Assembly (NCBI RefSeq): GCF_014695575.1
Contig: NZ_JACJOO010000072.1
Coordinates: 1 to 64,000 of the forward strand
Direction: 5' to 3'
Source: Leptolyngbya sp. FACHB-8
Lineage (GTDB): Bacteria; Cyanobacteriota; Cyanobacteriia; Elainellales; Elainellaceae
Length of the DNA stretch: 64,000 nt
Under the pieces are notes generated by a model. The model saw nothing but the letters and a program-made list of their open reading frames with translations, did not search any database and was not told the origin of the DNA. Below, in pieces: positions 1 through 64,000 of the stretch (position 1 is its first letter; every line of letters starts with the position of its first letter). The position numbers and the translations under genes are program-made.

Positions 1-39
1 TGTTGGTGCTTTGCCCGCTTCGCGGGCAAAGCACCAACA
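1..39. repeat. perfect 18-bp hairpin, 3-nt loop
   Basis: Arms at 1-18 and 22-39 are perfectly complementary around a TTC loop. The centre on the opposite strand reads GCGAAGC, a sequence known as an unusually stable DNA mini-hairpin. It may extend beyond the window edge. It belongs to the large set of intergenic hairpins in this window. Confidence 0.85.
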
Positions 40-101
40 TTCTGGGTAAATTCTTATGCAGAAACCTCTTTACATCACTTTGTGCTTGAATCAGCCATAG
101 C

Positions 102-144
102 TGTTTTTGTGAGAGCCGTGTGGAGTGTGGCTCTCACAAAAACA
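102..144. repeat. 16-bp hairpin
   Basis: Arms 102-117 and 129-144 are perfectly complementary around an 11-nt loop. It lies downstream of the atp operon and beyond its terminator. No coding sequence is convincing in 1-274; that stretch holds only this hairpin, the one at 1-39 and the terminator at 206-231. Confidence 0.8.
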
Positions 145-205
145 ACCAAAATTTAAGCGCTTGAAAAGCGCTGTAATCAATCGGAGTTTGGGTTAAATAA
201 TGACG

Positions 206-231
206 AAAAAAGGACGGGATTGTTCCCGTCC
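206..231 (-). terminator. rho-independent terminator of the atp operon
   Basis: Read on the minus strand, a 7-bp GC-rich stem (GGACGGG/CCCGTCC, arms 212-218 and 225-231) is followed directly by six T residues (206-211). It sits about 45 bp after the stop codon of the gamma-subunit gene, at the end of the eight-gene minus-strand operon. Confidence 0.85.
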
Positions 232-274
232 GTTCATTCTGATTGAGATGTAGCTACGAGAAACCCAACCGTTA

Positions 275-1225
275 TTAGGTAAGCGCTTCTGCGCCCCCAA
301 CCACCTCCAGAATTTCCTGGGTAATAGCAGCCTGACGCGCTTTGTTGTAAGAAATTGTCAGGGTACTGATGAGCTGTGATGCGTTATCACTCGCGTTGCT
401 CATGGCAGTCATCCGAGCCGCCAGTTCGCTAGCAGCAGACTCTTGTAATGCCCGTAGCAGTTGGTTATTCAAATACAGCGGCAATAGAGCATCAAGAATC
501 TGAACGGGATCTTGCTCAAACAACATATCCTGTGGCGGTGGCTGAAGCGTAGGAGCGGTAACTTTCTGCCGCTCAACTTCAAATGCTCCACCCCGAGTCG
601 TCAAGCGGAAGATTTCATCGTCTGATACTTCTAACCCTTGAGGGTCGAGAGGCAACAGGGTTTGTACAACAGGACGAGAGCTCACTAGCGAAACGAACTT
701 GGTGTAAATCAGCTCGACCCGATCCACTTCCTCTGAGAGGAATAGGGACAGCAGTTCGTCCGCAATCATGGAAGCTTCCGAAGCGGTCGGTACTTGCTCT
801 AGTCCAGAGAATACCGCCTCAACGGGCTCCTCGCGGCGCTGGAAGTACTGAGCCGCTTTGCGTCCCACAATGATGAACTTATAGTTACGGCCTTCAGCCT
901 TTAACTCCTTCGCACGAGTCTCAGCCCGCTTGATGATGTTGGCGTTGTAACCGCCGCAGAGACCGCGATCGCCTGAGATGATCAGCAGACCTACAGTATT
1001 CACTTCGCGCTGTCTCAGCAGAGGCAGATCCGCATCTTCAAACCGCAGACGAGTTTGCAAGCCATAGAGAACCTGAGCCAGCCGGTCCGCAAAGGGGCGG
1101 GTAGCCAGAACCTGTTCTTGGGCACGGCGCACTTTAGCCGCTGCCACCAGCCGCATCGCTTCGGTGATCTTGCGGGTGTTTTTGACAGATTGAATGCGAT
1201 CGCGAATAAATTTTAGATTTGGCAT
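275..1225 (-). CDS. atpG: F1F0 ATP synthase gamma subunit
   Basis: This is the central rotor shaft of F1, coupling c-ring rotation to catalysis at the alpha/beta hexamer on the thylakoid membrane. At 316 residues it has the usual cyanobacterial length. The N-terminus ([20 protein letters not shown]) and the C-terminal helix ([20 protein letters not shown]) are family signatures. The middle region, around residues 195-240, holds the extra segment typical of cyanobacterial and chloroplast gamma subunits; no cysteine pair of the chloroplast redox switch is present there. It is the last gene of the operon (symbol atpC in older cyanobacterial usage), 110 bp after atpA, with a nested hairpin in the gap and a terminator behind it. 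Confidence 0.97.
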
Positions 1226-1263
1226 GTCGAATAGACCTCGGTTCGCTTCAGGTCATGGATAAG

Positions 1264-1332
1264 GATGTTTGAAGCGGAATGAACGTTGGATTTTTCCCAC
1301 TATCTGCAGGAAAAATCCAACCATTCAAACAT
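1264..1332. repeat. nested inverted repeat between alpha and gamma genes
   Basis: An outer stem (1264-1273 with 1323-1332) encloses an inner 12-bp stem (TTGGATTTTTCC at 1286-1297 with 1309-1320). The structure fills most of the 110-bp atpA-atpG gap. Without a clean T-run it could be an RNA-processing or partial-termination signal inside the operon. That role is inference. Confidence 0.7.
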
Positions 1333-1335
1333 CGC

Positions 1336-2853
<1,518 letters not shown>

Positions 2854-2898
2854 TTATTCTCGCTGGCTACAAATAAACAGAATGAACATTCGCTGAAC

Positions 2899-2936
2899 TG
2901 TGCAAAAGCGAGCTAAACCATTGCTTTTGCGGCACA
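2899..2936. repeat. hairpin in the delta-alpha spacer
   Basis: TGTGCAAAAGC (2899-2909) pairs imperfectly with 2923-2936 in the 94-bp gap between the delta and alpha genes. It may act as an intra-operon stability or processing element. Confidence 0.5.
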
Positions 2937-2944
2937 TTCAGATT

Positions 2945-3493
2945 CTAGACATTGGTGGAGAGGTTCAACCCGAGGCGACGAAGTTGTCCCCGCAGGCTTG
3001 CATCAAATACTTGAGAACCGACCCGAATAATCACACCGCCCAGAATGTCAGAGTCGATATGCTTTTCCAACTCGACCTGGCTAGCTCCCGTAAGGGAAAT
3101 GACTTTCTGGCGAACGGCTTCCGTTTGCTCATCATTCAGTTCAACCGAAGAAATCACTTCAGCCAGAACGATTTGACGCATCTGACGCACCAGAGTCTGG
3201 TACTGCTTGCAGATAGGCGGCAGGAACTGACTCCGTCCACGATCTACCAGCAGTTGGAGGAAGCTTTGCATCACAGGATGCAGGCGATCGCTTGCCAACT
3301 GCCGCAACACAGCCTTCTTGGTTTCCGGCTTCATGAATGGGTTGACCAAAAACTGGTTCAACTCTTCGGATTCCGCCAGGGTTTCCAGCAGCACCGTTGT
3401 ATCTTCGTTGAAGCGATCCACTAGATCTTGGGACTGGGCGATTGACATTAATGCCTGAGCGTAAGGCTCTACGATTTCAGCAGCTAATCTCAT
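2945..3493 (-). CDS. atpH: F1F0 ATP synthase delta subunit
   Basis: The delta subunit (OSCP family) clamps the peripheral stalk to the top of F1. The 182 residues fit the family. The C-terminal segment, with [20 protein letters not shown] near residues 148-167, is the conserved signature. The start ATG overlaps the stop of the upstream b-subunit gene by four bases, so the two are probably translationally coupled. It is called atpD or atpH depending on the nomenclature. Confidence 0.97.
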
Positions 3494-4059
3494 GCCCGAC
3501 CTCCCAAAGATGCAATGCTCTGATCCAGTAGTTGATGTTGAGCATCCTGGTTCAAACCTGTTTGCAAACGCTCTTCCGCCTTTGCAATAGCCAGAGCCGC
3601 AATTCGCTCTCTCAGTTCGCGCGCAATCCGCTCTTGCTGAGTGTTAATGTCCTGGCTAGCCGACTGACGCATCCGAACCAGCTCTTCTTCCATCTCAGAA
3701 AGAATAGCGGCACGAGCTTTCTCTGCGCTTTTCTCAGCGTCTGCCAGAATGCGAGCAGCTTCTGATTGCGCCTGGGCCAGCTTTTGCTGTTCCTGGGCTA
3801 GAGAAGCTGCAGCGGATTTCTTACGGTCTTCCGCTTCTTTAATGGCTGTCTCGATGGCAGAGCGGCGATCGCCTAAAGTCTTACCAATGACACCACGACC
3901 AAAGTACAACAGCACACCAATAATGATGGCCAGGTTGATAATGTTGGTCTCCAGCAGGTTGAAGTTGAGGCCAAATCCACCTTCCGCTTCAGAAGCAAGC
4001 AAGAATACCTGGTGGGGAAGGGCCGTACCAAACAATTCGATACCACCAAAATTAACCAA
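3490..4059 (-). CDS. atpF: F1F0 ATP synthase subunit b, probable TTG start
   Basis: Peripheral stalk subunit with one N-terminal membrane helix (around residues 35-57) followed by a long charged coiled coil. The reading frame is open further upstream, but no ATG gives a family-like N-terminus. The best start is TTG at 4059-4057: a Shine-Dalgarno-like GGGAGGTG lies six bases before it, and the predicted start MVNFGG gives 189 residues. This start overlaps the end of the b' gene by eight bases, as expected for coupled translation of the b/b' heterodimer. GTG at 4070 is less likely because it falls inside the ribosome-binding site. Confidence 0.93.
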
Positions 4060-4540
4060 TGGAAACACCTCCCAGGAGCTTGTGCAAGATTTGCTGACTG
4101 AGGGCATCCACTTGTTGCTCAAGAGCCTGCAATGCTTCGGCTTTTTGCTGATCTAGCTCATGTTGAGCCTGTTCACGCTGAGCTTGGGCTTCCTGCTGGG
4201 CTACGGCAATTTTTTCGGCTGCAATTTTCTGAGCATCAGCTTGAGCCTTTGCTATGACTGCTTGAGATTGCCGACGGGTATCTGCCAGTTCCTGCTCAAA
4301 TTGTTTGGCGAGAGCCTGAGCCTTCATCAGGCGTTCCTGAGCTTCTGCCTGGGTGCCACGAATATAAGCGTCGCGTTCATCTAACACCTTGCCTACAGGC
4401 TTGTAGAACAGAGCGTTGAGTACCGCAACAAGAATCAAGAATTGAACTGCCATCAGAGGCAACGTCGCATCTAGGTCAAAAAGACCCCCTTCCGCTTCGC
4501 CGACGGCCTCCGTTGCTAGCAGAATCAGTGAGTGCATCAT
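4052..4540 (-). CDS. atpG': F1F0 ATP synthase subunit b'
   Basis: Second peripheral-stalk subunit, found in photosynthetic bacteria and plastids alongside b. The 162 residues contain one membrane helix near residues 27-47 ([20 protein letters not shown]) and then an Ala/Gln/Glu-rich coiled coil. Two adjacent ATG codons (4540 and 4537) could start the protein. It directly precedes and overlaps the b-subunit gene. It is also named atpX, or atpG in some cyanobacteria. Confidence 0.95.
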
Positions 4541-4594
4541 AAAATTAACCCAACCCCTTCAGCTCGGTCAGAGCGCTCCGCTAAGTGAATGAGG

Positions 4595-4621
4595 GTAGGG
4601 GCACGTGGGCCGTACCCCTAC
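4595..4621. repeat. short hairpin between c and b' genes
   Basis: GTAGGGG (4595-4601) pairs with CCCCTAC (4615-4621) in the 93-bp spacer after the c-subunit gene. In many atp operons such a structure stabilises or trims the highly expressed c-subunit message. That function is inferred here. Confidence 0.5.
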
Positions 4622-4633
4622 TGAACCCTATGC

Positions 4634-4900
<267 letters not shown>

Positions 4901-5026
4901 TTACAGAATGACGAAACGTGAACCATCTAGAAAAGCGCTTGCACGCTGGCGACCTAATTGTGAGTAGCAAAGGCTACCGACAACGGTAGGTCACAATAAT
5001 GGGGACGCAATGCCCCGTCTGAGAAA

Positions 5027-5785
5027 CTAGTGTTCCTCATGCCCTTCGTGGTGATCCTCCATAGCCTCGCCAATGTAGGCAGCGGCCAGTGTCGCAAAAA
5101 TCAGAGCCTGAATTGCACTGGTGAAGAGACCCAACGCCATCACAGGCAGCGGCACAAACAGAGGCACCAGCAATACCAATACGCCCACAACCAATTCATC
5201 AGCCAGAATGTTTCCGAAAAGACGGAAGCTTAGGGAGAGGGGTTTGGTGAAATCTTCAATAATCTTGAAGGGAAGCATAAAGGGTACCGGCTGAACGTAG
5301 TTGCCGAAGTAACCCAAGCCCTTCTTGCGGAAGCCCGCGTAAAAGTATGCCAGAGAGGTAAGCAGCGCCAGAGCAACCGTGGTGTTGATGTCACTGGTGG
5401 GAGCCGAGAGCTCACCAGCCGGGATGTGAATCAAACGCCAGGGTACCAGAGCACCGGACCAGTTTGAGACAAAGATGAACAGGAACAAGGTACCAACGAA
5501 TGGAACCCAGGGCCGATAGTCTTTTTCTCCAATCTGACCGCGTGCCAGATCGCGAACAAACTCCAGAACATACTCCATGAAATTCTGGAAGCCTGTGGGG
5601 ATGCGCTGGGGATTTCGGCTGCCTAGGAGGGCGGCAATAACCAACACACCAATCACGAACCAAGAGGTCAAGAAGATCTGGCCGTGTAACTTCAAATTGC
5701 CCAATTCCCAGTAAAACTGTTTGCCAACTTCCAGTTCGGCGAGGGGCAATGTATGAAGAATATTCAGGAAATTGAGGGTTCCCAT
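5027..5785 (-). CDS. atpB: F1F0 ATP synthase subunit a
   Basis: This membrane stator subunit provides the proton half-channels next to the c-ring. The 252-residue protein has five to six hydrophobic helices. The essential arginine is in [16 protein letters not shown] near residue 185, and the C-terminal segment [21 protein letters not shown] is a strong family signature. The His-rich tail is typical of cyanobacterial homologues. It is preceded by the Atp1 gene and followed by the c-subunit gene. Confidence 0.98.
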
Positions 5786-5833
5786 TGGATGAGTCTTTCC
5801 AGAATCGTTAAGTGGTGATAGTATTCCTGGAAC

Positions 5834-6313
5834 TTATCGAGATCCGGGTAATATGGCGGTTTGCATCATGTAATAGATGACGGCCACTTTATAAGTCAGG
5901 AAACCAAGAAAAATTGGCATGATTTGAAGTTGATCTAATCGCGATGCAACTACGATCAACCCAATCAACAGAGCCAGCCGAGTAGCACCCAATTGACTCT
6001 TTTCCCGACCCAGTTGTGCCACGTTTTTCGCCAACATTCTCAAGTAAACCACACCTGTGCACGCTCCTATTAAATAATTCAGAGCGATGTTGAGGGAGTA
6101 GAAAATCCATACTGAAACGAACACAATGCCGCTTAAAAGCAGTGTGATTTTCAGCAAATCTTCCTGGAGTTTGTAAAACTCCTGCATGGAAGGATCGGGT
6201 TCAGGATTGATGCCCGACGGGGCGGGCTGTTCCTCAATGGGAGGTGTGTTAGGAGGGGTGTCTGACGAGTTCACAGGAATAGTGGCAAAGGTCCAGTGAA
6301 ACGGAAGCAGCAT
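5834..6313 (-). CDS. atpI: ATP synthase subunit I (Atp1-like) assembly protein
   Basis: First gene of the atp operon. Atp1/UncI proteins are small four-helix membrane proteins that help c-ring assembly or cation supply and are not part of the final enzyme. Hydrophobic segments are visible at roughly [45 protein letters not shown] and the C-terminal [16 protein letters not shown]. The start is uncertain: ATG at 6313 gives 159 residues, a TTG at 6397 gives 187, and an internal ATG at 6187 ([12 protein letters not shown]) gives 117, closer to the shortest relatives. None has a clear Shine-Dalgarno sequence. Confidence 0.85.
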
Positions 6314-6487
6314 GGCGCTGGTATCACAGTGCGATCGCCCATGGCTTTCGGTGTGATTGCGCTTGCCACTCCCGATCATATCACCGACAGGTAACAATAC
6401 TTAATGCTGTGTTCGTCCCTGTCGGGTGAGTTTTTTTGAATCCTACAGGCGGATTAGTTTGATGCCGTAATGGCCTATTTGATGGTA

Positions 6488-7681
6488 TCAGCTACCTGGA
6501 GTCAGCATCAGGAGTTGTTGTTGGAGGAGCGATCGCACCATCTCCAATCCTCCCGGTACCGATTCTAGGATTTGCCCAACGGTTTGCTGGGTATTTCCAT
6601 CGGCAGCTTTCAGGAAAGCCCACTGATCATCGGTCAACGTCACAATCTGATAATCAAAATTAAATAGAGTGCGACTATCCCAACCATCCATACAAGGATT
6701 GCGTTCAGGGATGGCGGCTAGAAGAGCTGTATCGGAAGACCAATCGGATTTCTCAATGGGAGGACGACCCAGGAAAAATTCGTAGTGTGTGATGGATTCT
6801 GGATCGAGAAGTTCGATCAGTCGGTACCGTTCCCACTCCGAAAGATTAGCGGCTCGTTCCATCAAGTCGGGTGCTTTCCCAATCAATCTTTCTAAATCCC
6901 AAACTCGTGGATTTGAGAAGCCGAGGAATTCTAAGCCAGAGGCACGAATTAACTCATGCAGACTGTGAACGGTGTAGTCAATCTCCTGGGGATGGACGTA
7001 CATGTCTGCAAAATTTTCATCTCGCTGATTTTCTAACGACCAGCGTTCCTGTTCCCGTTTCACCAGGCGATTGTTTTCGGGCAGGCTGGCAAAGAGATTA
7101 CGCCCCACCTGTACGCCGTCGCGATAGTCACCGCGCTGGTCGCCCTGGAGGAGGGCGATCGCCTCTTGCATTAGCTGAATTTCCCATCGGCCCAAGGCAC
7201 CATATACAAAGATATGCATCAGCCCGCCAGGAGCTAACTTTGGTGCAAGAGCCTGAATTCCCCGAATTGGATCCGGCAGGTGATGAAGAACACCCACACA
7301 ATTAATTAAGTCAAATTCACCGGGAAGCTCAGCCGCATTATAAAGACTGAGGTGGTGAAAGGTCGCGCGATCGGCTCCCGATCGTTGGCATCGTTCCTTG
7401 GCAACCGCCAACGCACCCGAACTCAAATCAAGCCCTGTTACTTCAGCTTGAGGATTCAGGTGCACCAGATATTCAGTACCGACCCCGGTACCACAGCCCG
7501 CATCCAGAATTCGCACATCCTGCCGAGACGGTTTACGGCCCAGGCAAAAGTTGTAAGCGGCCAACCAATTCCAACGCCAGTTATAACCGGGAGGCGGCTC
7601 GTCCAGTAACGGTTCTGGTGGAAATGGATAGGTGTCGTAAAGGCGGGCCACAGCCGCACTAATCTGAGTGGGGTCGGTCAT
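6488..7681 (-). CDS. class I SAM-dependent methyltransferase
   Basis: Rossmann-fold methyltransferase of about 397 residues. Motif I is ILDAGCGTGVGTEYL near residues 58-72, and the acidic motif II is VTGLDLSSGALA. The product opens with MTDPTQISAAVARLYDTYPF, an N-terminus I associate with cyanobacterial members of this family, so ATG 7681 was chosen over more upstream in-frame codons. The C-terminal half has no recognised domain. The substrate is unknown. It is divergent from apcE across a 456-bp promoter region, but a functional link to phycobilisomes cannot be claimed from the sequence. Confidence 0.88.
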   Translation of the reverse strand: MTDPTQISAAVARLYDTYPFPPEPLLDEPPPGYNWRWNWLAAYNFCLGRKPSRQDVRILDAGCGTGVGTEYLVHLNPQAEVTGLDLSSGALAVAKERCQRSGADRATFHHLSLYNAAELPGEFDLINCVGVLHHLPDPIRGIQALAPKLAPGGLMHIFVYGALGRWEIQLMQEAIALLQGDQRGDYRDGVQVGRNLFASLPENNRLVKREQERWSLENQRDENFADMYVHPQEIDYTVHSLHELIRASGLEFLGFSNPRVWDLERLIGKAPDLMERAANLSEWERYRLIELLDPESITHYEFFLGRPPIEKSDWSSDTALLAAIPERNPCMDGWDSRTLFNFDYQIVTLTDDQWAFLKAADGNTQQTVGQILESVPGGLEMVRSLLQQQLLMLTPGS

Positions 7682-11416
<3,735 letters not shown>

Positions 11417-12052
11417 GAGGAAACAGTCTTGCAGAGGTTGATTTTTGATGGGCTAAATCAATAAAGTCAACCTCGCGGGCATCCTCTAGTTTGATTCGTT
11501 TGGGGTTCTGTGGAAGAGCGATCGCGTATTCTCAGGAATGGCGATCGCTCCTACTCAAATCCCTAAAAGAATGTGTTTCCTTCTTCCAAGTTTTTTGAAT
11601 CGTTATATCAGCTGCTTTACCGAAGCTAAGGACACGCCATCACACAGTAGTGAGTGTGCTCTTATTTGTTGTTCGGTGTATGAAGTAGTGCTCGTTAAAT
11701 ATTTCCCACTGAAGGCTGCATTTTGAATGCTTTCTGAATTTCCTCAATTTTTTAGGCTCTAGATATAGTTCAAACCTCCTAGTAATTTCCATTTTTCTAA
11801 CTGCTTCTTCTGAAGAAACCCGTAGGAAACTGACCCAAGAACTTATATAAAGTAACCTTCGTTTAACTTTCAATTTGTGCTAGAGGAGCTCCAAATAATC
11901 GAGCTCCTTTTTTGTAAAAAACTGTAAATTCCAGGTGAGCTGTTAAATTCCGTAAAGTTTTATTGGAGGAAGGCTATCTACTATTCCTATTAACCGTATG
12001 ATGTTGAGTAAATTTTGTAAGGATTTGTAAGACACAGGGAGTTTAAGTAGGC
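11417..12052. other. 636-bp apcE-cpcG spacer
   Basis: No convincing gene is present; the short open frames here are AT-rich and lack family features. An 8-bp inverted repeat (GAGGTTGA 11434-11441 with 11467-11474) follows apcE, and a strong terminator sits at 11884-11913. The remaining sequence probably holds a long apcE 3' UTR, or a small RNA, and the cpcG promoter. Confidence 0.55.
11884..11913 (+). terminator. rho-independent terminator 470 bp after apcE
   Basis: AGGAGCTC (11884-11891) pairs with GAGCTCCT (11901-11908) around a 9-nt loop and runs into a T-tract on the plus strand. It lies far from the apcE stop codon, so it either ends a long 3' UTR or belongs to an unannotated short transcript. 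Confidence 0.85.
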
Positions 12053-12811
12053 GTGGCAATTCCTCTGTTACAGTACAACCCCTCCAGCCAAAACCAGCGA
12101 GTTGCTGGTTACGAGGTTGGAAGCGATGAGCAACCCCGTCTCTTCTCGACGGATAACCTGCTCTCGCCAAGTGATATGGATAACTTGATTGAAGCGGCTT
12201 ACCGTCAAATCTTTTTCCATGCGTTTAAAGCAGACCGGGAAGTAACTCTTGAATCCCAGCTGCGGAATGGGCAAATCACAGTACGTGATTTTATTCGTGG
12301 TCTATTGTTGTCTGATCGCTATAAGCGCAGCTTCTATGACTTGAATAGCAACTATCGTTTTGTTGAACAAACTGTTCAGCGCGTTCTGGGCCGGGATGTT
12401 TACAGCGAACGCGAAAAAATTGCTTGGTCCATCGTAATCGCGACCAAAGGTATTGCTGGCTTCTTCAACGATCTGTTGAACAGCGACGAGTACCTGGAGA
12501 ACTTTGGTGATTCCATCGTTCCCTATCAGCGTCGTCGAGTTCTGCCCGGTCGCACTGCTGGTGAGCTGCCTTTTAATATCAGGTCTCCTCGCTACGACGA
12601 ATACTACCGTGGTAAGTTTGGCTTCCCGCAAATCGTCTGGCAGACCACTGTTCGGAGCTTCAAGCCCCAAGACAAAGTTGCTCGTGCTGGCGATCCAGCA
12701 AGTTTCCTCGATATGGCTCGTAGCTTGGATGCGCGCGGTAGTGCTCCCCAAAGCCTGTCAGCTCAGAATGTTGATTACCTAAACGCTGTACCTTACCGCA
12801 AGGTTGGCTAA
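12053..12811 (+). CDS. cpcG: phycobilisome rod-core linker CpcG
   Basis: CpcG attaches phycocyanin rods to the allophycocyanin core. The 252-residue protein starts at a GTG ([17 protein letters not shown]), a typical CpcG N-terminus. It has one linker domain at about residues 40-180, with [38 protein letters not shown] and a closing [11 protein letters not shown]. The C-terminal part is soluble and has no terminal membrane helix, unlike CpcG2/CpcL proteins that build photosystem-I-associated rods, so it is a CpcG1-type linker. It lies alone between apcE and a DUF1818 gene, away from any cpcBA operon in the window, and is followed by its own terminator. Confidence 0.96.
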
Positions 12812-12833
12812 GGTCTGTATTGCAGATGAATAG

Positions 12834-12862
12834 AGCCAGGGGGCGATCGCTCCCTGGCTTTT
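12834..12862 (+). terminator. cpcG terminator with a HIP1 loop
   Basis: AGCCAGGG (12834-12841) pairs with CCCTGGCT (12852-12859), followed by TTTTA. The loop holds the HIP1 octamer GCGATCGC. Confidence 0.85.
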
Positions 12863-12870
12863 ATATGTGA

Positions 12871-12920
12871 AGGAATGAGATTGGATGCGAAACAGCAGTT
12901 TCACATTCAATCTCATTCCT
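12871..12920. repeat. 23-bp hairpin
   Basis: Arms 12871-12893 and 12898-12920 pair with two mismatches around an AGCA loop. It lies directly after the cpcG terminator and abuts the next repeat element without a gap. Confidence 0.85.
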
Positions 12921-13017
12921 ATATAGCGGTGTGCAAGCTCGTTAAGTACAGAAACGGTGTTGTGGGGCGCTCAGCGCCCCACAACACCGTACTGAATAAG
13001 CCCACACAGCGCTATAT
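12921..13017. mobile_element. MITE-like element with terminal inverted repeats (family D)
   Basis: The left end ATATAGCGGTGTG (12921-12933) is mirrored by the right end CACACAGCGCTATAT, and the similarity continues for about 29 bases (roughly 20 matching). The centre (12954-12990) is a perfect 18-bp hairpin with a 1-nt loop. There is no coding capacity. The right end stops six bases before the next ATG. A non-autonomous element is the simplest reading; no matching transposase is in the window. Confidence 0.65.
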
Positions 13018-13023
13018 TTAGCA

Positions 13024-13404
13024 ATGGAAGATAATGCTATGGCACGACAACTTAAAAGCGGTCAAGGTTGGCAAATTGGTTGGGATCCTGAAGCTCCTCT
13101 CTACCGTGGCTTAGTGGGTACAGAGGCATGGGCTTTAGAGCTGACTGAGGAGGAACTTGATGACTTTTGTCGTCTTGCTACTCAGTTGGCCGATACTCTA
13201 GCTCAAATCGCCTCAGAGCTGATGGATGAGGAGCGCATCACCTGTGAAGTGGAGAGCGATCGCATCTGGATGGAAGCTGAAGGCTTTCCACACTCCTTTA
13301 GCTTACGCTTCATTCTGCTTCAGGGGCGTCGGGGTGAAGGTTATTGGGATGCAGAGGCTGTGACGGGTCTCATTCAAGCTATGCAGAGCCTCCAAGTATT
13401 TTAA
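13024..13404 (+). CDS. DUF1818 family protein
   Basis: Small cyanobacterial protein of unknown function, 126 residues, or 121 from the second ATG at 13039. The segment GWQIGWDPEAPLYRGLVGTE followed by WALELTEEELDDFCRLATQL is characteristic of DUF1818. It is acidic and soluble, with no membrane segment or metal motif. The gene starts six bases after a repeat element, so it has no proper Shine-Dalgarno sequence and its leader is made of that element. No function can be assigned, and its neighbours (cpcG upstream, gvpA 1 kb downstream) give no firm clue. Confidence 0.85.
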   Translation: MEDNAMARQLKSGQGWQIGWDPEAPLYRGLVGTEAWALELTEEELDDFCRLATQLADTLAQIASELMDEERITCEVESDRIWMEAEGFPHSFSLRFILLQGRRGEGYWDAEAVTGLIQAMQSLQVF

Positions 13405-14377
13405 GGACTACTTGTACAGGAAATATGCCTTCTCGAGCAAAACCAGCCTACTATGGCCGTGACTGAGTTGCTTCTGTACAGCTTCTGTACATATGTTGTA
13501 ACAAATCAATTCTCCTTATACTCGTAGCTATTTGAACCAGGACAAAAAGAGAGGGTGCCAAGCGCCCTCTCTTTTTGTCTTATAGCCTGTGTTGTGTTAG
13601 TTAGCCTGAGTTCGGATTAAGTACTAGCTTAAACGGCTGTAGCCATAGATTTGCTTGATCAGCCAATATGTGCCATCGAGATCAGCAATACCATTCAAAT
13701 ATATTTTGTAGATGAGTTTGGAAGTTGACACAATAGGCAACAAATCAGCAAAGTGATTCCGTATTATTTCGGATTTAAGAGAAGTAGTAGTTTTAAACTG
13801 AAAAATAATCCGTGTTTCCGCTTATAGTCTCTATTTCGTTTCTATTAAGTTGGGAAAAATGAAGTCTTTTTCCGGATAACTATTAATGATTTAGAAGACG
13901 TACTAATGTGCGTTTTGGTTTTATAGTAAGTCGTTAGAAATCCTTTATTACAGCGCTTTTTATGCTTTTCTCTTAAATAAGATTCCATATTCTTCCTGAT
14001 GTATTTGTATGTCCTAGAAAGGAGTATAAGAACATTGGAAATAATTGAAAGTGCTTCATTGGACTTCGACTTTTTTCTAAGGTTCATTGTTAGTCTGACC
14101 TGTGTTTTGGGAAAGATACAATTGTCTCCCTCCACAGGGCATCTGCTAGAAAACCCCTAGCTATTTCCTTCTTAAGGAAATCGCCCGTTGACATTGTAAT
14201 TGCGGCATATTGTGCCTTTAAGGCTCCGTTCTTAGATGCTCTGATGATTATTCGGAAATCTTTGAATGTTCAAAAATGTCTAATCCAAGCAATTGTCTTG
14301 GCAATGTTAACTTCTGTTGGGTAGGGGAGTCAGTTTATTTCATTGCTCACACGTACAAAGTTTTAGGTGGTTTAACC
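13405..14377. other. 973-bp AT-rich region upstream of gvpA
   Basis: No convincing gene. It contains a 15-bp hairpin at 13541-13579, a solo end resembling repeat family C (CCTGAGTTCGGATTAAG, about 13603-13619), the 11-mer GCTGTAGCCAT (13636-13646) in reverse orientation relative to family A, and a small hairpin at 14163-14181 (ATTTCCTT/AAGGAAAT). TTGACA occurs at 14188-14193, but its spacing to the nearest TATTGT is only 14 bp. The gvpA promoter is expected somewhere here. Confidence 0.6.
13541..13579. repeat. 15-bp hairpin, arms related to the one at 35752
   Basis: GACAAAAAGAGAGGG (13541-13555) pairs with its complement ending at 13579. The outer arm GGACAAAAAGAG is shared with the hairpin at 35752-35800, although the inner arms differ. 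Confidence 0.8.
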
Positions 14378-14596
14378 ATGGCTGTTGAAAAAGTAAACTC
14401 TTCCTCCAGCTTGGCCGAAGTAGTTGATCGGATTTTGGATAAAGGCGTTGTTGTTGATGCGTGGGTTCGCGTATCTCTGGTTGGTATCGAACTGCTGGCT
14501 ATTGAAGCTCGCATCGTTATTGCTTCCGTTGAAACCTATCTGAAGTATGCAGAAGCTGTTGGTCTGACTGCTCAGGCTGCTGTTCCCTCCGCATAA
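14378..14596 (+). CDS. gvpA: gas vesicle major structural protein GvpA
   Basis: GvpA forms the ribs of the hydrophobic gas-vesicle wall that gives buoyancy. It has 72 residues and the highly conserved core [20 protein letters not shown] followed by a hydrophobic beta-hairpin and [23 protein letters not shown] 14378 was chosen because AGGTGG lies nine bases upstream and the start [12 protein letters not shown] is the standard one. It is a single copy in this window; Anabaena clusters can carry several. A strong hairpin follows, and gvpC-N-J-K continue downstream. Confidence 0.98.
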
Positions 14597-14604
14597 AAGT
14601 CTCC

Positions 14605-14634
14605 GATTGGGGAGCCTTGATTGGCTCCCCAATC
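14605..14634 (+). terminator. hairpin between gvpA and gvpC
   Basis: GATTGGGGAGCC (14605-14616) pairs perfectly with GGCTCCCCAATC (14623-14634). It lacks a long T-run, so partial termination or 3' protection of the abundant gvpA message is likely. That would let GvpA greatly exceed the downstream minor proteins. Confidence 0.75.
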
Positions 14635-14778
14635 CTCACACTTTCATCTCCCCGTTTTCGTTAATTCGTTCGTGCTCGGTAGGTTTGCAGGCTTTCGGAA
14701 ACACTAGCGTCCGGCCTGTCTTCACAAAATGGCTTCTTAGGAAGCCGGGTTAAGTTAGCCTCGTCGGAGGAGGTTTCT

Positions 14779-16077
14779 GTGGCTGCTCTCAAGGATCAAT
14801 GGAAAGAGCAAAGACGCCAGCGGCAGTTGGAACTGGAGCGACGTCAGAGAGATGTGCGCGAAGTGCTGGATGGGTTTCAGCAAGAGCGGCAGGCCATGTC
14901 TGCTCAGCTTCGGAGTGAATTGAGTGCCTTCCAACAGGCAGTTCAAGAGGAGACACAAAGTTTTCTGGCTGATGCCTATCAGAAACGGCTGGCAAATGCA
15001 AAAGTAGTCGCTGATGCATTGCAGGCTTATAAAGCTAATCTGCATGAGCAGGTAGCTCAATTTCTTTCAGTCACGTCGGCAGAGCGATCGCTCATGTCCC
15101 AGGAGCTGTTTCAAGCTCTAGAGGCATTCCATGCATCACTGTCCGCCTCAGTTGCCGATTTGCGCTTAGCGCTGCAACAGCGCATGCAAGAAATTCAATT
15201 AGAAGTACAAGTTCTGCAGGCCGACACCCAGGATATGCTGGTGGGCTTCAAAGAACAACGAATTCAAGAGCAGCAACGGCTCCTAGCAGAACTGGCTGCT
15301 TACGTAGACGGTCTGCGGGATGACGTCCATGCGTACCTGTCGGAGTTAGAGTTGGCGCGGGTAGATCGGGCTAACCAGCTGTGGGCTATGCTCCAACAGA
15401 GCCGGGATAACCGTGCTGTTGAAATGGAAGCCCTGATGACCGAGTTTGCTGAGTTCCGCAACTACTTACAGAGCTATCGGCAGTCTCTCCACAATCTCGT
15501 GTGGGGCAACGGCGAAGCATCTGTAGAACCGCAACCTCCTGCTGTGGCTCCTCAACGTAAGGTTGCCGCTGCACCAGTTCGTGGATTCCGCCCGGTTCGC
15601 CCTGTCGCGACTGCCCAACCGAAAGTTGAGCTGCCCAAGGCGCCTCGTAGTATCCCACCAACTCCCGCTGCTGCTACACCCGCTTCTGAGCTACCGAACG
15701 TTGTAGCGCCCCCAAAGCCTGAGCCACCCAAGGTTGAGCCGCCGAAGGTGGAAGAATTCGCGCCGGCTCCCGTCATCCTTGCTGAAGCATCTTCTTCTAT
15801 CGATAGCCTTGAGGCGTTGAGCGAAGCAATTCCTTTGCCAGCGGTCAAAACTGAGTCTGTAGAAGAAACACAGCCTGCACTTCGTGATCCTGCTCAGTTA
15901 GAAATGGATATTTTCAAGTACATCCAGGCCATCAATGGCGCACGCCTAACTGAGATTGAGACAGCTCTCAGCATTAACCGCTTCCAGGCTGTTGATGCTC
16001 TCCGCTCGCTCATTAAGAAAGGCAATGTGACCCAGCGCGATCGCATCTATCTGATTCCTGAGGAAGTGAACCTGTGA
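14779..16077 (+). CDS. gvpC: gas vesicle protein GvpC with C-terminal winged-helix-like module
   Basis: GvpC binds the outside of the vesicle and strengthens it against collapse. The GTG start at 14779 is set by GGAGGAGGT six bases upstream. Residues 1-245 are helical and hold degenerate GvpC repeats of about 33 residues (for example [15 protein letters not shown] and [12 protein letters not shown]), closing with a short LVWG motif. A Pro/Ala/Val-rich linker runs from about 246 to 370. The last 60 residues ([20 protein letters not shown] onward) look like a winged helix and resemble the end of GvpN. At 432 residues it is much longer than Anabaena GvpC (about 193). Its stop overlaps the gvpN GTG start. 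Confidence 0.93.
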
Positions 16078-17327
16078 CTACTGTCCTACAAGCCCGCCCC
16101 CGAAACTTTGTCAGCACGCCTGCCATTGAGCGTGTAGCAGCCCGTTCCCTCCGTTACCTGCAATCCGGCTATTCCGTTCACTTGCGGGGACCGGCAGGTA
16201 CTGGCAAAACGACTCTGGGTTTGCACCTGGCTGATATGCTGGGGCGGCCCATCATGCTCCTGTTTGGCGACGACGAGTTCAAAACCTCTGATTTAATCGG
16301 TAACCAGACTGGTTACACCCGTAAAAAGGTGGTGGATAATTTCATCCACAGTGTGGTCAAGGTTGAAGATGAATTGCGCCAGAATTGGGTGGATTCGCGT
16401 CTAACTCTGGCTTGCCGAGAAGGCTTTACCCTGGTTTACGACGAATTTAACCGTTCTCGCCCTGAGGTTAACAACGTCCTACTGGCGGCCCTGGAAGAAA
16501 AGCTGCTGGTGTTACCCCCCAGCAACAACCGTCCCGAGTACATTCGAGTCAGTCCTCACTTCCGCGCCATCTTCACCTCGAACCCAGAGGAGTACTGTGG
16601 CGTACATGGAACCCAGGATGCGTTGCTGGATCGTTTGATTACCATCAACATGCCGGAGCCGGATGAGCTGACCCAACAGGAAATCGCTGTCCAGAAATCC
16701 GGCATTGATCGAGAGAGCGCCAGTATCATCGTGCAGTTGGTTAAAGCCTTCCGCGATCGCGTTGGAGCTGACAAAGCTTCCGGGTTGCGGGCCTGCTTGA
16801 TGATCGCGCGTATCTGCCATGAGCACGAAATTGTTGTGACGCCTGAGAACGTCGAGTTCCGAGATATCTGTCAGGATGTGTTGCTGTCTCGCAGTGAGCT
16901 GTCCCAACAGGATTCCACTCGTCTGCTCTGGGACGTTTTCAATGAGCTGATCTGTGCAGAAGTGCGGGAATCAGATGTGGCGATCGCCCTCAACGTACCG
17001 GATCTCGAAATCCTGGATTTGGATTCGAGTATCACGCCCAATGGGGTTGTTGAAGATTCTCTGGCCGAGACTGTGCGTGCCTTGCAAGGGGATGAGCCTG
17101 TTGCGGGAACTGAGGAACCCTCTGTCGAGGTTTCTGACGTGCCTCACGAACAGGAGGTCTACCGCTATTTGCAAGACCATCCTCGGGCTCGGACTTCAGC
17201 AATTCAGGCAACATTGAGGCTGAGTCGCGTACAGGTCATCGACGCTATTCAATCCCTATCCCAAAAAGGGCTCCTGCCGATTCAAGGCGAAACTGATACA
17301 GCGCAATCCATTTCTGAGGAGGGCTAA
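16074..17327 (+). CDS. gvpN: gas vesicle AAA+ ATPase GvpN with C-terminal extension
   Basis: GvpN is a MoxR-type AAA+ ATPase needed for gas-vesicle growth. The Walker A motif GPAGTGKTT is at residues 39-47, Walker B is LVYDEFNR near 123, and the sensor region is [15 protein letters not shown]. The core ends near residue 300. A further 115 residues follow: an acidic linker and then [20 protein letters not shown] onward, a helix-turn-helix-like module homologous to the C-terminus of GvpC. At 417 residues it exceeds the roughly 330-360 I expect for GvpN. The GTG start overlaps the gvpC stop as GTGA, indicating coupling. Confidence 0.95.
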
Positions 17328-17332
17328 TCATC

Positions 17333-17671
17333 ATGACGGCTACGGTTCCAGTACGTCCTACTGCTTCCAGCCGCCCGATGCTTACGTCTACCCAGGGATC
17401 TGGCCTGGCTGATGTTCTTGAACGGGTGCTGGACAAGGGAATTGTGATTGCAGGTGACATCACCGTTTCGGTCGGTTCGACCGAGTTGCTCAATATTCGG
17501 ATCCGATTGCTAATTTCTTCGGTAGACAAAGCCAAGGAGATTGGGATCAATTGGTGGGAGAACGATCCCTACTTAAGTAGCCGATCGCAAGAACTCCTGG
17601 ACGCTAATCAGCAGCTCCAGACCCGCATCGAAAGTCTTGAACGCGAGTTGAAAGCGCTCCGGGGTGCCTAA
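17333..17671 (+). CDS. gvpJ: gas vesicle protein GvpJ
   Basis: Minor GvpA-family protein thought to help nucleate vesicle assembly. Residues 24-75 match the GvpA core (GLADVLERVLDKGIVIAGDI followed by TELLNIRIRLLISSVDKA). The C-terminal region (SSRSQELLDANQQLQTRIES onward) is a charged coiled coil absent from GvpA. The 112-residue size fits GvpJ. ATG 17333 is five bases after the gvpN stop, with GAGGAGGG upstream, so it is in the same transcription unit. Confidence 0.95.
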   Translation: MTATVPVRPTASSRPMLTSTQGSGLADVLERVLDKGIVIAGDITVSVGSTELLNIRIRLLISSVDKAKEIGINWWENDPYLSSRSQELLDANQQLQTRIESLERELKALRGA

Positions 17672-17694
17672 GATTAATCTTATCGAGGCGAACC

Positions 17695-17856
17695 ATGACT
17701 CAATCCACGAAGAAACGCTATATTGACTCTGAACAATACCGTCAAATGCGTGTGCGTGATGGCGATCGACGCTTTCAGGAATGGCATTCTGCATTCCTGA
17801 AACACCAGAGAGAGTTTCTGAAGGATTTGGGTAAACGGCGCGATCGCTCAGCCTGA
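17695..17856 (+). CDS. small basic protein in the gvp cluster
   Basis: A 53-residue ORF starting at ATG 17695 with GAGGCGAA just upstream, 23 bases after gvpJ. The product begins MTQSTKKRYIDSEQYRQMRV and is very rich in Arg, Lys, Gln and Asp, with no membrane segment; it could be a short helical adaptor. It is not a family I recognise. Its place between gvpJ and gvpK is where gvpX lies in the Anabaena order A-C-N-J-X-K, so it may be a gvpX equivalent. The frame stays open after its TGA for another 51 codons. Confidence 0.5.
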   Translation: MTQSTKKRYIDSEQYRQMRVRDGDRRFQEWHSAFLKHQREFLKDLGKRRDRSA

Positions 17857-17889
17857 TTGAGTAGTTTTATCAGACTTCTATACTGGAGC

Positions 17890-18012
17890 GTGGCAGAGGT
17901 GCGTCGGATGACCTTCGATACCTGGGCCACGCTCTTTGATAATTGTGTGTTGGTGCGTGAAAGGCTTCGGCAATGGCCAGATGTTCTAGTTGGGCCAGTC
18001 AATCCGATTTAG
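17890..18012 (+). CDS. possible 40-residue ORF before gvpK
   Basis: It is in the same frame as the 53-residue ORF and separated from it by a single TGA at 17854-17856. GTG 17890 would give VAEVRRMTFDTWATLFDNCV and 20 more residues; TTG 17857 would add 11. No family is recognised and there is no strong ribosome-binding site. Alternatives are the remnant of a longer gvpX-like gene split by a stop codon, or a chance frame. Confidence 0.25.
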   Translation: MAEVRRMTFDTWATLFDNCVLVRERLRQWPDVLVGPVNPI

Positions 18013-18064
18013 CCTTTCCAAACTTGGTTGCCCATGGCAACGTTAAAGCAGACCTGTCAAGTGT

Positions 18065-18553
18065 GTGGCGATGTCTCCCTCCGAAGCCTCTGATGCTCCC
18101 ATCCAAATTGCCCCCGGCGGCGCGTTAGATTCTCCTAAAAAGGGCAAAGATGCTGGCTTGGCTCCCCTATTGCTGACGGTAATCGAACTTGTGCGTCAGT
18201 TGATGGAAGCACAGGTGATTCGCCGTATGGAAGGGGATGAGCTAAGCGAAACTGATCTGGAACGAGCCGCTGACAGCGTGCGTAAGCTCGAAGAGCAGGT
18301 TATACGCCTCTGCGAAATTTTTGAAATTGATCCGGCCGATCTCAATGTAGACCTTGGGGAATTCGGTACATTGTTGCCTAAAACCGGAGGCTACTACCCC
18401 GGTGAGACCTCCGCCAGCCCGACTATTCTCGAATTACTCGACCGTTTGCTGAGCACTGGCGTGGTGCTAGAGGGGGATGTAGATTTGGGACTGGCCCAGA
18501 TCAATCTAATTCATGCCAAATTACGGCTGGTTTTGACCTCTAAGCCTCTATAG
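18065..18553 (+). CDS. gvpK: gas vesicle protein GvpK
   Basis: GvpK is a conserved minor protein required for gas-vesicle formation. The 162-residue product contains the family core GLAPLLLTVIELVRQLMEAQ and IRRMEGDELSETDLERAADS, then GEFGTLLPKTGGYYPGETS. Its last 45 residues (ILELLDRLLSTGVVLEGDVD onward) resemble the GvpA/GvpJ core. The start is GTG 18065 or ATG 18071. It is the last gvp gene here; gvpF, gvpG, gvpL, gvpV and gvpW are not in the window, and the next gene runs in the opposite direction. Confidence 0.96.
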   Translation: MAMSPSEASDAPIQIAPGGALDSPKKGKDAGLAPLLLTVIELVRQLMEAQVIRRMEGDELSETDLERAADSVRKLEEQVIRLCEIFEIDPADLNVDLGEFGTLLPKTGGYYPGETSASPTILELLDRLLSTGVVLEGDVDLGLAQINLIHAKLRLVLTSKPL

Positions 18554-18603
18554 AAATTTGAGTGATTGCCTTCCAGAAGCCAATCCTCCAGGATTTATTT
18601 TAT

Positions 18604-20106
18604 TTAAAAAGGTGGGTCGTCCTGAGAAGTTGAAGGGTATTGGCCCGGAGGCTCGGCTGCTGTGCGGCGGGTTGGCTTCAGATATTTCTCGTAGGGGGAG
18701 GGGGGCACCAGCTCTAACTGATTCTCCTTACGAGGCGGTTTGCTACCGGTGCGACGCCGGCGGGAGACGCCTTCTTCTGTCGTTTCCTCAGCTACGACTT
18801 CATATAGAATGGCTTGCTTCTCGCCTGTTCCCTTTCGCAAAATTCGCCCTAAACGCTGAATGTATTCCCGGGTGGAACCACTACCCGATAGGAGAACCGC
18901 TACACGAGCGTCGGGTACGTCTACTCCTTCATTCAATACATGGGATACGACCAGGGTATGGTAGGTACCGTCGCGAAACTTTTGCAGAATGTCGTGGCGC
19001 TCTTTGACAGGGGTTTGGTGAGTAATCGCCGGAATGAGAAAGCTTTGGGAAATTCGATAAACCGTTGCGTTGTCGTTGGTAAAGATGAGAGTGCGATCGG
19101 GGTAGTGCTGGGCTAGTAAGTCAGCTAATATCCGTAGTTTACCCTCGGTGCCGAGAGCGATCGCCCGTGCTTCCCGGTGAGCCAGCATCGCCCGTCGCCC
19201 GGCCTGAGATCGAGCACTGGCCTGCACAAACCGTTGCCATCCCTCAAGCGATCCAAGCCAGATATTTGATTTTTCTAGAAATTCGTTGCGAGTAGCGATT
19301 AAGGTTTCGTAGCGATCGCGCTCCTCTGGCGAGAGCTTGACCCGGATCGGAACAATATCATAAGGAGCCAGCGCATGACCTGCCAGTTCCTCCGCGGTGC
19401 GCTGATATACCACAGGTCCAAGCAGTTCATTCAGATCCTGGTGGCGACCGTCGGTGCGATCGGGGGTGGCTGTGAGACCGAGACGGTAGGGAGCGATGGA
19501 GGATTCGGCGATCGCCCGATTAAAATCGCTGGGTAAATGATGGCACTCGTCGCAGATCAGCAGCCCATAACGATTGCCTAAAGCTTCGGCATGGATGGCA
19601 GCGCTGTCATAAGTCGCCACGAGAATGGGGGTTCGATCCTTGGAGCCCCCACCGAGTAGGCCAACCTCTTCATCCGGGAAAGCGGCCAGTAGATGGGTGT
19701 ACCATTGATGCATCAAATCCAGGGTGGGAACTGTAATCAGCGTGCTGCGAGGGGTGACCTGCATGGCCATTTGCGCCAGATACGTTTTCCCCGAAGCGGT
19801 GGGCAGCACCACGACGCCCTGTCGTTTTGCCTGAACCCAGGCAGCCAAGGCCTCCTGCTGATGCGCGTAGGGTTGTCTTTCTAAAGACGCTGCCATCTTT
19901 AGCGGTTCAAAGCCTTTTGCCTCATCTTTGAACTCAACGTCCTGTTGTTGTAGTGCTTCTACCAGTGCCCGGTAATGGATGCCAGGAATGCGAAATCGCT
20001 CAACCCGGTCATCCCAGGCGGCAAAATCGAGCCAGTCTTTGCCCCGTGGGGGCGGGTGCAGAATCAGGGTGCCCCGGTCGTAAGTCAGGGTGGAGATGCG
20101 TGCCAT
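18604..20106 (-). CDS. XPB/Rad25-like DEAD/DEAH-box helicase
   Basis: Superfamily 2 helicase of 500 residues. It has a short N-terminal damage-recognition-like region (1-75), motif I LPTASGKT at 101-108, motif II DECHH near 186, motif III LTATPDRTDG, and in the second RecA-like domain LIFTNDN, NEGVDVPDARVAVLLSG and QRLGRILRKG. The layout matches bacterial XPB-like helicases, thought to act in DNA repair or remodelling. The C-terminus is basic and then Pro/Ser-rich. It is convergent with gvpK (50 bp between stops) and divergent from tpiA. Its precise cellular role is not known. Confidence 0.9.
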   Translation of the reverse strand: MARISTLTYDRGTLILHPPPRGKDWLDFAAWDDRVERFRIPGIHYRALVEALQQQDVEFKDEAKGFEPLKMAASLERQPYAHQQEALAAWVQAKRQGVVVLPTASGKTYLAQMAMQVTPRSTLITVPTLDLMHQWYTHLLAAFPDEEVGLLGGGSKDRTPILVATYDSAAIHAEALGNRYGLLICDECHHLPSDFNRAIAESSIAPYRLGLTATPDRTDGRHQDLNELLGPVVYQRTAEELAGHALAPYDIVPIRVKLSPEERDRYETLIATRNEFLEKSNIWLGSLEGWQRFVQASARSQAGRRAMLAHREARAIALGTEGKLRILADLLAQHYPDRTLIFTNDNATVYRISQSFLIPAITHQTPVKERHDILQKFRDGTYHTLVVSHVLNEGVDVPDARVAVLLSGSGSTREYIQRLGRILRKGTGEKQAILYEVVAEETTEEGVSRRRRTGSKPPRKENQLELVPPSPYEKYLKPTRRTAAEPPGQYPSTSQDDPPF

Positions 20107-20298
20107 CAGGTTTTGCGGCCATTACTGCTTGTATTCTAGGAAGCTCGGCGGCGATCGCACCAACATTCTCGGCTAATGACAGGCTAAATCCGTCAGTGAC
20201 TCCTGTCTGATTCATCAGGAGAAAACTTGCCCGAGTGATGCAGTTACCCAGTAAACTGTAGTTTGGCTAAAAACGTTATCAACCCCAACTGAATTACC

Positions 20299-21024
20299 GT
20301 GCGCAGGAAGGTTATCGCTGGCAACTGGAAAATGTATAAGACTCAGGCGGAGGCTAAACAATTCCTTCAGGAATTTTTGCCCCACATTGAGGATACGCCC
20401 GAGGATCGGGAAGTCATTCTGTGTGTCCCATTCACTGATTTGGCAGTGATGTCCCATAACCTGCACGGTAGCCGTGTTCGACTGGGCGCACAAAATGTTC
20501 ACTGGGCAGCAGAAGGAGCCTACACAGGTGAAATCTCCGCTCCGATGTTGGTCGAACTGAGCGTTCGCTATGTCGTGATTGGGCACAGCGAGCGGCGGCA
20601 GTATTTTGGGGAAACCGACGAGACGGTTAATTTACGCTTAAAAGCAGCGCAGCAAGCTGGTTTAACTCCCATTCTCTGTGTGGGTGAAACGAAGCAACAG
20701 CGTGATGCTGGGCAAACCGAAGCTGTGATTCTGAAGCAGATCGAGAGCGATCTCGTAGATATTGATTTGAGCAATCTTGTGATTGCTTATGAGCCCATCT
20801 GGGCGATCGGAACAGGGGACACCTGCGAAACATCCGAAGCAGATCGAGTGATTGGAATTATCCGTAAAGAATTGAAGAATCCTGATGTTCCAATTCAATA
20901 CGGCGGCTCTGTTAAGCCTGAGAATATCGACGAAATTATGGCTCAGAACGAGATTGATGGAGTTCTAGTAGGCGGTGCTAGTCTCTCTCCCCAGGGATTT
21001 GGGCGCATTGTGAACTATCAGTAG
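20299..21024 (+). CDS. tpiA: triose-phosphate isomerase
   Basis: Interconverts dihydroxyacetone phosphate and glyceraldehyde 3-phosphate in glycolysis and the Calvin cycle. The 241-residue TIM barrel has all key residues: Asn9 and Lys11 in AGNWKM, the electrophilic His96 in IGHSERR, the catalytic base Glu165 in [11 protein letters not shown], and the phosphate-binding loop YGGSVKPEN near 201. The start is GTG 20299. It is monocistronic, followed by a strong terminator. Confidence 0.98.
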
Positions 21025-21044
21025 TAATCGACTGATCCAAACTG

Positions 21045-21082
21045 AACATCCTCCTGAAAAACATTTTCAGGAGGATGTTTTA
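21045..21082 (+). terminator. tpiA terminator
   Basis: A perfect 15-16 bp stem (arms 21045-21060 and 21064-21079, CATCCTCCTGAAAA and complement) with a 3-nt loop, followed by TTTT. It is typical rho-independent architecture. Confidence 0.9.
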
Positions 21083-21175
21083 TGTTTGGCTCACCGGGAA
21101 TTTAGCGCATTACTTAAAGTGATGATGAGCCCTCTTTTCTGTCGGGAATCCTGAAATTAATCAGGAGGCTCATCT

Positions 21176-22609
21176 ATGCATTCAACAACACAGCACGGTT
21201 GGGATGTTGTTCGCGCAGAATTTCAACGAATTTGGGGCTATTCCGACTTTCGGCCGCCTCAAGGGGAAATTGTACGGTGTCTATTAGAAGGAAAAGATTC
21301 CCTCATTATCCTGCCGACAGGGGGAGGAAAGTCTATTTGCTTTCAACTTCCAGCGTTGATGCAGCAAGGGTTAACATTAGTTGTGTCGCCTCTCGTAGCT
21401 TTAATGGAGAATCAGGTGCAGGAGTTGCGATCGCGCGACTTACCCGCTGCCTCTCTGCACAACGAAGTTTCTGCTCACCAGCGCCGCCGAACACTACAAA
21501 ATCTCCAGCGGTTGCGGTTGCTTTACCTTTCACCTGAGACTCTACTCAGTAGTACAGTCTGGGAGCGTCTTTGCGACCCAAAACTTAAGATTAACGGCCT
21601 CATCTTAGATGAAGCGCACTGTCTCGTTCAGTGGGGAGATACCTTTCGCCCTGCCTATCGGAGGTTAGGAGCTGTACGGCCTGCCTTGCTCAAACACAAA
21701 CCACCAGGGAGTCAGATCGCAATCGCCGCCTTCACAGCCACTGCTGACCCAGCAGCTCAACGTATTATCCGTGATTGCCTGCAACTCCAGAACCCGGTGC
21801 AATTTCTCAATAACCCTTATCGAGAAAACCTGGCTCTTAGCGTTCAGACAGTTTGGACACCTCGCGGTCGTCGCCAAACTTTACTGAACTACATTCGTGA
21901 GCATAAAGACACTGCGGGTTTGGTCTATGTACGCACCCGCCGCGATAGTGAAGAATTAGCTGCCTGGCTAGGCGAGAAAGGGTTTCGCACGACAGGCTAT
22001 CATGCTGGGCTTAGCCCACAGGAGCGGCGTCAGGTCGAAAACGCTTGGATAAACGACGAAATGCTCTTCGTAATTTGTACCTCTGCTTTCGGCATGGGCA
22101 TCAATAAACCAAATGTCCGTTGGGTCATTCACTACCATGCGCCAATGCTGCTTTCAGAATATGTGCAGGAGGTGGGGCGAGCCGGACGGGATGGCAAGCC
22201 GTCAAAGGCCCTGACGTTGGTCAGTGAACGAACAGGGTGGCTTGATCCCGATGATAAGCAACGGCAGCAGTTTTTCCGAGAGCGGGAGCGATCGCTCCTT
22301 CGCACGGCTCAAAATCTTGCAGGCCAGCTTCCCAAATTGGGGGAGGTCGCGACGGTATCCCGACAGTTTAAGGATGGGGCGATCGCTCTTTCCCTCCTCC
22401 ACAGCTCAGGTCAGCTACGGTGGACCGACCCCTTTCACTATGTAATTCAATCCAAAGCGAATTCTGCTGTGCCCCAAACGGCTCAACCTATAGAGGCGTA
22501 CCTTTATGGGCGTGGGTGCCGTTGGCAGTATTTGCTACGAGCATTTGGATTTACAACGGAAGCGGAAGGTTTTTGCTGTGGGACGTGCGATCGCTGCCTT
22601 CGCCGTTAG
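21176..22609 (+). CDS. recQ: RecQ-family ATP-dependent DNA helicase
   Basis: A 3'-5' DNA helicase with a role in recombination and repair. The 477-residue protein has Walker A LPTGGGKS at 46-53, motif II LDEAHCLVQWGDTFRPAY near 144, and motifs V/VI FGMGINKPNVRWVIHY and EYVQEVGRAGRDG. The C-terminus has a compact Zn-binding module with CRW and CCGTCDRC cysteines. The HRDC domain of full-length RecQ is missing, so this is the short RecQ-like type. The ATG is 8 bases after AGGAGG. Confidence 0.92.
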   Translation: MHSTTQHGWDVVRAEFQRIWGYSDFRPPQGEIVRCLLEGKDSLIILPTGGGKSICFQLPALMQQGLTLVVSPLVALMENQVQELRSRDLPAASLHNEVSAHQRRRTLQNLQRLRLLYLSPETLLSSTVWERLCDPKLKINGLILDEAHCLVQWGDTFRPAYRRLGAVRPALLKHKPPGSQIAIAAFTATADPAAQRIIRDCLQLQNPVQFLNNPYRENLALSVQTVWTPRGRRQTLLNYIREHKDTAGLVYVRTRRDSEELAAWLGEKGFRTTGYHAGLSPQERRQVENAWINDEMLFVICTSAFGMGINKPNVRWVIHYHAPMLLSEYVQEVGRAGRDGKPSKALTLVSERTGWLDPDDKQRQQFFRERERSLLRTAQNLAGQLPKLGEVATVSRQFKDGAIALSLLHSSGQLRWTDPFHYVIQSKANSAVPQTAQPIEAYLYGRGCRWQYLLRAFGFTTEAEGFCCGTCDRCLRR

Positions 22610-22620
22610 TCATCGCTACC

Positions 22621-22669
22621 TCAGCTCAAGAGGGAGTGAGAGCTTTGCTCTCACTCCCTCTTGAGCTGA
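22621..22669. repeat. 23-bp perfect hairpin between convergent genes
   Basis: Arms 22621-22643 and 22647-22669 are perfectly complementary with a TTT loop (GCTTTGC centre). It lies between the convergent recQ and histidine-kinase stops, so it may act as a bidirectional terminator despite lacking a T-run. Confidence 0.9.
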
Positions 22670-22680
22670 AAGGATAAAAC

Positions 22681-23838
22681 TTATGCTTGTACGCTAGCTT
22701 CCTCTGTCCAGGTTCGTGCCGGATTGAGAGGCAGCGTGAACCAGAACCGGGCACCCCCTTCAGGGCAATTTGCGACGTGGATATCGCCCCCGTGAGCTCG
22801 AATAATTTGTTGGCAAAGATGAAGTCCAATTCCCAGGCCATTGGTATGGCGGGTATTCGGCCCCCGCTCGAATAGCTTGAACAGATACTCGCATTGCTCT
22901 GCCGAGATGCCAGCCCCGTTATCCTGCACACTGCATTGAATGCGATCGCCCACCAATTGAGCTTCAACTTGCATCTCAACACCGGGTGGATTGTGCTTCA
23001 GAGCATTTTCCACCAGGTTCTTCAACACTCGGCAAATCTGGATGGGATCAAGTTGGATTGTCGGCAAATCAGTCGGGATGACATAGTTTAAGGTCGCCTG
23101 GTTTCTGTGAAGCCATGGCTTCATTTCACAGAGGATGGTGGGAATAAACTGCCCCAGGGCAACGGGTTCGTAGTGCAAGGACAGAGGGCGAGTTACTTCA
23201 GTGTGGGTATCGAGAAGCGCATCGATCAGACTGAGGTGGCGATCGCTCCCCTGCACCATCCGTTCTACAAAGGAGCGGGGAACAGGAATCTGTTCATCAT
23301 TTTGAGTGCAGGTAATACTATTTCCCTGAAGCAGATTTTGAAACACCATCTGCATACCCAATACGGGGTTCCGCAGGTCATGGGATACCGCATGGAGCAA
23401 CAGCCGCAGAGATTGTTCGGTTCGCTGGAGCTGCTGCTGTTGTAAGTAGGACTGCTGCTCTAATTTGCTAAGTCGAAGCCAGGTGTCGACCCGTACTTGA
23501 ACTTCGCGAAAGCTGAAAGGCTTATATAAATAGTCGGTAATACCAAATTGGAATCCCTTGTCTTTATCAAAATTTGTTTGGGTTTCCGTAATTAGCAGAA
23601 TTGGAATGGTTTCTAAAGGAGGATAACCCCGTAGCTCAGTGCACAAGGTAAAACTGTCCATCCCTACCGTGTTCCAGTCCATCAGGATGAGAACCGGTAA
23701 GCAGTGAGCAGCCTGAGCGATCGCCGCTTTACCATTTGCTACAGCGACTACTGGGCGATCTACCGTCGATAGGGCTTGGCTTATGCCATCTTGTACCGCC
23801 GGATCCGTTGTAATTAGCAAAATCGTCTCAGCTACCAA
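22681..23838 (-). CDS. response-regulator/histidine-kinase hybrid
   Basis: A REC domain comes first (residues 1-120, likely phosphoacceptor Asp54 in LILMDWN, conserved Lys in YLYKPF), followed by a coiled linker and a kinase core: the H-box HAVSHDLRNP with His153, the N-box KNLVENALKHNPP, then DNGAGIS and GLGIGLHLC. No membrane segment is present, so it is cytoplasmic and must receive its signal from a partner kinase through the REC domain. The usual acidic pair at the start of REC is reduced to one Asp (LLITTDPAVQ). There is no neighbouring partner gene, so the pathway is unknown. Confidence 0.9.
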   Translation of the reverse strand: MVAETILLITTDPAVQDGISQALSTVDRPVVAVANGKAAIAQAAHCLPVLILMDWNTVGMDSFTLCTELRGYPPLETIPILLITETQTNFDKDKGFQFGITDYLYKPFSFREVQVRVDTWLRLSKLEQQSYLQQQQLQRTEQSLRLLLHAVSHDLRNPVLGMQMVFQNLLQGNSITCTQNDEQIPVPRSFVERMVQGSDRHLSLIDALLDTHTEVTRPLSLHYEPVALGQFIPTILCEMKPWLHRNQATLNYVIPTDLPTIQLDPIQICRVLKNLVENALKHNPPGVEMQVEAQLVGDRIQCSVQDNGAGISAEQCEYLFKLFERGPNTRHTNGLGIGLHLCQQIIRAHGGDIHVANCPEGGARFWFTLPLNPARTWTEEASVQA

Positions 23839-24179
23839 CGCCGTGTCTATGCCTCCAAGAAAACCATAAGCTCCTTAACCTTGTCCCTCATCATAATGGC
23901 CCCCGAAAGGAGGCTACCTCATGCTAGTGGGTGTTTTCCCCTCTGGTGTTTCTTGCTCTGCAGATGGAGAGCGTGATGCATCCTATACGTTTTTTAACTA
24001 TAGGGTGCCGTGATGAAGGGGAGCGATGAACCTATATGCCCGATCTGAAAACCATGCGTTAAAATGAAATTTAGTGGAGGTGCAGCCTCTGCACCCTCGG
24101 ACATATTTCTGTCAGAAGTGGGCCAAACCCGCTTTTTTTTGTTTCAATTTTTCGGGAATTTGCTCCCGCCTTCGCTACT
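23839..24179. other. divergent region before rimP
   Basis: 341 bp without a recognisable gene. It contains a perfect 7-bp hairpin (GGTGCAG 24079-24085 with CTGCACC 24089-24095) about 85 bp before the rimP ATG, which may belong to the leader of the rimP-nusA-infB transcript. Confidence 0.5.
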
Positions 24180-24647
24180 ATGACCCATCCCCTTATCCCA
24201 CAAGTCCTCGAATTGGCTGCCCCTGTCGCAGAACCCCTGGGGCTGGAAGTTGTAGGGGCTGTGTTCCATACCAATCAAAATCCACCCGTGTTGCGGGTCG
24301 ACATTCGCAATCTTCAGCAGGATACAGGTCTTGAAGACTGTGAGCGCATGAGCCAGGCCTTAGAAACAGCCTTAGATGAGGCCGCTCTCATTCCTGACGC
24401 CTATGTCCTGGAGGTATCCAGCCCGGGAGTCCCCGAATTGTTGACCACTGAGCGAGAATTTATTTCTTTCAAGGGGTTTCCGGTAACGGTGACCGTAACA
24501 GAACCCTATAAAGGTCAAATGACCTGGAGCGGTCAGCTCGTGCGACGGGATGACGAAGCCATTCACCTCACTCGTAAGGGTCGGGCGATCGCCATTCCCC
24601 GCTCACTCATTCAATCCGTTCACCTGGATAATCATCCGGAGTCCTAA
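24180..24647 (+). CDS. rimP: ribosome maturation factor RimP
   Basis: RimP assists 30S subunit assembly. The 155 residues include the conserved VDIRNLQQDTGLEDCERMSQ, then ALIPDAYVLEVSSPGVPELL and FPVTVTVTEPYKG, all family signatures. It is the first gene of the classic rimP-nusA-ylxR-infB cluster, 74 bp before nusA. Confidence 0.97.
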   Translation: MTHPLIPQVLELAAPVAEPLGLEVVGAVFHTNQNPPVLRVDIRNLQQDTGLEDCERMSQALETALDEAALIPDAYVLEVSSPGVPELLTTEREFISFKGFPVTVTVTEPYKGQMTWSGQLVRRDDEAIHLTRKGRAIAIPRSLIQSVHLDNHPES

Positions 24648-24721
24648 CTTCTATATCGCTCACCTGTCTGGCACCATCGCACCTAGTCGCCCCCACATCA
24701 TTTCGGAGGTTTTCCCTATCT

Positions 24722-26083
24722 ATGTCAATGTTTACGCTAGCCGGCCTTCAAGACATGATCGACAGTATCAGTCGCGAGCGCAATCTGCCGAAAACAGCCG
24801 TTCATGCGGCGTTACGGGAAGCCCTCCTGAAAGGCTATGAGCGGTATCGCCGCACCAACCGCCCCGATAGCCAGATTTTTGATGAAGAATATTTCGATAA
24901 CTTTGAGGTCGAGCTCGATATCGAAGAAGAGGGCTTCCGTATTCTGGCAACCAAAGCCATTGTTGAAACAGTTTCTAACCCTGACCACGAAATTGCTCTG
25001 AATGAAGTACAGGAAGTAGCTCCCGAAGCTCAATTGGGTGATACGGTTGTGCTCGATGTCACGCCAGACCAGAGCGACTTTGGTCGGATGGCTGCTATCC
25101 AGACGAAGCAGGTGCTCGCTCAGAAGCTGCGGGATCAGCAGCGTAAACTGGTGCAGGAAGAGTTTCAGGAGCTAGAAAATAGCGTTCTGTCAGCTCGGGT
25201 GCTGCGATTTGAGCGCCAGTCTGTCATCATGGCCGTCAGCAGTGGTTTTGGCCAACCGGAAGTGGAAGCTGAATTGCTCAAGCGAGATCAACTTCCCAAC
25301 GATAATTATCGCGCGAATGCCACCTTCAAAGTTTTTCTGAAGCGAGTTTCTGAAGGTGCCCACCGGGGACCGCAGTTGCTTGTGTCGCGTACGGATGCCG
25401 GTTTGGTGGTTGATTTATTCGCCAATGAGGTGCCGGAAATCGAGGAGGAAATCGTACGGATTGTGGCCGTCGCGCGGGAAGCCAATCCTCCGTCACGCTC
25501 CGTTGGGCCTCGTACCAAAATTGCTGTAGATACCTTTGAACGGGATGTGGATCCCGTAGGAGCGTGTATTGGAGCTCGGGGTTCTCGTATTCAGGCTGTG
25601 GTTAACGAACTGCGGGGTGAGAAAATTGACGTAATTCGTTGGTCTCCCGACCCTGCGACCTACATTGCTAATGCCCTCAGTCCTGCGCGGGTAGAGCAAG
25701 TTATTCTAGTGAATCCTGAAGAAATGCAGGCTCACGTCCTGGTTCCAGATGACCAGCTTAGTTTAGCGATCGGTAAGGAAGGCCAAAACGTGCGTCTGGC
25801 AGCTCGTTTGACGGGCTGGAAGATCGACATCAAGGATTCTGCGAAATACGACTTTGAAGCCGAAAGCCGCAAAATGGCTGAGCTGGCTGAGCAACGGAAG
25901 GCCGAGCAAGCTGCCCGTGCGTTAGAAGATGCCTATGAAGACGAGGACTACGAAGATGAGGACGATGTAGCTCCCGAAGAGGCAGAAGAGGCGATCGCCT
26001 ACACCGATGAGAATGAAGTGAATGCCGACGGGTTCGGGGTTGCTAGTGCCAGTGCTCTACAACGACCCGACGCCAACGCTTAA
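24722..26083 (+). CDS. nusA: transcription termination/antitermination factor NusA
   Basis: NusA binds RNA polymerase and RNA to control pausing, termination and antitermination. The 453-residue protein has the N-terminal polymerase-binding domain (about 1-125), an S1 domain (about 130-200), then KH1 with VDTFERDVDPVGACIGARGS and KH2 with LSLAIGKEGQNVRLAARLTG. The last 70 residues are acidic (YEDEDYEDEDD), and the C-terminal acidic repeats of E. coli NusA are absent, as in most cyanobacteria. It lies in the translation/transcription operon with rimP and infB. Confidence 0.97.
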   Translation: MSMFTLAGLQDMIDSISRERNLPKTAVHAALREALLKGYERYRRTNRPDSQIFDEEYFDNFEVELDIEEEGFRILATKAIVETVSNPDHEIALNEVQEVAPEAQLGDTVVLDVTPDQSDFGRMAAIQTKQVLAQKLRDQQRKLVQEEFQELENSVLSARVLRFERQSVIMAVSSGFGQPEVEAELLKRDQLPNDNYRANATFKVFLKRVSEGAHRGPQLLVSRTDAGLVVDLFANEVPEIEEEIVRIVAVAREANPPSRSVGPRTKIAVDTFERDVDPVGACIGARGSRIQAVVNELRGEKIDVIRWSPDPATYIANALSPARVEQVILVNPEEMQAHVLVPDDQLSLAIGKEGQNVRLAARLTGWKIDIKDSAKYDFEAESRKMAELAEQRKAEQAARALEDAYEDEDYEDEDDVAPEEAEEAIAYTDENEVNADGFGVASASALQRPDANA

Positions 26084-26092
26084 TCACGGTTA

Positions 26093-26170
26093 GGGCGCGT
26101 TTTAAGCTTGCTGAAGGCGTTGTTTTCGTGCGCGAAGCGCACGAAAACAACGATCAAAGCAGGCTCTAGT
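26093..26170. mobile_element. MITE-like element, family B copy 1
   Basis: The left end TTAGGGCGCGTTTTAAGC and right end AAAGCAGGCTCTAGT are imperfect inverted repeats that match the element at 53026-53104. The centre (26118-26152) is a perfect 16-bp hairpin with a GAA loop, i.e. the ultrastable GCGAAGC core. It is non-coding and lies just after nusA. Confidence 0.65.
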
Positions 26171-26244
26171 AATTCAGGCCATCCTGTTTGTTGATCAATA
26201 ATGCTGGAAGAGCCTGAGCTGTAATTTAGCCCCGTACCTTTACA

Positions 26245-26345
26245 CTAGTAGGCTGCGGCTTAAGTTTGCAACCTATGTTTTTGTGTGGGGTGCGAAGCAC
26301 CCCACACAAAAACATAGGTGATGGATTTCCGCCTCAGCGTACTAG
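26245..26345. mobile_element. MITE-like element with CTAGTA ends (family E)
   Basis: The left end CTAGTAGGCTGCGGC (26245-26259) and right end (26331-26345) are inverted repeats, 13 of 15 matching. The centre (26271-26319) is a perfect 23-bp hairpin with a GAA loop (GCGAAGC). With the preceding element it fills much of the 401-bp nusA-ylxR gap, which otherwise holds no gene. Confidence 0.65.
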
Positions 26346-26484
26346 GCTTCTAAAATCTAAAGGCTAAAATTTTCCTATCTGAAGTGGGAGAAATTGGAAG
26401 TTGGGAAAATTACAAAAACCGAAAAAAATACGGAAATCCTCCACAACCTCCGGCTTTCACGTTAAGCTGGTGTAGGTAGGTACT

Positions 26485-26799
26485 ATGGAACGGGATTATA
26501 GACGGTGTGTTGGCTGTCGCCAAGTAGCTCATAAACGCTACCTCTGGCGTGTGGTGCGTGTTTTTCCATCACGCTCTGTGCAGCTAGGCGAAGGGACTGG
26601 GCGTTCAGCCTATCTCTGCCCAAATGAGGCCTGTCTGCGAGTCGCGCAAAAGAAGAACGCTTTAGGGCGATCGCTAAAAGTTCCAGTATCGCCAGAAACC
26701 TATCAAATGCTTTGGCAACGCCTCTCTGAGGCAGAGCACGACCAGACCAAGCTTTCGCAGGGAGGCGCTGTGACACTGATGAACGACTTAAACCGCTAA
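26485..26799 (+). CDS. ylxR: YlxR family RNA-binding protein
   Basis: Small basic protein (104 residues) of the YlxR/DUF448 family, classically encoded between nusA and infB. The signature is RRCVGCRQV at residues 6-14, followed by a conserved GTGRSAYLCPNEACLRVA near residues 37-55. The family has been proposed to bind RNA; its exact role is unsettled. Its position 400 bp after nusA, with two repeat elements in between, suggests the ancestral operon has been interrupted by insertions. Confidence 0.93.
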   Translation: MERDYRRCVGCRQVAHKRYLWRVVRVFPSRSVQLGEGTGRSAYLCPNEACLRVAQKKNALGRSLKVPVSPETYQMLWQRLSEAEHDQTKLSQGGAVTLMNDLNR

Positions 26800-27083
26800 C
26801 CTGCGCTTCATGAATTCGAAGCCTTGGTCGGACAAAACCTGTCGATTGATAGTTAAGCGATCGCTACAGGGTAGATATTTCAACCTTTTGTTTCCCGACT
26901 AAGCGTTTCTTCGTTAGGATGTAAAACGAATCACACCACCACGTCATTGGATTAGAAACGAATCGAAAAACATTCGATAGATGACTCAAGGGCGTCACCC
27001 AGGTGTGGAATGATGAAGATGTAATCCTATTCCAGGGAGTAGGGGCTATGTAACAATGGGTCGGTGCAACGAGGGGAGAGTGG

Positions 27084-30000
27084 ATGAACAACGGCAAAGT
27101 GAGAATTTACGAACTTTCCAAAGAATTGAATCTAGATAACCGAGAAATTTTGGACGTCTGCGAACAATTGAACATTCCAGTTAAAAGCCATAGCAGCACT
27201 ATCTCCGAAGCGGAGGCTGCTCGTATCCGTTCGGCTGCCGAGAAGGGGGTTCAGCACTCCGTTGCGACCCGCTCTAGCACCCCTTCTTCTACGCCTTTGC
27301 CACGTAAGGATAAGCCTCAACCACCAATTAAGAAGAAACAACAAATTCTAGAGATCCGTCGTCAACCTCCATCCGCCGAGCCGCCTAAGCGCCCGGCTGT
27401 TCCGGTGCCGCCATCATCTCCTGAGCCGGTTGCAAGTGTGAGCCCCGAGCCTGCATTTGCACCTGCACCTGTTGCGGCAACTCCTACGCAACCCGTTCCG
27501 CGGCCTGTGTTGACGAAGCGTCCCGCACGGCCTAACGAAGAAGAAGTGGCTATCGAGCCAGAAGAGGCGCCAGTTTTAGAGGCTCCTCCTCAAGAGGAGG
27601 TTGCGGCACTTCAAGAACCCGTGGCCCCAGTGCCATCGGCCCCTGTTCCTGAGCCTAAGGCTCCTTCGCTAATTGGGCCGCCTGTTAAGCCTTCTGTTCG
27701 GGCTCCGGAACCTTCCCCTGCCCCTACACCTGCAGCACCTCCTGTCGCTACATCAGGGGTTGGTCGGCCTGTGTTGAAGAAGCCTAGCCAGTTGCGACAG
27801 CAACCTGCTATGGATGATGATACGTCTGCGCCGCCGAAGCGACCTATGGTGGTTGTGAAGCGGGGGCAATCCGATGAGAATGGCAATAATGGTGGTCGGC
27901 CTGAGGCCACTCCTCCAGTTCGTCGTGATAAGCCCGTCATCGAACTGCGGAATAAGCCTGTGCGTCCCGCTGATCGGGTTGCCGCTGATGGATCTGCTAC
28001 AGCAGGTACGGTCCCAGTTGCTGATGTTGCAGATTTAGAGCTGAAACGCCCTGATCGTCCCACGCCTTCAAAATCCATCAAGCGTGGCGGCCGTCGTCGG
28101 GATGAGGATGAAGAAGAGCGGGAAGCCGCTCGGGTTGCGAAACCTGCTGCCAAAGGGAAGCGGCGATCGCAAGTTGAAATTGACGAAGACATTGAGTTGG
28201 ATGATACTCTGGACGGCCAGAGTGAAGAGGACGCTAATGCCGCAATGGTACGGATGTCCTTGGCCCGCCCACCCAAGCCTAAGAGCAGTAAACCTGCGGC
28301 TAAGCCTGCTGCGATTGCTGCTCCGAAGAAGAAATCCTCCTCTTCGGATGGGCGGAGTCATCGTCGCGATCGCCGTGAGCAAGATGTTCAAGAACGTCCG
28401 GAAGTCATCACGCTTACAGGTGGTGTAACGGTGGCAGAACTGGCAGAACAATTGGTGGTTCCGGAAACCGAAATCATCAAAGCCCTGTTCATGAAAGGCA
28501 TCATGACCACCGTTAATCAGATGCTGGACGTGCCTACAGCCACTGCAGTTGCTGAAGAATTTAGCGTTCTTGTGGACGCAGCTGTGGGTGAGGCAGAGGC
28601 GAAGAAAGTTACCGAAATGCTGGATGCAGCCGACATGGAAAACCTCCATCGTCGTCCCCCAGTGGTAACCATCATGGGCCACGTAGACCACGGGAAAACC
28701 ACCCTGCTGGATTCCATCCGGAAGACCAAAGTGGCTCAAGGCGAGGCTGGCGGTATTACCCAGCACATTGGCGCTTACCACGTTGATGTGGAGCACAATG
28801 GCCGGGAAGAGCAGGTTGTCTTCCTGGATACGCCGGGTCACGAAGCCTTTACCGCCATGCGTGCTCGGGGTGCCCGAGTGACCGACGTAGCGGTGCTGGT
28901 TGTAGCGGCTGATGACGGGGTACGTCCTCAAACAATTGAGGCTATCAGTCACGCCAAGGCAGCAGAAGTTCCTATCGTCGTTGCTATCAACAAGGTTGAT
29001 AAGGAACAGGCCAACCCCGATCGGGTGAAGCAAGAGCTGATGGAGTACGGCCTTGTGCCTGAAGAGTGGGGCGGCGACACCATTATGGTGCCGGTCAGTG
29101 CACTCACAGGCGATAACCTGGACACCCTCCTGGAGATGTTACTACTGGTAACTGAGGTAGAAGACCTCCAAGCTAACCCCGATCGCCCAGCCAAGGGTAC
29201 GGTGATTGAAGCCAACCTTGATAAGGCGAAAGGTCCTGTTGCAACACTGCTCGTACAAAACGGTACGCTGCGGGTCGGTGACGTGCTGGTTGCAGGTTCT
29301 GTCTTGGGCCGTGTGCGAGCCATGGTCGATGACCGGGGCAAGCGCGTGAAGGAAGCTCTCCCATCCTTTGCGGTGGAAGTGTTGGGTCTGAGCGATGTAC
29401 CTGCCGCTGGTGACGAGTTCGATGTGTATCGGGATGAGAAAGAAGCCCGGTCACTCGCCGATCAGCGCACAGATCAGCAACGTCAGTCTCGTCTGCAACA
29501 GGCTATGGCCTCTCGCCGTGTGAGCCTCAGCACCCTATCTGCTCAAGCGCAGGAAGGGGAACTGAAGGAACTCAACTTGGTGCTGAAGGGCGATGTGCAA
29601 GGTTCGGTGGAAGCGATTCTGGCTTCCTTGCAGCAGCTGCCTCAGAAGGAAGTGCAGATTCGTGTACTACTGGCAGCACCGGGCGAAATCACTGAAACTG
29701 ACGTGGATCTGGCGGCGGCTAGTAACGCAGTCATCATCGGGTTCAACACAACCTTTGCAAGCGGTGCCCGTAAGGCAGCCGATGATGCAGGGGTGGATGT
29801 GCGGGATTACAACATCATCTACAAGTTGTTAGAGGATGTGCAGGGGGCCATGGAAGGTCTGCTAGATCCCGAACTGGTGGAAGAGCCTCTGGGTCAGGTA
29901 GAAGTGCGAGCGGTATTCCCCGTTGGCAAGGGTACGGTGGCTGGATGTTACGTACAGTCTGGCAAGATCATTCGGAACACCCGGATGCGCGTGTCTCGTA

Positions 30001-30179
30001 ATGGCTCCATTGTTCACGAAGGTAATCTCGATTCGCTTAAGCGGATGCGGGATGATGTGAAGGAAGTGGCAGCTGGATATGAGTGCGGTATCGGCTCCGA
30101 TGACTTCAGAGATTGGAAGGAAGGTGACATTATTAATGTTTACCGCCTGGTAACTAAGCGCCGTACGTTGACGGTGTAA
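27084..30179 (+). CDS. infB: translation initiation factor IF-2
   Basis: IF-2 is the GTPase that brings initiator tRNA to the ribosome. The 1031-residue protein has an N-terminal IF2N motif ([20 protein letters not shown]), a long Pro/Ala- and Lys/Arg-rich disordered region (about 55-430), a second IF2N-like domain ([20 protein letters not shown]), and then the G domain from about 525 with GHVDHGKTT near 531, [15 protein letters not shown] and NKVDK. Domains II-IV follow. GAGGGGAGAG lies just upstream of ATG 27084. Confidence 0.98.
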
Positions 30180-30207
30180 GTTGTTCAATCTGCGATAGTT
30201 TCAAATC

Positions 30208-30240
30208 AAAAAAGCGCGACCCATTAGGTCGCGCTTTTTA
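30208..30240 (+). terminator. infB terminator
   Basis: GCGCGACC pairs with GGTCGCGC around CATTA, flanked by an A-run (30208-30213) and TTTTTA (30235-30240). It may work in both directions, ending infB (plus) and coaE (minus, stop at 30332). Confidence 0.92.
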
Positions 30241-30331
30241 TTTGGACAGATTGCAAACGATTACTGTGTATGTGCAGGAAGGGGTATGAAGTGGTTCTTT
30301 CTGCGTGCCAGCTTAAAGACAATACAACCTT

Positions 30332-30985
30332 CTAGGGGTTCTTATGACTTGAAATTTCGATGTGAATGGCCTGGTCAATGTTGTGGAACAAAGCTTCTAG
30401 AGTTGAGTTGTTGTCGATAATAATATCTGCCCGTCGGAGTTTTTCTTCAATGGGCATTTGGCTGTTGATGCGATCGTGAATTTGTTCTAAGGTCAGGAGG
30501 CCGCTGGTGTCGCGTTCTTGGAGACGGTTGATTTGGCGCGATCGCTCACACTGCACCACCCAAATCTCTGTTACCAGATCTGTCATGCGGGCCTCGAATA
30601 GAAGTGGAATAACCAGAACGACGGTGGGATAGGTAATGGGATCAAGGCCACTGAGTTCGGATTGGATGCGATCGCGCACATAGGGATGAATTCGTTTCTC
30701 TAGCCAATGCAGTTCTGTCTGACAGCTGAAAACAATTTCACCAAGTCGCACCCGGTTCAGATCCCCGTTTGGCAGCAATACGTTGGAACCGTAGCGCTCT
30801 CCAATTTCCTGTACTAAAGCTGAGCCTGGGGCAACGGCGTCTCGTGCATAAATGTCTGCATCCAAAATGGGCAGTTGGTAGGCTGTGGCCAGGTAATTTG
30901 AAATTGTTGTTTTGCCCATGCCGATACCGCCCGTGAGCCCGATAACTCGTTGGGATGGACGGTTGGCCTGACCCTGCGTTGCCAT
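30332..30985 (-). CDS. coaE: dephospho-CoA kinase
   Basis: Phosphorylates dephospho-CoA in the last step of coenzyme A synthesis. ATG 30985 gives 217 residues and puts the P-loop GLTGGIGMGKTT at residues 16-27. Other family features are LDADIYARDAVAPGS and TVVLVIPLLFE. Earlier in-frame codons exist but overlap the upstream gene by nearly 150 bp. It is the third gene of a minus-strand group, 14 bp after the CobA-HemD fusion gene. Confidence 0.96.
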   Translation of the reverse strand: MATQGQANRPSQRVIGLTGGIGMGKTTISNYLATAYQLPILDADIYARDAVAPGSALVQEIGERYGSNVLLPNGDLNRVRLGEIVFSCQTELHWLEKRIHPYVRDRIQSELSGLDPITYPTVVLVIPLLFEARMTDLVTEIWVVQCERSRQINRLQERDTSGLLTLEQIHDRINSQMPIEEKLRRADIIIDNNSTLEALFHNIDQAIHIEISSHKNP

Positions 30986-30999
30986 GCTGTCGGGGATGC

Positions 31000-32586
31000 C
31001 TATTCCGTAATCGGATCTGATGAGGATGCCCATTGCGCCAGTGTCGTTGTGAGTCCTTCTAGAGTGTATTCTGTGGCTTCTATGTCCACCCGCCCCAGCC
31101 ATCGGCGGCAGGCATCTGAGGTTTGGGGGCCAATGGAGGCAATGCACACGGAGGCTAATAATGGATCGACATCAAGCCCATGCTGTTTTAATAACTGATG
31201 GAAGCATTGCACCGTTTTAGAACTGGCGAACGTAATCGCCTGGATGTGCTGTGCTTCAAGAGCTTGCTGAATATCCACTGTTAATGTCTGCGTACACCCT
31301 GATTGATAAGCGGCTACTTCTGTAACTCGAGCACCTGCTTGAGTGAATTCCTGCACCAACACATCCCGGCCCCCAGTTTCAACGCGAGGAAAGAGGATCT
31401 GAAGCTCCTTGAGAGGTTCAGGAAAGTGTTCTACCAGGGCATCGGCCACAAAATCGGGTGGTATGAAATCAGCCTGAAGGCCATAACCTTTAAGCTGTTG
31501 AGCAGTTTTCTTCCCAACAACGGCAATTTTGACTTCCGCCAGGGCACGAGCATCCTTTCCCTGAGCGGTTAACCGTTGGAAGAAGTAATCAACACCGTTC
31601 GTGGATGTCAGAATTAGCCATTGGAATTGGGAGAGCTGAGCGATCGCCCCGTCCAAAGCATTCCAGCTAGAAGGCGGACCCACCTCGATAGCAGGCATTT
31701 CTAGTACGGTTGCTCCCTGAGCTTGTAGCAACTTGGCAAACTGGCTGGACTGTCCCGCTGAGCGAGTGATCAGCACCGTGTGCCCCGTTAGGGGAAGGGG
31801 GAGGGTTGACGTTTCAGACACGGTCAGAGGAGGAGATGTTTCAGGATGATTATACGGGGTGGGGGGATTTCCCTGAAGGTATGGACGTAGACCCACCACT
31901 TCTCCGATGACCAAAACCGCTGGAGAGAGAGATTGGCGGGCTACCTGCTGAACAATGGTTTGTAGAGTTCCGGCCCAAACTTGTTGATCTGGATGTCCGG
32001 CCCAGCGAATGATGGCGATGGGAGTGTGTGGCGATCGCCCTGCTGCGATCAGCCGCTCCACAATATTTGCCACATGCCGTGCCCCCATAAGCATGACCAG
32101 GGTTTCAATCCCAACCAAGCTACTCCAATCCAAGGCTTCCGGTTCGTGAGCGCTGAGCACGGCAAAGCATCGGCTCATCACAGGATCGGTCAAGGGGATT
32201 CCGGCCAGTAGTGGGCCTGCTAGTGCGGATGACAATCCTGGGACGACTTCAACGGCAATGCCTGCACGGGTAAGTGCCTGAATTTCGGATGTGCTACGAC
32301 CAAATACGAAGGGATCGCCGCTTTTCAGGCGTACAACCTGATGACCTTGCTGGCAATGCTGTACGAGGAGATCATCAATCTCGGATTGAGTCAAGCTGGG
32401 TTGACCACCCCGCTTACCGACGCTGATAGAAGTGCAGGTCTTGGGGACAACATCCAGCATTGCCGGATCAACCAGGGCGTCGTAGAGCACGACATCAGCC
32501 TGCTGAAGCAGGTGATATCCCCGTAGCGTGAGGTAATCAATCCGGCCAGGACCAGCACCAATTAGATAAGCTTTGCCAGCGGGCAT
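31000..32586 (-). CDS. cobA-hemD: fused uroporphyrinogen-III C-methyltransferase / uroporphyrinogen-III synthase
   Basis: Two tetrapyrrole enzymes in one chain of 528 residues. Residues 1-250 are SUMT/CobA, which methylates uroporphyrinogen III towards siroheme and cobalamin: AYLIGAGPGRIDYLTLRG, VVRLKSGDPFVFGR and GIPLTDPVMS are visible. After a Pro/Thr-rich linker, residues 275-525 are HemD, which closes the macrocycle: TGHTVLITRSAGQ, LILTSTNGVDYFFQ and ITFASSKTV. The fusion makes the common precursor and commits part of it to siroheme/B12. ATG 32586 starts at the CobA domain; an in-frame GTG 14 codons upstream is possible. Confidence 0.94.
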   Translation of the reverse strand: MPAGKAYLIGAGPGRIDYLTLRGYHLLQQADVVLYDALVDPAMLDVVPKTCTSISVGKRGGQPSLTQSEIDDLLVQHCQQGHQVVRLKSGDPFVFGRSTSEIQALTRAGIAVEVVPGLSSALAGPLLAGIPLTDPVMSRCFAVLSAHEPEALDWSSLVGIETLVMLMGARHVANIVERLIAAGRSPHTPIAIIRWAGHPDQQVWAGTLQTIVQQVARQSLSPAVLVIGEVVGLRPYLQGNPPTPYNHPETSPPLTVSETSTLPLPLTGHTVLITRSAGQSSQFAKLLQAQGATVLEMPAIEVGPPSSWNALDGAIAQLSQFQWLILTSTNGVDYFFQRLTAQGKDARALAEVKIAVVGKKTAQQLKGYGLQADFIPPDFVADALVEHFPEPLKELQILFPRVETGGRDVLVQEFTQAGARVTEVAAYQSGCTQTLTVDIQQALEAQHIQAITFASSKTVQCFHQLLKQHGLDVDPLLASVCIASIGPQTSDACRRWLGRVDIEATEYTLEGLTTTLAQWASSSDPITE

Positions 32587-32637
32587 AGGAACGAGAGGGG
32601 AACAGCAACCAGTGACTGTACAATCCACCTGATCTAA

Positions 32638-34086
32638 TTATCGGCTTTTCCAGGTGCCATGAAAACTGTGGGGAATGACGCCAGGGAGAGCGAGGCGGCA
32701 GCAGGGGCCCTCTTGAAGGCGATCGCTCTCATAGACCCAAACCTCACTGCGATCCAGGTTGCCATCGTAAACAACCGTTAAAACCCAACCGCACTCCGGA
32801 TCGTCAGAGCCTGGGGCAAACAGGGGCTCAGATGGGTAACGCCCTAAGCCAGCATCGGCAATGGTAAGGGTTTCACTGGGATGGTGGTAGCGGGCGATAG
32901 TTCCAAACAATTCTCCCCGTTCCATATCGCCGGGGCGATGAACGCACAGGTAAGTGTAGGGGGTCGCTTCCCCAACGTAATGTAGAGGTATGGTAGGAAA
33001 CTCGCAGTCCGCTTCAACCAGAGGTTCCGCCCCAATAACCTGGCCTGACTGGGGATTGATGCGTATTTGCCAGAAGCTTCCTTGTGCGCGCGTCTGGACC
33101 TGGCCCTGAGCTACTTCCTGCAGATACGCATTGGTCTTGAAATCGGAGTACCTCACCATGGTTAAGCCAATTGAGCCATCAGCATCAATCAGCCCATTGC
33201 CAAAGTGCCACTGATACCAGGGTTCTGCCTCAGCCCGACTGATGAGTTGTAGGGTTTCTCGGTCAAAGATGAGAATTTCGGTACCCTGTTCTGGTTTCCA
33301 GTACATAGCATCGCTGGCACTTTTGAGATTGAGAAGCAGGGGCAGGATTTGGATACGGACGGGAGGGATGGCAAACACCAGGTAGGGGCCTGCCAGCACA
33401 AAATCATGAATTAAAGGAATGCCCTGAAGCAGGAAGGTATTTTGGCACAAGAGGCGACCGTGGCGATCGCTTCGATACAGATTCAGCGTTGCCTCTTTCC
33501 CGAAGCTCACTCCAAAATTGTAGATTTCGCCCGTCTGGGGATCACGCTTGGGATGGGCGGAGTAGGGTTTGGATTTCAGCCCTTCCAAGGGACTGATTCC
33601 CTGGGTTATCAGGGTATCCAATGTCAGGGCATGGGGTTCCCCAGCTTCCCAGAGAGCCAGGAGGCGATCGCTGTTGCCAGCTTCAGTTTCACCTTCCACG
33701 ACCATGACGGAAGTGTTCGCCACATTTTTGGGTGGTTTGCCAAAGCTGGTCCAGATGGGACCGGATGGGATCGTTCCGTAGTTGCCAAAAATGAGGCGAT
33801 CGGCTTTGGCCTCAGCTTGATACCCTGCCGTTTGGACGTAGCGATAAGTCGCCGTTGCCTGTCCTTCGCCAATGTGAACCGCTAGAATCGCTCCGTCGCC
33901 ATCAAACCAGTGACCCATCCGTTGGCTGCCCCGTTCCAATCGGGCCGGGCCATTGCGGTAGAGGGTGCCATGCAAATCTTCTGGGATAGAACCTTCTAAT
34001 AGGGTCAGGGGTGTCAATGGAAATTCACCCGCCGGACGAGTTACTGCCGTTGCCCACAAGGGAAGGCGAGGGGAAGAAACAACCAT
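32638..34086 (-). CDS. carotenoid oxygenase (RPE65/ACO family)
   Basis: Non-heme iron dioxygenase that cleaves carotenoids or apocarotenoids, in cyanobacteria often giving retinal (ACO/Diox1 type). The 482-residue protein has the four iron-binding histidines in their usual contexts: His178 (YSAHPKRD), His227 (PLIHDFVL), His294 (WYQWHFGN) and His476 (IPHSFHGTW). Near the start, LHGTLYRNGPARLERG is a family signature. Length and N-terminus resemble cyanobacterial apocarotenoid oxygenases, but the substrate cannot be fixed from sequence. It is 52 bp upstream of cobA-hemD on the same strand, so co-transcription is possible. Confidence 0.94.
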   Translation of the reverse strand: MVVSSPRLPLWATAVTRPAGEFPLTPLTLLEGSIPEDLHGTLYRNGPARLERGSQRMGHWFDGDGAILAVHIGEGQATATYRYVQTAGYQAEAKADRLIFGNYGTIPSGPIWTSFGKPPKNVANTSVMVVEGETEAGNSDRLLALWEAGEPHALTLDTLITQGISPLEGLKSKPYSAHPKRDPQTGEIYNFGVSFGKEATLNLYRSDRHGRLLCQNTFLLQGIPLIHDFVLAGPYLVFAIPPVRIQILPLLLNLKSASDAMYWKPEQGTEILIFDRETLQLISRAEAEPWYQWHFGNGLIDADGSIGLTMVRYSDFKTNAYLQEVAQGQVQTRAQGSFWQIRINPQSGQVIGAEPLVEADCEFPTIPLHYVGEATPYTYLCVHRPGDMERGELFGTIARYHHPSETLTIADAGLGRYPSEPLFAPGSDDPECGWVLTVVYDGNLDRSEVWVYESDRLQEGPCCRLALPGVIPHSFHGTWKSR

Positions 34087-34495
34087 GAAAAGATTTCCTG
34101 AGGAAAATTACAGCGGGAAGTTGTTCATCCCTGTACTCTCTGCGATCGCACACCCAGTTGGATGTGCTCGCCCAAGTCGCTATCCCACCATACCAGGCGG
34201 TTCTAACGTTGGGCCTGTGCTTCGGGGCAGAATTGATTAATCCTCCTCCTAAGGTTATATAGGCAAGGAACCGTATCAAGTTATACAAATCTATGAAGGG
34301 TTAGGGCTGTAAATCACTCTGCTCCAGATATACTGTTTGGGAATTTAGTAAAGGAATCTTTGAAGCATTAATTTGTTCTATGTAATGCATAGAGGGATAA
34401 CCCTTTCTTGGACCTGCCAAGCACTTAGTATTTAGCAGAGATCTCCTGTAATTTGTCATTTCAAAGCCTACGGAATTATCGAGTAGTCACAAACA
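34087..34495. other. divergent region, nothing specific
   Basis: 409 bp between the divergent carotenoid oxygenase and ClC genes. It is AT-rich towards the ClC gene. No gene, repeat element or clear regulatory motif was recognised. Confidence 0.5.
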
Positions 34496-35716
34496 ATGAG
34501 CCAGAACCAAAATCCATTTACGTTCACTCGCACTGTCTTGCTTTGGACTTCACTAGGAATTGTTTGCGGTCTATTTGCCTCAATTTATTGGATTGTTTTG
34601 TCTCATCTTATTCAAGGTTTTGAACAAGTTAGTGGAATTTCTCTACTATTTGTAATGCCTCTGGCTGGATTACTGATTGGCCTGGTCATTCATAAATTAG
34701 GAAATCCTGGGGAAATTGGCTTAATTATTGACAATATTCACCTCAACGAAGGGCGCTTATCTATGAGGGAAAATCCCTCTATGATTTTGTCGTCTTTGAT
34801 TAGTATTGCAAGTGGCGGAAGTGCCGGACCTGAAGCACCGATGGTGCAGGTAACAGGTTCGATGGGAACCTGGTTAGCCGATCGCTATCGTGTTAGTGGA
34901 GATGCCCTACGAACCTTGAGTATTGCCGGAATGGCATCAGGGTTTACGGTGCTCTTTGGAGCTCCTTTAGGAGGAGCTTTTTTTGCACTAGAAATTCTTC
35001 ACCATCAGCATGTTGTTGAATATTACGAAGCTATCTTGCCAGCTATTATCGCAAGCTGTGCAAGCTATGTCGTTTTTGTGGCAATTACTCAACTGGGGCT
35101 TGGGCCAACCTGGCACTTTCCCCAATACAGCATTAATAGCGTGAATGACTTTGTGGCAGCGATCGCATTCGGTATTGTGGGGGCGATCGCTGGCTGGCTA
35201 TTTATTCTAATTTTTCGTTTCTGTACTCGACAGTTTGAATCCTTAAAAGCAATTTATGTGCGAACAACCCTGGCAGGCTTGGGGCTTGGAATTTTGGCCA
35301 ATTTATTTCCCCTGACTCGCTTCTTTGGAGAGCATCAATTAGAACAGGTGATCGATGGTAACTTTCAATTACCGTTTTTGTTTGGGTTAATTGTTGCCAA
35401 GATGCTTGCTATCAGTATTACTGTAGCGGGAGGATGGCGTGGAGGAATTATTATTCCACTCTTCTTTATTGGTGCTTGCCTCGGCAAGGCTATGATTATG
35501 CTGAATGCTGGGTTAGACGAATCTTTGGCGATGATTTGCATTATGGCGGCCCTCAACGCAACCGTAACTCGAACACCCATTAGCACCACATTATTACTTG
35601 CTAAGTTAACTGGATTTAGCACCTTTGCTCCGATTCTTTTTGCCAGTGTCGTAGGTTTCTTGCTGGCTCCTCGGCATCCCTTTATTGCCTCTCAAATGAA
35701 AATGCGCCAGGAATGA
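34496..35716 (+). CDS. ClC-family chloride channel/antiporter
   Basis: Integral membrane protein of 406 residues with about ten hydrophobic segments. The ClC hallmark around the selectivity filter is ASGGSAGPEAPMVQVTGSMG near residues 103-122, and a second filter segment is AGGWRGGIIIPLFFIGACLG near 310. GASGFTVLFGAPLGGAFFALE-like segments match the family core. The C-terminal CBS domains seen in many ClCs are missing. Whether it works as a channel or a proton-coupled antiporter is not clear; the proton glutamate is probably Glu in GPEAP. It is a lone gene with a long AT-rich leader. Confidence 0.9.
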   Translation: MSQNQNPFTFTRTVLLWTSLGIVCGLFASIYWIVLSHLIQGFEQVSGISLLFVMPLAGLLIGLVIHKLGNPGEIGLIIDNIHLNEGRLSMRENPSMILSSLISIASGGSAGPEAPMVQVTGSMGTWLADRYRVSGDALRTLSIAGMASGFTVLFGAPLGGAFFALEILHHQHVVEYYEAILPAIIASCASYVVFVAITQLGLGPTWHFPQYSINSVNDFVAAIAFGIVGAIAGWLFILIFRFCTRQFESLKAIYVRTTLAGLGLGILANLFPLTRFFGEHQLEQVIDGNFQLPFLFGLIVAKMLAISITVAGGWRGGIIIPLFFIGACLGKAMIMLNAGLDESLAMICIMAALNATVTRTPISTTLLLAKLTGFSTFAPILFASVVGFLLAPRHPFIASQMKMRQE

Positions 35717-35751
35717 TTTAGATTCTCAATTATCATTCCTGCTGAGACATA

Positions 35752-35826
35752 GGACAAAAAGAGTGAGGCGGCGCATTGCGCCGCCTCACTCTTTTTGTCC
35801 TAACGAAAATGGCTACAGCTGTATAT
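35752..35826. mobile_element. repeat family A copy 1: 23-bp hairpin plus conserved flank
   Basis: A perfect 23-bp hairpin (35752-35774 with 35778-35800, ATT loop) is followed by a flank TAACGAAAATGGCTACAGCT plus TATAT (35801-35826). The same 26-base flank occurs at 42494-42519 with one mismatch. Shorter inverted repeats continue to about 35880. It lies between convergent clc and the allophanate-type gene. Confidence 0.7.
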
Positions 35827-35895
35827 CTTAAGAACTCGTTTGAAACGAGTGATTTTTCATGCACTAAATGCACGAGAAATGAACCCAAAGTTGAA

Positions 35896-36294
35896 TTAAG
35901 CGGTTGCAGTGACGGACTGCTTGTAAGCAACCCAACCACCGTAATTAGAAATATCTTCCCACCCATATTCTTCCACTTTCTCACGAGGGTAGAGAAAGGC
36001 TGTGGCAACTCCACCGTCTTGCAGAGGTACTTCTACCGGATACATGTGGGGGGGCTCGTTGGTAGCCAGGTAATCAAACTGTTCAATCGTCATTTCATAC
36101 ACTTCACCGGGAATAGAAATGCCGCCTTCTTCAACTTCATAAATTCCGGGATGCCAACCATTTTGTACAGAATGCAGCCGATAAAGTGGTTGTGTTTTGG
36201 CCTCTGCAATGAATTTGGCTTCCCCTAAATTCTGGTGGTCGGGTTGCCCCCGCAGCGCTGAACCACAGATAAAAACACGGCGAGTCTCGGTCAT
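35896..36294 (-). CDS. stand-alone allophanate hydrolase C-terminal domain homologue (AIG2/GGCT-like fold)
   Basis: A 132-residue protein with an AIG2/gamma-glutamylcyclotransferase-like start (MTETRRVFICGSALRGQPDH), a central SIPGEVYEMTIEQFDYL, and a C-terminal DISNYGGWVAYKQSV. These features match the C-terminal domain normally fused to the amidase domain of allophanate hydrolase (AtzF/DUR1-type), which handles N-carboxycarbamate. ATG 36294 has AGGAAGGA seven bases upstream, which favours it over earlier in-frame codons. It is divergent from an M20 amidase with an NtcA box between them, suggesting ureide or carbamate breakdown. The partner amidase domain is not in the window. Confidence 0.82.
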   Translation of the reverse strand: MTETRRVFICGSALRGQPDHQNLGEAKFIAEAKTQPLYRLHSVQNGWHPGIYEVEEGGISIPGEVYEMTIEQFDYLATNEPPHMYPVEVPLQDGGVATAFLYPREKVEEYGWEDISNYGGWVAYKQSVTATA

Positions 36295-36385
36295 GGTGTA
36301 GTCCTTCCTGACAAAATCAAATGAATTAGACTGTAGAGTAATTTCCGGCCTTCCTGAGTGCAGAGGCCAAAGAATTTCCCGAATG

Positions 36386-36399
36386 GTATTACTTGTTAC
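36386..36399 (+). promoter_or_regulatory. NtcA-binding site upstream of the amidase gene
   Basis: GTATTACTTGTTAC fits the NtcA consensus GTA-N8-TAC exactly. A TAN3T -10 box (TACAGT, 36424-36429) follows after 24 bases, the spacing of NtcA-activated promoters. The plus-strand amidase start is 80 bp further on. This places the locus under global nitrogen control in a nitrogen-limited cell. Confidence 0.75.
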
Positions 36400-36418
36400 C
36401 CTATTTCTTTTGGGGAAA

Positions 36419-36435
36419 TTGTATACAGTATACAA
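36419..36435. promoter_or_regulatory. 17-bp palindrome overlapping the -10 box
   Basis: TTGTATAC-A-GTATACAA is a perfect 8+1+8 palindrome covering the proposed -10 element of the amidase promoter. A local repressor site of the GntR type is possible, but no regulator gene lies nearby. The palindrome could also be fortuitous, since -10 boxes are AT-rich. Confidence 0.4.
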
Positions 36436-36509
36436 TTCGGTGAGGTTTTCTGCTGCTGAACTGCTTTGGAAAGCCACATTGTAATTTCTACTCTCATAAG
36501 GGGTGCTGT

Positions 36510-37748
36510 ATGGCTGTGCTTTCGCGGTTGGGGGTGAATGGCGATCGCCTGATGGGCTGGATCAATCGCCTGGCGAAAGTAGGGCGACAACCCAATGGGG
36601 ATATTTGTCGTCTGGCCTTCACCCAGGAGGACTTGCAGGCTCGCTATCTCGTGCAGCAATGGATGATGGAAGCGGGTCTGACCGTTCGTACCGACGCGGC
36701 TGGTAACTTGATTGGAACCTATGCGGGGTTATTGGATGGGGTTCCGGCTCTGGCCACGGGTTCTCATATTGACACCGTGCCGTCGGGCGGAGCTTATGAT
36801 GGCGTGCTGGGTGTACTGGCTGGCATCGAAGTGGTCAAGACCTTGCAGGATAATCAGGTGCGGCTGAAGCACCCTCTTGAGGTGATTGTCTTCACCGATG
36901 AGGAGAGTAGTATGGTCGGTGCCCGTAGTATGGCGGGGCTGGTGCCCGAATCTCCAGCCGATCTCAAGTTACGAGATGGGCTGAACATCACTGACTGCCT
37001 GGAGGCAATTGGCGGGAATTGGGAGGCAATTAAAACGGCAAAGCGTGGGCGCGATCGCATCGCCGCCTTTGTTGAACTTCACGTTGAGCAAGGGGCCGTG
37101 CTAGAGCGTGCTGGGAAAGAGATCGGTGTCGTGCAGGGCATTGTTGGCATGCGCCGCAGCAAAATTACCATTTTGGGTCAAGCTAATCATGCGGGCACCA
37201 CCCCGATGGATATGCGCCAGGATGCCCTGGTTGCTGCCGCTCAGGTGGTATTGGCCGTGCGTGACATTGCTCTGGTAATGCCGGGTGATCCGGTCGCAAC
37301 GGTTGGTTATCTGACCGTCGCCCCCAATGCTGCCAACATTGTGCCGGGTCAAGTGGAATTGACGGTGGATATTCGCGACCTCTCCCAGGGCTGTATGGAT
37401 GCCATGCAAGCACGATTGGAGGCGGAATTGCGGGCGATCGCCACAGCCACCGACACCACCATCTCCACCGAACTTATTCTGTTTGTCCCCCCATCTCCTG
37501 CCACCGATCGCATTCAAGCTACGATCGCAGCCGTTTGCGAAGACTTGCACCTGAGCAGTATTTCCATGCCCAGCCGAGCCGGCCACGATGCTATGGAAAT
37601 GGGCCGTATCACTGACATGGGCATGATTTTTGTTCCCAGTCAGCAAGGCCTGAGCCACTCAGGTCGAGAATACACGCCACCTGAGCAATGTATTCAAGGC
37701 GCAAACGTCCTGTTACAAACCTTCTTAAGGTTGGATGAGATGTACTGA
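36510..37748 (+). CDS. Zn-dependent M20 amidase (allantoate amidohydrolase / N-carbamoylase type)
   Basis: Dizinc hydrolase of 412 residues in the hydantoinase/carbamoylase family, which opens ureido or carbamoyl-amino compounds and releases ammonia and CO2. Metal ligands sit in GSHIDTVPSGGAYDG near residues 89-103, the catalytic Glu-Glu in FTDEESSM, ELHVEQGAVLE near 190, and GLSHSGREYTPPEQ near the end. The dimerisation lid with GQANHAGTTPMD is present. The start MAVLSRLGVNGDRL follows AAGGGG. Exact substrate (allantoate, N-carbamoyl amino acid or beta-ureidopropionate) is open. The NtcA site upstream and the ABC importer downstream support nitrogen scavenging. Confidence 0.9.
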   Translation: MAVLSRLGVNGDRLMGWINRLAKVGRQPNGDICRLAFTQEDLQARYLVQQWMMEAGLTVRTDAAGNLIGTYAGLLDGVPALATGSHIDTVPSGGAYDGVLGVLAGIEVVKTLQDNQVRLKHPLEVIVFTDEESSMVGARSMAGLVPESPADLKLRDGLNITDCLEAIGGNWEAIKTAKRGRDRIAAFVELHVEQGAVLERAGKEIGVVQGIVGMRRSKITILGQANHAGTTPMDMRQDALVAAAQVVLAVRDIALVMPGDPVATVGYLTVAPNAANIVPGQVELTVDIRDLSQGCMDAMQARLEAELRAIATATDTTISTELILFVPPSPATDRIQATIAAVCEDLHLSSISMPSRAGHDAMEMGRITDMGMIFVPSQQGLSHSGREYTPPEQCIQGANVLLQTFLRLDEMY

Positions 37749-38023
37749 GGCAAAAAGGGAATGGGTAATTGGTAAGCGAATAGGGATAATACCAACCTTC
37801 TCCCACTTTCCTCTTGTCCCTCCACTTTCCTGTTCCTTTGATCCCTCTCCCTCTTCTCGACAAAAAAGTTATTTGGGATACAGTCTCTTCTCTGGTAATC
37901 GTTTGTAGTAGTCACTAAGCAAAGTGCCTTATGCAAACCGAAAGCAAAACCAATGGTTAACGCAACTCTGGCCAGCTCATAAGTTTTTTTGCCTAATTAG
38001 GATTTATTCTCCAGGACAAAGCT

Positions 38024-39205
38024 ATGGCTCAATCCTCCGATACTTTGCCCCTTCTAGTGCCAGCAGAATCACCGTCCGATCACAGTTTGCAGCAAGAATT
38101 GGCATCCCATTCTGCCGGGGTGTCATTGCGAAATGTTAGCAAGACCTATGGCAACAACTTTGTTGCAGTTCAGGATATTGACCTGGATATTCCGGCTGGT
38201 TCTTACTGTTGCTTGTTGGGGCCAAGCGGATGTGGTAAAACCACGACGCTACGGATGATTGCAGGCCACGAAACGATTACCAGCGGAGACATCTATATTG
38301 GTAGCACGCGGATTAATGATCTGCCACCTACCCGCCGGAATACGGCGATGATGTTTCAAAACTATGCCCTGTTTCCCCATAAAACTGTTTGGCAGAATAT
38401 TGAGTTTGGCTTGCGGATGAAGGGTATTCCTAAGGCGGAGCGCGATCGCCGCGTTAGTGAAGTGGTCGAAATTGTCGGCCTCAATCGCTTTGTCGATCGC
38501 AAACCTGCCATGCTGAGCGGTGGTCAGCAACAGCGCGTTGCCCTTGCCCGTGCGTTGGTCACCCGCCCGGCTGTGTTGATGCTGGATGAACCCCTGAGCG
38601 CTTTAGACGAAAACCTTCGGGTTAAAACTCGTAGCGAACTGCGTCGGCTTCAGAAACAATTTGGCATGACCTTTATTCAGGTCACCCATGGCCAGGATGA
38701 AGCCTTTGCCCTCTCAGATCAAATTGTTGTGATGGATCACGGACGAATTGATCAGATAGGGACTCCAGGTGAAATTTTTGCCAAGCCATCGTCTCGCTTT
38801 GTCGCTCGGTTTGTAGGTGATAACAATATCTTCGTCGGCAAAGTGGCGGGTGTCGCTGGTCCCAGTGGGCCGGTGAAACTGGAAGTGGACCAATTGGGGA
38901 CATTCCTGTGTCAGGGAGAAGGAGCTTCTGAGGGGATGACGGCTGCCTGCTGTGTGCGGAGCGATCGCCTCACCCTCCTTCCCTACCCTCCCGAAGATCC
39001 CGATGCCCTTAACCAATTCCCCGCGCGCGTGATTTCGGTGGAGTTCACCGGATATATCACTCGCGTCACGTTGCTCACTGAAGCAACAGCAGAAGAAATC
39101 ACCTATAAGGTTCGCAGCCATGACTGGATGGCGAATCCAGCCCGAGAAGGGCAGTTGGTCACATTAGCCTGGAGCCCAGAAGATTGTATCTTCCTGGCCC
39201 ATTAG
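38024..39205 (+). CDS. ABC transporter ATP-binding protein, PotA-like
   Basis: ATPase of a polyamine/opine-type importer (393 residues). Walker A is GPSGCGKTT near 66-74, the signature is LSGGQQQRVALARAL near 165, Walker B is MLDEPLSALD, and the switch histidine is in VTHGQDEAF. The last 110 residues form a TOBE domain. It is followed by a Tat-exported binding protein and two permeases on the same strand, giving a complete importer. An N-terminal extension of about 25 residues is unusual but has no recognised motif. Substrate is unknown; the neighbouring amidase points to a nitrogen compound. Confidence 0.93.
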   Translation: MAQSSDTLPLLVPAESPSDHSLQQELASHSAGVSLRNVSKTYGNNFVAVQDIDLDIPAGSYCCLLGPSGCGKTTTLRMIAGHETITSGDIYIGSTRINDLPPTRRNTAMMFQNYALFPHKTVWQNIEFGLRMKGIPKAERDRRVSEVVEIVGLNRFVDRKPAMLSGGQQQRVALARALVTRPAVLMLDEPLSALDENLRVKTRSELRRLQKQFGMTFIQVTHGQDEAFALSDQIVVMDHGRIDQIGTPGEIFAKPSSRFVARFVGDNNIFVGKVAGVAGPSGPVKLEVDQLGTFLCQGEGASEGMTAACCVRSDRLTLLPYPPEDPDALNQFPARVISVEFTGYITRVTLLTEATAEEITYKVRSHDWMANPAREGQLVTLAWSPEDCIFLAH

Positions 39206-39347
39206 TCCGGGCGAATGTGGCTTTGTCGGTGACTATCTCTTGGCCATCCATGCGGTCTTGAACCGAGTTGCGATCGCCAATTTTTCGGAAGGTTGAAACT
39301 CTTAACCTCGTTCAAACTTTACATTTTTCTAAAACTTCAGGATAACT

Positions 39348-40661
39348 ATGGCCAAAATTTCTCGTCGTCAGGTGATTCGCACGGGTTTAGCGGCTGGAGC
39401 GGCGATCGCAGCGACTCGCTGTGCCCGTAGTGAAGCTCCCAGTGGTACTCCCAACAACCCGGCTCCCGGCCCCGAGGTCAATACCAATCAGATCAAAGAC
39501 GTAACCCTCCGCTTTATCGGAACTGGGGTATCGCAGATCAACGAAATCCGCGACAAAGCCCAGAAAGACCTCGGCTTTAAGCTGGATATGCGGGCGCTGA
39601 GTACCGAGGAAAACAACCAGATCGCTATCACTCAACCGGGCCAATACGACATCTTTGACGGGGAATATTTCAGCTTGCCGCTGGTCGTACCCTCGGGTAA
39701 TCTCCAGCCTATCGACGTGAGCAAGATTACCAATTTCGATAAAATTGTTCCCTTCTTCACCAGCGGTAAGTTTGATGGGATGCCTGTGGAAAAATCCCAG
39801 GGTACAGCTCCTTTTAAGGTGATGTACGTGAAGGATGCAACCTCCTCGGAGTTTTCCCCCACCCCCACGAACTTTGCAACGCTGATCCCATTCCAGTACA
39901 ACGCGGATACCCTGGGCTATCGTCCTGATCTAGTGGGTCGCAAGATTGAGTCCTGGGCTGAGCTGTTCAATTCTGAATTCAAGGGCAAAACTGCCATCCT
40001 GGATATTCCTCAGATTGGCATTATGGACGCTGCTATGGTGGCTGAAGCCTCAGGCCTGATGACTTTTGGCGACAAGGGCAACATGACCCGCGAGGAAATT
40101 GACAAGATTACGGACATTCTCAAAGAACAGAAGCGCAATGGACAGTTCCGCGCTTTCTGGAAGACCTTTGATGAGTCAGTAAACCTGATGTCTTCTGGCG
40201 AAGTGGTGTTGCAGTCCATGTGGTCGCCCGCGGTAACAGCGGTGAAATCAAAGAACATTCAATGCGTATATGCTCCGCTAAAAGAGGGCTATCGTGGTTG
40301 GGGTGGTGGCATTGGCCTTTCCAAGAACCTCTCAGGTGTTGCGCTGGATGCGGCATACGAGTATATCAACTGGATGTTGGAAGGCTGGGTAGGTGCATTC
40401 CTCGGTCGCCAGGGTTACTATAGTGCCGCTCCTGAAACCGCTAAGAAGTACATGTCTCAGGCCGAGTGGGATTTCTGGTACGAAGGGAAGGCCGCTTCTG
40501 AGGACATGGTCGATCCCTTCGGCAAGACTCTGGAGAAGCAGGGTGCTATCCGGGATGGTGGTTCCTTTAAGGAGCGCTTTGGCAACATCGTCTGCTGGAA
40601 CTCCACTATGCAAGAGAACACCTATCTCGTGCAGAAGTGGAACGAATTCATCGCATCCTAA
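39348..40661 (+). CDS. ABC transporter substrate-binding protein with Tat signal, PotD-like
   Basis: Periplasmic solute-binding protein of 437 residues. The N-terminus MAKISRRQVIRTGLAAGAAI is a twin-arginine signal, so the protein is exported folded. The body resembles spermidine/putrescine-type receptors, with IPFQYNADTLGYRPDLV and SWAELFNSEFKGKTAILDIP typical of that group. It lies between the ATPase and permease genes and is followed by a hairpin with a T-run, which would allow more binding protein than permease to be made. No lipobox is evident (residue before Cys is Arg). Confidence 0.9.
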   Translation: MAKISRRQVIRTGLAAGAAIAATRCARSEAPSGTPNNPAPGPEVNTNQIKDVTLRFIGTGVSQINEIRDKAQKDLGFKLDMRALSTEENNQIAITQPGQYDIFDGEYFSLPLVVPSGNLQPIDVSKITNFDKIVPFFTSGKFDGMPVEKSQGTAPFKVMYVKDATSSEFSPTPTNFATLIPFQYNADTLGYRPDLVGRKIESWAELFNSEFKGKTAILDIPQIGIMDAAMVAEASGLMTFGDKGNMTREEIDKITDILKEQKRNGQFRAFWKTFDESVNLMSSGEVVLQSMWSPAVTAVKSKNIQCVYAPLKEGYRGWGGGIGLSKNLSGVALDAAYEYINWMLEGWVGAFLGRQGYYSAAPETAKKYMSQAEWDFWYEGKAASEDMVDPFGKTLEKQGAIRDGGSFKERFGNIVCWNSTMQENTYLVQKWNEFIAS

Positions 40662-40668
40662 TTTGAGG

Positions 40669-40711
40669 AGTTAGTGGTTCGTGCCTGTTGTGCACGAACC
40701 ACTAACTTTTT
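40669..40711 (+). terminator. hairpin terminator after the binding-protein gene
   Basis: A perfect 16-bp stem (40669-40684 with 40692-40707) and 7-nt loop followed by TTTTTC. It probably reduces transcription into the permease genes. Confidence 0.8.
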
Positions 40712-40761
40712 CTCATGCCTTTATTTAAGAATTAATCTCCTGCCATCTTCCCTGAAGGCCC

Positions 40762-41619
40762 ATGGATAGAACCGTTAAAACACTTCAAATTTACGGCCTG
40801 GCGATTCCTCAAACCCTTGTTTTCCTGCTATTCCTGGTATTTCCAATCCTGGGAATTGTGGTTGTCAGCTTTTGGCAATTCAACGGGTTTGCTATGGTGC
40901 CAGGGTTTACGCTGGATAATTACCGCGCCATTTTTACATCTGATGTCACGCTCAGAACCTATCTGAATACATTTAAGTATGTATTCCTGGTTTGGTCTTT
41001 TTGCTTGGTCATTGGTTATCTAGTTGCTTACTTCCTGGCATTTTATGTGGAAGATAAGCGGCTACAAATCATCCTTTTCTTGATATGTACAGTTCCATTC
41101 TGGACGTCCAACATTATTCGGATGATTTCCTGGATTCCCCTATTAGGTAAAGAGGGGTTAATCAATAGCTTTTTGATTCATATTGGTTTGATCAATCAAC
41201 CCCTTGAATGGTTGCTATTTTCTGATTTCGCCATTGTCTTGGGGATGGTGCATCTCTATAACTTTTTCATGATTGCGCCCATCTTCAATAGCTTGATGCG
41301 AATTGATCGAAACCTGATTACTGCCGCTGAAGATATGGGGGCATCAGGTTTCCAAATTTTCAAAGAGGTGATTCTGCCGCTGTCGGCTCCCGGTATTGCG
41401 ATCGGGTCGATCTTTCTGGTCACCATCATTATGGGTGAATTCGTCACCGTTCGTCTGATGGGAGGTGGTCAGTCAGCCTCGGTTGGAAAGCTGATTCAAA
41501 CTCAAATTGGCAGTATTCAGTATCCCCTGGCTGCGGCGAATGCTGTCATTTTGTTGCTGGTTACTTTGACACTGGTGCTAGCAATTCTGCGCGTTGTCAA
41601 TATTCGAAAAGAACTGTAA
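40762..41619 (+). CDS. ABC transporter permease, PotB-like
   Basis: Inner-membrane permease of 285 residues with about six helices, starting with LAIPQTLVFLLFLVFPILGI. The cytoplasmic EAA loop, AAEDMGASGFQIFKEVILP near residues 190-208, is the contact to the ATPase. It belongs to the PotB/opine-type group and pairs with the next gene; 17 bp separate its stop from the PotC-like start. Confidence 0.93.
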   Translation: MDRTVKTLQIYGLAIPQTLVFLLFLVFPILGIVVVSFWQFNGFAMVPGFTLDNYRAIFTSDVTLRTYLNTFKYVFLVWSFCLVIGYLVAYFLAFYVEDKRLQIILFLICTVPFWTSNIIRMISWIPLLGKEGLINSFLIHIGLINQPLEWLLFSDFAIVLGMVHLYNFFMIAPIFNSLMRIDRNLITAAEDMGASGFQIFKEVILPLSAPGIAIGSIFLVTIIMGEFVTVRLMGGGQSASVGKLIQTQIGSIQYPLAAANAVILLLVTLTLVLAILRVVNIRKEL

Positions 41620-41635
41620 TCGCAACGGTGCTGAT

Positions 41636-42448
41636 ATGAGAAAGCGATCGCTCACCTTCTATCTTTTAGCCGCCTTCTTTGGGCTCTTTGTGCTGTTTCT
41701 CTACGGCCCGATGATCTCCATTTTCATCCTCAGCTTTCAGGGGCCAGAGGGCGGTTTGACCTTCCCGATGCGCGGGTTTAGCCCCACCTACTGGTTGTTG
41801 CAAGTGTTTCAGGAACAACGGGTGGGAAACTTTGTGGAGGCGTTCTGGCGATCGCTTGCCCTCGGTTTAGTGGTTACCCTGCTGTCCTTGATTGTCAGTG
41901 TTATGGCAGGTTTGGCATTCCGCAGCCGCTTCAAAGGCTCTGGTGTGCTGTTTTATCTCACCATTGCCAGTCTGATTGTGCCAAGCATCCTTATTTCTCT
42001 GGGTATTGGTATTGTTTTCCAAATTTTAAAGTTGGAAACCAACTGGTTTTCCTCGGGGCTAGGGGCGCATCTTACCTGGACGGTTCCCTTTGCTTTTCTT
42101 ATCGTGCTGGGCATTTTCAACCGCTTCAATCCTTCCTATGAGGAAGCTGCCCGTGACCTGGGAGCTGGAGATGTAGTCACATTCTGGGATGTAATTTTCC
42201 CGCTGATTGCCCCAAGTCTTTTGGGTATTGGCATCCTGGCGTTTACGCTGTCCTATGACGAGTTCACCCGTACATCTCTAATCTCTGGGCAAAATAGTAC
42301 CCTGCCGCTAGAGATTTTCGGGATGACGACTAACGTGACTTCCCCCGCTTTGTATGCGCTCGGGACTCTCACGACCCTGTTCTCTTTTGCGCTGATTATC
42401 ATTGCACTTGTTGCTTACAATGCCCTCAACAAACAGCAAAAAACTTGA
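41636..42448 (+). CDS. ABC transporter permease, PotC-like
   Basis: Second permease subunit (270 residues, ATG 41636, MRKRSLTFYLLAAFFGLFVL). The EAA loop is YEEAARDLGAGDVVTFWDVI near residue 165, and SYDEFTRTSLISG in the next helix is typical of PotC. A start further upstream would overlap the preceding gene; ATG 41636 gives a normal N-terminus. It closes the amidase-importer locus. Confidence 0.93.
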   Translation: MRKRSLTFYLLAAFFGLFVLFLYGPMISIFILSFQGPEGGLTFPMRGFSPTYWLLQVFQEQRVGNFVEAFWRSLALGLVVTLLSLIVSVMAGLAFRSRFKGSGVLFYLTIASLIVPSILISLGIGIVFQILKLETNWFSSGLGAHLTWTVPFAFLIVLGIFNRFNPSYEEAARDLGAGDVVTFWDVIFPLIAPSLLGIGILAFTLSYDEFTRTSLISGQNSTLPLEIFGMTTNVTSPALYALGTLTTLFSFALIIIALVAYNALNKQQKT

Positions 42449-42493
42449 GATATCTGGTTTAGAGTAAAACGCACCATCCTACTCTTTTTACCC

Positions 42494-42519
42494 TAACGAA
42501 AATGGCTACAGCTATATAT
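42494..42519. repeat. repeat family A copy 2 (conserved flank)
   Basis: TAACGAAAATGGCTACAGCT plus ATATAT matches 35801-35826 at 25 of 26 positions. To its left lies a decayed inverted repeat (TTAGAGTA / TACTCT) instead of the perfect hairpin of copy 1. Confidence 0.7.
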
Positions 42520-42547
42520 TCAAGTCTGGCACTGTGTCAAAAAAGCG

Positions 42548-42604
42548 AACCCAAAGCCCTGATTTTGCTGCTTCTTTACAGCGACAAAATCAAGACTTTG
42601 GGTT
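42548..42604. repeat. interrupted hairpin between convergent genes
   Basis: AACCCAAAG (42548-42556) pairs with 42596-42604 and TGATTTTGCTG with CAG...CAAAATCA inside it. It lies between the convergent PotC-like and caspase-like genes and may act as a terminator region. Confidence 0.65.
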
Positions 42605-42649
42605 GGGGGTCAATCTATTAATCGGCTCAGTTTTCCACAATTCAAAACG

Positions 42650-43900
42650 TTATTGCCAGTAGCCATTCTCGCAATTCAATAATCGGTCCAGGATGGCGAT
42701 CGCCTCCTCATCCCCTGACGTTCGAACCTGGGCCTCCATTCCAATATTGATCAACTCCATTCGTATCCGCTCCAAGTACGTGAGTGGAACTTCTCCCATT
42801 GCCACTCGGCTCTGAAGATCAGTTTGATTTTCTATAAACGAGCGATTGAGATCAAAACCAAAGGATTGGGCCAGGGCTTCCACCACGTAACGCTGTTCAG
42901 GACGGGCTGTTTCCAGAGTGGCTTGCATGGGTTGATTGAGGATTGCGTCCTGAGTGGCGATCGCTGCCTGTTCCTGCAACCACACCTCTGATGTGGATAT
43001 GGGTAAATCCGTTGTCTCTTCGTCTACCTTAGCGAAGGCATGGGCCTCTGCATACACGACATGTCCATCGCGGTTGTAATCAGCAGAGGACACCCGTTCT
43101 CCAGTACGACTGATGCCGCTCAAGCCTGCGAAGAAGCTGGAGCTGTAATCTTCATAGTCTGCCTCGTTTACCTCAGGGGTACAACCGACTGAGGGGAGGG
43201 TACGAATTGTGGCGAAGAAGCCACAGCGGTTTTGAGAGGCTACCCGGTTAAAGGGTTTGCCACCTTCGTACATTAAGTTGGCGAAGGAACCCGAATAACA
43301 CTGGGCCATCATCGCAACGACGGGTGTTTCTGGTGGGAGGGTGTCGAACACCTGAGCTAACTGTTGAACAGAAACCTGCTGATTACCCCAGAGGGCAATG
43401 GCGTTGTTGTTAAGGTCCTGTTCGTTACGCAGACCATGCCCAGTGAAGTAGAAAAAAATGGGACGTGTGCTTCCTGCTTCGGCTCTCTCTGCCACCCAAC
43501 TGCGTAGATTGTTAAAGGTGGAAGCGCCGGTCAAATTAGGGATGTCGGGCACTTTAAACTGTATCTGCCCCTGCTCATCCATGTAGCGGATGGTGGCCTG
43601 CCCGTTCGTTCCGTTGGCGAAGTAAACCTCTGCCGCACTTGGATTGAAACCCATTGCCTGCAGCGTTCGCTGAAAGTAGAGAACGTTCTTTTCCAGAGCA
43701 ATTTCGTTATAGCTGGGCGCACCGCCACCACCCGCGACAAGGAAATCAGTGGATGAGGCGGCTTGGCAGTTTTGTTGGACTGTTGATCCGGTGCGATCGC
43801 CCAAAACCTCCTCCAGCACCACAGGCAGGCCTACGCCAAACAGAAGACTTCCACCAATACTGAGCAAAGAAAGACGCCACCAGGGAAATCGATGGGGCAT
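42650..43900 (-). CDS. caspase-like (clan CD) cysteine protease with EF-hand-like loop
   Basis: A 416-residue protein with an N-terminal membrane anchor or signal (residues 8-30, then LGDRTG). The catalytic dyad of clan CD is visible: His155 in FYFTGHGLR and Cys201 in MMAQCYSGSF. Residues 274-285 (DYNRDGHVVYAE) match the canonical 12-residue EF-hand loop, suggesting calcium binding. The C-terminal 130 residues are helical and unassigned. ATG 43900 was chosen because it starts directly before the anchor. It may be an exported orthocaspase/C13-like peptidase; the substrate is unknown. Confidence 0.83.
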   Translation of the reverse strand: MPHRFPWWRLSLLSIGGSLLFGVGLPVVLEEVLGDRTGSTVQQNCQAASSTDFLVAGGGGAPSYNEIALEKNVLYFQRTLQAMGFNPSAAEVYFANGTNGQATIRYMDEQGQIQFKVPDIPNLTGASTFNNLRSWVAERAEAGSTRPIFFYFTGHGLRNEQDLNNNAIALWGNQQVSVQQLAQVFDTLPPETPVVAMMAQCYSGSFANLMYEGGKPFNRVASQNRCGFFATIRTLPSVGCTPEVNEADYEDYSSSFFAGLSGISRTGERVSSADYNRDGHVVYAEAHAFAKVDEETTDLPISTSEVWLQEQAAIATQDAILNQPMQATLETARPEQRYVVEALAQSFGFDLNRSFIENQTDLQSRVAMGEVPLTYLERIRMELINIGMEAQVRTSGDEEAIAILDRLLNCENGYWQ

Positions 43901-43950
43901 GGTGCGATCGTCCTTATGTAGAATTTGCCCCTGATCATAACCTTCCAAAG

Positions 43951-43982
43951 AAAAGCGTGGAAGCTTTGCTCCCACGCCTTTT
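43951..43982 (-). terminator. terminator of the sugar-binding lipoprotein gene
   Basis: The stem AAAAGCGTGGAAGC with its near-complement flanks a TTT loop. Read on the minus strand it is followed by TTTTCTTT, about 115 bp after the stop of the upstream minus-strand gene. Confidence 0.7.
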
Positions 43983-44095
43983 ATATCTTTTCAATATGAA
44001 GATGCGTCTCATGTTCTACATCTTGCCTAAGCAGGCGTGGAACGTTAAGCGCATCTCCACATTGGATTGGTAATAGAAGATCTTAGCGAATTCCT

Positions 44096-45388
44096 TTACC
44101 GATCATTCCATTCTGTTGCGGCATCCGTTACCGCTTGATCGACTGTTTTATCGCCCAACATCGCTGCTTGCAAATTGTCATACACAATCTTTTGCAGTTC
44201 CTTAATATCTTTGTTGGCGGGTAACAACACCTCAGCATCCTGCATCTGCTGAGCGCTCACAGCGCGGGCTTTATCCAGATTAGGGGCCGACTCGGCCACA
44301 TCTGTAAAGTAGGGATCTTCTAAAGCCTTCGTGGTAGACGGCAGAACATTGGCTGCCTTCGCAAAAGCCAACTGGTTCTCATCGTTGGTGATGAACAAGG
44401 CAAACTTCACAGCGGCATCCGGGGCATCCGTGTTGCGGGGAATCACCAGATTCATCACGGCAACGCTCTTTTTGCCCGTGGAGCCAGTGATTTGGGGAGC
44501 GGTTTGGGAGACCTGGGCGATCGCCGGAGCATTAGCTTCAATGGTCTTCAAAAATTGGGGTCCCGAATTCAAAATAGCGGTATCCCCAGTCTGGTAAAGC
44601 TCTAAGGCTCGACGGTGACCCTGGGTCAAGACTTCTTTGGGAAGCAATCCGTCTTGATATAAAGTTGTCCAGTATTCAAATACAGCCCGACCTTCCGACG
44701 TATCGAACGCTGCTTTACCGTCTGCGTCCAGAAGCTGCGCTCCCATCTGGGTAAATGATTGCAGCACATCAGCAGAATCCGTTGGAACAAAAGTGGAGAA
44801 GAAGGCGTACTTTCCTGTTTTTTCCCGTACCGCTCGGGCTACTTCTGCCAGTTCTGCATAAGTGGTCGGAGGCTGTTCAAACCCGGCCTGTTTCAACAAG
44901 TCCGTGTTGTAAATTGCCAGGCTTGTAGTCAGGTACCAGGGAATCCCAAAAGTTTCTCCATCGAGAGAATTGGCCTGCCAAATTTTAGACAAATATTGTT
45001 GCTGAACTTCAGAGGGAATCTTGTCGTTTAAGGGCAACCAGGCGTTACGTCCTGCCAACTGAGCAGCAAAGTCAGGGTTCAGGTTGACGACATCAGGAGC
45101 CGTGTTCGCCGAAACCGCCGTCAAAATTTTGCTTTGCATATCTCCCCAGGGGACATCCACCCACTTCACCGTAATGCCCGGATTCGCCTGTTCAAAGGCT
45201 GCAATCCGCTCATTAAAGTAGTCAGTGAACTGGGGTTGGAGCTGCATCGTCCAAAACTCGACCTCCGCCTCCCCCGATGCATTGGACGCCCCTGAATTAT
45301 TGCCAGGGCTGCAACTGATTAGCCAACTCAACGCCAGCCCCAGCAATGCCAAAATCCCAAATCGCTTCCAGGCACGCATTCGGCTCAT
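44096..45388 (-). CDS. ABC sugar-binding lipoprotein (MalE/UgpB type)
   Basis: Extracellular solute-binding protein of about 430 residues. The N-terminus MSRMRAWKRFGILALLGLAL is a signal peptide ending in the lipobox LISC, so the mature protein is lipid-anchored. ATG 45388 is set by GGAGG five bases upstream. The body has family-1 features: FEQANPGITVKWVDVPWGDM, TAPDVVNLNPDFAAQLAGRN and WYLTTSLAIYNTDLLKQAGF. It belongs to carbohydrate importers, but no permease or ATPase gene is adjacent, so it is an orphan receptor here. The C-terminal part is well conserved in style. Confidence 0.92.
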   Translation of the reverse strand: MSRMRAWKRFGILALLGLALSWLISCSPGNNSGASNASGEAEVEFWTMQLQPQFTDYFNERIAAFEQANPGITVKWVDVPWGDMQSKILTAVSANTAPDVVNLNPDFAAQLAGRNAWLPLNDKIPSEVQQQYLSKIWQANSLDGETFGIPWYLTTSLAIYNTDLLKQAGFEQPPTTYAELAEVARAVREKTGKYAFFSTFVPTDSADVLQSFTQMGAQLLDADGKAAFDTSEGRAVFEYWTTLYQDGLLPKEVLTQGHRRALELYQTGDTAILNSGPQFLKTIEANAPAIAQVSQTAPQITGSTGKKSVAVMNLVIPRNTDAPDAAVKFALFITNDENQLAFAKAANVLPSTTKALEDPYFTDVAESAPNLDKARAVSAQQMQDAEVLLPANKDIKELQKIVYDNLQAAMLGDKTVDQAVTDAATEWNDR

Positions 45389-46018
45389 GATCCCTCCACA
45401 GGATGCCATAGTCTTTGCGGCAATCAGGACTCGCTGAATCCGCAGACCTTGATCAATCGTCCAGATTAACCTAAAAAGGACATCCTTGACCGAGCCGCCC
45501 TTGTGCTTATGAGTGCTCGGAGGCTTAAGTTGGCCTATGTTTGATGGGGCGGGATACGAGCACTCTACCCCATCAAACAACCCCACCAATCCCGAAATAA
45601 AACAACAGTACTCTTGAGTCCGTATGTTCACGGAGAAGGCAGTAGATTTTCAATCTTTGCTGCACTCCATCCGGATAGAGAATCTTTATCCACGAATCAA
45701 AAAGTGAATTCCCTACTGAATCCCCTACCCCAAAGGGTTAGAGCACTGAGGATAAGAATTCACAAAATGTGTCTCATTCGGGGTTATCGAAGCTAAGATT
45801 ATACCTCTAGAATCCTGAGCTCTAAAATTTCTCTAAGAGGTTCAAAGTCCATCCCACCCATTTCTCTCCCTAGTAAGCTTTGTATTGCTGCGCAACCTGA
45901 AAAAAAGTGAACTAAATTGGGTACCATGCGCTAGCATCAATCGTTGAATCTATATATTCACTTCCCTTATACTGCGCTGTCTTGCATCCCGCTATTCTGA
46001 ATACCCGACGGCAAAACT
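45389..46018. other. 630-bp divergent region
   Basis: No gene is convincing. It holds the interlocked inverted repeats at 45511-45579 and, nearer pilM, an AT-rich stretch (TATATATTCACTTCCCTTAT, about 45951-45970) that could hold the pilMNOQ promoter. Confidence 0.5.
45511..45579. repeat. two interlocked inverted repeats (possible pseudoknot)
   Basis: GAGTGCTCG (45511-45519) is complementary to CGAGCACTC (45557-45565); TGTTTGATGGGG (45538-45549) is complementary to CCCCATCAAACA (45568-45579). The order a-b-a'-b' is that of an H-type pseudoknot, or of two mutually exclusive hairpins. Confidence 0.65.
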
Positions 46019-47131
46019 GTGGTTAGCAACTTCAAAGGTCTCTTCTCGAAAAAAACTAAGGGCATTGGTATCGAACTGACCCCAGATCGAGTTAATGTCG
46101 CTCGCCTCAAAAAGAAAGGTCAAGGCTTTCAACTGACAACCCTCGCTTCCGCTGAGGTGCCGGAGGGTATTTATCAGGAAGGCCAGATTTTGGACTCGCC
46201 AACAATGGCAGAAATCATCCGTTCTGTATTGGATGAAAGTAAGCTCAAAATAAAAAATGTTTCCACGGCGATTCCGGGTGGGCGCGATACCGTAACGCGC
46301 ATCATTCCCGTTCCTGCTGAGCTAGACGACCGCGAATTGCGCGAGATGGTTTTGAACCAGGAAGCTGGCCTATATCTTCCCTTCCCCCGTGAGGAAGCCG
46401 ATGTTGATTATCAGAAGCTAGGCTTTTTCGTGGATGAGGACGGTATTGAGAAAGTTCAGGTTTTGCTGGTAGCAACCCGCAAAGAAGTGACCGATTCCTA
46501 TATCGAAACCTTCGAGCAGGCTGGCCTCACGGTCAATATTCTGGAAATCAGTAGCTTTTCGCTAATCCGTACTATCCGTGATCAGTTGCGCCAGTTCACC
46601 CCTCAAGAAGCAGCGGCGATCGTCGATATCGAATTTGAGAATACTGAAATTTCCATCGTGGTCGATGGGGTACCTCAGTTTTCTCGAACGGTACCCATCG
46701 GCACGTATCAAATTCAAACCGCCCTTAGCCGTGCAATGAACCTCCCCCCCTCCCGTAACACGGAATTGTTGCAAGGGATGACAGTACCGGTGACGCCGAT
46801 GGATAGTGTGGGGAGTTCCCCAGGAGTTGCCTCTAACCCTGGTACTGCCGCTATGCTGCGGGTGTTGGGAGAGTTGGCCGATGAGTTGCGGCGATCGATC
46901 GACTTCTATTTGAACCAGGGCGACAACATGGAAGTGGCTCAATTGTTGCTGGCCGGGCCAGGTGGGTCGATTGGGCAATTGGATGAATTTTTCTCACAGC
47001 GTTTGAGTTTGCCCGCCAGTCAGGTTGATCCCATTGCGGCCCTTTCTCTAGAAGTGGATCAGGAAGTCCCTCTGGCCCAACGTACAGGTCTTGGAGTGGT
47101 TTTGGGATTGAGCTTGCGGGAGGCGTGGTGA
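46019..47131 (+). CDS. pilM: type IV pilus assembly protein PilM
   Basis: Actin-like cytoplasmic ATP-binding protein (370 residues) that recruits PilN to the inner-membrane platform of the type IV pilus. It begins with KGIGIELTPDRVNVARLKKK, has the nucleotide-binding core AAIVDIEFENTEISIVVDGV near 199, and ends LAGPGGSIGQLDEFF and GLGVVLGLSLREAW. GTG 46019 is the start. It is the first gene of pilMNOQ, which supports motility and DNA uptake. Confidence 0.95.
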   Translation: MVSNFKGLFSKKTKGIGIELTPDRVNVARLKKKGQGFQLTTLASAEVPEGIYQEGQILDSPTMAEIIRSVLDESKLKIKNVSTAIPGGRDTVTRIIPVPAELDDRELREMVLNQEAGLYLPFPREEADVDYQKLGFFVDEDGIEKVQVLLVATRKEVTDSYIETFEQAGLTVNILEISSFSLIRTIRDQLRQFTPQEAAAIVDIEFENTEISIVVDGVPQFSRTVPIGTYQIQTALSRAMNLPPSRNTELLQGMTVPVTPMDSVGSSPGVASNPGTAAMLRVLGELADELRRSIDFYLNQGDNMEVAQLLLAGPGGSIGQLDEFFSQRLSLPASQVDPIAALSLEVDQEVPLAQRTGLGVVLGLSLREAW

Positions 47132-47152
47132 TATGTCGGGAGGCGGGATGTA

Positions 47153-47992
47153 ATGTACAGCTTAGATATCAACTTCTTAAATGACCGGGAGGAGCGGGCT
47201 GCTGATGTAGCGGGTCCGCGTGTGCGGGAGGTTTCAGATAGCCCCCGGCCTCTTTATTTAGGAGCGTTAGTTGGGCTGCTGTTGCCAGCTTTGGCTGGGG
47301 GCTTATGGTTTTTCTTGCAAGCACAGCGTAGTAGCTTGCAAGCAGAGCTGGATGCCCTGAACGCTGAGCTAGTCAATGTGCAGGCAGCTCTACAAGAGGT
47401 GCAAACCATTCAGGGGCAAGTGCAGCAAATTGATGCTGAAAACCAAGCCCTTGCCACTGTTTTTGATCAGATTCAGCCATGGTCTGCACTACTTCAAGAT
47501 GTTCGGACCCGAACTCCAGGTGGTGTACAGGTCTCTAATATCATCCAAACACAACCAGAACCGACAGCGGCTCCGCCTCCGGCTCCAGCTCCAGCGGCGG
47601 ATCCTAATAACCCTGAAGCTTCTCCGTCTCCGGCGGCCCCAGCACCTGTGCCTGAGCTGCCCCCGGCCCGGTTACAAATTCAGGGCATTGCTCGTTCCTT
47701 TGATGATGTCAATGATTTTGTACTGCTGCTCAAGCAGTCACCTTTTCTAACCAGTGGTACTGTTCGCCTGGTGAGTTCGACGTTGCAGCCCTATCCGGCT
47801 CAAGTTCAATTTCCGGAAGGGGTACAGCCTACGGTTGAAGTGGAACTGCCAGATGTGGTGAATTTTCAGATAGAAGCAGAACTAACTAACCGTCCTGCGT
47901 CTGAGTTGTTGCAAAACATGCGAAGCGCGTTGGCGGTTGGTCTACCCGCAAGAATTGATGCACTTCGTGATTTGGGGGTGATTCAGCCATGA
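47153..47992 (+). CDS. pilN: type IV pilus assembly protein PilN
   Basis: Bitopic inner-membrane protein (279 residues). The conserved PilM-binding N-terminal motif is YSLDINFLNDREERA, followed by one membrane helix (LGALVGLLLPALAGGLWFFL), a coiled coil and a periplasmic ferredoxin-like domain. A Pro/Ala-rich insert (about 145-170) separates the coiled coil from the folded domain. It overlaps pilO by four bases and lies 21 bp after pilM. Confidence 0.94.
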   Translation: MYSLDINFLNDREERAADVAGPRVREVSDSPRPLYLGALVGLLLPALAGGLWFFLQAQRSSLQAELDALNAELVNVQAALQEVQTIQGQVQQIDAENQALATVFDQIQPWSALLQDVRTRTPGGVQVSNIIQTQPEPTAAPPPAPAPAADPNNPEASPSPAAPAPVPELPPARLQIQGIARSFDDVNDFVLLLKQSPFLTSGTVRLVSSTLQPYPAQVQFPEGVQPTVEVELPDVVNFQIEAELTNRPASELLQNMRSALAVGLPARIDALRDLGVIQP

Positions 47993-48882
47993 CCGCTGGT
48001 GGAGACTTTATTCCCGTTGATGATTTTGATGCCGATCAGCCGAGTTACCCTGTCGTTTTTGGTGTTCGGCTGACTCCTACCGTCAACGGAATTTTATTAG
48101 CCCTGGTAGGGGCAGCGGCGGCTACCTGGTTGCTGCTTAATGTGGTGAAACCCGCCTGGGAGGCCAACCAGGCCATTCGGCAGGAGATTCAGACCAAACG
48201 TCAACAACTTGTTGATCAGGCTGAAATTCAAAAGCAAATCCAGCAGGCACGACAGGATTTGGCGGAAGCTGAGAAGCTGCGAGCCGACGTGCTGACCTTG
48301 TTTGCTGATGAGGAAAGTCTGGAAACGTTGCTGATTGACCTAAATGCCCGAGTTCAAGGGGCTGAGGTGGCGAGTCCAGCCATTGAAGTTGGTGAGGTTC
48401 AAACAGGTGGTGCAGCAGTTCTGGAACGGTTCTCGCGGGTTGCCCCAGCGGATACCGGCACACCAGGTGCAGCGGCAGCGGGTGGTGGCGATGTCGTTAA
48501 CAACGGTTCCTTTGGCTCTGCTGTTAATGGACGCTTACGTCAGCAGGTTTACGACGTTCAAATTAATGGTACCTTTGGCCAAACCCAATCGATCATTCGC
48601 AATATTGAACGACTGCGCCCCCTGTTAGTGGTGCGGGATTTGAAAATGCAGCCAGCTAATAATGGCTTACTTCTCGTGAATGAGCGAGGCCAGATTCAGC
48701 CTCTAGGTGATCCTCGCTTGCAGACATCTTTCAGGTTAATCGCGCTACTGCCTCCGGAAGAAACGGCAACTGGGGCCCCGGCCGCAGGAGCCACTCCAGC
48801 GGCAGGAGCTACTCCGGCTGCTCCAGCCGCTGGAGCTACTCCGGCTGCTCCGGCACCGTCTCCGGCCCCAGCCGCGCCGTAG
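47989..48882 (+). CDS. pilO: type IV pilus assembly protein PilO
   Basis: Partner of PilN in the alignment complex. The 297-residue protein has a short cytoplasmic start, one membrane helix (ILLALVGAAAATWLLLNVVK), a coiled coil (WEANQAIRQEIQTKRQQLVD onward) and a globular periplasmic domain. The last 45 residues are an Ala/Pro/Gly/Thr-rich repeat tail built on AAGATP units. The ATG overlaps the pilN stop (ATGA). pilP, which usually follows, is absent; pilQ comes next, as I recall for other cyanobacteria. Confidence 0.93.
   Translation: MTAGGDFIPVDDFDADQPSYPVVFGVRLTPTVNGILLALVGAAAATWLLLNVVKPAWEANQAIRQEIQTKRQQLVDQAEIQKQIQQARQDLAEAEKLRADVLTLFADEESLETLLIDLNARVQGAEVASPAIEVGEVQTGGAAVLERFSRVAPADTGTPGAAAAGGGDVVNNGSFGSAVNGRLRQQVYDVQINGTFGQTQSIIRNIERLRPLLVVRDLKMQPANNGLLLVNERGQIQPLGDPRLQTSFRLIALLPPEETATGAPAAGATPAAGATPAAPAAGATPAAPAPSPAPAAP
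48781..48860 (+). repeat. GC-rich tandem repeats encoding the PilO tail
   Basis: Near-identical units of about 18-30 bases such as GGAGCTACTCCGGCTGCTCC recur through the 3' end of pilO and encode AAGATP/AAP repeats. Unit number may vary between strains by slippage. Confidence 0.7.
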
Positions 48883-48992
48883 TCCCAGTTTGAGGCATAT
48901 TGCCTCAATCACCTGGGTCAGGGTGTCGTCGTTATTGAATGCATGAGTCCGCCATTGCTTTTTTCGCCTGTTTTGCTAAGGAGGAGTGAACT

Positions 48993-51143
48993 GTGAAACA
49001 TCTTGGACTGCTTGGACTTTTGGGGGGAGGCGCGATCGCCCTAACCGCATCACTCCCCGCCTATGCCGCTGCAACAGAAGTGACCGATGTACGGGTCAAC
49101 TCGACAAATGACGGCGGTATGGAACTGGTGTTGGAAACCAGCAGCGGTGAACGGCCCCAAGTCTTTACCGTGAACCGAGGCAACACGCTGGTAGCCGATC
49201 TGGTCAACACCCAGCTGAACCTGTCAGATGGCAATGGTTTCCTGCAAAATAACCCGGCACCTGGCATCTCGGCGGTAATGGTCAGCCAGTTGGATTCGAA
49301 TAGTGTGCGGGTGAGCATCACTGGAGAGACCGGAACCCCTGTTAGTCAAGTGAATCAGACAGATAACAGTATCGTGTTTGATGTGGGCAATGGACCTGCG
49401 CTTGCCGAGTCTGATGACGATATCACCTTTGAGCAGCCCTCTTCTCGGGAAACACAGGTTGCCCAGAATCCAGATCCCCTACAGGTGGATGATGGAGATG
49501 TGCTGATTCCGGACCCAAATGTGGTCATTGATGGAGTTCAGGTCCAACCGAGTCAGGTAGGTGCTCCTCCAGCGCGTCCGAGGGCGATCGCACCCCCCGT
49601 TGGTGACATTGCCGTAGCCACGACTGATATTAGCCCCGAACCGATTAACCTCGGAACTAATGAAATTGTTCCCAGACTCGTTCTGCGGGATGCCCCCGTA
49701 CGGGATGTGCTCTCGTTGCTGGGTCGAGCAGCAGGACTGAACGTTGCTTTCTTGACCTCTGGTCAAGGCGCTAACAACGCGGGTGGTGGGACGGGGCCTG
49801 AAGGAACGGCAGATAACGAGCCACGAATTTCGCTAGATATTGAAAACGAGCCAGTTCAAAACGTATTTAACTACGTGCTGCGTATTAGTGGACTGCAAGC
49901 CTCGTTGGAGGGCCGCACGATTTTTGTAGGCCAGACTCTGCCTAACGAATCTCGTAACCTGCTCATGCGTACCATTCGCCTGAATCAGGTCGATGTAACT
50001 TCTGCTCTTAACTTCTTGGTGGCGCTCGGTGCCGAGACGGCAGTTAGCCGCGAACGTCTTATTACCAGCGTGAATGCTGTTTCGGTAGCAACCGCTGCTG
50101 AGGGGAGTACTGGACCAGCCGTCACCCAAACGCAGACAACAACAGAAAATCGAATTGAAGTCCAACGGGTTGAATATACGGATTCCAACCCTATCCTGCG
50201 AGGCTTGCAGGTGACAGGGGATGAACGTACCAACACGCTTACGTTGACTGGGCCGGGGCGTCTCATTGATATCGCAACCAGTCAGTTGACGACTATCGAT
50301 ATCCGCCGTCGTCAGGTTGCTGTTAACGTCCGCGTCATTGACGTTAACCTGCTTGAAACAGATCGCCAAAACACTAGTTTCTCCTTCGGCTTGGGTCGTA
50401 CAGACTTTATTAACAGCGGAGGGGTTGGGGTGATTAACTTTGGTGAACGAACTCCTGTCTCCGTTATTGGTAACGTCGTAACCGGAGGACAGAACCTGGG
50501 TATTGCCGATAATTTCCTAGCACAGCTGTCAGCATCGGTTCGAGAAGGAAACGCTAAGATCCTGACTGATCCAACGCTTGTAGTGCAGGAGGGGCAAACG
50601 GCGCAGGTTCAGCTAACACAGGATGTCATCACGAACTTTGAGCGAACTGTCGATGAGGGCGATGGCGAGAATGATGATGGTGGTGGTGGTACTGTTACTG
50701 TAACAACGGAAACCGAACCCGCAGGTTTGATCCTTCAAGTTGCAGTGGATCGAATTGATGATAATGGTTTCATTTCCCTTTCTGTCGCGCCATCTATCTC
50801 GGCACCTTATGATGAGGAAACTGTCGAATTTAACGGGGACGAGTTTACTGTTACTCTGTTGTCTGAACGTCGCTTGACCTCCGGTCTAATTCGTGTGCGC
50901 GACGGGCAGACGCTTATCCTTTCAGGGATTATTCGTGATGAAGATCGAATTGATGTCACTAAAGTACCTATCTTAGGAGACATCCCAATTCTAGGAGCTT
51001 TGTTCCGGAGTAGCAGGCGTGACAACGTCCGCCAGGAGTTAATCGTTATTCTGACTCCCCAAATTTTGGATGATTCTGACCAATCCGTATTTGGTTACCG
51101 CTACACACCTAGTCGTGATGCTCAGGAGCTGCTGAATCGCTAA
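48993..51143 (+). CDS. pilQ: type IV pilus secretin PilQ
   Basis: Outer-membrane secretin through which the pilus exits (716 residues). A signal peptide (about 1-25, ending LPAYAAATE) is followed by AMIN-domain-like sequence (30-135), a linker, N-domains including VPRLVLRDAPVRDVLSLLGR near 230, and the secretin core with NAKILTDPTLVVQEGQTAQV and VPILGDIPILGALFRSS. GTG 48987-range starts are possible, but ATG-like initiation at 48993 follows AGGAGG closely. It is the last gene of pilMNOQ and is followed by two terminators. Confidence 0.95.
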   Translation: MKHLGLLGLLGGGAIALTASLPAYAAATEVTDVRVNSTNDGGMELVLETSSGERPQVFTVNRGNTLVADLVNTQLNLSDGNGFLQNNPAPGISAVMVSQLDSNSVRVSITGETGTPVSQVNQTDNSIVFDVGNGPALAESDDDITFEQPSSRETQVAQNPDPLQVDDGDVLIPDPNVVIDGVQVQPSQVGAPPARPRAIAPPVGDIAVATTDISPEPINLGTNEIVPRLVLRDAPVRDVLSLLGRAAGLNVAFLTSGQGANNAGGGTGPEGTADNEPRISLDIENEPVQNVFNYVLRISGLQASLEGRTIFVGQTLPNESRNLLMRTIRLNQVDVTSALNFLVALGAETAVSRERLITSVNAVSVATAAEGSTGPAVTQTQTTTENRIEVQRVEYTDSNPILRGLQVTGDERTNTLTLTGPGRLIDIATSQLTTIDIRRRQVAVNVRVIDVNLLETDRQNTSFSFGLGRTDFINSGGVGVINFGERTPVSVIGNVVTGGQNLGIADNFLAQLSASVREGNAKILTDPTLVVQEGQTAQVQLTQDVITNFERTVDEGDGENDDGGGGTVTVTTETEPAGLILQVAVDRIDDNGFISLSVAPSISAPYDEETVEFNGDEFTVTLLSERRLTSGLIRVRDGQTLILSGIIRDEDRIDVTKVPILGDIPILGALFRSSRRDNVRQELIVILTPQILDDSDQSVFGYRYTPSRDAQELLNR

Positions 51144-51151
51144 AAGTAAGG

Positions 51152-51176
51152 AAGAGAGGCGATCGCTCCTCTCTTT
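51152..51176 (+). terminator. pilQ terminator with a HIP1 loop
   Basis: AAGAGAGG (51152-51159) pairs with CCTCTCTT (51168-51175) and its loop region carries the HIP1 octamer. It starts nine bases after the pilQ stop. Confidence 0.75.
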
Positions 51177-51181
51177 CTCGT

Positions 51182-51216
51182 AAAAGGAGCGTGGCGTTGA
51201 AGCCACGCTCCTTTTT
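51182..51216. terminator. bidirectional terminator between pilQ and the nickel sensor
   Basis: A 14-bp stem AAAAGGAGCGTGGC / complement with loop GTTGAA, flanked by A-run and T-run. It can terminate both pilQ (plus) and the InrS-like gene (minus, stop at 51262). Confidence 0.9.
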
Positions 51217-51261
51217 GATTTGAATTATCTGTGATTACTGAATTGGAATAAAACGCATATT

Positions 51262-51594
51262 TCAGGAAGGCAAGAATCGATCAAGGGCAGATTTGAGGGC
51301 ATCAATCTCGGCGTCAATGCTGCCATCTTCTGCGGCCCGCACCATACATTCCGTAAGATGCTCATCTAAGATACGCCGAGCTACTCGATCGAGAGCACCA
51401 CGAACGGCGGCGATCTGCATTAGCACATCTGGGCAGGGGCGGCTCTCAGCCACCATCTGCTTGATACCGCGTACATGCCCTTCAATGCGGGAGAGCCGGT
51501 TCATAATCTGCCGTAATGATTCGGGATCGTGCACATGGGGGTGGGAGTGCGCTCCGGTATCTGCATGGGCGTGGTCGGGCTGGGGGCTATGCAT
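51262..51594 (-). CDS. CsoR/RcnR-family metal sensor, InrS-like (nickel)
   Basis: DNA-binding repressor of about 110 residues with a His-rich N-terminus (seven His between residues 2 and 22) and a CsoR-family core starting LRQIMNRLSRIEGHVRGIKQ. The likely ligands are Cys54 (RPCPD), His79 and Cys83 (DEHLTEC), with His22 near the N-terminus. The spacing matches the Ni(II) ligands I recall for Synechocystis InrS (His21, Cys53, His78, Cys82). ATG 51594 gives this size; a start further upstream adds about 24 residues. It is divergent from the HtrA gene, so no nickel exporter is adjacent. Related copper sensors (CsoR) use a Cys-His-Cys set too. Confidence 0.88.
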   Translation of the reverse strand: MHSPQPDHAHADTGAHSHPHVHDPESLRQIMNRLSRIEGHVRGIKQMVAESRPCPDVLMQIAAVRGALDRVARRILDEHLTECMVRAAEDGSIDAEIDALKSALDRFLPS

Positions 51595-51859
51595 GAGCGC
51601 TGCCTGGGGAGTGGAACTTCCCCTGATTCTATCCCAACGTTTGTTTGGCAGCTCAATACAGGGCAATTCAGATTTGCCATCGGACTGGCTTAGCTAACAC
51701 AATGACAAATCTGATTCTTAGAGAAATGCCGCTTCGTCAATGGGGGGTAGTCTCCCTTTCAACCGAACTTACGAATGGATGGGGCGATCGCTACCATAAT
51801 AAGAATGAGTCAATGTCTGAACAACTGTCCGTAGTTGATACACAGAACAGGTAAAGGTT

Positions 51860-53029
51860 ATGCGACCGGAATCTCTTCAACGGCGCTGGCGATCGCTCCT
51901 GCAGCGCATTTTGATGGTTGGACTGGCGGCTTATCTGGCCTTCAGCCCCCTTCATCCTGCTCCCGTGCTGGCACAAACTCAGGCGGCCTCAACGCGCCAT
52001 AGCACGAGTTTTGTGGCAGCAGCAGTCAATCGAGTCGGTACAGCAGTGGTTCGTATCGATACTGAGCGTACGGTCACCCGCGAGCCAACGCCATTTTTTA
52101 ACGATCCCTTCTTTCGAGAATTTTTTGGCGATCGCGGCTTCCCACAGCAGGGTCCCTACGAGGAGCGTCTGCGGGGCCAGGGTTCCGGTTTCATTATTGA
52201 TGCCGATGGCTCTATTTTGACCAATGCTCACGTGGTGAACCAGGCCGATCGCGTAACGGTGACCCTGAAGGACGAGCGGCAGTTTGCTGCCAAGGTTCTG
52301 GGGGTTGATGAAGTGACCGATATGGCCCTTGTAAAGATTGACGACCCTGATGGCAATCTGCCCGTTGCTCCCTTGGGAGATTCAGAACAGGTGCAGGTGG
52401 GCGATTGGGCGATCGCTGTCGGTAATCCCCTCGGCCTCGACAATACCGTTACTCTGGGGATTGTCAGTACCCTCAATCGCTCCAGCGCTCTGGTGGGTAT
52501 TCCTGACAAGCGGCTGGACTTTATTCAAACCGATGCTGCCATTAACCCTGGCAATTCTGGTGGGCCATTGCTCAACGAAGATGGCGAAGTGATTGGTATC
52601 AATACCGCTATCCGTGCCAACGCCATGGGTATTGGGTTTGCCATTCCCATCAACAAGGCGAAAGAAATTCTGCCCCAACTGGCCCGAGGCGAGCATGTGA
52701 CTCACCCGTACCTGGGCGTGCAAATTGCCACTCTGACGCCGGATTTGGCCCGACAGAATAACAGTGACCCCAACTCCTCGGTTCTTCTACCAGAAATTAC
52801 AGGAGTATTGGTTATTGGTGTCGTTCCGAATTCCCCAGCCGCTAGTGCTGGCCTGCGTCGCGGCGACGTTATTACAGAGTTAGAAGGGCAGGCAGCCACC
52901 TCCGCTGATCAGGTGCAACGGACTGTTGAAAATAGCCGCGTGGGTGAACCTCTGCGACTCACCATTCGTCGGGGCGATAACACCCAGCAGTTGTCAGTCC
53001 GCACGGCTGAGTTGCAGGGGCAATCCTAG
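51860..53029 (+). CDS. HtrA/Deg serine protease (HhoA-like)
   Basis: Periplasmic or thylakoid-lumen serine protease that degrades damaged proteins under stress. The 389-residue product has a signal peptide (about 1-39, ending APVLAQT), the trypsin-like domain with catalytic His124 (TNAHVV), Asp154 (TDMALV) and Ser233 (GNSGGPL), and one PDZ domain (about 285-380, [14 protein letters not shown] onward). It resembles cyanobacterial HhoA/HhoB, which one cannot separate with certainty from sequence alone. Its TAG stop coincides with the first bases of a repeat element. Confidence 0.95.
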
Positions 53030-53104
53030 GGCCCGCTTTAAAGTCGAAGAGTTGTTTTTTCGCGTAGGAAGCGCGCGGAAAAATAACCTTTAAAGTAGGC
53101 TCTA
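53026..53104. mobile_element. MITE-like element, family B copy 2
   Basis: The left end CTAGGGCCCGCTTTAAAG and right end CTTTAAAGTAGGCTCTA are inverted repeats, and both match the ends of the element at 26093-26170. The centre is an imperfect hairpin. The htrA stop codon (53027-53029) is contained in the left end. Confidence 0.65.
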
Positions 53105-53280
53105 ACCCTTTCATCGAATTCAACATAGGGAGGGTGCACTGCATCCTCCCTTTTCCTTGTTGGAAGGAGCGCAGGGCTTAGTTCCATACGCTTCTTTTGC
53201 CACCATGAAACCTTGAGATCGACTGAAAATGGTTCAACTGAAAATGGTTTAATAATGAAGTTTCTTAGAGGTAAGGTTCA

Positions 53281-53835
53281 GTGCAGTGCCCGAAAGATAA
53301 AACCGAATCCCTGATGGATGTGGTGCTTGCGGGAGATTTACCCGCAAAACACTGCCCTGCATGCGAGGGAAACTGGATTTTACCGGAGGTCTACCATGAA
53401 TGGCAGCAGCAGCAGGAACCTTCCAAACTGGAGCCAGTTCCTGCTGATTTGGATATTGGCTATGAACCTGCTGCTCTGGATGCCCGAGCGGGGCTTTGCC
53501 CCGAGTGTCATGGCTTTTTGGCCCGTGCCCGGATTGGGCTCAATCCGGCTTTTTATGTAGAACGATGTGCTCGCTGTGGTGGTATCTGGTGCGATCGCCA
53601 TGAGTGGGATGTTCTCATTCATCTTGGGCTGCACACTGATGTTCCCTACCTGTTCACGGCAGACTGGCAACATCAAACCCGTGAACAGGAATATTTGGAT
53701 CGTGAGCGCCGCGCTACCGTCGAGAAGTTGGGGGAGGAATTAGCCCAACAAATTTTCGATCTGGCCGAAAAGCTGGAAAACCACCCCAACGGAGATTTTG
53801 GGGTGGCGTACTTGATGCGCCGTTTTACTGCGTAA
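53281..53835 (+). CDS. double zinc-ribbon (TFIIB-type) protein
   Basis: A 184-residue soluble protein with two Cys-rich modules. The first (Cys3, Cys25, Cys28 with KHCPACEGNW) is a zf-TFIIB ribbon; the second has LCPECHGF and ERCARCGGIWCDRHEW. The C-terminus is helical (EQEYLDRERRATVEKLGEEL). Zinc binding and a possible nucleic-acid or protein interaction role are inferred from the fold; no precise function is known. The start is GTG 53281. Confidence 0.85.
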   Translation: MQCPKDKTESLMDVVLAGDLPAKHCPACEGNWILPEVYHEWQQQQEPSKLEPVPADLDIGYEPAALDARAGLCPECHGFLARARIGLNPAFYVERCARCGGIWCDRHEWDVLIHLGLHTDVPYLFTADWQHQTREQEYLDRERRATVEKLGEELAQQIFDLAEKLENHPNGDFGVAYLMRRFTA

Positions 53836-53862
53836 TACTCACTGGTCGTTTTCTACGCATTT

Positions 53863-53915
53863 GGATGGGGTGTGGTGCAATAGGCAGGAAGTGCCTATTG
53901 CACCACACCCCATCC
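53863..53915. repeat. 24-bp perfect hairpin
   Basis: Arms 53863-53886 and 53892-53915 are perfectly complementary with a 5-nt loop. It lies between the zinc-ribbon gene and alr, which are convergent, and may serve as a terminator. Confidence 0.9.
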
Positions 53916-53938
53916 ATCGGTTTGAAACATGATCGGTG

Positions 53939-53971
53939 GATTTTGTGAGGCGCATCGCACCTCACAAAATC
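53939..53971. repeat. 12-bp hairpin whose arm is repeated in the alr end
   Basis: GATTTTGTGAGG (53939-53950) pairs with 53960-53971. The 13-mer ATTTTGTGAGGCG of the left arm occurs again at 53981-53993, inside the last codons of alr. Confidence 0.8.
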
Positions 53972-53978
53972 TTGCTAT

Positions 53979-55178
53979 TCAATTTTGTGAGGCGGTTTCA
54001 ACGACCTCTTGCGGATGATTGACGGTCAATCGGGGCAACCGATGCTTGAAGCCACAGAGAATTTCCCAGGAAATAGTGCCGAGGGTATTGGCCCAATCAT
54101 CCGCTGAAATTGACTCCTGCCCGTCACGGCCCAGGAGCGTTACGACATCTCCAGCCTGCACATCAGGAATAGCACTCACATCCAGCATGAGCTGGTCCAT
54201 CGTTACAGCACCAATCTGAGGAACACGCTGGCCTCGAATCAGCACCTCCATCCGATTCGTCAACAGCCGGGGAACCCCATCTGCATAGCCAATGCCTATA
54301 ACAGCCATTTGCATATCCCGGTCAGCAATGAACTTGTGACCATAGCTGACGCCAGTACCTGCGGCTAAGGGCTTGACCTGGGTAATGCGGGCTTTGACCT
54401 GAAGAACGGGTTTAAGTGGAATTTTTGCAACTAGATGGGGAGCTGGATGTAGGCCATACATAGCTAACCCTGTACGTACCAGATCGTAGTGTAGAGATGG
54501 GTCTGCCAGAGTTGCAGCGGAATTTGCCAGGTGGAGCCGAGGGGGGGTAATTCCAGCGGCTTTTAGGTGAGCGATCGCTGACTCATAACGTTGATACTGC
54601 AACTGCATAATCCCTGGGTTTGGATCATCAGCTGTGGCCAGATGAGAATAGACGCTGGCAATTTCTAAGTGAGGTAGACTTTTCACCAATTGCCCAAACT
54701 CAGCGGCTTGTTCCCAAGAAATTCCCAGCCGCGACATTCCTGTATCCAGCTTCAGGTGAACGGGCAGGGGAGAACGGGAACGCATCGTACCCATGGTCTC
54801 GGAGAAAATGAGTGCTTGCTTGGGGGTGCAGAGGGTCGGTTGTAGTTTCCATTGAGCGATCGCTCTCACCTGCTCTGCCGTGTTAGTAGCTCCCAGCAGC
54901 AGAATAGGTGCTTGAATACCTGCTTCTCGTAGTTCAATGCCTTCAGGAATGGTAGCGACTCCTAGCCAAGTGGCTCCGTGGCGCAGGGCAGTGCGAGCGA
55001 TTGTTACGGCCCCATGGCCATACGCATCGGCTTTGACGACCGCCATCAATTCGGTTCGCGGGGCCAATCGCCGCCGGATTTGCTGGACGTTATGTGCCAG
55101 CGCTCCCAGGTCTACTTCTACCCAAGCCCGTTCCCGTAGCATGGGTATGAGATTTGGGGAATGTTCCCAACTCAACAT
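53979..55178 (-). CDS. alr: alanine racemase
   Basis: PLP enzyme that makes D-alanine for peptidoglycan. The 399-residue protein has the PLP lysine (Lys49 in AVVKADAYGHG), TWLGVATIPEGIELREAG, the catalytic tyrosine in GTGVSYGHKF near residue 265, and VTMDQLMLDVSAIPDVQAGD. ATG 55178 follows AGGAG with suitable spacing; GTG 55181 one codon earlier is possible. It is a single gene, convergent with the zinc-ribbon gene. Confidence 0.97.
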   Translation of the reverse strand: MLSWEHSPNLIPMLRERAWVEVDLGALAHNVQQIRRRLAPRTELMAVVKADAYGHGAVTIARTALRHGATWLGVATIPEGIELREAGIQAPILLLGATNTAEQVRAIAQWKLQPTLCTPKQALIFSETMGTMRSRSPLPVHLKLDTGMSRLGISWEQAAEFGQLVKSLPHLEIASVYSHLATADDPNPGIMQLQYQRYESAIAHLKAAGITPPRLHLANSAATLADPSLHYDLVRTGLAMYGLHPAPHLVAKIPLKPVLQVKARITQVKPLAAGTGVSYGHKFIADRDMQMAVIGIGYADGVPRLLTNRMEVLIRGQRVPQIGAVTMDQLMLDVSAIPDVQAGDVVTLLGRDGQESISADDWANTLGTISWEILCGFKHRLPRLTVNHPQEVVETASQN

Positions 55179-55336
55179 CACATCACTCCTCCATCACACC
55201 GTTCACACACTGCCATCAAACCGCAACCTTTGAATTTTCGCTACGGTTGCTGGACAGTTGTTGGCTATTTGTGCCTTTCATTTAAGCAGTACTTTTTCAA
55301 ATCGATAACTCCATTTGGGTTATTGCTAGCGTCACG

Positions 55337-55429
55337 TTAGTTAATCCCAATTCGGAATAAGCCCAAGTGCCCATTTTGGCGTGCGCTCTGCACGCACCAA
55401 AATGGGCTTTCTCGAACTCAGATTAGTTA
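55337..55429. mobile_element. MITE-like element, family C copy 1
   Basis: The left end TTAGTTAATCCCAATTCGGA and right end TCGAACTCAGATTAGTTA are imperfect inverted repeats. The centre carries a hairpin (CCCATTTTGG...CCAAAATGGG, 55370-55406). The segment AAGTGCCCATTTTGGCGTGC is shared with 62178-62197. It ends four bases before the cyclase stop codon. Confidence 0.65.
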
Positions 55430-55432
55430 TGG

Positions 55433-57268
55433 TTATTCAGGCTGTGTGGTTTCTTTGGCTTCCCAGGAAGGCTTTTTGCCCGTTAGCCAATAGGTCTGCA
55501 TCAGCCCTTTGCCCTTGATTTCGATGATTTCCCGCTTCTCAAAGCGGTAGTCGTCTTTCAACTTTTCGTAGACTGACTCGGTGACCTGGATGCGACCGGG
55601 TTCTCCCTGGGTTTCCATACGACTGGCGACGTTAACCGTATCGCCCCAGAGGTCGTAGCTAAATTTGCGCGTGCCGATAATGCCGGCAATAACGGGGCCG
55701 GTGTGAATCCCAATTCGCAAACTTAAGGGAATGCCTGTCGGAGTGTGAAATGTGCGAATGAGCTCCTGCATCGCCAGAGCCATTTCTGCGGTTGCGGCAA
55801 TGGGATCCGGTATTGGTGTGGGGACGCCGCCCACGACCATGTAAGCATCCCCGATGGTCTTGATCTTCTCCAAGCCCTTAAAGGTTGCTAGCTCGTCAAA
55901 GGCCGTGAAAATGGCGTTGAGCAATTCCACCAATTCCACCGGGGAAATGTCTGTGGAAAGGGCCGTAAAATTGGCGATATCAGCAAATAGAACCGAGGCA
56001 CGTGTAAAGCTATCAACAATGGTCTTCTGACCCCGTTTTAGGCGTTCGGCGATCGCCTGAGGCATAATATTCAGCAGCAATTGCTCGGTTCGCTTTCGCT
56101 GATGCCGCAGTTCGGCCTCTGTCTGTCGACGAGTGGTTATGTTTTGCACGCTTCCTTCATAGCACACCACTTTTCCTGCTGCGTCTCGGATTAACCGCAC
56201 GTTCTCTGCTACCCAAATTTTGGTGCCGTCTTTGCAATACACCTCCGATTCAAAGTCGGAAGCTGATTCAAATCGAGATAGGTAAGCAATTAACTCAAAT
56301 CGTCGTTGGGGTTGAACGTAAAGTTGACGATCCAGGCTAACGATGCTTTCCATCAGCTCCTCGGGCGAATCGTAGCCCAAAATTTCAGCCAGGGCAGGGT
56401 TCGCACTCAAGTAACGCCCTTGGGGAGAAATTTGATAAATTCCTTCGACTGCATTCTCGAAAATGCTGCGGTACTTGGCTTCCACCTGCAACAGTGCATC
56501 GCTGCGTTGTTCAACCCGTTGTTCTAATTCTTGGGCCTGTTGCTCTAAGCGTTGTTGGTAGTCCAGAAGCGCGGCTTCGGCTCGCCTGCGATCGCTAATG
56601 TCATACAGCGTTGTTAATAACGCCTGATTCCCACCCAACTGCAGCGAATGGACGGAGGCCGATACCCAAACTTCCTGGCCATCGACCCGGCGGATTTGCA
56701 TTTCATAATTGCGCACATGTCCTTCGGTCTGGAGCCTCTCTAGCAAGTGCTCCTCAGCGTCCGGATTGACCATAAAGTCTCGGAGTTTGTGCCCAACCAG
56801 AGCCTGGGGTTCTAGCCCCAGGTGATCACGCGAGGTGATGTTGGCAAAGGAAATGACCCCATCTAACCGTTGGGTCAGAATCATCAAAATAGGCGTTGAT
56901 TCAGCGATGGCTCGGAAGAGAGCTTCGCTCTCCCGCATGGTTTCGACAGCCTGGGTGTAGAGCTGGTATTCCAGGGCATCACCATGTTCTGCCGTAGCCT
57001 TTAAGATCAGCTCAAGGTCTTGCTTATCCCGTAAGACGGTAGACAAAATATCTTGCAGGGCTGTCTCCGCCATTTGGCGCTGCGTCACTTCCGCCTGCAG
57101 CCTTTCATTGGTAGATCGCAGTGTAGCTTCTACAACATCGCCATGTTCTACGGTGGCCTGAAGGGTAATGCGTAAATCTTCATTCTCCTGTTTTAGCCGT
57201 GCAAGTTCCTCACGGAGAACCGCTACATCTGAACCAGATTCAGGCTCGATCTTAACGTTCGGCTCCAT
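55433..57268 (-). CDS. class III adenylyl cyclase with EHGD coiled coil and two PAS domains
   Basis: A soluble 611-residue enzyme that makes cAMP. Residues 1-105 are a coiled coil with EHGD motifs at 41-44 and 94-97. PAS1 follows (about 115-235), then a coiled linker and PAS2 (about 265-385), then the catalytic domain (about 415-590). The metal-binding Asp is in VLFADIANFTALS, the adenine-selecting Lys in EKIKTIGDAYMVVGG and Asp in YDLWGDTVNVASRME, with the transition-state Asn/Arg also there. These residues predict adenylyl rather than guanylyl cyclase. It is the last gene of a minus-strand operon with a STAS protein, a HATPase and a diguanylate cyclase. Confidence 0.93.
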   Translation of the reverse strand: MEPNVKIEPESGSDVAVLREELARLKQENEDLRITLQATVEHGDVVEATLRSTNERLQAEVTQRQMAETALQDILSTVLRDKQDLELILKATAEHGDALEYQLYTQAVETMRESEALFRAIAESTPILMILTQRLDGVISFANITSRDHLGLEPQALVGHKLRDFMVNPDAEEHLLERLQTEGHVRNYEMQIRRVDGQEVWVSASVHSLQLGGNQALLTTLYDISDRRRAEAALLDYQQRLEQQAQELEQRVEQRSDALLQVEAKYRSIFENAVEGIYQISPQGRYLSANPALAEILGYDSPEELMESIVSLDRQLYVQPQRRFELIAYLSRFESASDFESEVYCKDGTKIWVAENVRLIRDAAGKVVCYEGSVQNITTRRQTEAELRHQRKRTEQLLLNIMPQAIAERLKRGQKTIVDSFTRASVLFADIANFTALSTDISPVELVELLNAIFTAFDELATFKGLEKIKTIGDAYMVVGGVPTPIPDPIAATAEMALAMQELIRTFHTPTGIPLSLRIGIHTGPVIAGIIGTRKFSYDLWGDTVNVASRMETQGEPGRIQVTESVYEKLKDDYRFEKREIIEIKGKGLMQTYWLTGKKPSWEAKETTQPE

Positions 57269-57282
57269 TGATGTTGAACCGG

Positions 57283-57666
57283 TTACACATATTCCAACGT
57301 TAGACTGGGCATCAACCGTTGCAAATTCTTTAATGATTTGGTTTGCCAGAGGACTTTTTCAGAGCCCTTCAGCACAAGATGCACATCTTTTCGTTCACGC
57401 ACCTTGACAACAAACATGGAAAGTGTACTGATGCCAGAGCTGTTGAGAAACTCCAGATCTGTCAGATCGAGCGTTAATCGCGCCGCTCCATCCACTGCAC
57501 TCAGTAACAGATCCATGATTGGCTGATACTCCTCCATTCCATCTAACCGCAGAAATCCTTGAATGACGACCGTGGAGGTTTCTGGATACTGAATGATACT
57601 ATACTCGTCTGTCTTTATTTCCACAGGTTCCCATTGCTCCCGTTCTGTATGGTCAGGCTGTGACAT
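57283..57666 (-). CDS. STAS-domain protein (anti-sigma-factor antagonist type)
   Basis: A 127-residue single-domain STAS protein of the SpoIIAA/RsbV group. The switch site is LEFLNSSGISTLSMFVVKV near residues 72-90, with Ser76/Ser77 as candidate phosphoacceptors. The partner kinase would be the HATPase gene 86 bp upstream and the phosphatase the divergent PP2C gene at 59814. ATG 57666 is used; TTG 57669 is one codon earlier. It is 14 bp upstream of the adenylyl cyclase, so the two are likely co-transcribed. It may resemble Synechocystis slr1859, but I cannot verify that. Confidence 0.88.
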   Translation of the reverse strand: MSQPDHTEREQWEPVEIKTDEYSIIQYPETSTVVIQGFLRLDGMEEYQPIMDLLLSAVDGAARLTLDLTDLEFLNSSGISTLSMFVVKVRERKDVHLVLKGSEKVLWQTKSLKNLQRLMPSLTLEYV

Positions 57667-57751
57667 CAACCTTTCCCAAGTCTATAAAAATAGCAGGACT
57701 CATTTATTCACGATAGTCCTTGCTAATAAATCCGGGGATGTTTACAAGAGC

Positions 57752-58342
57752 TTACACATCTAGAGAGACCATCACAGCAACTTGAACGACCTCTGGAGTA
57801 CTGTCAAGCTCCTGAAATTGCCAACTAAAGCTGGCTCCATAATCATTAATCATCGTCAAGATGCCAATACAGGATTCTCCAGTACCTAAAGCTGTTTTTT
57901 CAAGCTGTTGAGCATAGAGCATATCGGGGTCAGAATGGCTCAGCTCTTCAATGAATTGTTGATAGCTTTTGGTGGTGGAGCGATCGCTAAAATTGACCAC
58001 CTGAAATACGATTTTCTGTTTGTAGAGGTAGAGAGAAATGGTGATGGGGCGATCGCCAACTGTTTCGCTGTATTTCACTGCATTTTCCAACAGCTCATTG
58101 GCAATAAAGCTAACAGCGGCCTTAACTGTATCACGCTGATTAATCTGCCCATTTGTGGGAGTATCGCCTGGAAAAAATGCAGCAAAATAATCTCCCAGAA
58201 AGTCAGCCGAGAGGCCATAGTTACGCCACCGTTGCTTGCGGGGAGCGTTGCTGGGGGAGAAATGCAGCGTTAGGTACTCATCACTAGCTGCAATTGTGGA
58301 TGTGAACTCACCATAAACATGAGTTCCAGTAGTATCAATCAT
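57752..58342 (-). CDS. HATPase-domain protein, anti-sigma/serine-kinase type
   Basis: A protein of about 196 residues with a GHKL ATPase N-box (FIANELLENAVKYSE) and a G-type motif (TGESCIGILTMINDYG). Other kinase motifs are weak, as in the DUF6272/slr1861-like group of cyanobacterial proteins. It probably phosphorylates or binds the STAS protein encoded next. The start is uncertain: ATG 58342 or TTG 58450, the latter overlapping the diguanylate cyclase by 14 bases; neither has a good Shine-Dalgarno sequence. Confidence 0.8.
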   Translation of the reverse strand: MIDTTGTHVYGEFTSTIAASDEYLTLHFSPSNAPRKQRWRNYGLSADFLGDYFAAFFPGDTPTNGQINQRDTVKAAVSFIANELLENAVKYSETVGDRPITISLYLYKQKIVFQVVNFSDRSTTKSYQQFIEELSHSDPDMLYAQQLEKTALGTGESCIGILTMINDYGASFSWQFQELDSTPEVVQVAVMVSLDV

Positions 58343-58436
58343 AGATGTGAGGAACCAGCAAGTAGGTTCGTAGTGTCTGAACTGCTTGTAGGATTGGCTT
58401 TGAGCGTGTGTTACACACCCGAAGTCAAGGCTGAAT

Positions 58437-59339
58437 CTAGTATTCCTCAAGTTGAGGAGAGCTTAACATAGAGCCATGGGATAGGATGCCCCGGTAGATG
58501 ATGCGTGCCCGACCCTGTTGTTTCGCCTGATAGAGGTGATGATCGGCCTCGTCTAACAAACCCTGAGAAGAACAGCTCATGTTGGGCAGCACGCTAGAAA
58601 TGCCGATGCTAAGCGTTACGTAAGGCGACACCCGAGACTGTACATGGGGAATCCGCAAGGCTTCCACAGCCGTCTGCATTTGGCATGCCACCGCAATGGC
58701 TCCCCGCAGATCGGTCTTTGGCAACAAGCCGACGAATTCTTCGCCCCCATAGCGTGCGAGTAGATCCGTAGGACGTTTGAGAATCTGGGCTAAGGCTTGG
58801 GCAATTTGTCGTAGACAATCATCGCCGGCAAGATGCCCGTAAGTGTCATTATATTCCTTAAAGAAATCAATATCGCATAAAATAGCAGAGAGGGGTGCCA
58901 TCTCCCGGGCCATCTGCCGCCACTGTTGTTCCAAATACTCGTCTAGGCGACGACGGTTGGGCACCTGCGTTAGCCCATCATAGGATGCGAGTAAGTTGGC
59001 ATAGCGCAGCTTCTCGTACCACTGCATATCCAGAACGTCCCCATGCTCTGTAATCGTTTGCAAAATAATTTCTAAGTCTTCCTTTTGACGAGAAATTAAA
59101 TGGAGTAATGTGCTTAGGGTAGATTCAGCCCGCCGCCTCTCGGTAATTTCGGCCTTTAATTGACGATTTGCTTCATGTAATTGAGACTCAATTAGGTCGC
59201 CATGTTCGGCTGTTGTTGTCAGGGAAATTTGTAAATCTTGATTGACTTGCTGCAGTCGTGCAAGCTCTCGTTCTAAATTTGTAATTCTGGCATCAACAGG
59301 CTGAGCATCTGACGTGTCGTTTGAGTGAGGTTCGATCAT
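58437..59339 (-). CDS. diguanylate cyclase with EHGD coiled coil
   Basis: A soluble GGDEF protein of 300 residues that makes c-di-GMP. Residues 20-110 are a coiled coil with EHGD motifs at 45-48 and 98-101, homologous to the start of the adenylyl cyclase in the same operon. The catalytic motif is RYGGEEF (GGEEF at 198-202), and RPTD at 189-192 is a canonical inhibitory I-site five residues upstream. No membrane segment or other sensor domain is present. It is the first confident gene of the minus-strand operon. Confidence 0.94.
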   Translation of the reverse strand: MIEPHSNDTSDAQPVDARITNLERELARLQQVNQDLQISLTTTAEHGDLIESQLHEANRQLKAEITERRRAESTLSTLLHLISRQKEDLEIILQTITEHGDVLDMQWYEKLRYANLLASYDGLTQVPNRRRLDEYLEQQWRQMAREMAPLSAILCDIDFFKEYNDTYGHLAGDDCLRQIAQALAQILKRPTDLLARYGGEEFVGLLPKTDLRGAIAVACQMQTAVEALRIPHVQSRVSPYVTLSIGISSVLPNMSCSSQGLLDEADHHLYQAKQQGRARIIYRGILSHGSMLSSPQLEEY

Positions 59340-59581
59340 GAGAAGCGCTTCGCAAAGCGGAACAAAATTTCTTTTAAAAAGAGGTGTTCAGCCTTGCCCC
59401 TGATTGCATTTGTGCTGAAACTTTTTGAGTGAAGCTCATACACAGCATAAATATTTTGTGGAACAGATGCAAACTGCAGGGGCGATCGCAAGTCTCCACG
59501 TTTGTTAACCAACAGAAGTTTCGTAAAACAGTTCGGGAATTCTAAAGCTAACCTACCTGGCCAATCGATTTTAGAACCCAT
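59336..59581 (-). CDS. possible 81-residue ORF overlapping the diguanylate cyclase start
   Basis: Its TGA overlaps the ATG of the diguanylate cyclase gene as ATGA, the usual sign of translational coupling. The product begins MGSKIDWPGRLALEFPNCFT and has no recognised domain. No Shine-Dalgarno sequence precedes its ATG, which lies inside one arm of an AT-rich hairpin. It may be a chance frame. Confidence 0.25.
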   Translation of the reverse strand: MGSKIDWPGRLALEFPNCFTKLLLVNKRGDLRSPLQFASVPQNIYAVYELHSKSFSTNAIRGKAEHLFLKEILFRFAKRFS

Positions 59582-59582
59582 G

Positions 59583-59629
59583 AAAAAGTTAATTTTTTAG
59601 GCATGGAAAGCACAAAAAATTAACTTTTT
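59583..59629. repeat. 16-bp AT-rich hairpin in a divergent promoter region
   Basis: AAAAAGTTAATTTTTT (59583-59598) pairs perfectly with 59614-59629. It sits between the diguanylate cyclase and the divergent PP2C gene and could be regulatory. The rest of 59340-59813 holds another hairpin (59683-59733) and no confident gene. Confidence 0.7.
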
Positions 59630-59682
59630 ATGGAATTTCTCAAATATTTCCTGCTGCCAGAGGCGTTCATCATTGGGTGCAT

Positions 59683-59733
59683 CCCACTTTTGTAAGTGAG
59701 GCGGGCTTCACCCGCCTCACTTACAAAAGTGGG
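59683..59733. repeat. 23-bp perfect hairpin with outer inverted repeat
   Basis: Arms 59683-59705 and 59711-59733 are perfectly complementary, with loop CTTCA. The arm end CAAAAGTGGG is repeated at 59745-59754 and, with ATCCCACTTTTG at 59681-59692, gives a second, outer stem. Confidence 0.88.
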
Positions 59734-59813
59734 TTTCCAACTCTGCAAAAGTGGGATGTACCCTTCATCACTTCATCTATTTGTATTAGCCTTAGCTATT
59801 CTTAAAGGTTTTT

Positions 59814-62003
59814 ATGCCACGCTTGTCCCGTCCCTCGTTGCGATTCGTTTTGATTGTTCCGTTTGTTCTACAAATTTTTGGAACGGTGGGGTTAGTGGGT
59901 ATCCTGTCATTTCGCAATGGGCAACGGGCTGTCAATGATCTGGCCTCTCAACTCCGGGGTGAGATTGCGGCTCGAATCGAACAGCAACTACGCAGCTATG
60001 TCAATTCCCCCTTTTTGTTGAACCAGATCAATGTCAGTGCCATGCAACAAGGCAGCCTGAATATGACCCGCTTACCGGATGCCTATCCCCTCTGGCAACA
60101 GGCTCGAACCTTTCCTGCAACTAACTTGATCTATTGTGGCCGTGAGTCTGATGGGGCATTTATGGGGGTCGGGCGGCCTAACGTTCCTGCGGGCCAAGAT
60201 ACGTTTGAGGTGCAAACCAGCAACGCTTCCACGAACTACCTATTCCGATACTCGGCCATTGATACAGAAGGTAATGTGGACAAGGTCGTGCGGCGAGGCG
60301 ATCGCCCCTACGATCCCCGGGTTCGCCCCTGGTACAAGGCCGCTCAGGAGACGAAACAACCGGTTTGGAGTGATATCTACCTTGATTTTGATGCTCGGGT
60401 TCCAGTGATTACCGCCAGTCAGCCCGTGTTTGAACGTAGAAGTGGGCAATTTCTGGGGGTGTGCGCCGTGGATTTTCTCCTCTCGCAGGAGTTGGATACC
60501 TTCCTGAGTCAGTTGAATGTGGGAAAGACTGGAGAGACCTTTATTCTGGAGCGCTCGGGCACCGTCATTTCCAGTTCTAGTTCCACAGAGGAGGATTTGC
60601 TCGTCGGGGAAGATGACAATCTGCGGCGGATTCAGGCGGTTCAGAGCAAAAATCCTACCGTACGAGCAACGGCCCAATTTCTGGAAGATCAATTCGGCAC
60701 CCTGGCGCGAATTCAGGAGCCTCAGCAGCTAAGTTTCACCCGAGAGGGGGAGGGGCTTCGCTTCGCTGGGGGCGATCGCCAATTCGTTCAGGTTACTCCC
60801 TTCCAGGATGGCAAGGGGCTGGATTGGTTAATTGTGGTGGTGATTCCAGAATCAGATTTTATGGCCCAGATTCAAGCCAATACCTATAACACTGTCCTGC
60901 TTTGCTTTGGGGCATTAGGGCTGGCAACCGGGCTGGGCATTCTGACCGCTCGCCAAATCACCCGTCCTATTCTCAACCTCAGCACAGCTTCCCAAATCCT
61001 CGCTGCTAAGGCGAGCTCTGCTGATCTAGGTAAAGAAACGGGTATCGCCGCTATCAAATCCAGCGGTATTGCAGAAATTGAAAGTTTGGCCCAATCTTTT
61101 GAGCAAATGGCCCATCAGCTTCAGGATGCATTTCTAGCCCTGGAAACCACAAATGAAGCGTTGGAAGATCGGGTCGAGCAACGTACCCAGGAGCTCCAGG
61201 TTGCGAATAGTGAAATTACCAAACTGAATCAACAGTTACAGGCTGAAAACCTGCGCATGGGAGCGGAACTGGAGGTTGCTCGCCAGATGCAGCAGATGAT
61301 TTTACCGCGGGAGCATGAGTTGACGGCGATCGCCGACCTTGACATTGCAGGTTTTATGGAAGTAGCAACGGAGGTAGGTGGCGACTACTACGACATTATC
61401 TGTAATGAGGGTCGGGTTACAGTGGGAATTGGAGATGTCACCGGACACGGGTTACAGAGCGGTGTGCTGATGATTATGGTGCAAACTGCTGTCCGCACAT
61501 TGCTTGCAACCCGAGGAGAAGATTTGCCGCAGTTTTTGAATTTGCTGAATCAGGTGATTTACGAAAATGCACAACGGCTCAGTCCGGGTAAGAATTTAAC
61601 CCTAACCCTATTGGATTACCGGGATGGACAATTGCATGTCAGCGGCCAACATGAAGAAGTGCTAGTGGTACGGGCCAATGGCGAGTTGAAGCGACTCGAC
61701 ACCATAGACTTAGGGTTCCCATTGGGTATGGTGTCTGATATTCGAGAATTTGTCGCCCAAACTCAAATTCATTTGGAGCCGGGGGATGGGGTTGTACTCT
61801 ACACCGATGGCATTACCGAAGCGGAGAATGCTGACCGCCAATTTTATGGGATAGATAGGCTCATCACCGTGGTGAAAGAGCATTGGGATGAAACATCTCA
61901 ATTGATTCTGGAAACTGTATTGGAAGATGTGCGATCGCACATTGGCGACCACACCATTTTTGATGACCTGACCTTAATTGTTTTAAAGAAGAAGCTTGCA
62001 TAA
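59814..62003 (+). CDS. membrane PP2C/SpoIIE-type phosphatase with dCache and HAMP domains
   Basis: A 729-residue sensor phosphatase. One N-terminal helix (FVLIVPFVLQIFGTVGLVGI) precedes a double-Cache-like extracytoplasmic domain (about 40-355, with DPRVRPWYKAA typical of Cache), a second helix (VLLCFGALGLATGLGILTA), a HAMP domain, a coiled coil, and a PP2C catalytic domain from about 505 with VGGDYYD, IGDVTGHG, YTDGITEA and FDDLTLIVL. It should dephosphorylate a STAS protein, probably the one at 57283. It resembles RsbU and Synechocystis IcfG. It is divergent from the operon that encodes its likely partners. Confidence 0.94.
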   Translation: MPRLSRPSLRFVLIVPFVLQIFGTVGLVGILSFRNGQRAVNDLASQLRGEIAARIEQQLRSYVNSPFLLNQINVSAMQQGSLNMTRLPDAYPLWQQARTFPATNLIYCGRESDGAFMGVGRPNVPAGQDTFEVQTSNASTNYLFRYSAIDTEGNVDKVVRRGDRPYDPRVRPWYKAAQETKQPVWSDIYLDFDARVPVITASQPVFERRSGQFLGVCAVDFLLSQELDTFLSQLNVGKTGETFILERSGTVISSSSSTEEDLLVGEDDNLRRIQAVQSKNPTVRATAQFLEDQFGTLARIQEPQQLSFTREGEGLRFAGGDRQFVQVTPFQDGKGLDWLIVVVIPESDFMAQIQANTYNTVLLCFGALGLATGLGILTARQITRPILNLSTASQILAAKASSADLGKETGIAAIKSSGIAEIESLAQSFEQMAHQLQDAFLALETTNEALEDRVEQRTQELQVANSEITKLNQQLQAENLRMGAELEVARQMQQMILPREHELTAIADLDIAGFMEVATEVGGDYYDIICNEGRVTVGIGDVTGHGLQSGVLMIMVQTAVRTLLATRGEDLPQFLNLLNQVIYENAQRLSPGKNLTLTLLDYRDGQLHVSGQHEEVLVVRANGELKRLDTIDLGFPLGMVSDIREFVAQTQIHLEPGDGVVLYTDGITEAENADRQFYGIDRLITVVKEHWDETSQLILETVLEDVRSHIGDHTIFDDLTLIVLKKKLA

Positions 62004-62084
62004 TCTTTTCGTAGTCGCCAAAACTGAAGCATTTTTGTTGACTGGGATGCATGAACCACTCCAACCAGAATGCACGAATACCAA

Positions 62085-62156
62085 TTCAATAAGAAGCTGC
62101 GCCTTTTCTGCGTCCTGACGCATCAGGACACAGAAAAGGCGCAGCTTCTTATTGAA
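62085..62156. repeat. 34-bp hairpin, longest in the window
   Basis: An outer 26-bp perfect stem (62085-62110 with 62131-62156) continues into an inner 7-bp stem (GTCCTGA/TCAGGAC, 62112-62118 with 62123-62129) after one mismatch; loop CGCA. Confidence 0.9.
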
Positions 62157-62157
62157 A

Positions 62158-62282
62158 CTTCAGTTCGGGATAAGCTGAAGTGCCCATTTTGGCGTGCGCA
62201 AAGCGCACGCCAAAATGAGCGTTTTCGAGTGCCGCGCAACGCGCGGCACTCGAAAACACCCTTAACCCGAACTCAGGTTATT
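62158..62282. mobile_element. MITE-like element, family C copy 2, with nested hairpin
   Basis: The left end has TTCAGTTCGGGATAAGC and the right end CTTAACCCGAACTCAGGTTA, inverted copies of the family C end. Inside are a hairpin shared with copy 1 (62185-62199 with 62203-62217, AAA loop) and a second perfect 17-bp hairpin (62221-62237 with 62241-62257, AAC loop) absent from copy 1. Confidence 0.65.
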
Positions 62283-62421
62283 GAAAAGACATCACTGAGC
62301 CAACCAGTGGACGCACTGACACAGTGCATCCGCTAGGGGTGGATAGAAACCCAATAAACAGGTTGAAAAAGGGTATGCAGATGCTCTTGCAATGGCTTAA
62401 ATTGCAAGAGCAATTCGGGCT

Positions 62422-64000
62422 TTATGATTCTGAATCTCGCACATAGGCGGTCTGCTTGGCTGATATTTGGGAATAGACCGGGGAACTCTCCGAGGCCGGA
62501 AGCAGCAACTCTTCTGGGGAATCATCCTCATCCTCATCCCACCGAGGAATATTCTCTCGAACCGGTTTAGAGGCACGGTTGGCAACGGTACCCAGCAGGG
62601 GTAGGTCGTATTCTTTAATTTTCTTGATGCTCTGAGCCACCTTGGAACGGCTGGTCTGGCGGACCGACACCACCATCAAAATTCCATCAGCGTTAGCGGC
62701 TATAAAATTAGCATCCACCGCTTCCACCAGGTTGGGGCTGTCATAGATCACCAAATCATAAAGCGATTCCAATTTGCCCATTAACCCCTTCATTTGAGGC
62801 GATGCCATCAGGCGTGTGAGCCCAGATGTAACCGGTCCGGTCGTGAGCACATCCAGGTTTTCTACCTCAGGTGCGGATTGAATTACCTCATCGTGACTGG
62901 CTTTGCGGCGCAGTATATCCGACAGACCCCGGTTGTTGGACAAGCGCAACTTCCGGTGAACCTGGGGCGATCGCAAATTGGTATCGACCAATAGCACCCG
63001 CTGCCCTGTTGCCGCCGCCGCCCGAGCCAGATGTAAGGAGGTGGTGGTTTTTCCATCCCCCGGAGTGGCTGAGCAGACAACGAGCGATCGCACGGGTGAC
63101 GTGCTATGTAAGAACCTGAGATTGGTATGGAGGGTTTCAAATGCCTCCTGAAAATCAAACGACCCCTGGCTCAACTCTTCAATCTGACCATTGGAGTGGG
63201 AGATCGTAACCAGTTGGAGAGACGGATCGCCATCGGTGCAGACAGGGATGATGCCCAATCGTGGAGCGGGTACCAGATCCTTTACATCATCCACATCGTA
63301 AAAGGTATCTTGCTTCCGTTCGATCAAGATTGAAAGACCCAGGCCCAGAGCCAAACCAGCAGCAGCTCCCGCTGCCAACGCCTTCATGTTACTGCTGGGG
63401 GTGCCAATGGCATTGCCGAATTCATCCTTGGGTACCTGAGGTTCTGCAATGACTTCCCAGGGCACTTCGTTCTGAGCTGCGGCAACTCTCAAAGATTCTC
63501 GCTGGCTTTGTAACTGGTTCAGGGTTTGGGTTGCAATCTGCAACTGTCGCTGAAGTTCGATATAGCGTCGCGAAATTTCAGGAAACTGCTGCACTTGCTG
63601 TTCTACAGCGACCCGGTTTTGAGCCAGGATGCGGTTCCGTACCTCTAGAACTTGAAGCTGATTGGTAGTTTCAACTAATTGGTCAATTAACCCAAGCCGT
63701 ACGTCGTCCTGGAAGGTTGTCAGTTCCGTATTTTGGTCAACCTGAGCCAGGCCTCCCAAAATCTGCTGACTCCGCTGGGACAGCAAGTTATAAAGATTGT
63801 CTCGCCGTTCAAGCAGGCGTTGTACGGGAGGGGCTTCATCGCTCCAACGGGCTCTTTCAGTGGCCAGTTGTGCTTCCAGGTCATTCATATTTGTCAGCAA
63901 TTGCTGATAACGAGGGTCCTGGCTAATGGCAGCTACGGCGATCGCTTCATCTGGGGTGAGCTGCAATTGACGTTGAAGTGCCGTGTAGAGTGTTCGGGTT
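62422..64000 (-). CDS. Wzc/CapB-type tyrosine kinase / polysaccharide chain-length regulator (partial)
   Basis: The N-terminus lies beyond the window end; the frame is open to base 64000. The visible part of more than 520 residues has a periplasmic coiled coil (LQVLEVRNRILAQNRVAVEQ onward), a C-terminal membrane helix (MKALAAGAAAGLALGLGLSI), and a BY-kinase domain with Walker A ATPGDGKTTT, A' VLLVDTNLRSP and Walker B LVIYDSPN. The C-terminal tail has only two tyrosines (VYSQISAKQTAYV), weaker than the usual Tyr cluster. It should control export of exopolysaccharide. Confidence 0.93.
   Translation of the reverse strand, partial: TRTLYTALQRQLQLTPDEAIAVAAISQDPRYQQLLTNMNDLEAQLATERARWSDEAPPVQRLLERRDNLYNLLSQRSQQILGGLAQVDQNTELTTFQDDVRLGLIDQLVETTNQLQVLEVRNRILAQNRVAVEQQVQQFPEISRRYIELQRQLQIATQTLNQLQSQRESLRVAAAQNEVPWEVIAEPQVPKDEFGNAIGTPSSNMKALAAGAAAGLALGLGLSILIERKQDTFYDVDDVKDLVPAPRLGIIPVCTDGDPSLQLVTISHSNGQIEELSQGSFDFQEAFETLHTNLRFLHSTSPVRSLVVCSATPGDGKTTTSLHLARAAAATGQRVLLVDTNLRSPQVHRKLRLSNNRGLSDILRRKASHDEVIQSAPEVENLDVLTTGPVTSGLTRLMASPQMKGLMGKLESLYDLVIYDSPNLVEAVDANFIAANADGILMVVSVRQTSRSKVAQSIKKIKEYDLPLLGTVANRASKPVRENIPRWDEDEDDSPEELLLPASESSPVYSQISAKQTAYVRDSES

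Follow-up and report, generated by a model that had tools for sequence, protein, structure and literature searches.

A predicted winged-helix domain shared by the C-terminal ends of the gas vesicle proteins GvpC and GvpN in cyanobacteria

The DNA analyzed here, called the window, is a 64-kb stretch of Leptolyngbya sp. FACHB-8 (assembly GCF_014695575.1, contig NZ_JACJOO010000072.1, positions 1-64,000, forward strand). It carries a gas vesicle gene cluster in which gvpA, gvpC, gvpN, a gvpJ-type gene, and gvpK follow one another on the plus strand (Table 1). The start of gvpA was set by the N-terminus MAVEKVN..., which is also present in a second gvpA copy; the first start codon of the open reading frame (ORF) lies upstream, at 14276. 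GvpN passes the cutoff of TIGR02640 (394.1 versus 266.8 bits), and GvpC passes that of TIGR02641, the model of the cyanobacterial 33-residue repeat (20.6 versus 18.8 bits), but it stays below the cutoff of the Pfam GVPc repeat, PF01304 (18.5 versus 21 bits). A preliminary description of this DNA had called both proteins long and their linkers Pro-rich (GvpC) and acidic (GvpN), and all of this is borne out: the compositions are given in Table 1, and the lengths of 432 and 417 aa compare with 127 to 245 aa for the ORFs that precede gvpN where both C-terminal modules are missing, not all of which are confirmed as GvpC, and with 293 to 424 aa for module-less GvpN in other loci.

Table 1. Features of the gas vesicle gene cluster, in positions of the window
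Feature	Position	Strand	Evidence
gvpA, main shell protein	14378..14596	+	PF00741 E 4.6e-16; NCBIfam GvpA 6.5e-40
gvpC, 432 aa	14779..16077	+	NCBIfam gvpC_cyan_rpt 20.6 bits; location between gvpA and gvpN
GvpC Pro/Ala-rich linker, residues 245-368	15511..15882	+	22% Pro, 18% Ala
GvpC C-terminal module, predicted winged helix, residues 369-432	15883..16074	+	AlphaFold pLDDT 92.2; alignment of GvpC tails
Helix 3 and wing of the GvpC module, residues 401-425, conserved basic face	15979..16053	+	Residue conservation, net charge
gvpC/gvpN overlap, 4 bases	16074..16077	+	ORF coordinates
gvpN, 417 aa	16074..17327	+	NCBIfam gas_vesic_GvpN 394.1 bits, cutoff 266.8
GvpN AAA+ core, residues 12-273	16107..16892	+	TIGR02640 match range 12-273; Pfam AAA_5 2.4e-16
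GvpN acidic linker, residues 306-356	16989..17141	+	25% Asp+Glu, 2% Lys+Arg
GvpN C-terminal module, residues 359-399, three predicted helices	17148..17270	+	AlphaFold of residues 353-417; homology to GvpC module
gvpJ-type gene, GvpA-like domain	17333..17671	+	PF00741 2.3e-15; best NCBIfam GvpJ, 59.4 bits, below cutoff 125
gvpK with C-terminal GvpA-like domain	18065..18553	+	PF05121 GvpK 1.4e-30 and PF00741 5.2e-14, same ORF

One domain is present in two copies, as the last ~60 residues of GvpC and as ~40 to 55 residues close to the C-terminus of GvpN. In a BLASTP comparison of the two proteins, residues 375 to 415 of GvpC aligned without gaps to residues 359 to 399 of GvpN, with 15 of 41 positions identical and 28 of 41 positive (E = 5e-6 for this single comparison), and this was the sole significant match between both proteins. 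The ungapped alignment of the preliminary description, with 14 identities counted in 40 residues, was thereby reproduced, and the mutual profile similarity on which it had made its claim depend was found as well: a profile of 42 GvpC tails matched one of 47 GvpN tails with an E value of 1.8e-33 over 63 columns. Module profiles built from other loci, without the window sequences, were run on the 1206 stop-to-stop frames of the 64-kb window. With the profile of 55 GvpC modules, GvpN ranked second, directly after GvpC (iE 3.7e-11); the profile of 63 GvpN modules retrieved GvpC (6.9e-22) and GvpN (4.9e-20), and no further frame fell below an iE of 0.3 with either profile. Likewise, the GvpC tail, searched against the genome of the organism with a limit of E 10, retrieved, besides GvpC itself, solely GvpN (3.8e-4). 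Recent copying or gene conversion between gvpC and gvpN was considered and is not supported: the similarity of GvpC and GvpN modules from the same genome is barely above that of shuffled pairs (115.4 versus 112.1; 23 of 5000 shuffles reach the observed value, relatedness not removed), and a joint tree of the modules is compatible with a single clade of GvpC modules.

The AlphaFold model of the GvpC module (pLDDT 92.2, pTM 0.77; input alignment of 42 sequences with 59% mean column identity) has, in module numbering, helices at 3-17, 22-29, and 33-45, a bridge at 20, and strands at 50-52 and 55-57. This layout, helix-strand-helix-helix-strand-strand, is the order of a winged helix (wHTH). For residues 353 to 417 of GvpN (47 sequences, 43%), three helices were predicted with confidence (7-16, 22-29, and 33-46; mean pLDDT of the model 78.3), and from about residue 50 onward the pLDDT is about 50 and the wing unresolved. 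Other GvpN modules keep a wing-like end, for example a Tyr at position 56 in 53 of 78. The earlier idea of winged-helix-like tails agrees with the model of GvpC, which includes the wing, and with that of GvpN as far as the three helices go. Neither model had a Foldseek match at an E value of 0.001 or better. The best matches of the GvpC model (E of 1.8e-3 and up, query TM of 0.58 to 0.84 among the matches listed) are winged helices, mostly of DNA binders and with a cullin WHB domain included, and VIA-align gave Z scores of 9.6 to 11.3 over the best 50 matches, mostly winged-helix chains, among which Z-alpha, MarR, IclR, ROK, and ESCRT-II chains are listed. Matches of the GvpN model were all weak (E of 0.11 or worse) and included FtsK gamma and Lrp-type domains. 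Searched against solved structures, a joint profile of GvpC and GvpN modules found a Z-DNA-binding domain as its best match (E = 4e-4), and the best match of a GvpC-only profile had an E value of 0.03. Furthermore, Pfam TrmB was matched at an E value of 0.1 or better by 45 of 49 modules (best 2.9e-9), a MarR-type PHROG by 35 of 49, and the Sta1 regulator family by 17 of 49, the latter two at 0.01 or better. The TrmB (PF01978) cutoff of 25.6 bits was not reached by GvpC (13.9 bits) or GvpN (19.3 bits) of the window as whole proteins, nor by the GvpC module alone (18.5 bits). Taken together, sequence comparison and structure prediction support the homology of the tails and a winged-helix fold well, the wing being predicted for the GvpC copy.

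Arg33, Val37, Leu43, and Tyr56 (module numbering) are identical in all 64 GvpC modules, as is Glu26 in helix 2. Helix 3 and the wing together carry a net positive charge in 64 of 64 GvpC modules (mean +3.2) and in 59 of 78 GvpN modules (mean +1.9); helices 1 and 2 are net acidic on average, and the module as a whole is slightly acidic (mean -0.66 in GvpC and -1.05 in GvpN). Two such faces would fit proteins that join head to tail, and they would equally fit nucleic acid. Values of dN/dS, which are rough because many pairs have a dS near or over 1, range from 0 to 0.24 for the module (21 of 26 gene comparisons yielding a value) and from 0.11 to 1.5 for the linkers (18 of 26). Conservation of the module exceeds that of the core of GvpC in each of the 13 pairs of related loci compared. 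The modules are under purifying selection, and the linkers are less constrained.

The preliminary description had left the occurrence of the module in other gvp clusters to a profile search; the module was found in many cyanobacterial GvpC and GvpN proteins. A scan for GvpN, one of whose six search patterns lies within the module, yielded 80 loci, and a family search over 386 phylum-wide cyanobacterial genomes added the loci of the 30 best matches; 20 further stretches were included later. The resulting locus table leans to close relatives, a bias from which the 386-genome sample is free. In that sample, GvpN scored over its cutoff in 56 genomes. The module scan, which scored at most 16 candidates per genome and may therefore miss weaker relatives, produced 46 matches above 50 bits, the next match having 35 bits. 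Of the 56 genomes whose GvpN passes the cutoff, 26 contain these strong matches; of the 330 others, none does. Judged by position and frame, 42 of the 46 lie in GvpN or in the gene directly upstream and 4 in a GvpC-like gene downstream, so that 19 of the 56 GvpN genomes have the module in both proteins, 7 in GvpN only, none in GvpC only, and 30 in neither. The GvpC-type carrier is located ~5 kb downstream of gvpN, behind a gvpA, in 4 of the 19 genomes with both modules; the GvpC-like genes of loci L147 to L150 are the sole ones found in their 14- to 15-kb stretches. Among those listed, most of the weak matches of the scan (35 bits or less) come from one other family of the phylum, and most lie in frames of about 130 to 200 aa.

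Among 110 tabulated gvpN loci, 49 have the module in GvpN and the upstream ORF, 19 in GvpN only, 8 in GvpC only, and 28 in neither, with two loci misplaced in these counts: L025 has both modules, and L045 is not a GvpC-only locus but has a frameshifted GvpN module. In L025, a frame change within the linker interrupts gvpC, and the GvpC module follows behind it. In the remaining 6 loci, the contig offers no ORF upstream of gvpN; 4 of these loci carry the GvpN module. The table includes the window and some near-duplicates between the searches; four duplicates of the window (L003, L005, L006, and L116) were dropped. Whole-genome searches were carried out for 27 loci. Each of seven GvpC-only loci had one match; of twelve GvpN-only loci, ten had one match, L025 had two, and L071 had three, because a second gvp cluster in that genome carries both modules; among the eight loci classed as lacking the module in both proteins, seven were without a match and one had a remnant with two stops. 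The seven GvpC-only and ten GvpN-only genomes indicate that neither copy of the module needs the other. In the genomes scanned, the module is restricted to GvpC and GvpN. Further carrier proteins were sought in the locus set, and none turned up beyond GvpN and the upstream ORF, except for two window fragments truncated where a locus ends and the frameshifted GvpN remnant in L045. No module was detected in six non-cyanobacterial GvpN proteins from 30 plasmid records (three alphaproteobacteria, one gammaproteobacterium, and two haloarchaea) or in five genes upstream of them (best iE 0.12).

To follow gain and loss, near-identical rows were removed from the data sets (130 to 99 for the tree of GvpN cores, 146 to 114 for the joint module tree, and 56 to 41 for the Mantel test). 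On the quick tree of 99 GvpN cores, the state of the GvpN module changes 17 times and that of the GvpC module 7 times, which may be one too many since L025 was coded as lacking the GvpC module. The GvpC module is missing, in the loci seen, from a 28-row clade of Nostocales and others (support 100). Within this clade, the GvpN module changes 8 times on a branch length of 2.85, compared with 9 times on 19.99 elsewhere (binomial 5e-4), a crude comparison that relies on parsimony counts and a quick tree and whose clade was chosen post hoc; when L045 and five long-branch module-less rows are left out, the changes outside the clade drop from 9 to 4. L071 was coded as lacking the GvpC module in the tree, rate, and residue comparisons despite its second cluster with both modules. 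Frameshifts or stop codons mark remnants of the module behind GvpN in the Dolichospermum-type loci L083 to L085, L091, and L092, in L097, and in L045 (search span 0.9 kb behind GvpN; weak matches of 7 to 8 bits in L111 and L112 were set aside). Dolichospermum lacks both copies, and Planktothrix rubescens lacks the GvpC copy; some bloom-forming cyanobacteria have shed part or all of the shared domain.

The residues of the GvpN module also differ with the presence of the GvpC copy. In 13 GvpN modules from loci without a GvpC copy, E26 is found in 8%, V37 in 0%, and D38 in 0%, compared with 87%, 70%, and 44% where GvpC has the module, and E7, L40, L43, Y56, and R54 are retained; the shift lies mostly in one clade and amounts to about one event. 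At equal core divergence, the GvpN module is not consistently more diverged where GvpC lacks it, which speaks against a simple loss of constraint. An independent-pairs test on the tree was not significant, with too few pairs, and there was no clear coevolution of the two modules beyond that of the core (partial Mantel r 0.12, 385 of 5000). A strict GvpC-GvpN pair is not supported by these two tests, nor by the genomes with the module in only one of the proteins. A role common to GvpC and GvpN, the broader suggestion, gains indirect support from the confinement of the strong matches of the 386-genome scan to gas vesicle genomes and from the rate of change of the GvpN module in the clade where GvpC lacks it. 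In the joint module tree, which has 61 columns only, a single clade of GvpC modules was not rejected (AU p 0.83); judged from the sequences, the GvpC and GvpN modules may go back to one old split.

What could such a domain do at the end of both a coat protein and an ATPase? Our preferred explanation, put forward tentatively and open to real doubt, is a protein docking domain of vesicle assembly, through which the GvpC coat would be linked and GvpN kept at the growing shell. Flexible linkers would connect the winged-helix copies with the shell-binding helices in GvpC and with the AAA+ core in GvpN. On the vesicle surface, the GvpC tails might touch one another and give rise to a mesh; the diverged GvpN copy may join or compete in these contacts and could open the mesh, and the ATPase would thereby be kept where GvpA is inserted. 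In genomes without the GvpC copy, the GvpN copy would need another partner, perhaps GvpN itself. We infer which partners bind, that a mesh forms, and that GvpN opens it; the idea of a mesh comes from haloarchaea. A shared docking domain would explain why the module is present in both neighbors, why the GvpC copy is strongly constrained, and why the GvpN copy was lost repeatedly where the GvpC copy is absent; it explains poorly why many genomes keep the GvpN copy without the GvpC copy. In its favor we counted the presence of one module in two adjacent, overlapping genes, the confinement to GvpN genomes, the purifying selection, the rate of change and the residue shift of the GvpN module where the GvpC copy is absent, and the GvpC-GvpN contact in Halobacterium. 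Counted against it were the one-sided genomes, the lack of clear coevolution, the non-significant independent pairs, the mostly DNA-binding fold neighbors, the different GvpC end of Halobacterium (a zinc finger), and the non-cyanobacterial GvpN proteins examined, which are without the module.

The module could alternatively be a nucleic-acid-binding winged helix, by which GvpC would tie the vesicle surface to the nucleoid for its placement and its sharing at cell division, or GvpC and GvpN would bind gvp promoters or mRNA in a feedback of vesicle state on expression. We consider this somewhat unlikely. It would agree with the predominance of DNA-binding proteins among the neighbors (a Sulfolobus DNA-binding protein, Z-alpha, IclR, MarR, and the centromere binder AspA), with the Z-DNA-binding domain as best match of the joint profile, with the widespread TrmB matches, and with the basic helix 3 and wing. 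However, the modules as a whole are slightly acidic, the wing of the window GvpN copy is unresolved in the model, the TrmB matches of both window proteins remain below the curated cutoff, and protein-binding winged helices (cullin WHB, ESCRT-II) are among the neighbors as well. Furthermore, neither GvpC nor GvpN is known to us as a regulator, which we also counted against nucleic acid binding. In a bolder form, the vesicles of many cyanobacteria would be coated with nucleic-acid-binding winged helices: the GvpC tails would fasten them to gvp mRNA or the nucleoid, GvpN would share the domain, growth, placement, and expression would thereby be coupled, and some planktonic bloom formers would have shed the domain. 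In this form, the idea is plainly unlikely.

It is also imaginable, and in our estimate decidedly unlikely, that both modules bind a common third partner (another Gvp protein such as GvpF/L, GvpK, GvpV, or GvpW, or a host protein) and not each other. This would account for the GvpN-only and GvpC-only genomes and for the absent coevolution, and in haloarchaea GvpN and GvpC are described as having common partners, among them GvpL, GvpF, GvpK, and GvpO (PMC9501494). Yet for the module these are candidate partners only, and to produce the rate bias of GvpN in the 28-row clade, the partner would have to be lost or changed there too. Alternatively, the domains could dimerize or cross-link homotypically, GvpC with GvpC on the shell and GvpN with GvpN in its ring, after one old duplication and with no contact between the two proteins. 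With a single clade of GvpC modules not rejected, the two copies may have parted long ago, and each copy is kept without the other, as this explanation would have it; it leaves unexplained why the GvpN module changes more often, and why its residues shift, without the GvpC copy, both of which come with the caveats given above, and it appears very unlikely to us. Scarcely credible is a chance similarity of disordered tails or a functionless relic. The loss of the GvpN module in several lineages, with remnants behind the GvpN stop codon in Dolichospermum-type loci, was counted in its favor; the confidently predicted GvpC fold and the purifying selection contradict it. Chance similarity of the two tails is ruled out by the profile comparison and by shuffling: the local score of 83 for the GvpC and GvpN tails was reached by 0 of 20,000 shuffled GvpN tails, with a maximum of 50.

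The module bears on two questions of assembly that are described as open, the delivery of GvpN to the growing shell and the role of GvpC besides stiffening (PMC11445434, PMC9501494). A conserved domain common, in the genomes scanned, to just GvpC and GvpN offers a testable handle on both, and the GvpC tail could serve as a natural attachment point on engineered vesicles. Dolichospermum and Planktothrix rubescens are much-studied gas vesicle lineages, and the module may have been overlooked because some such lineages lost one or both copies (Dolichospermum both, P. rubescens that of GvpC).

The preliminary description knew of no account of the similarity, and in this it has to be corrected. Pancrace et al. 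(2017; PMC5259702) had already noted that 28 residues of the C-terminus of GvpC40 of benthic Planktothrix are 64% identical to Planktothrix GvpN; the figure legend places the stretch N-terminal and the main text C-terminal, and the GvpC end is also compared with that of one Geitlerinema GvpC. Strain PCC 11201 of that study is among our loci (L069) and has both modules, like the window. The portions of the article drawn on here give no fold, domain, or mechanism, nor a spread of the GvpN similarity beyond Planktothrix. A description of the fold or spread of the shared module was not found in the open-license literature, a body of text that older gas vesicle papers may escape. Hence, the proteins, the cluster, and the similarity in Planktothrix are known; new, as far as found, are the fold, spread, and history of the shared domain.

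A comparable system is that of Halobacterium salinarum. There, GvpN contacts the C-terminal part of GvpC, according to pulldown and split-GFP data (Jost and Pfeifer 2022; PMC9372576); in haloarchaea, both GvpN and GvpO attach to the C-terminal domain of GvpC, and fragments of GvpC attach to GvpC itself (PMC9372576). In a review, it is suggested that GvpC molecules may be joined into a mesh via their ends and that GvpN may interrupt the mesh where GvpA is inserted (PMC9501494). The GvpC end of Halobacterium is small and globular and contacts GvpN (PMC9372576), a likeness to the window GvpC tail, for which such a contact is proposed here by analogy. Unlike the predicted winged helix of the window, it is described with a zinc-finger motif (PMC9372576, PMC9501494), and GvpN and GvpC of a Halobacterium locus (L171) gave no match to the module. 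The two ends are best regarded as analogous, homology not being supported.

An arrangement similar to that of GvpN, a motor followed by a tethered winged helix, recurs in FtsK, a DNA motor that ends in a winged helix, the gamma domain. This domain is among the best Foldseek matches of the GvpN module, and with E values of 0.14 or worse it resembles the module in shape only; to our knowledge, GvpN is not a DNA translocase. The winged helices of the TrmB/MarR type (PF01978 and relatives) have the same fold as that predicted for the module and a distant sequence similarity to it. These domains are parts of transcription regulators, whereas the module forms the end of a coat protein and of an AAA+ ATPase.

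The GvpC-like proteins encoded beside a module-less GvpN in three of the fetched cyanobacterial gvp loci (L163, L164, and L166) continue, after the linker, into a different short C-terminal stretch of the DRERVRDLLARGA type, which has the look of a helical domain and gave no match to the profiles built from the GvpC and GvpN module sequences. This end may represent an alternative C-terminal domain. In four other genomes (L147 to L150), the GvpC-like gene with the module sits behind a gvpA and not between gvpA and gvpN, and no further GvpC-like gene was found in the fetched stretches of these loci.

Remnants of the GvpN module, interrupted by stop codons or frameshifts, are present 3′ of the gvpN stop codon in L083, L084, L085, L091, L092, and L097; Dolichospermum/Anabaena-type loci are among those with such remnants. 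Locus L160 has two gvpN genes with starts ~4 kb apart, each adjoined by a GvpA-like gene, and both GvpN proteins are devoid of the module.

Features in the window and in the fetched loci (L, numbered within each locus)
Feature	Position	Strand	Remark
gvpN	L046:6174-8423		749-aa product; linker ahead of module almost 400 residues
Module-bearing GvpC-like gene	L147:4782-5591	-	~5 kb downstream of gvpN
Same	L148:4522-5220	-	~5 kb downstream of gvpN
Same	L149:4364-5071	-	~5 kb downstream of gvpN
Same	L150:4542-5156	-	~5 kb downstream of gvpN
GvpC-like protein	L163:3638-4678		Beside module-less GvpN
Same	L164:3583-4608		Beside module-less GvpN
Same	L166:2017-3120		Beside module-less GvpN
gvpK	window 18065-18553		C-terminal GvpA-like domain (PF00741, 5.2e-14)
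Second gvpA	L152:4354-4572		Very similar; contig C10 of the FACHB-8 assembly
Large ORF	window 8138-11416		Upstream of gvpA
Large ORF	window 12053-12811		Upstream of gvpA

Within the 12.6 kb fetched around the second gvpA, probes for GvpA, GvpN, and GvpC gave no match to any further ORF. The two large ORFs ahead of gvpA in the window appear from their sequences to encode putative phycobilisome linker proteins.
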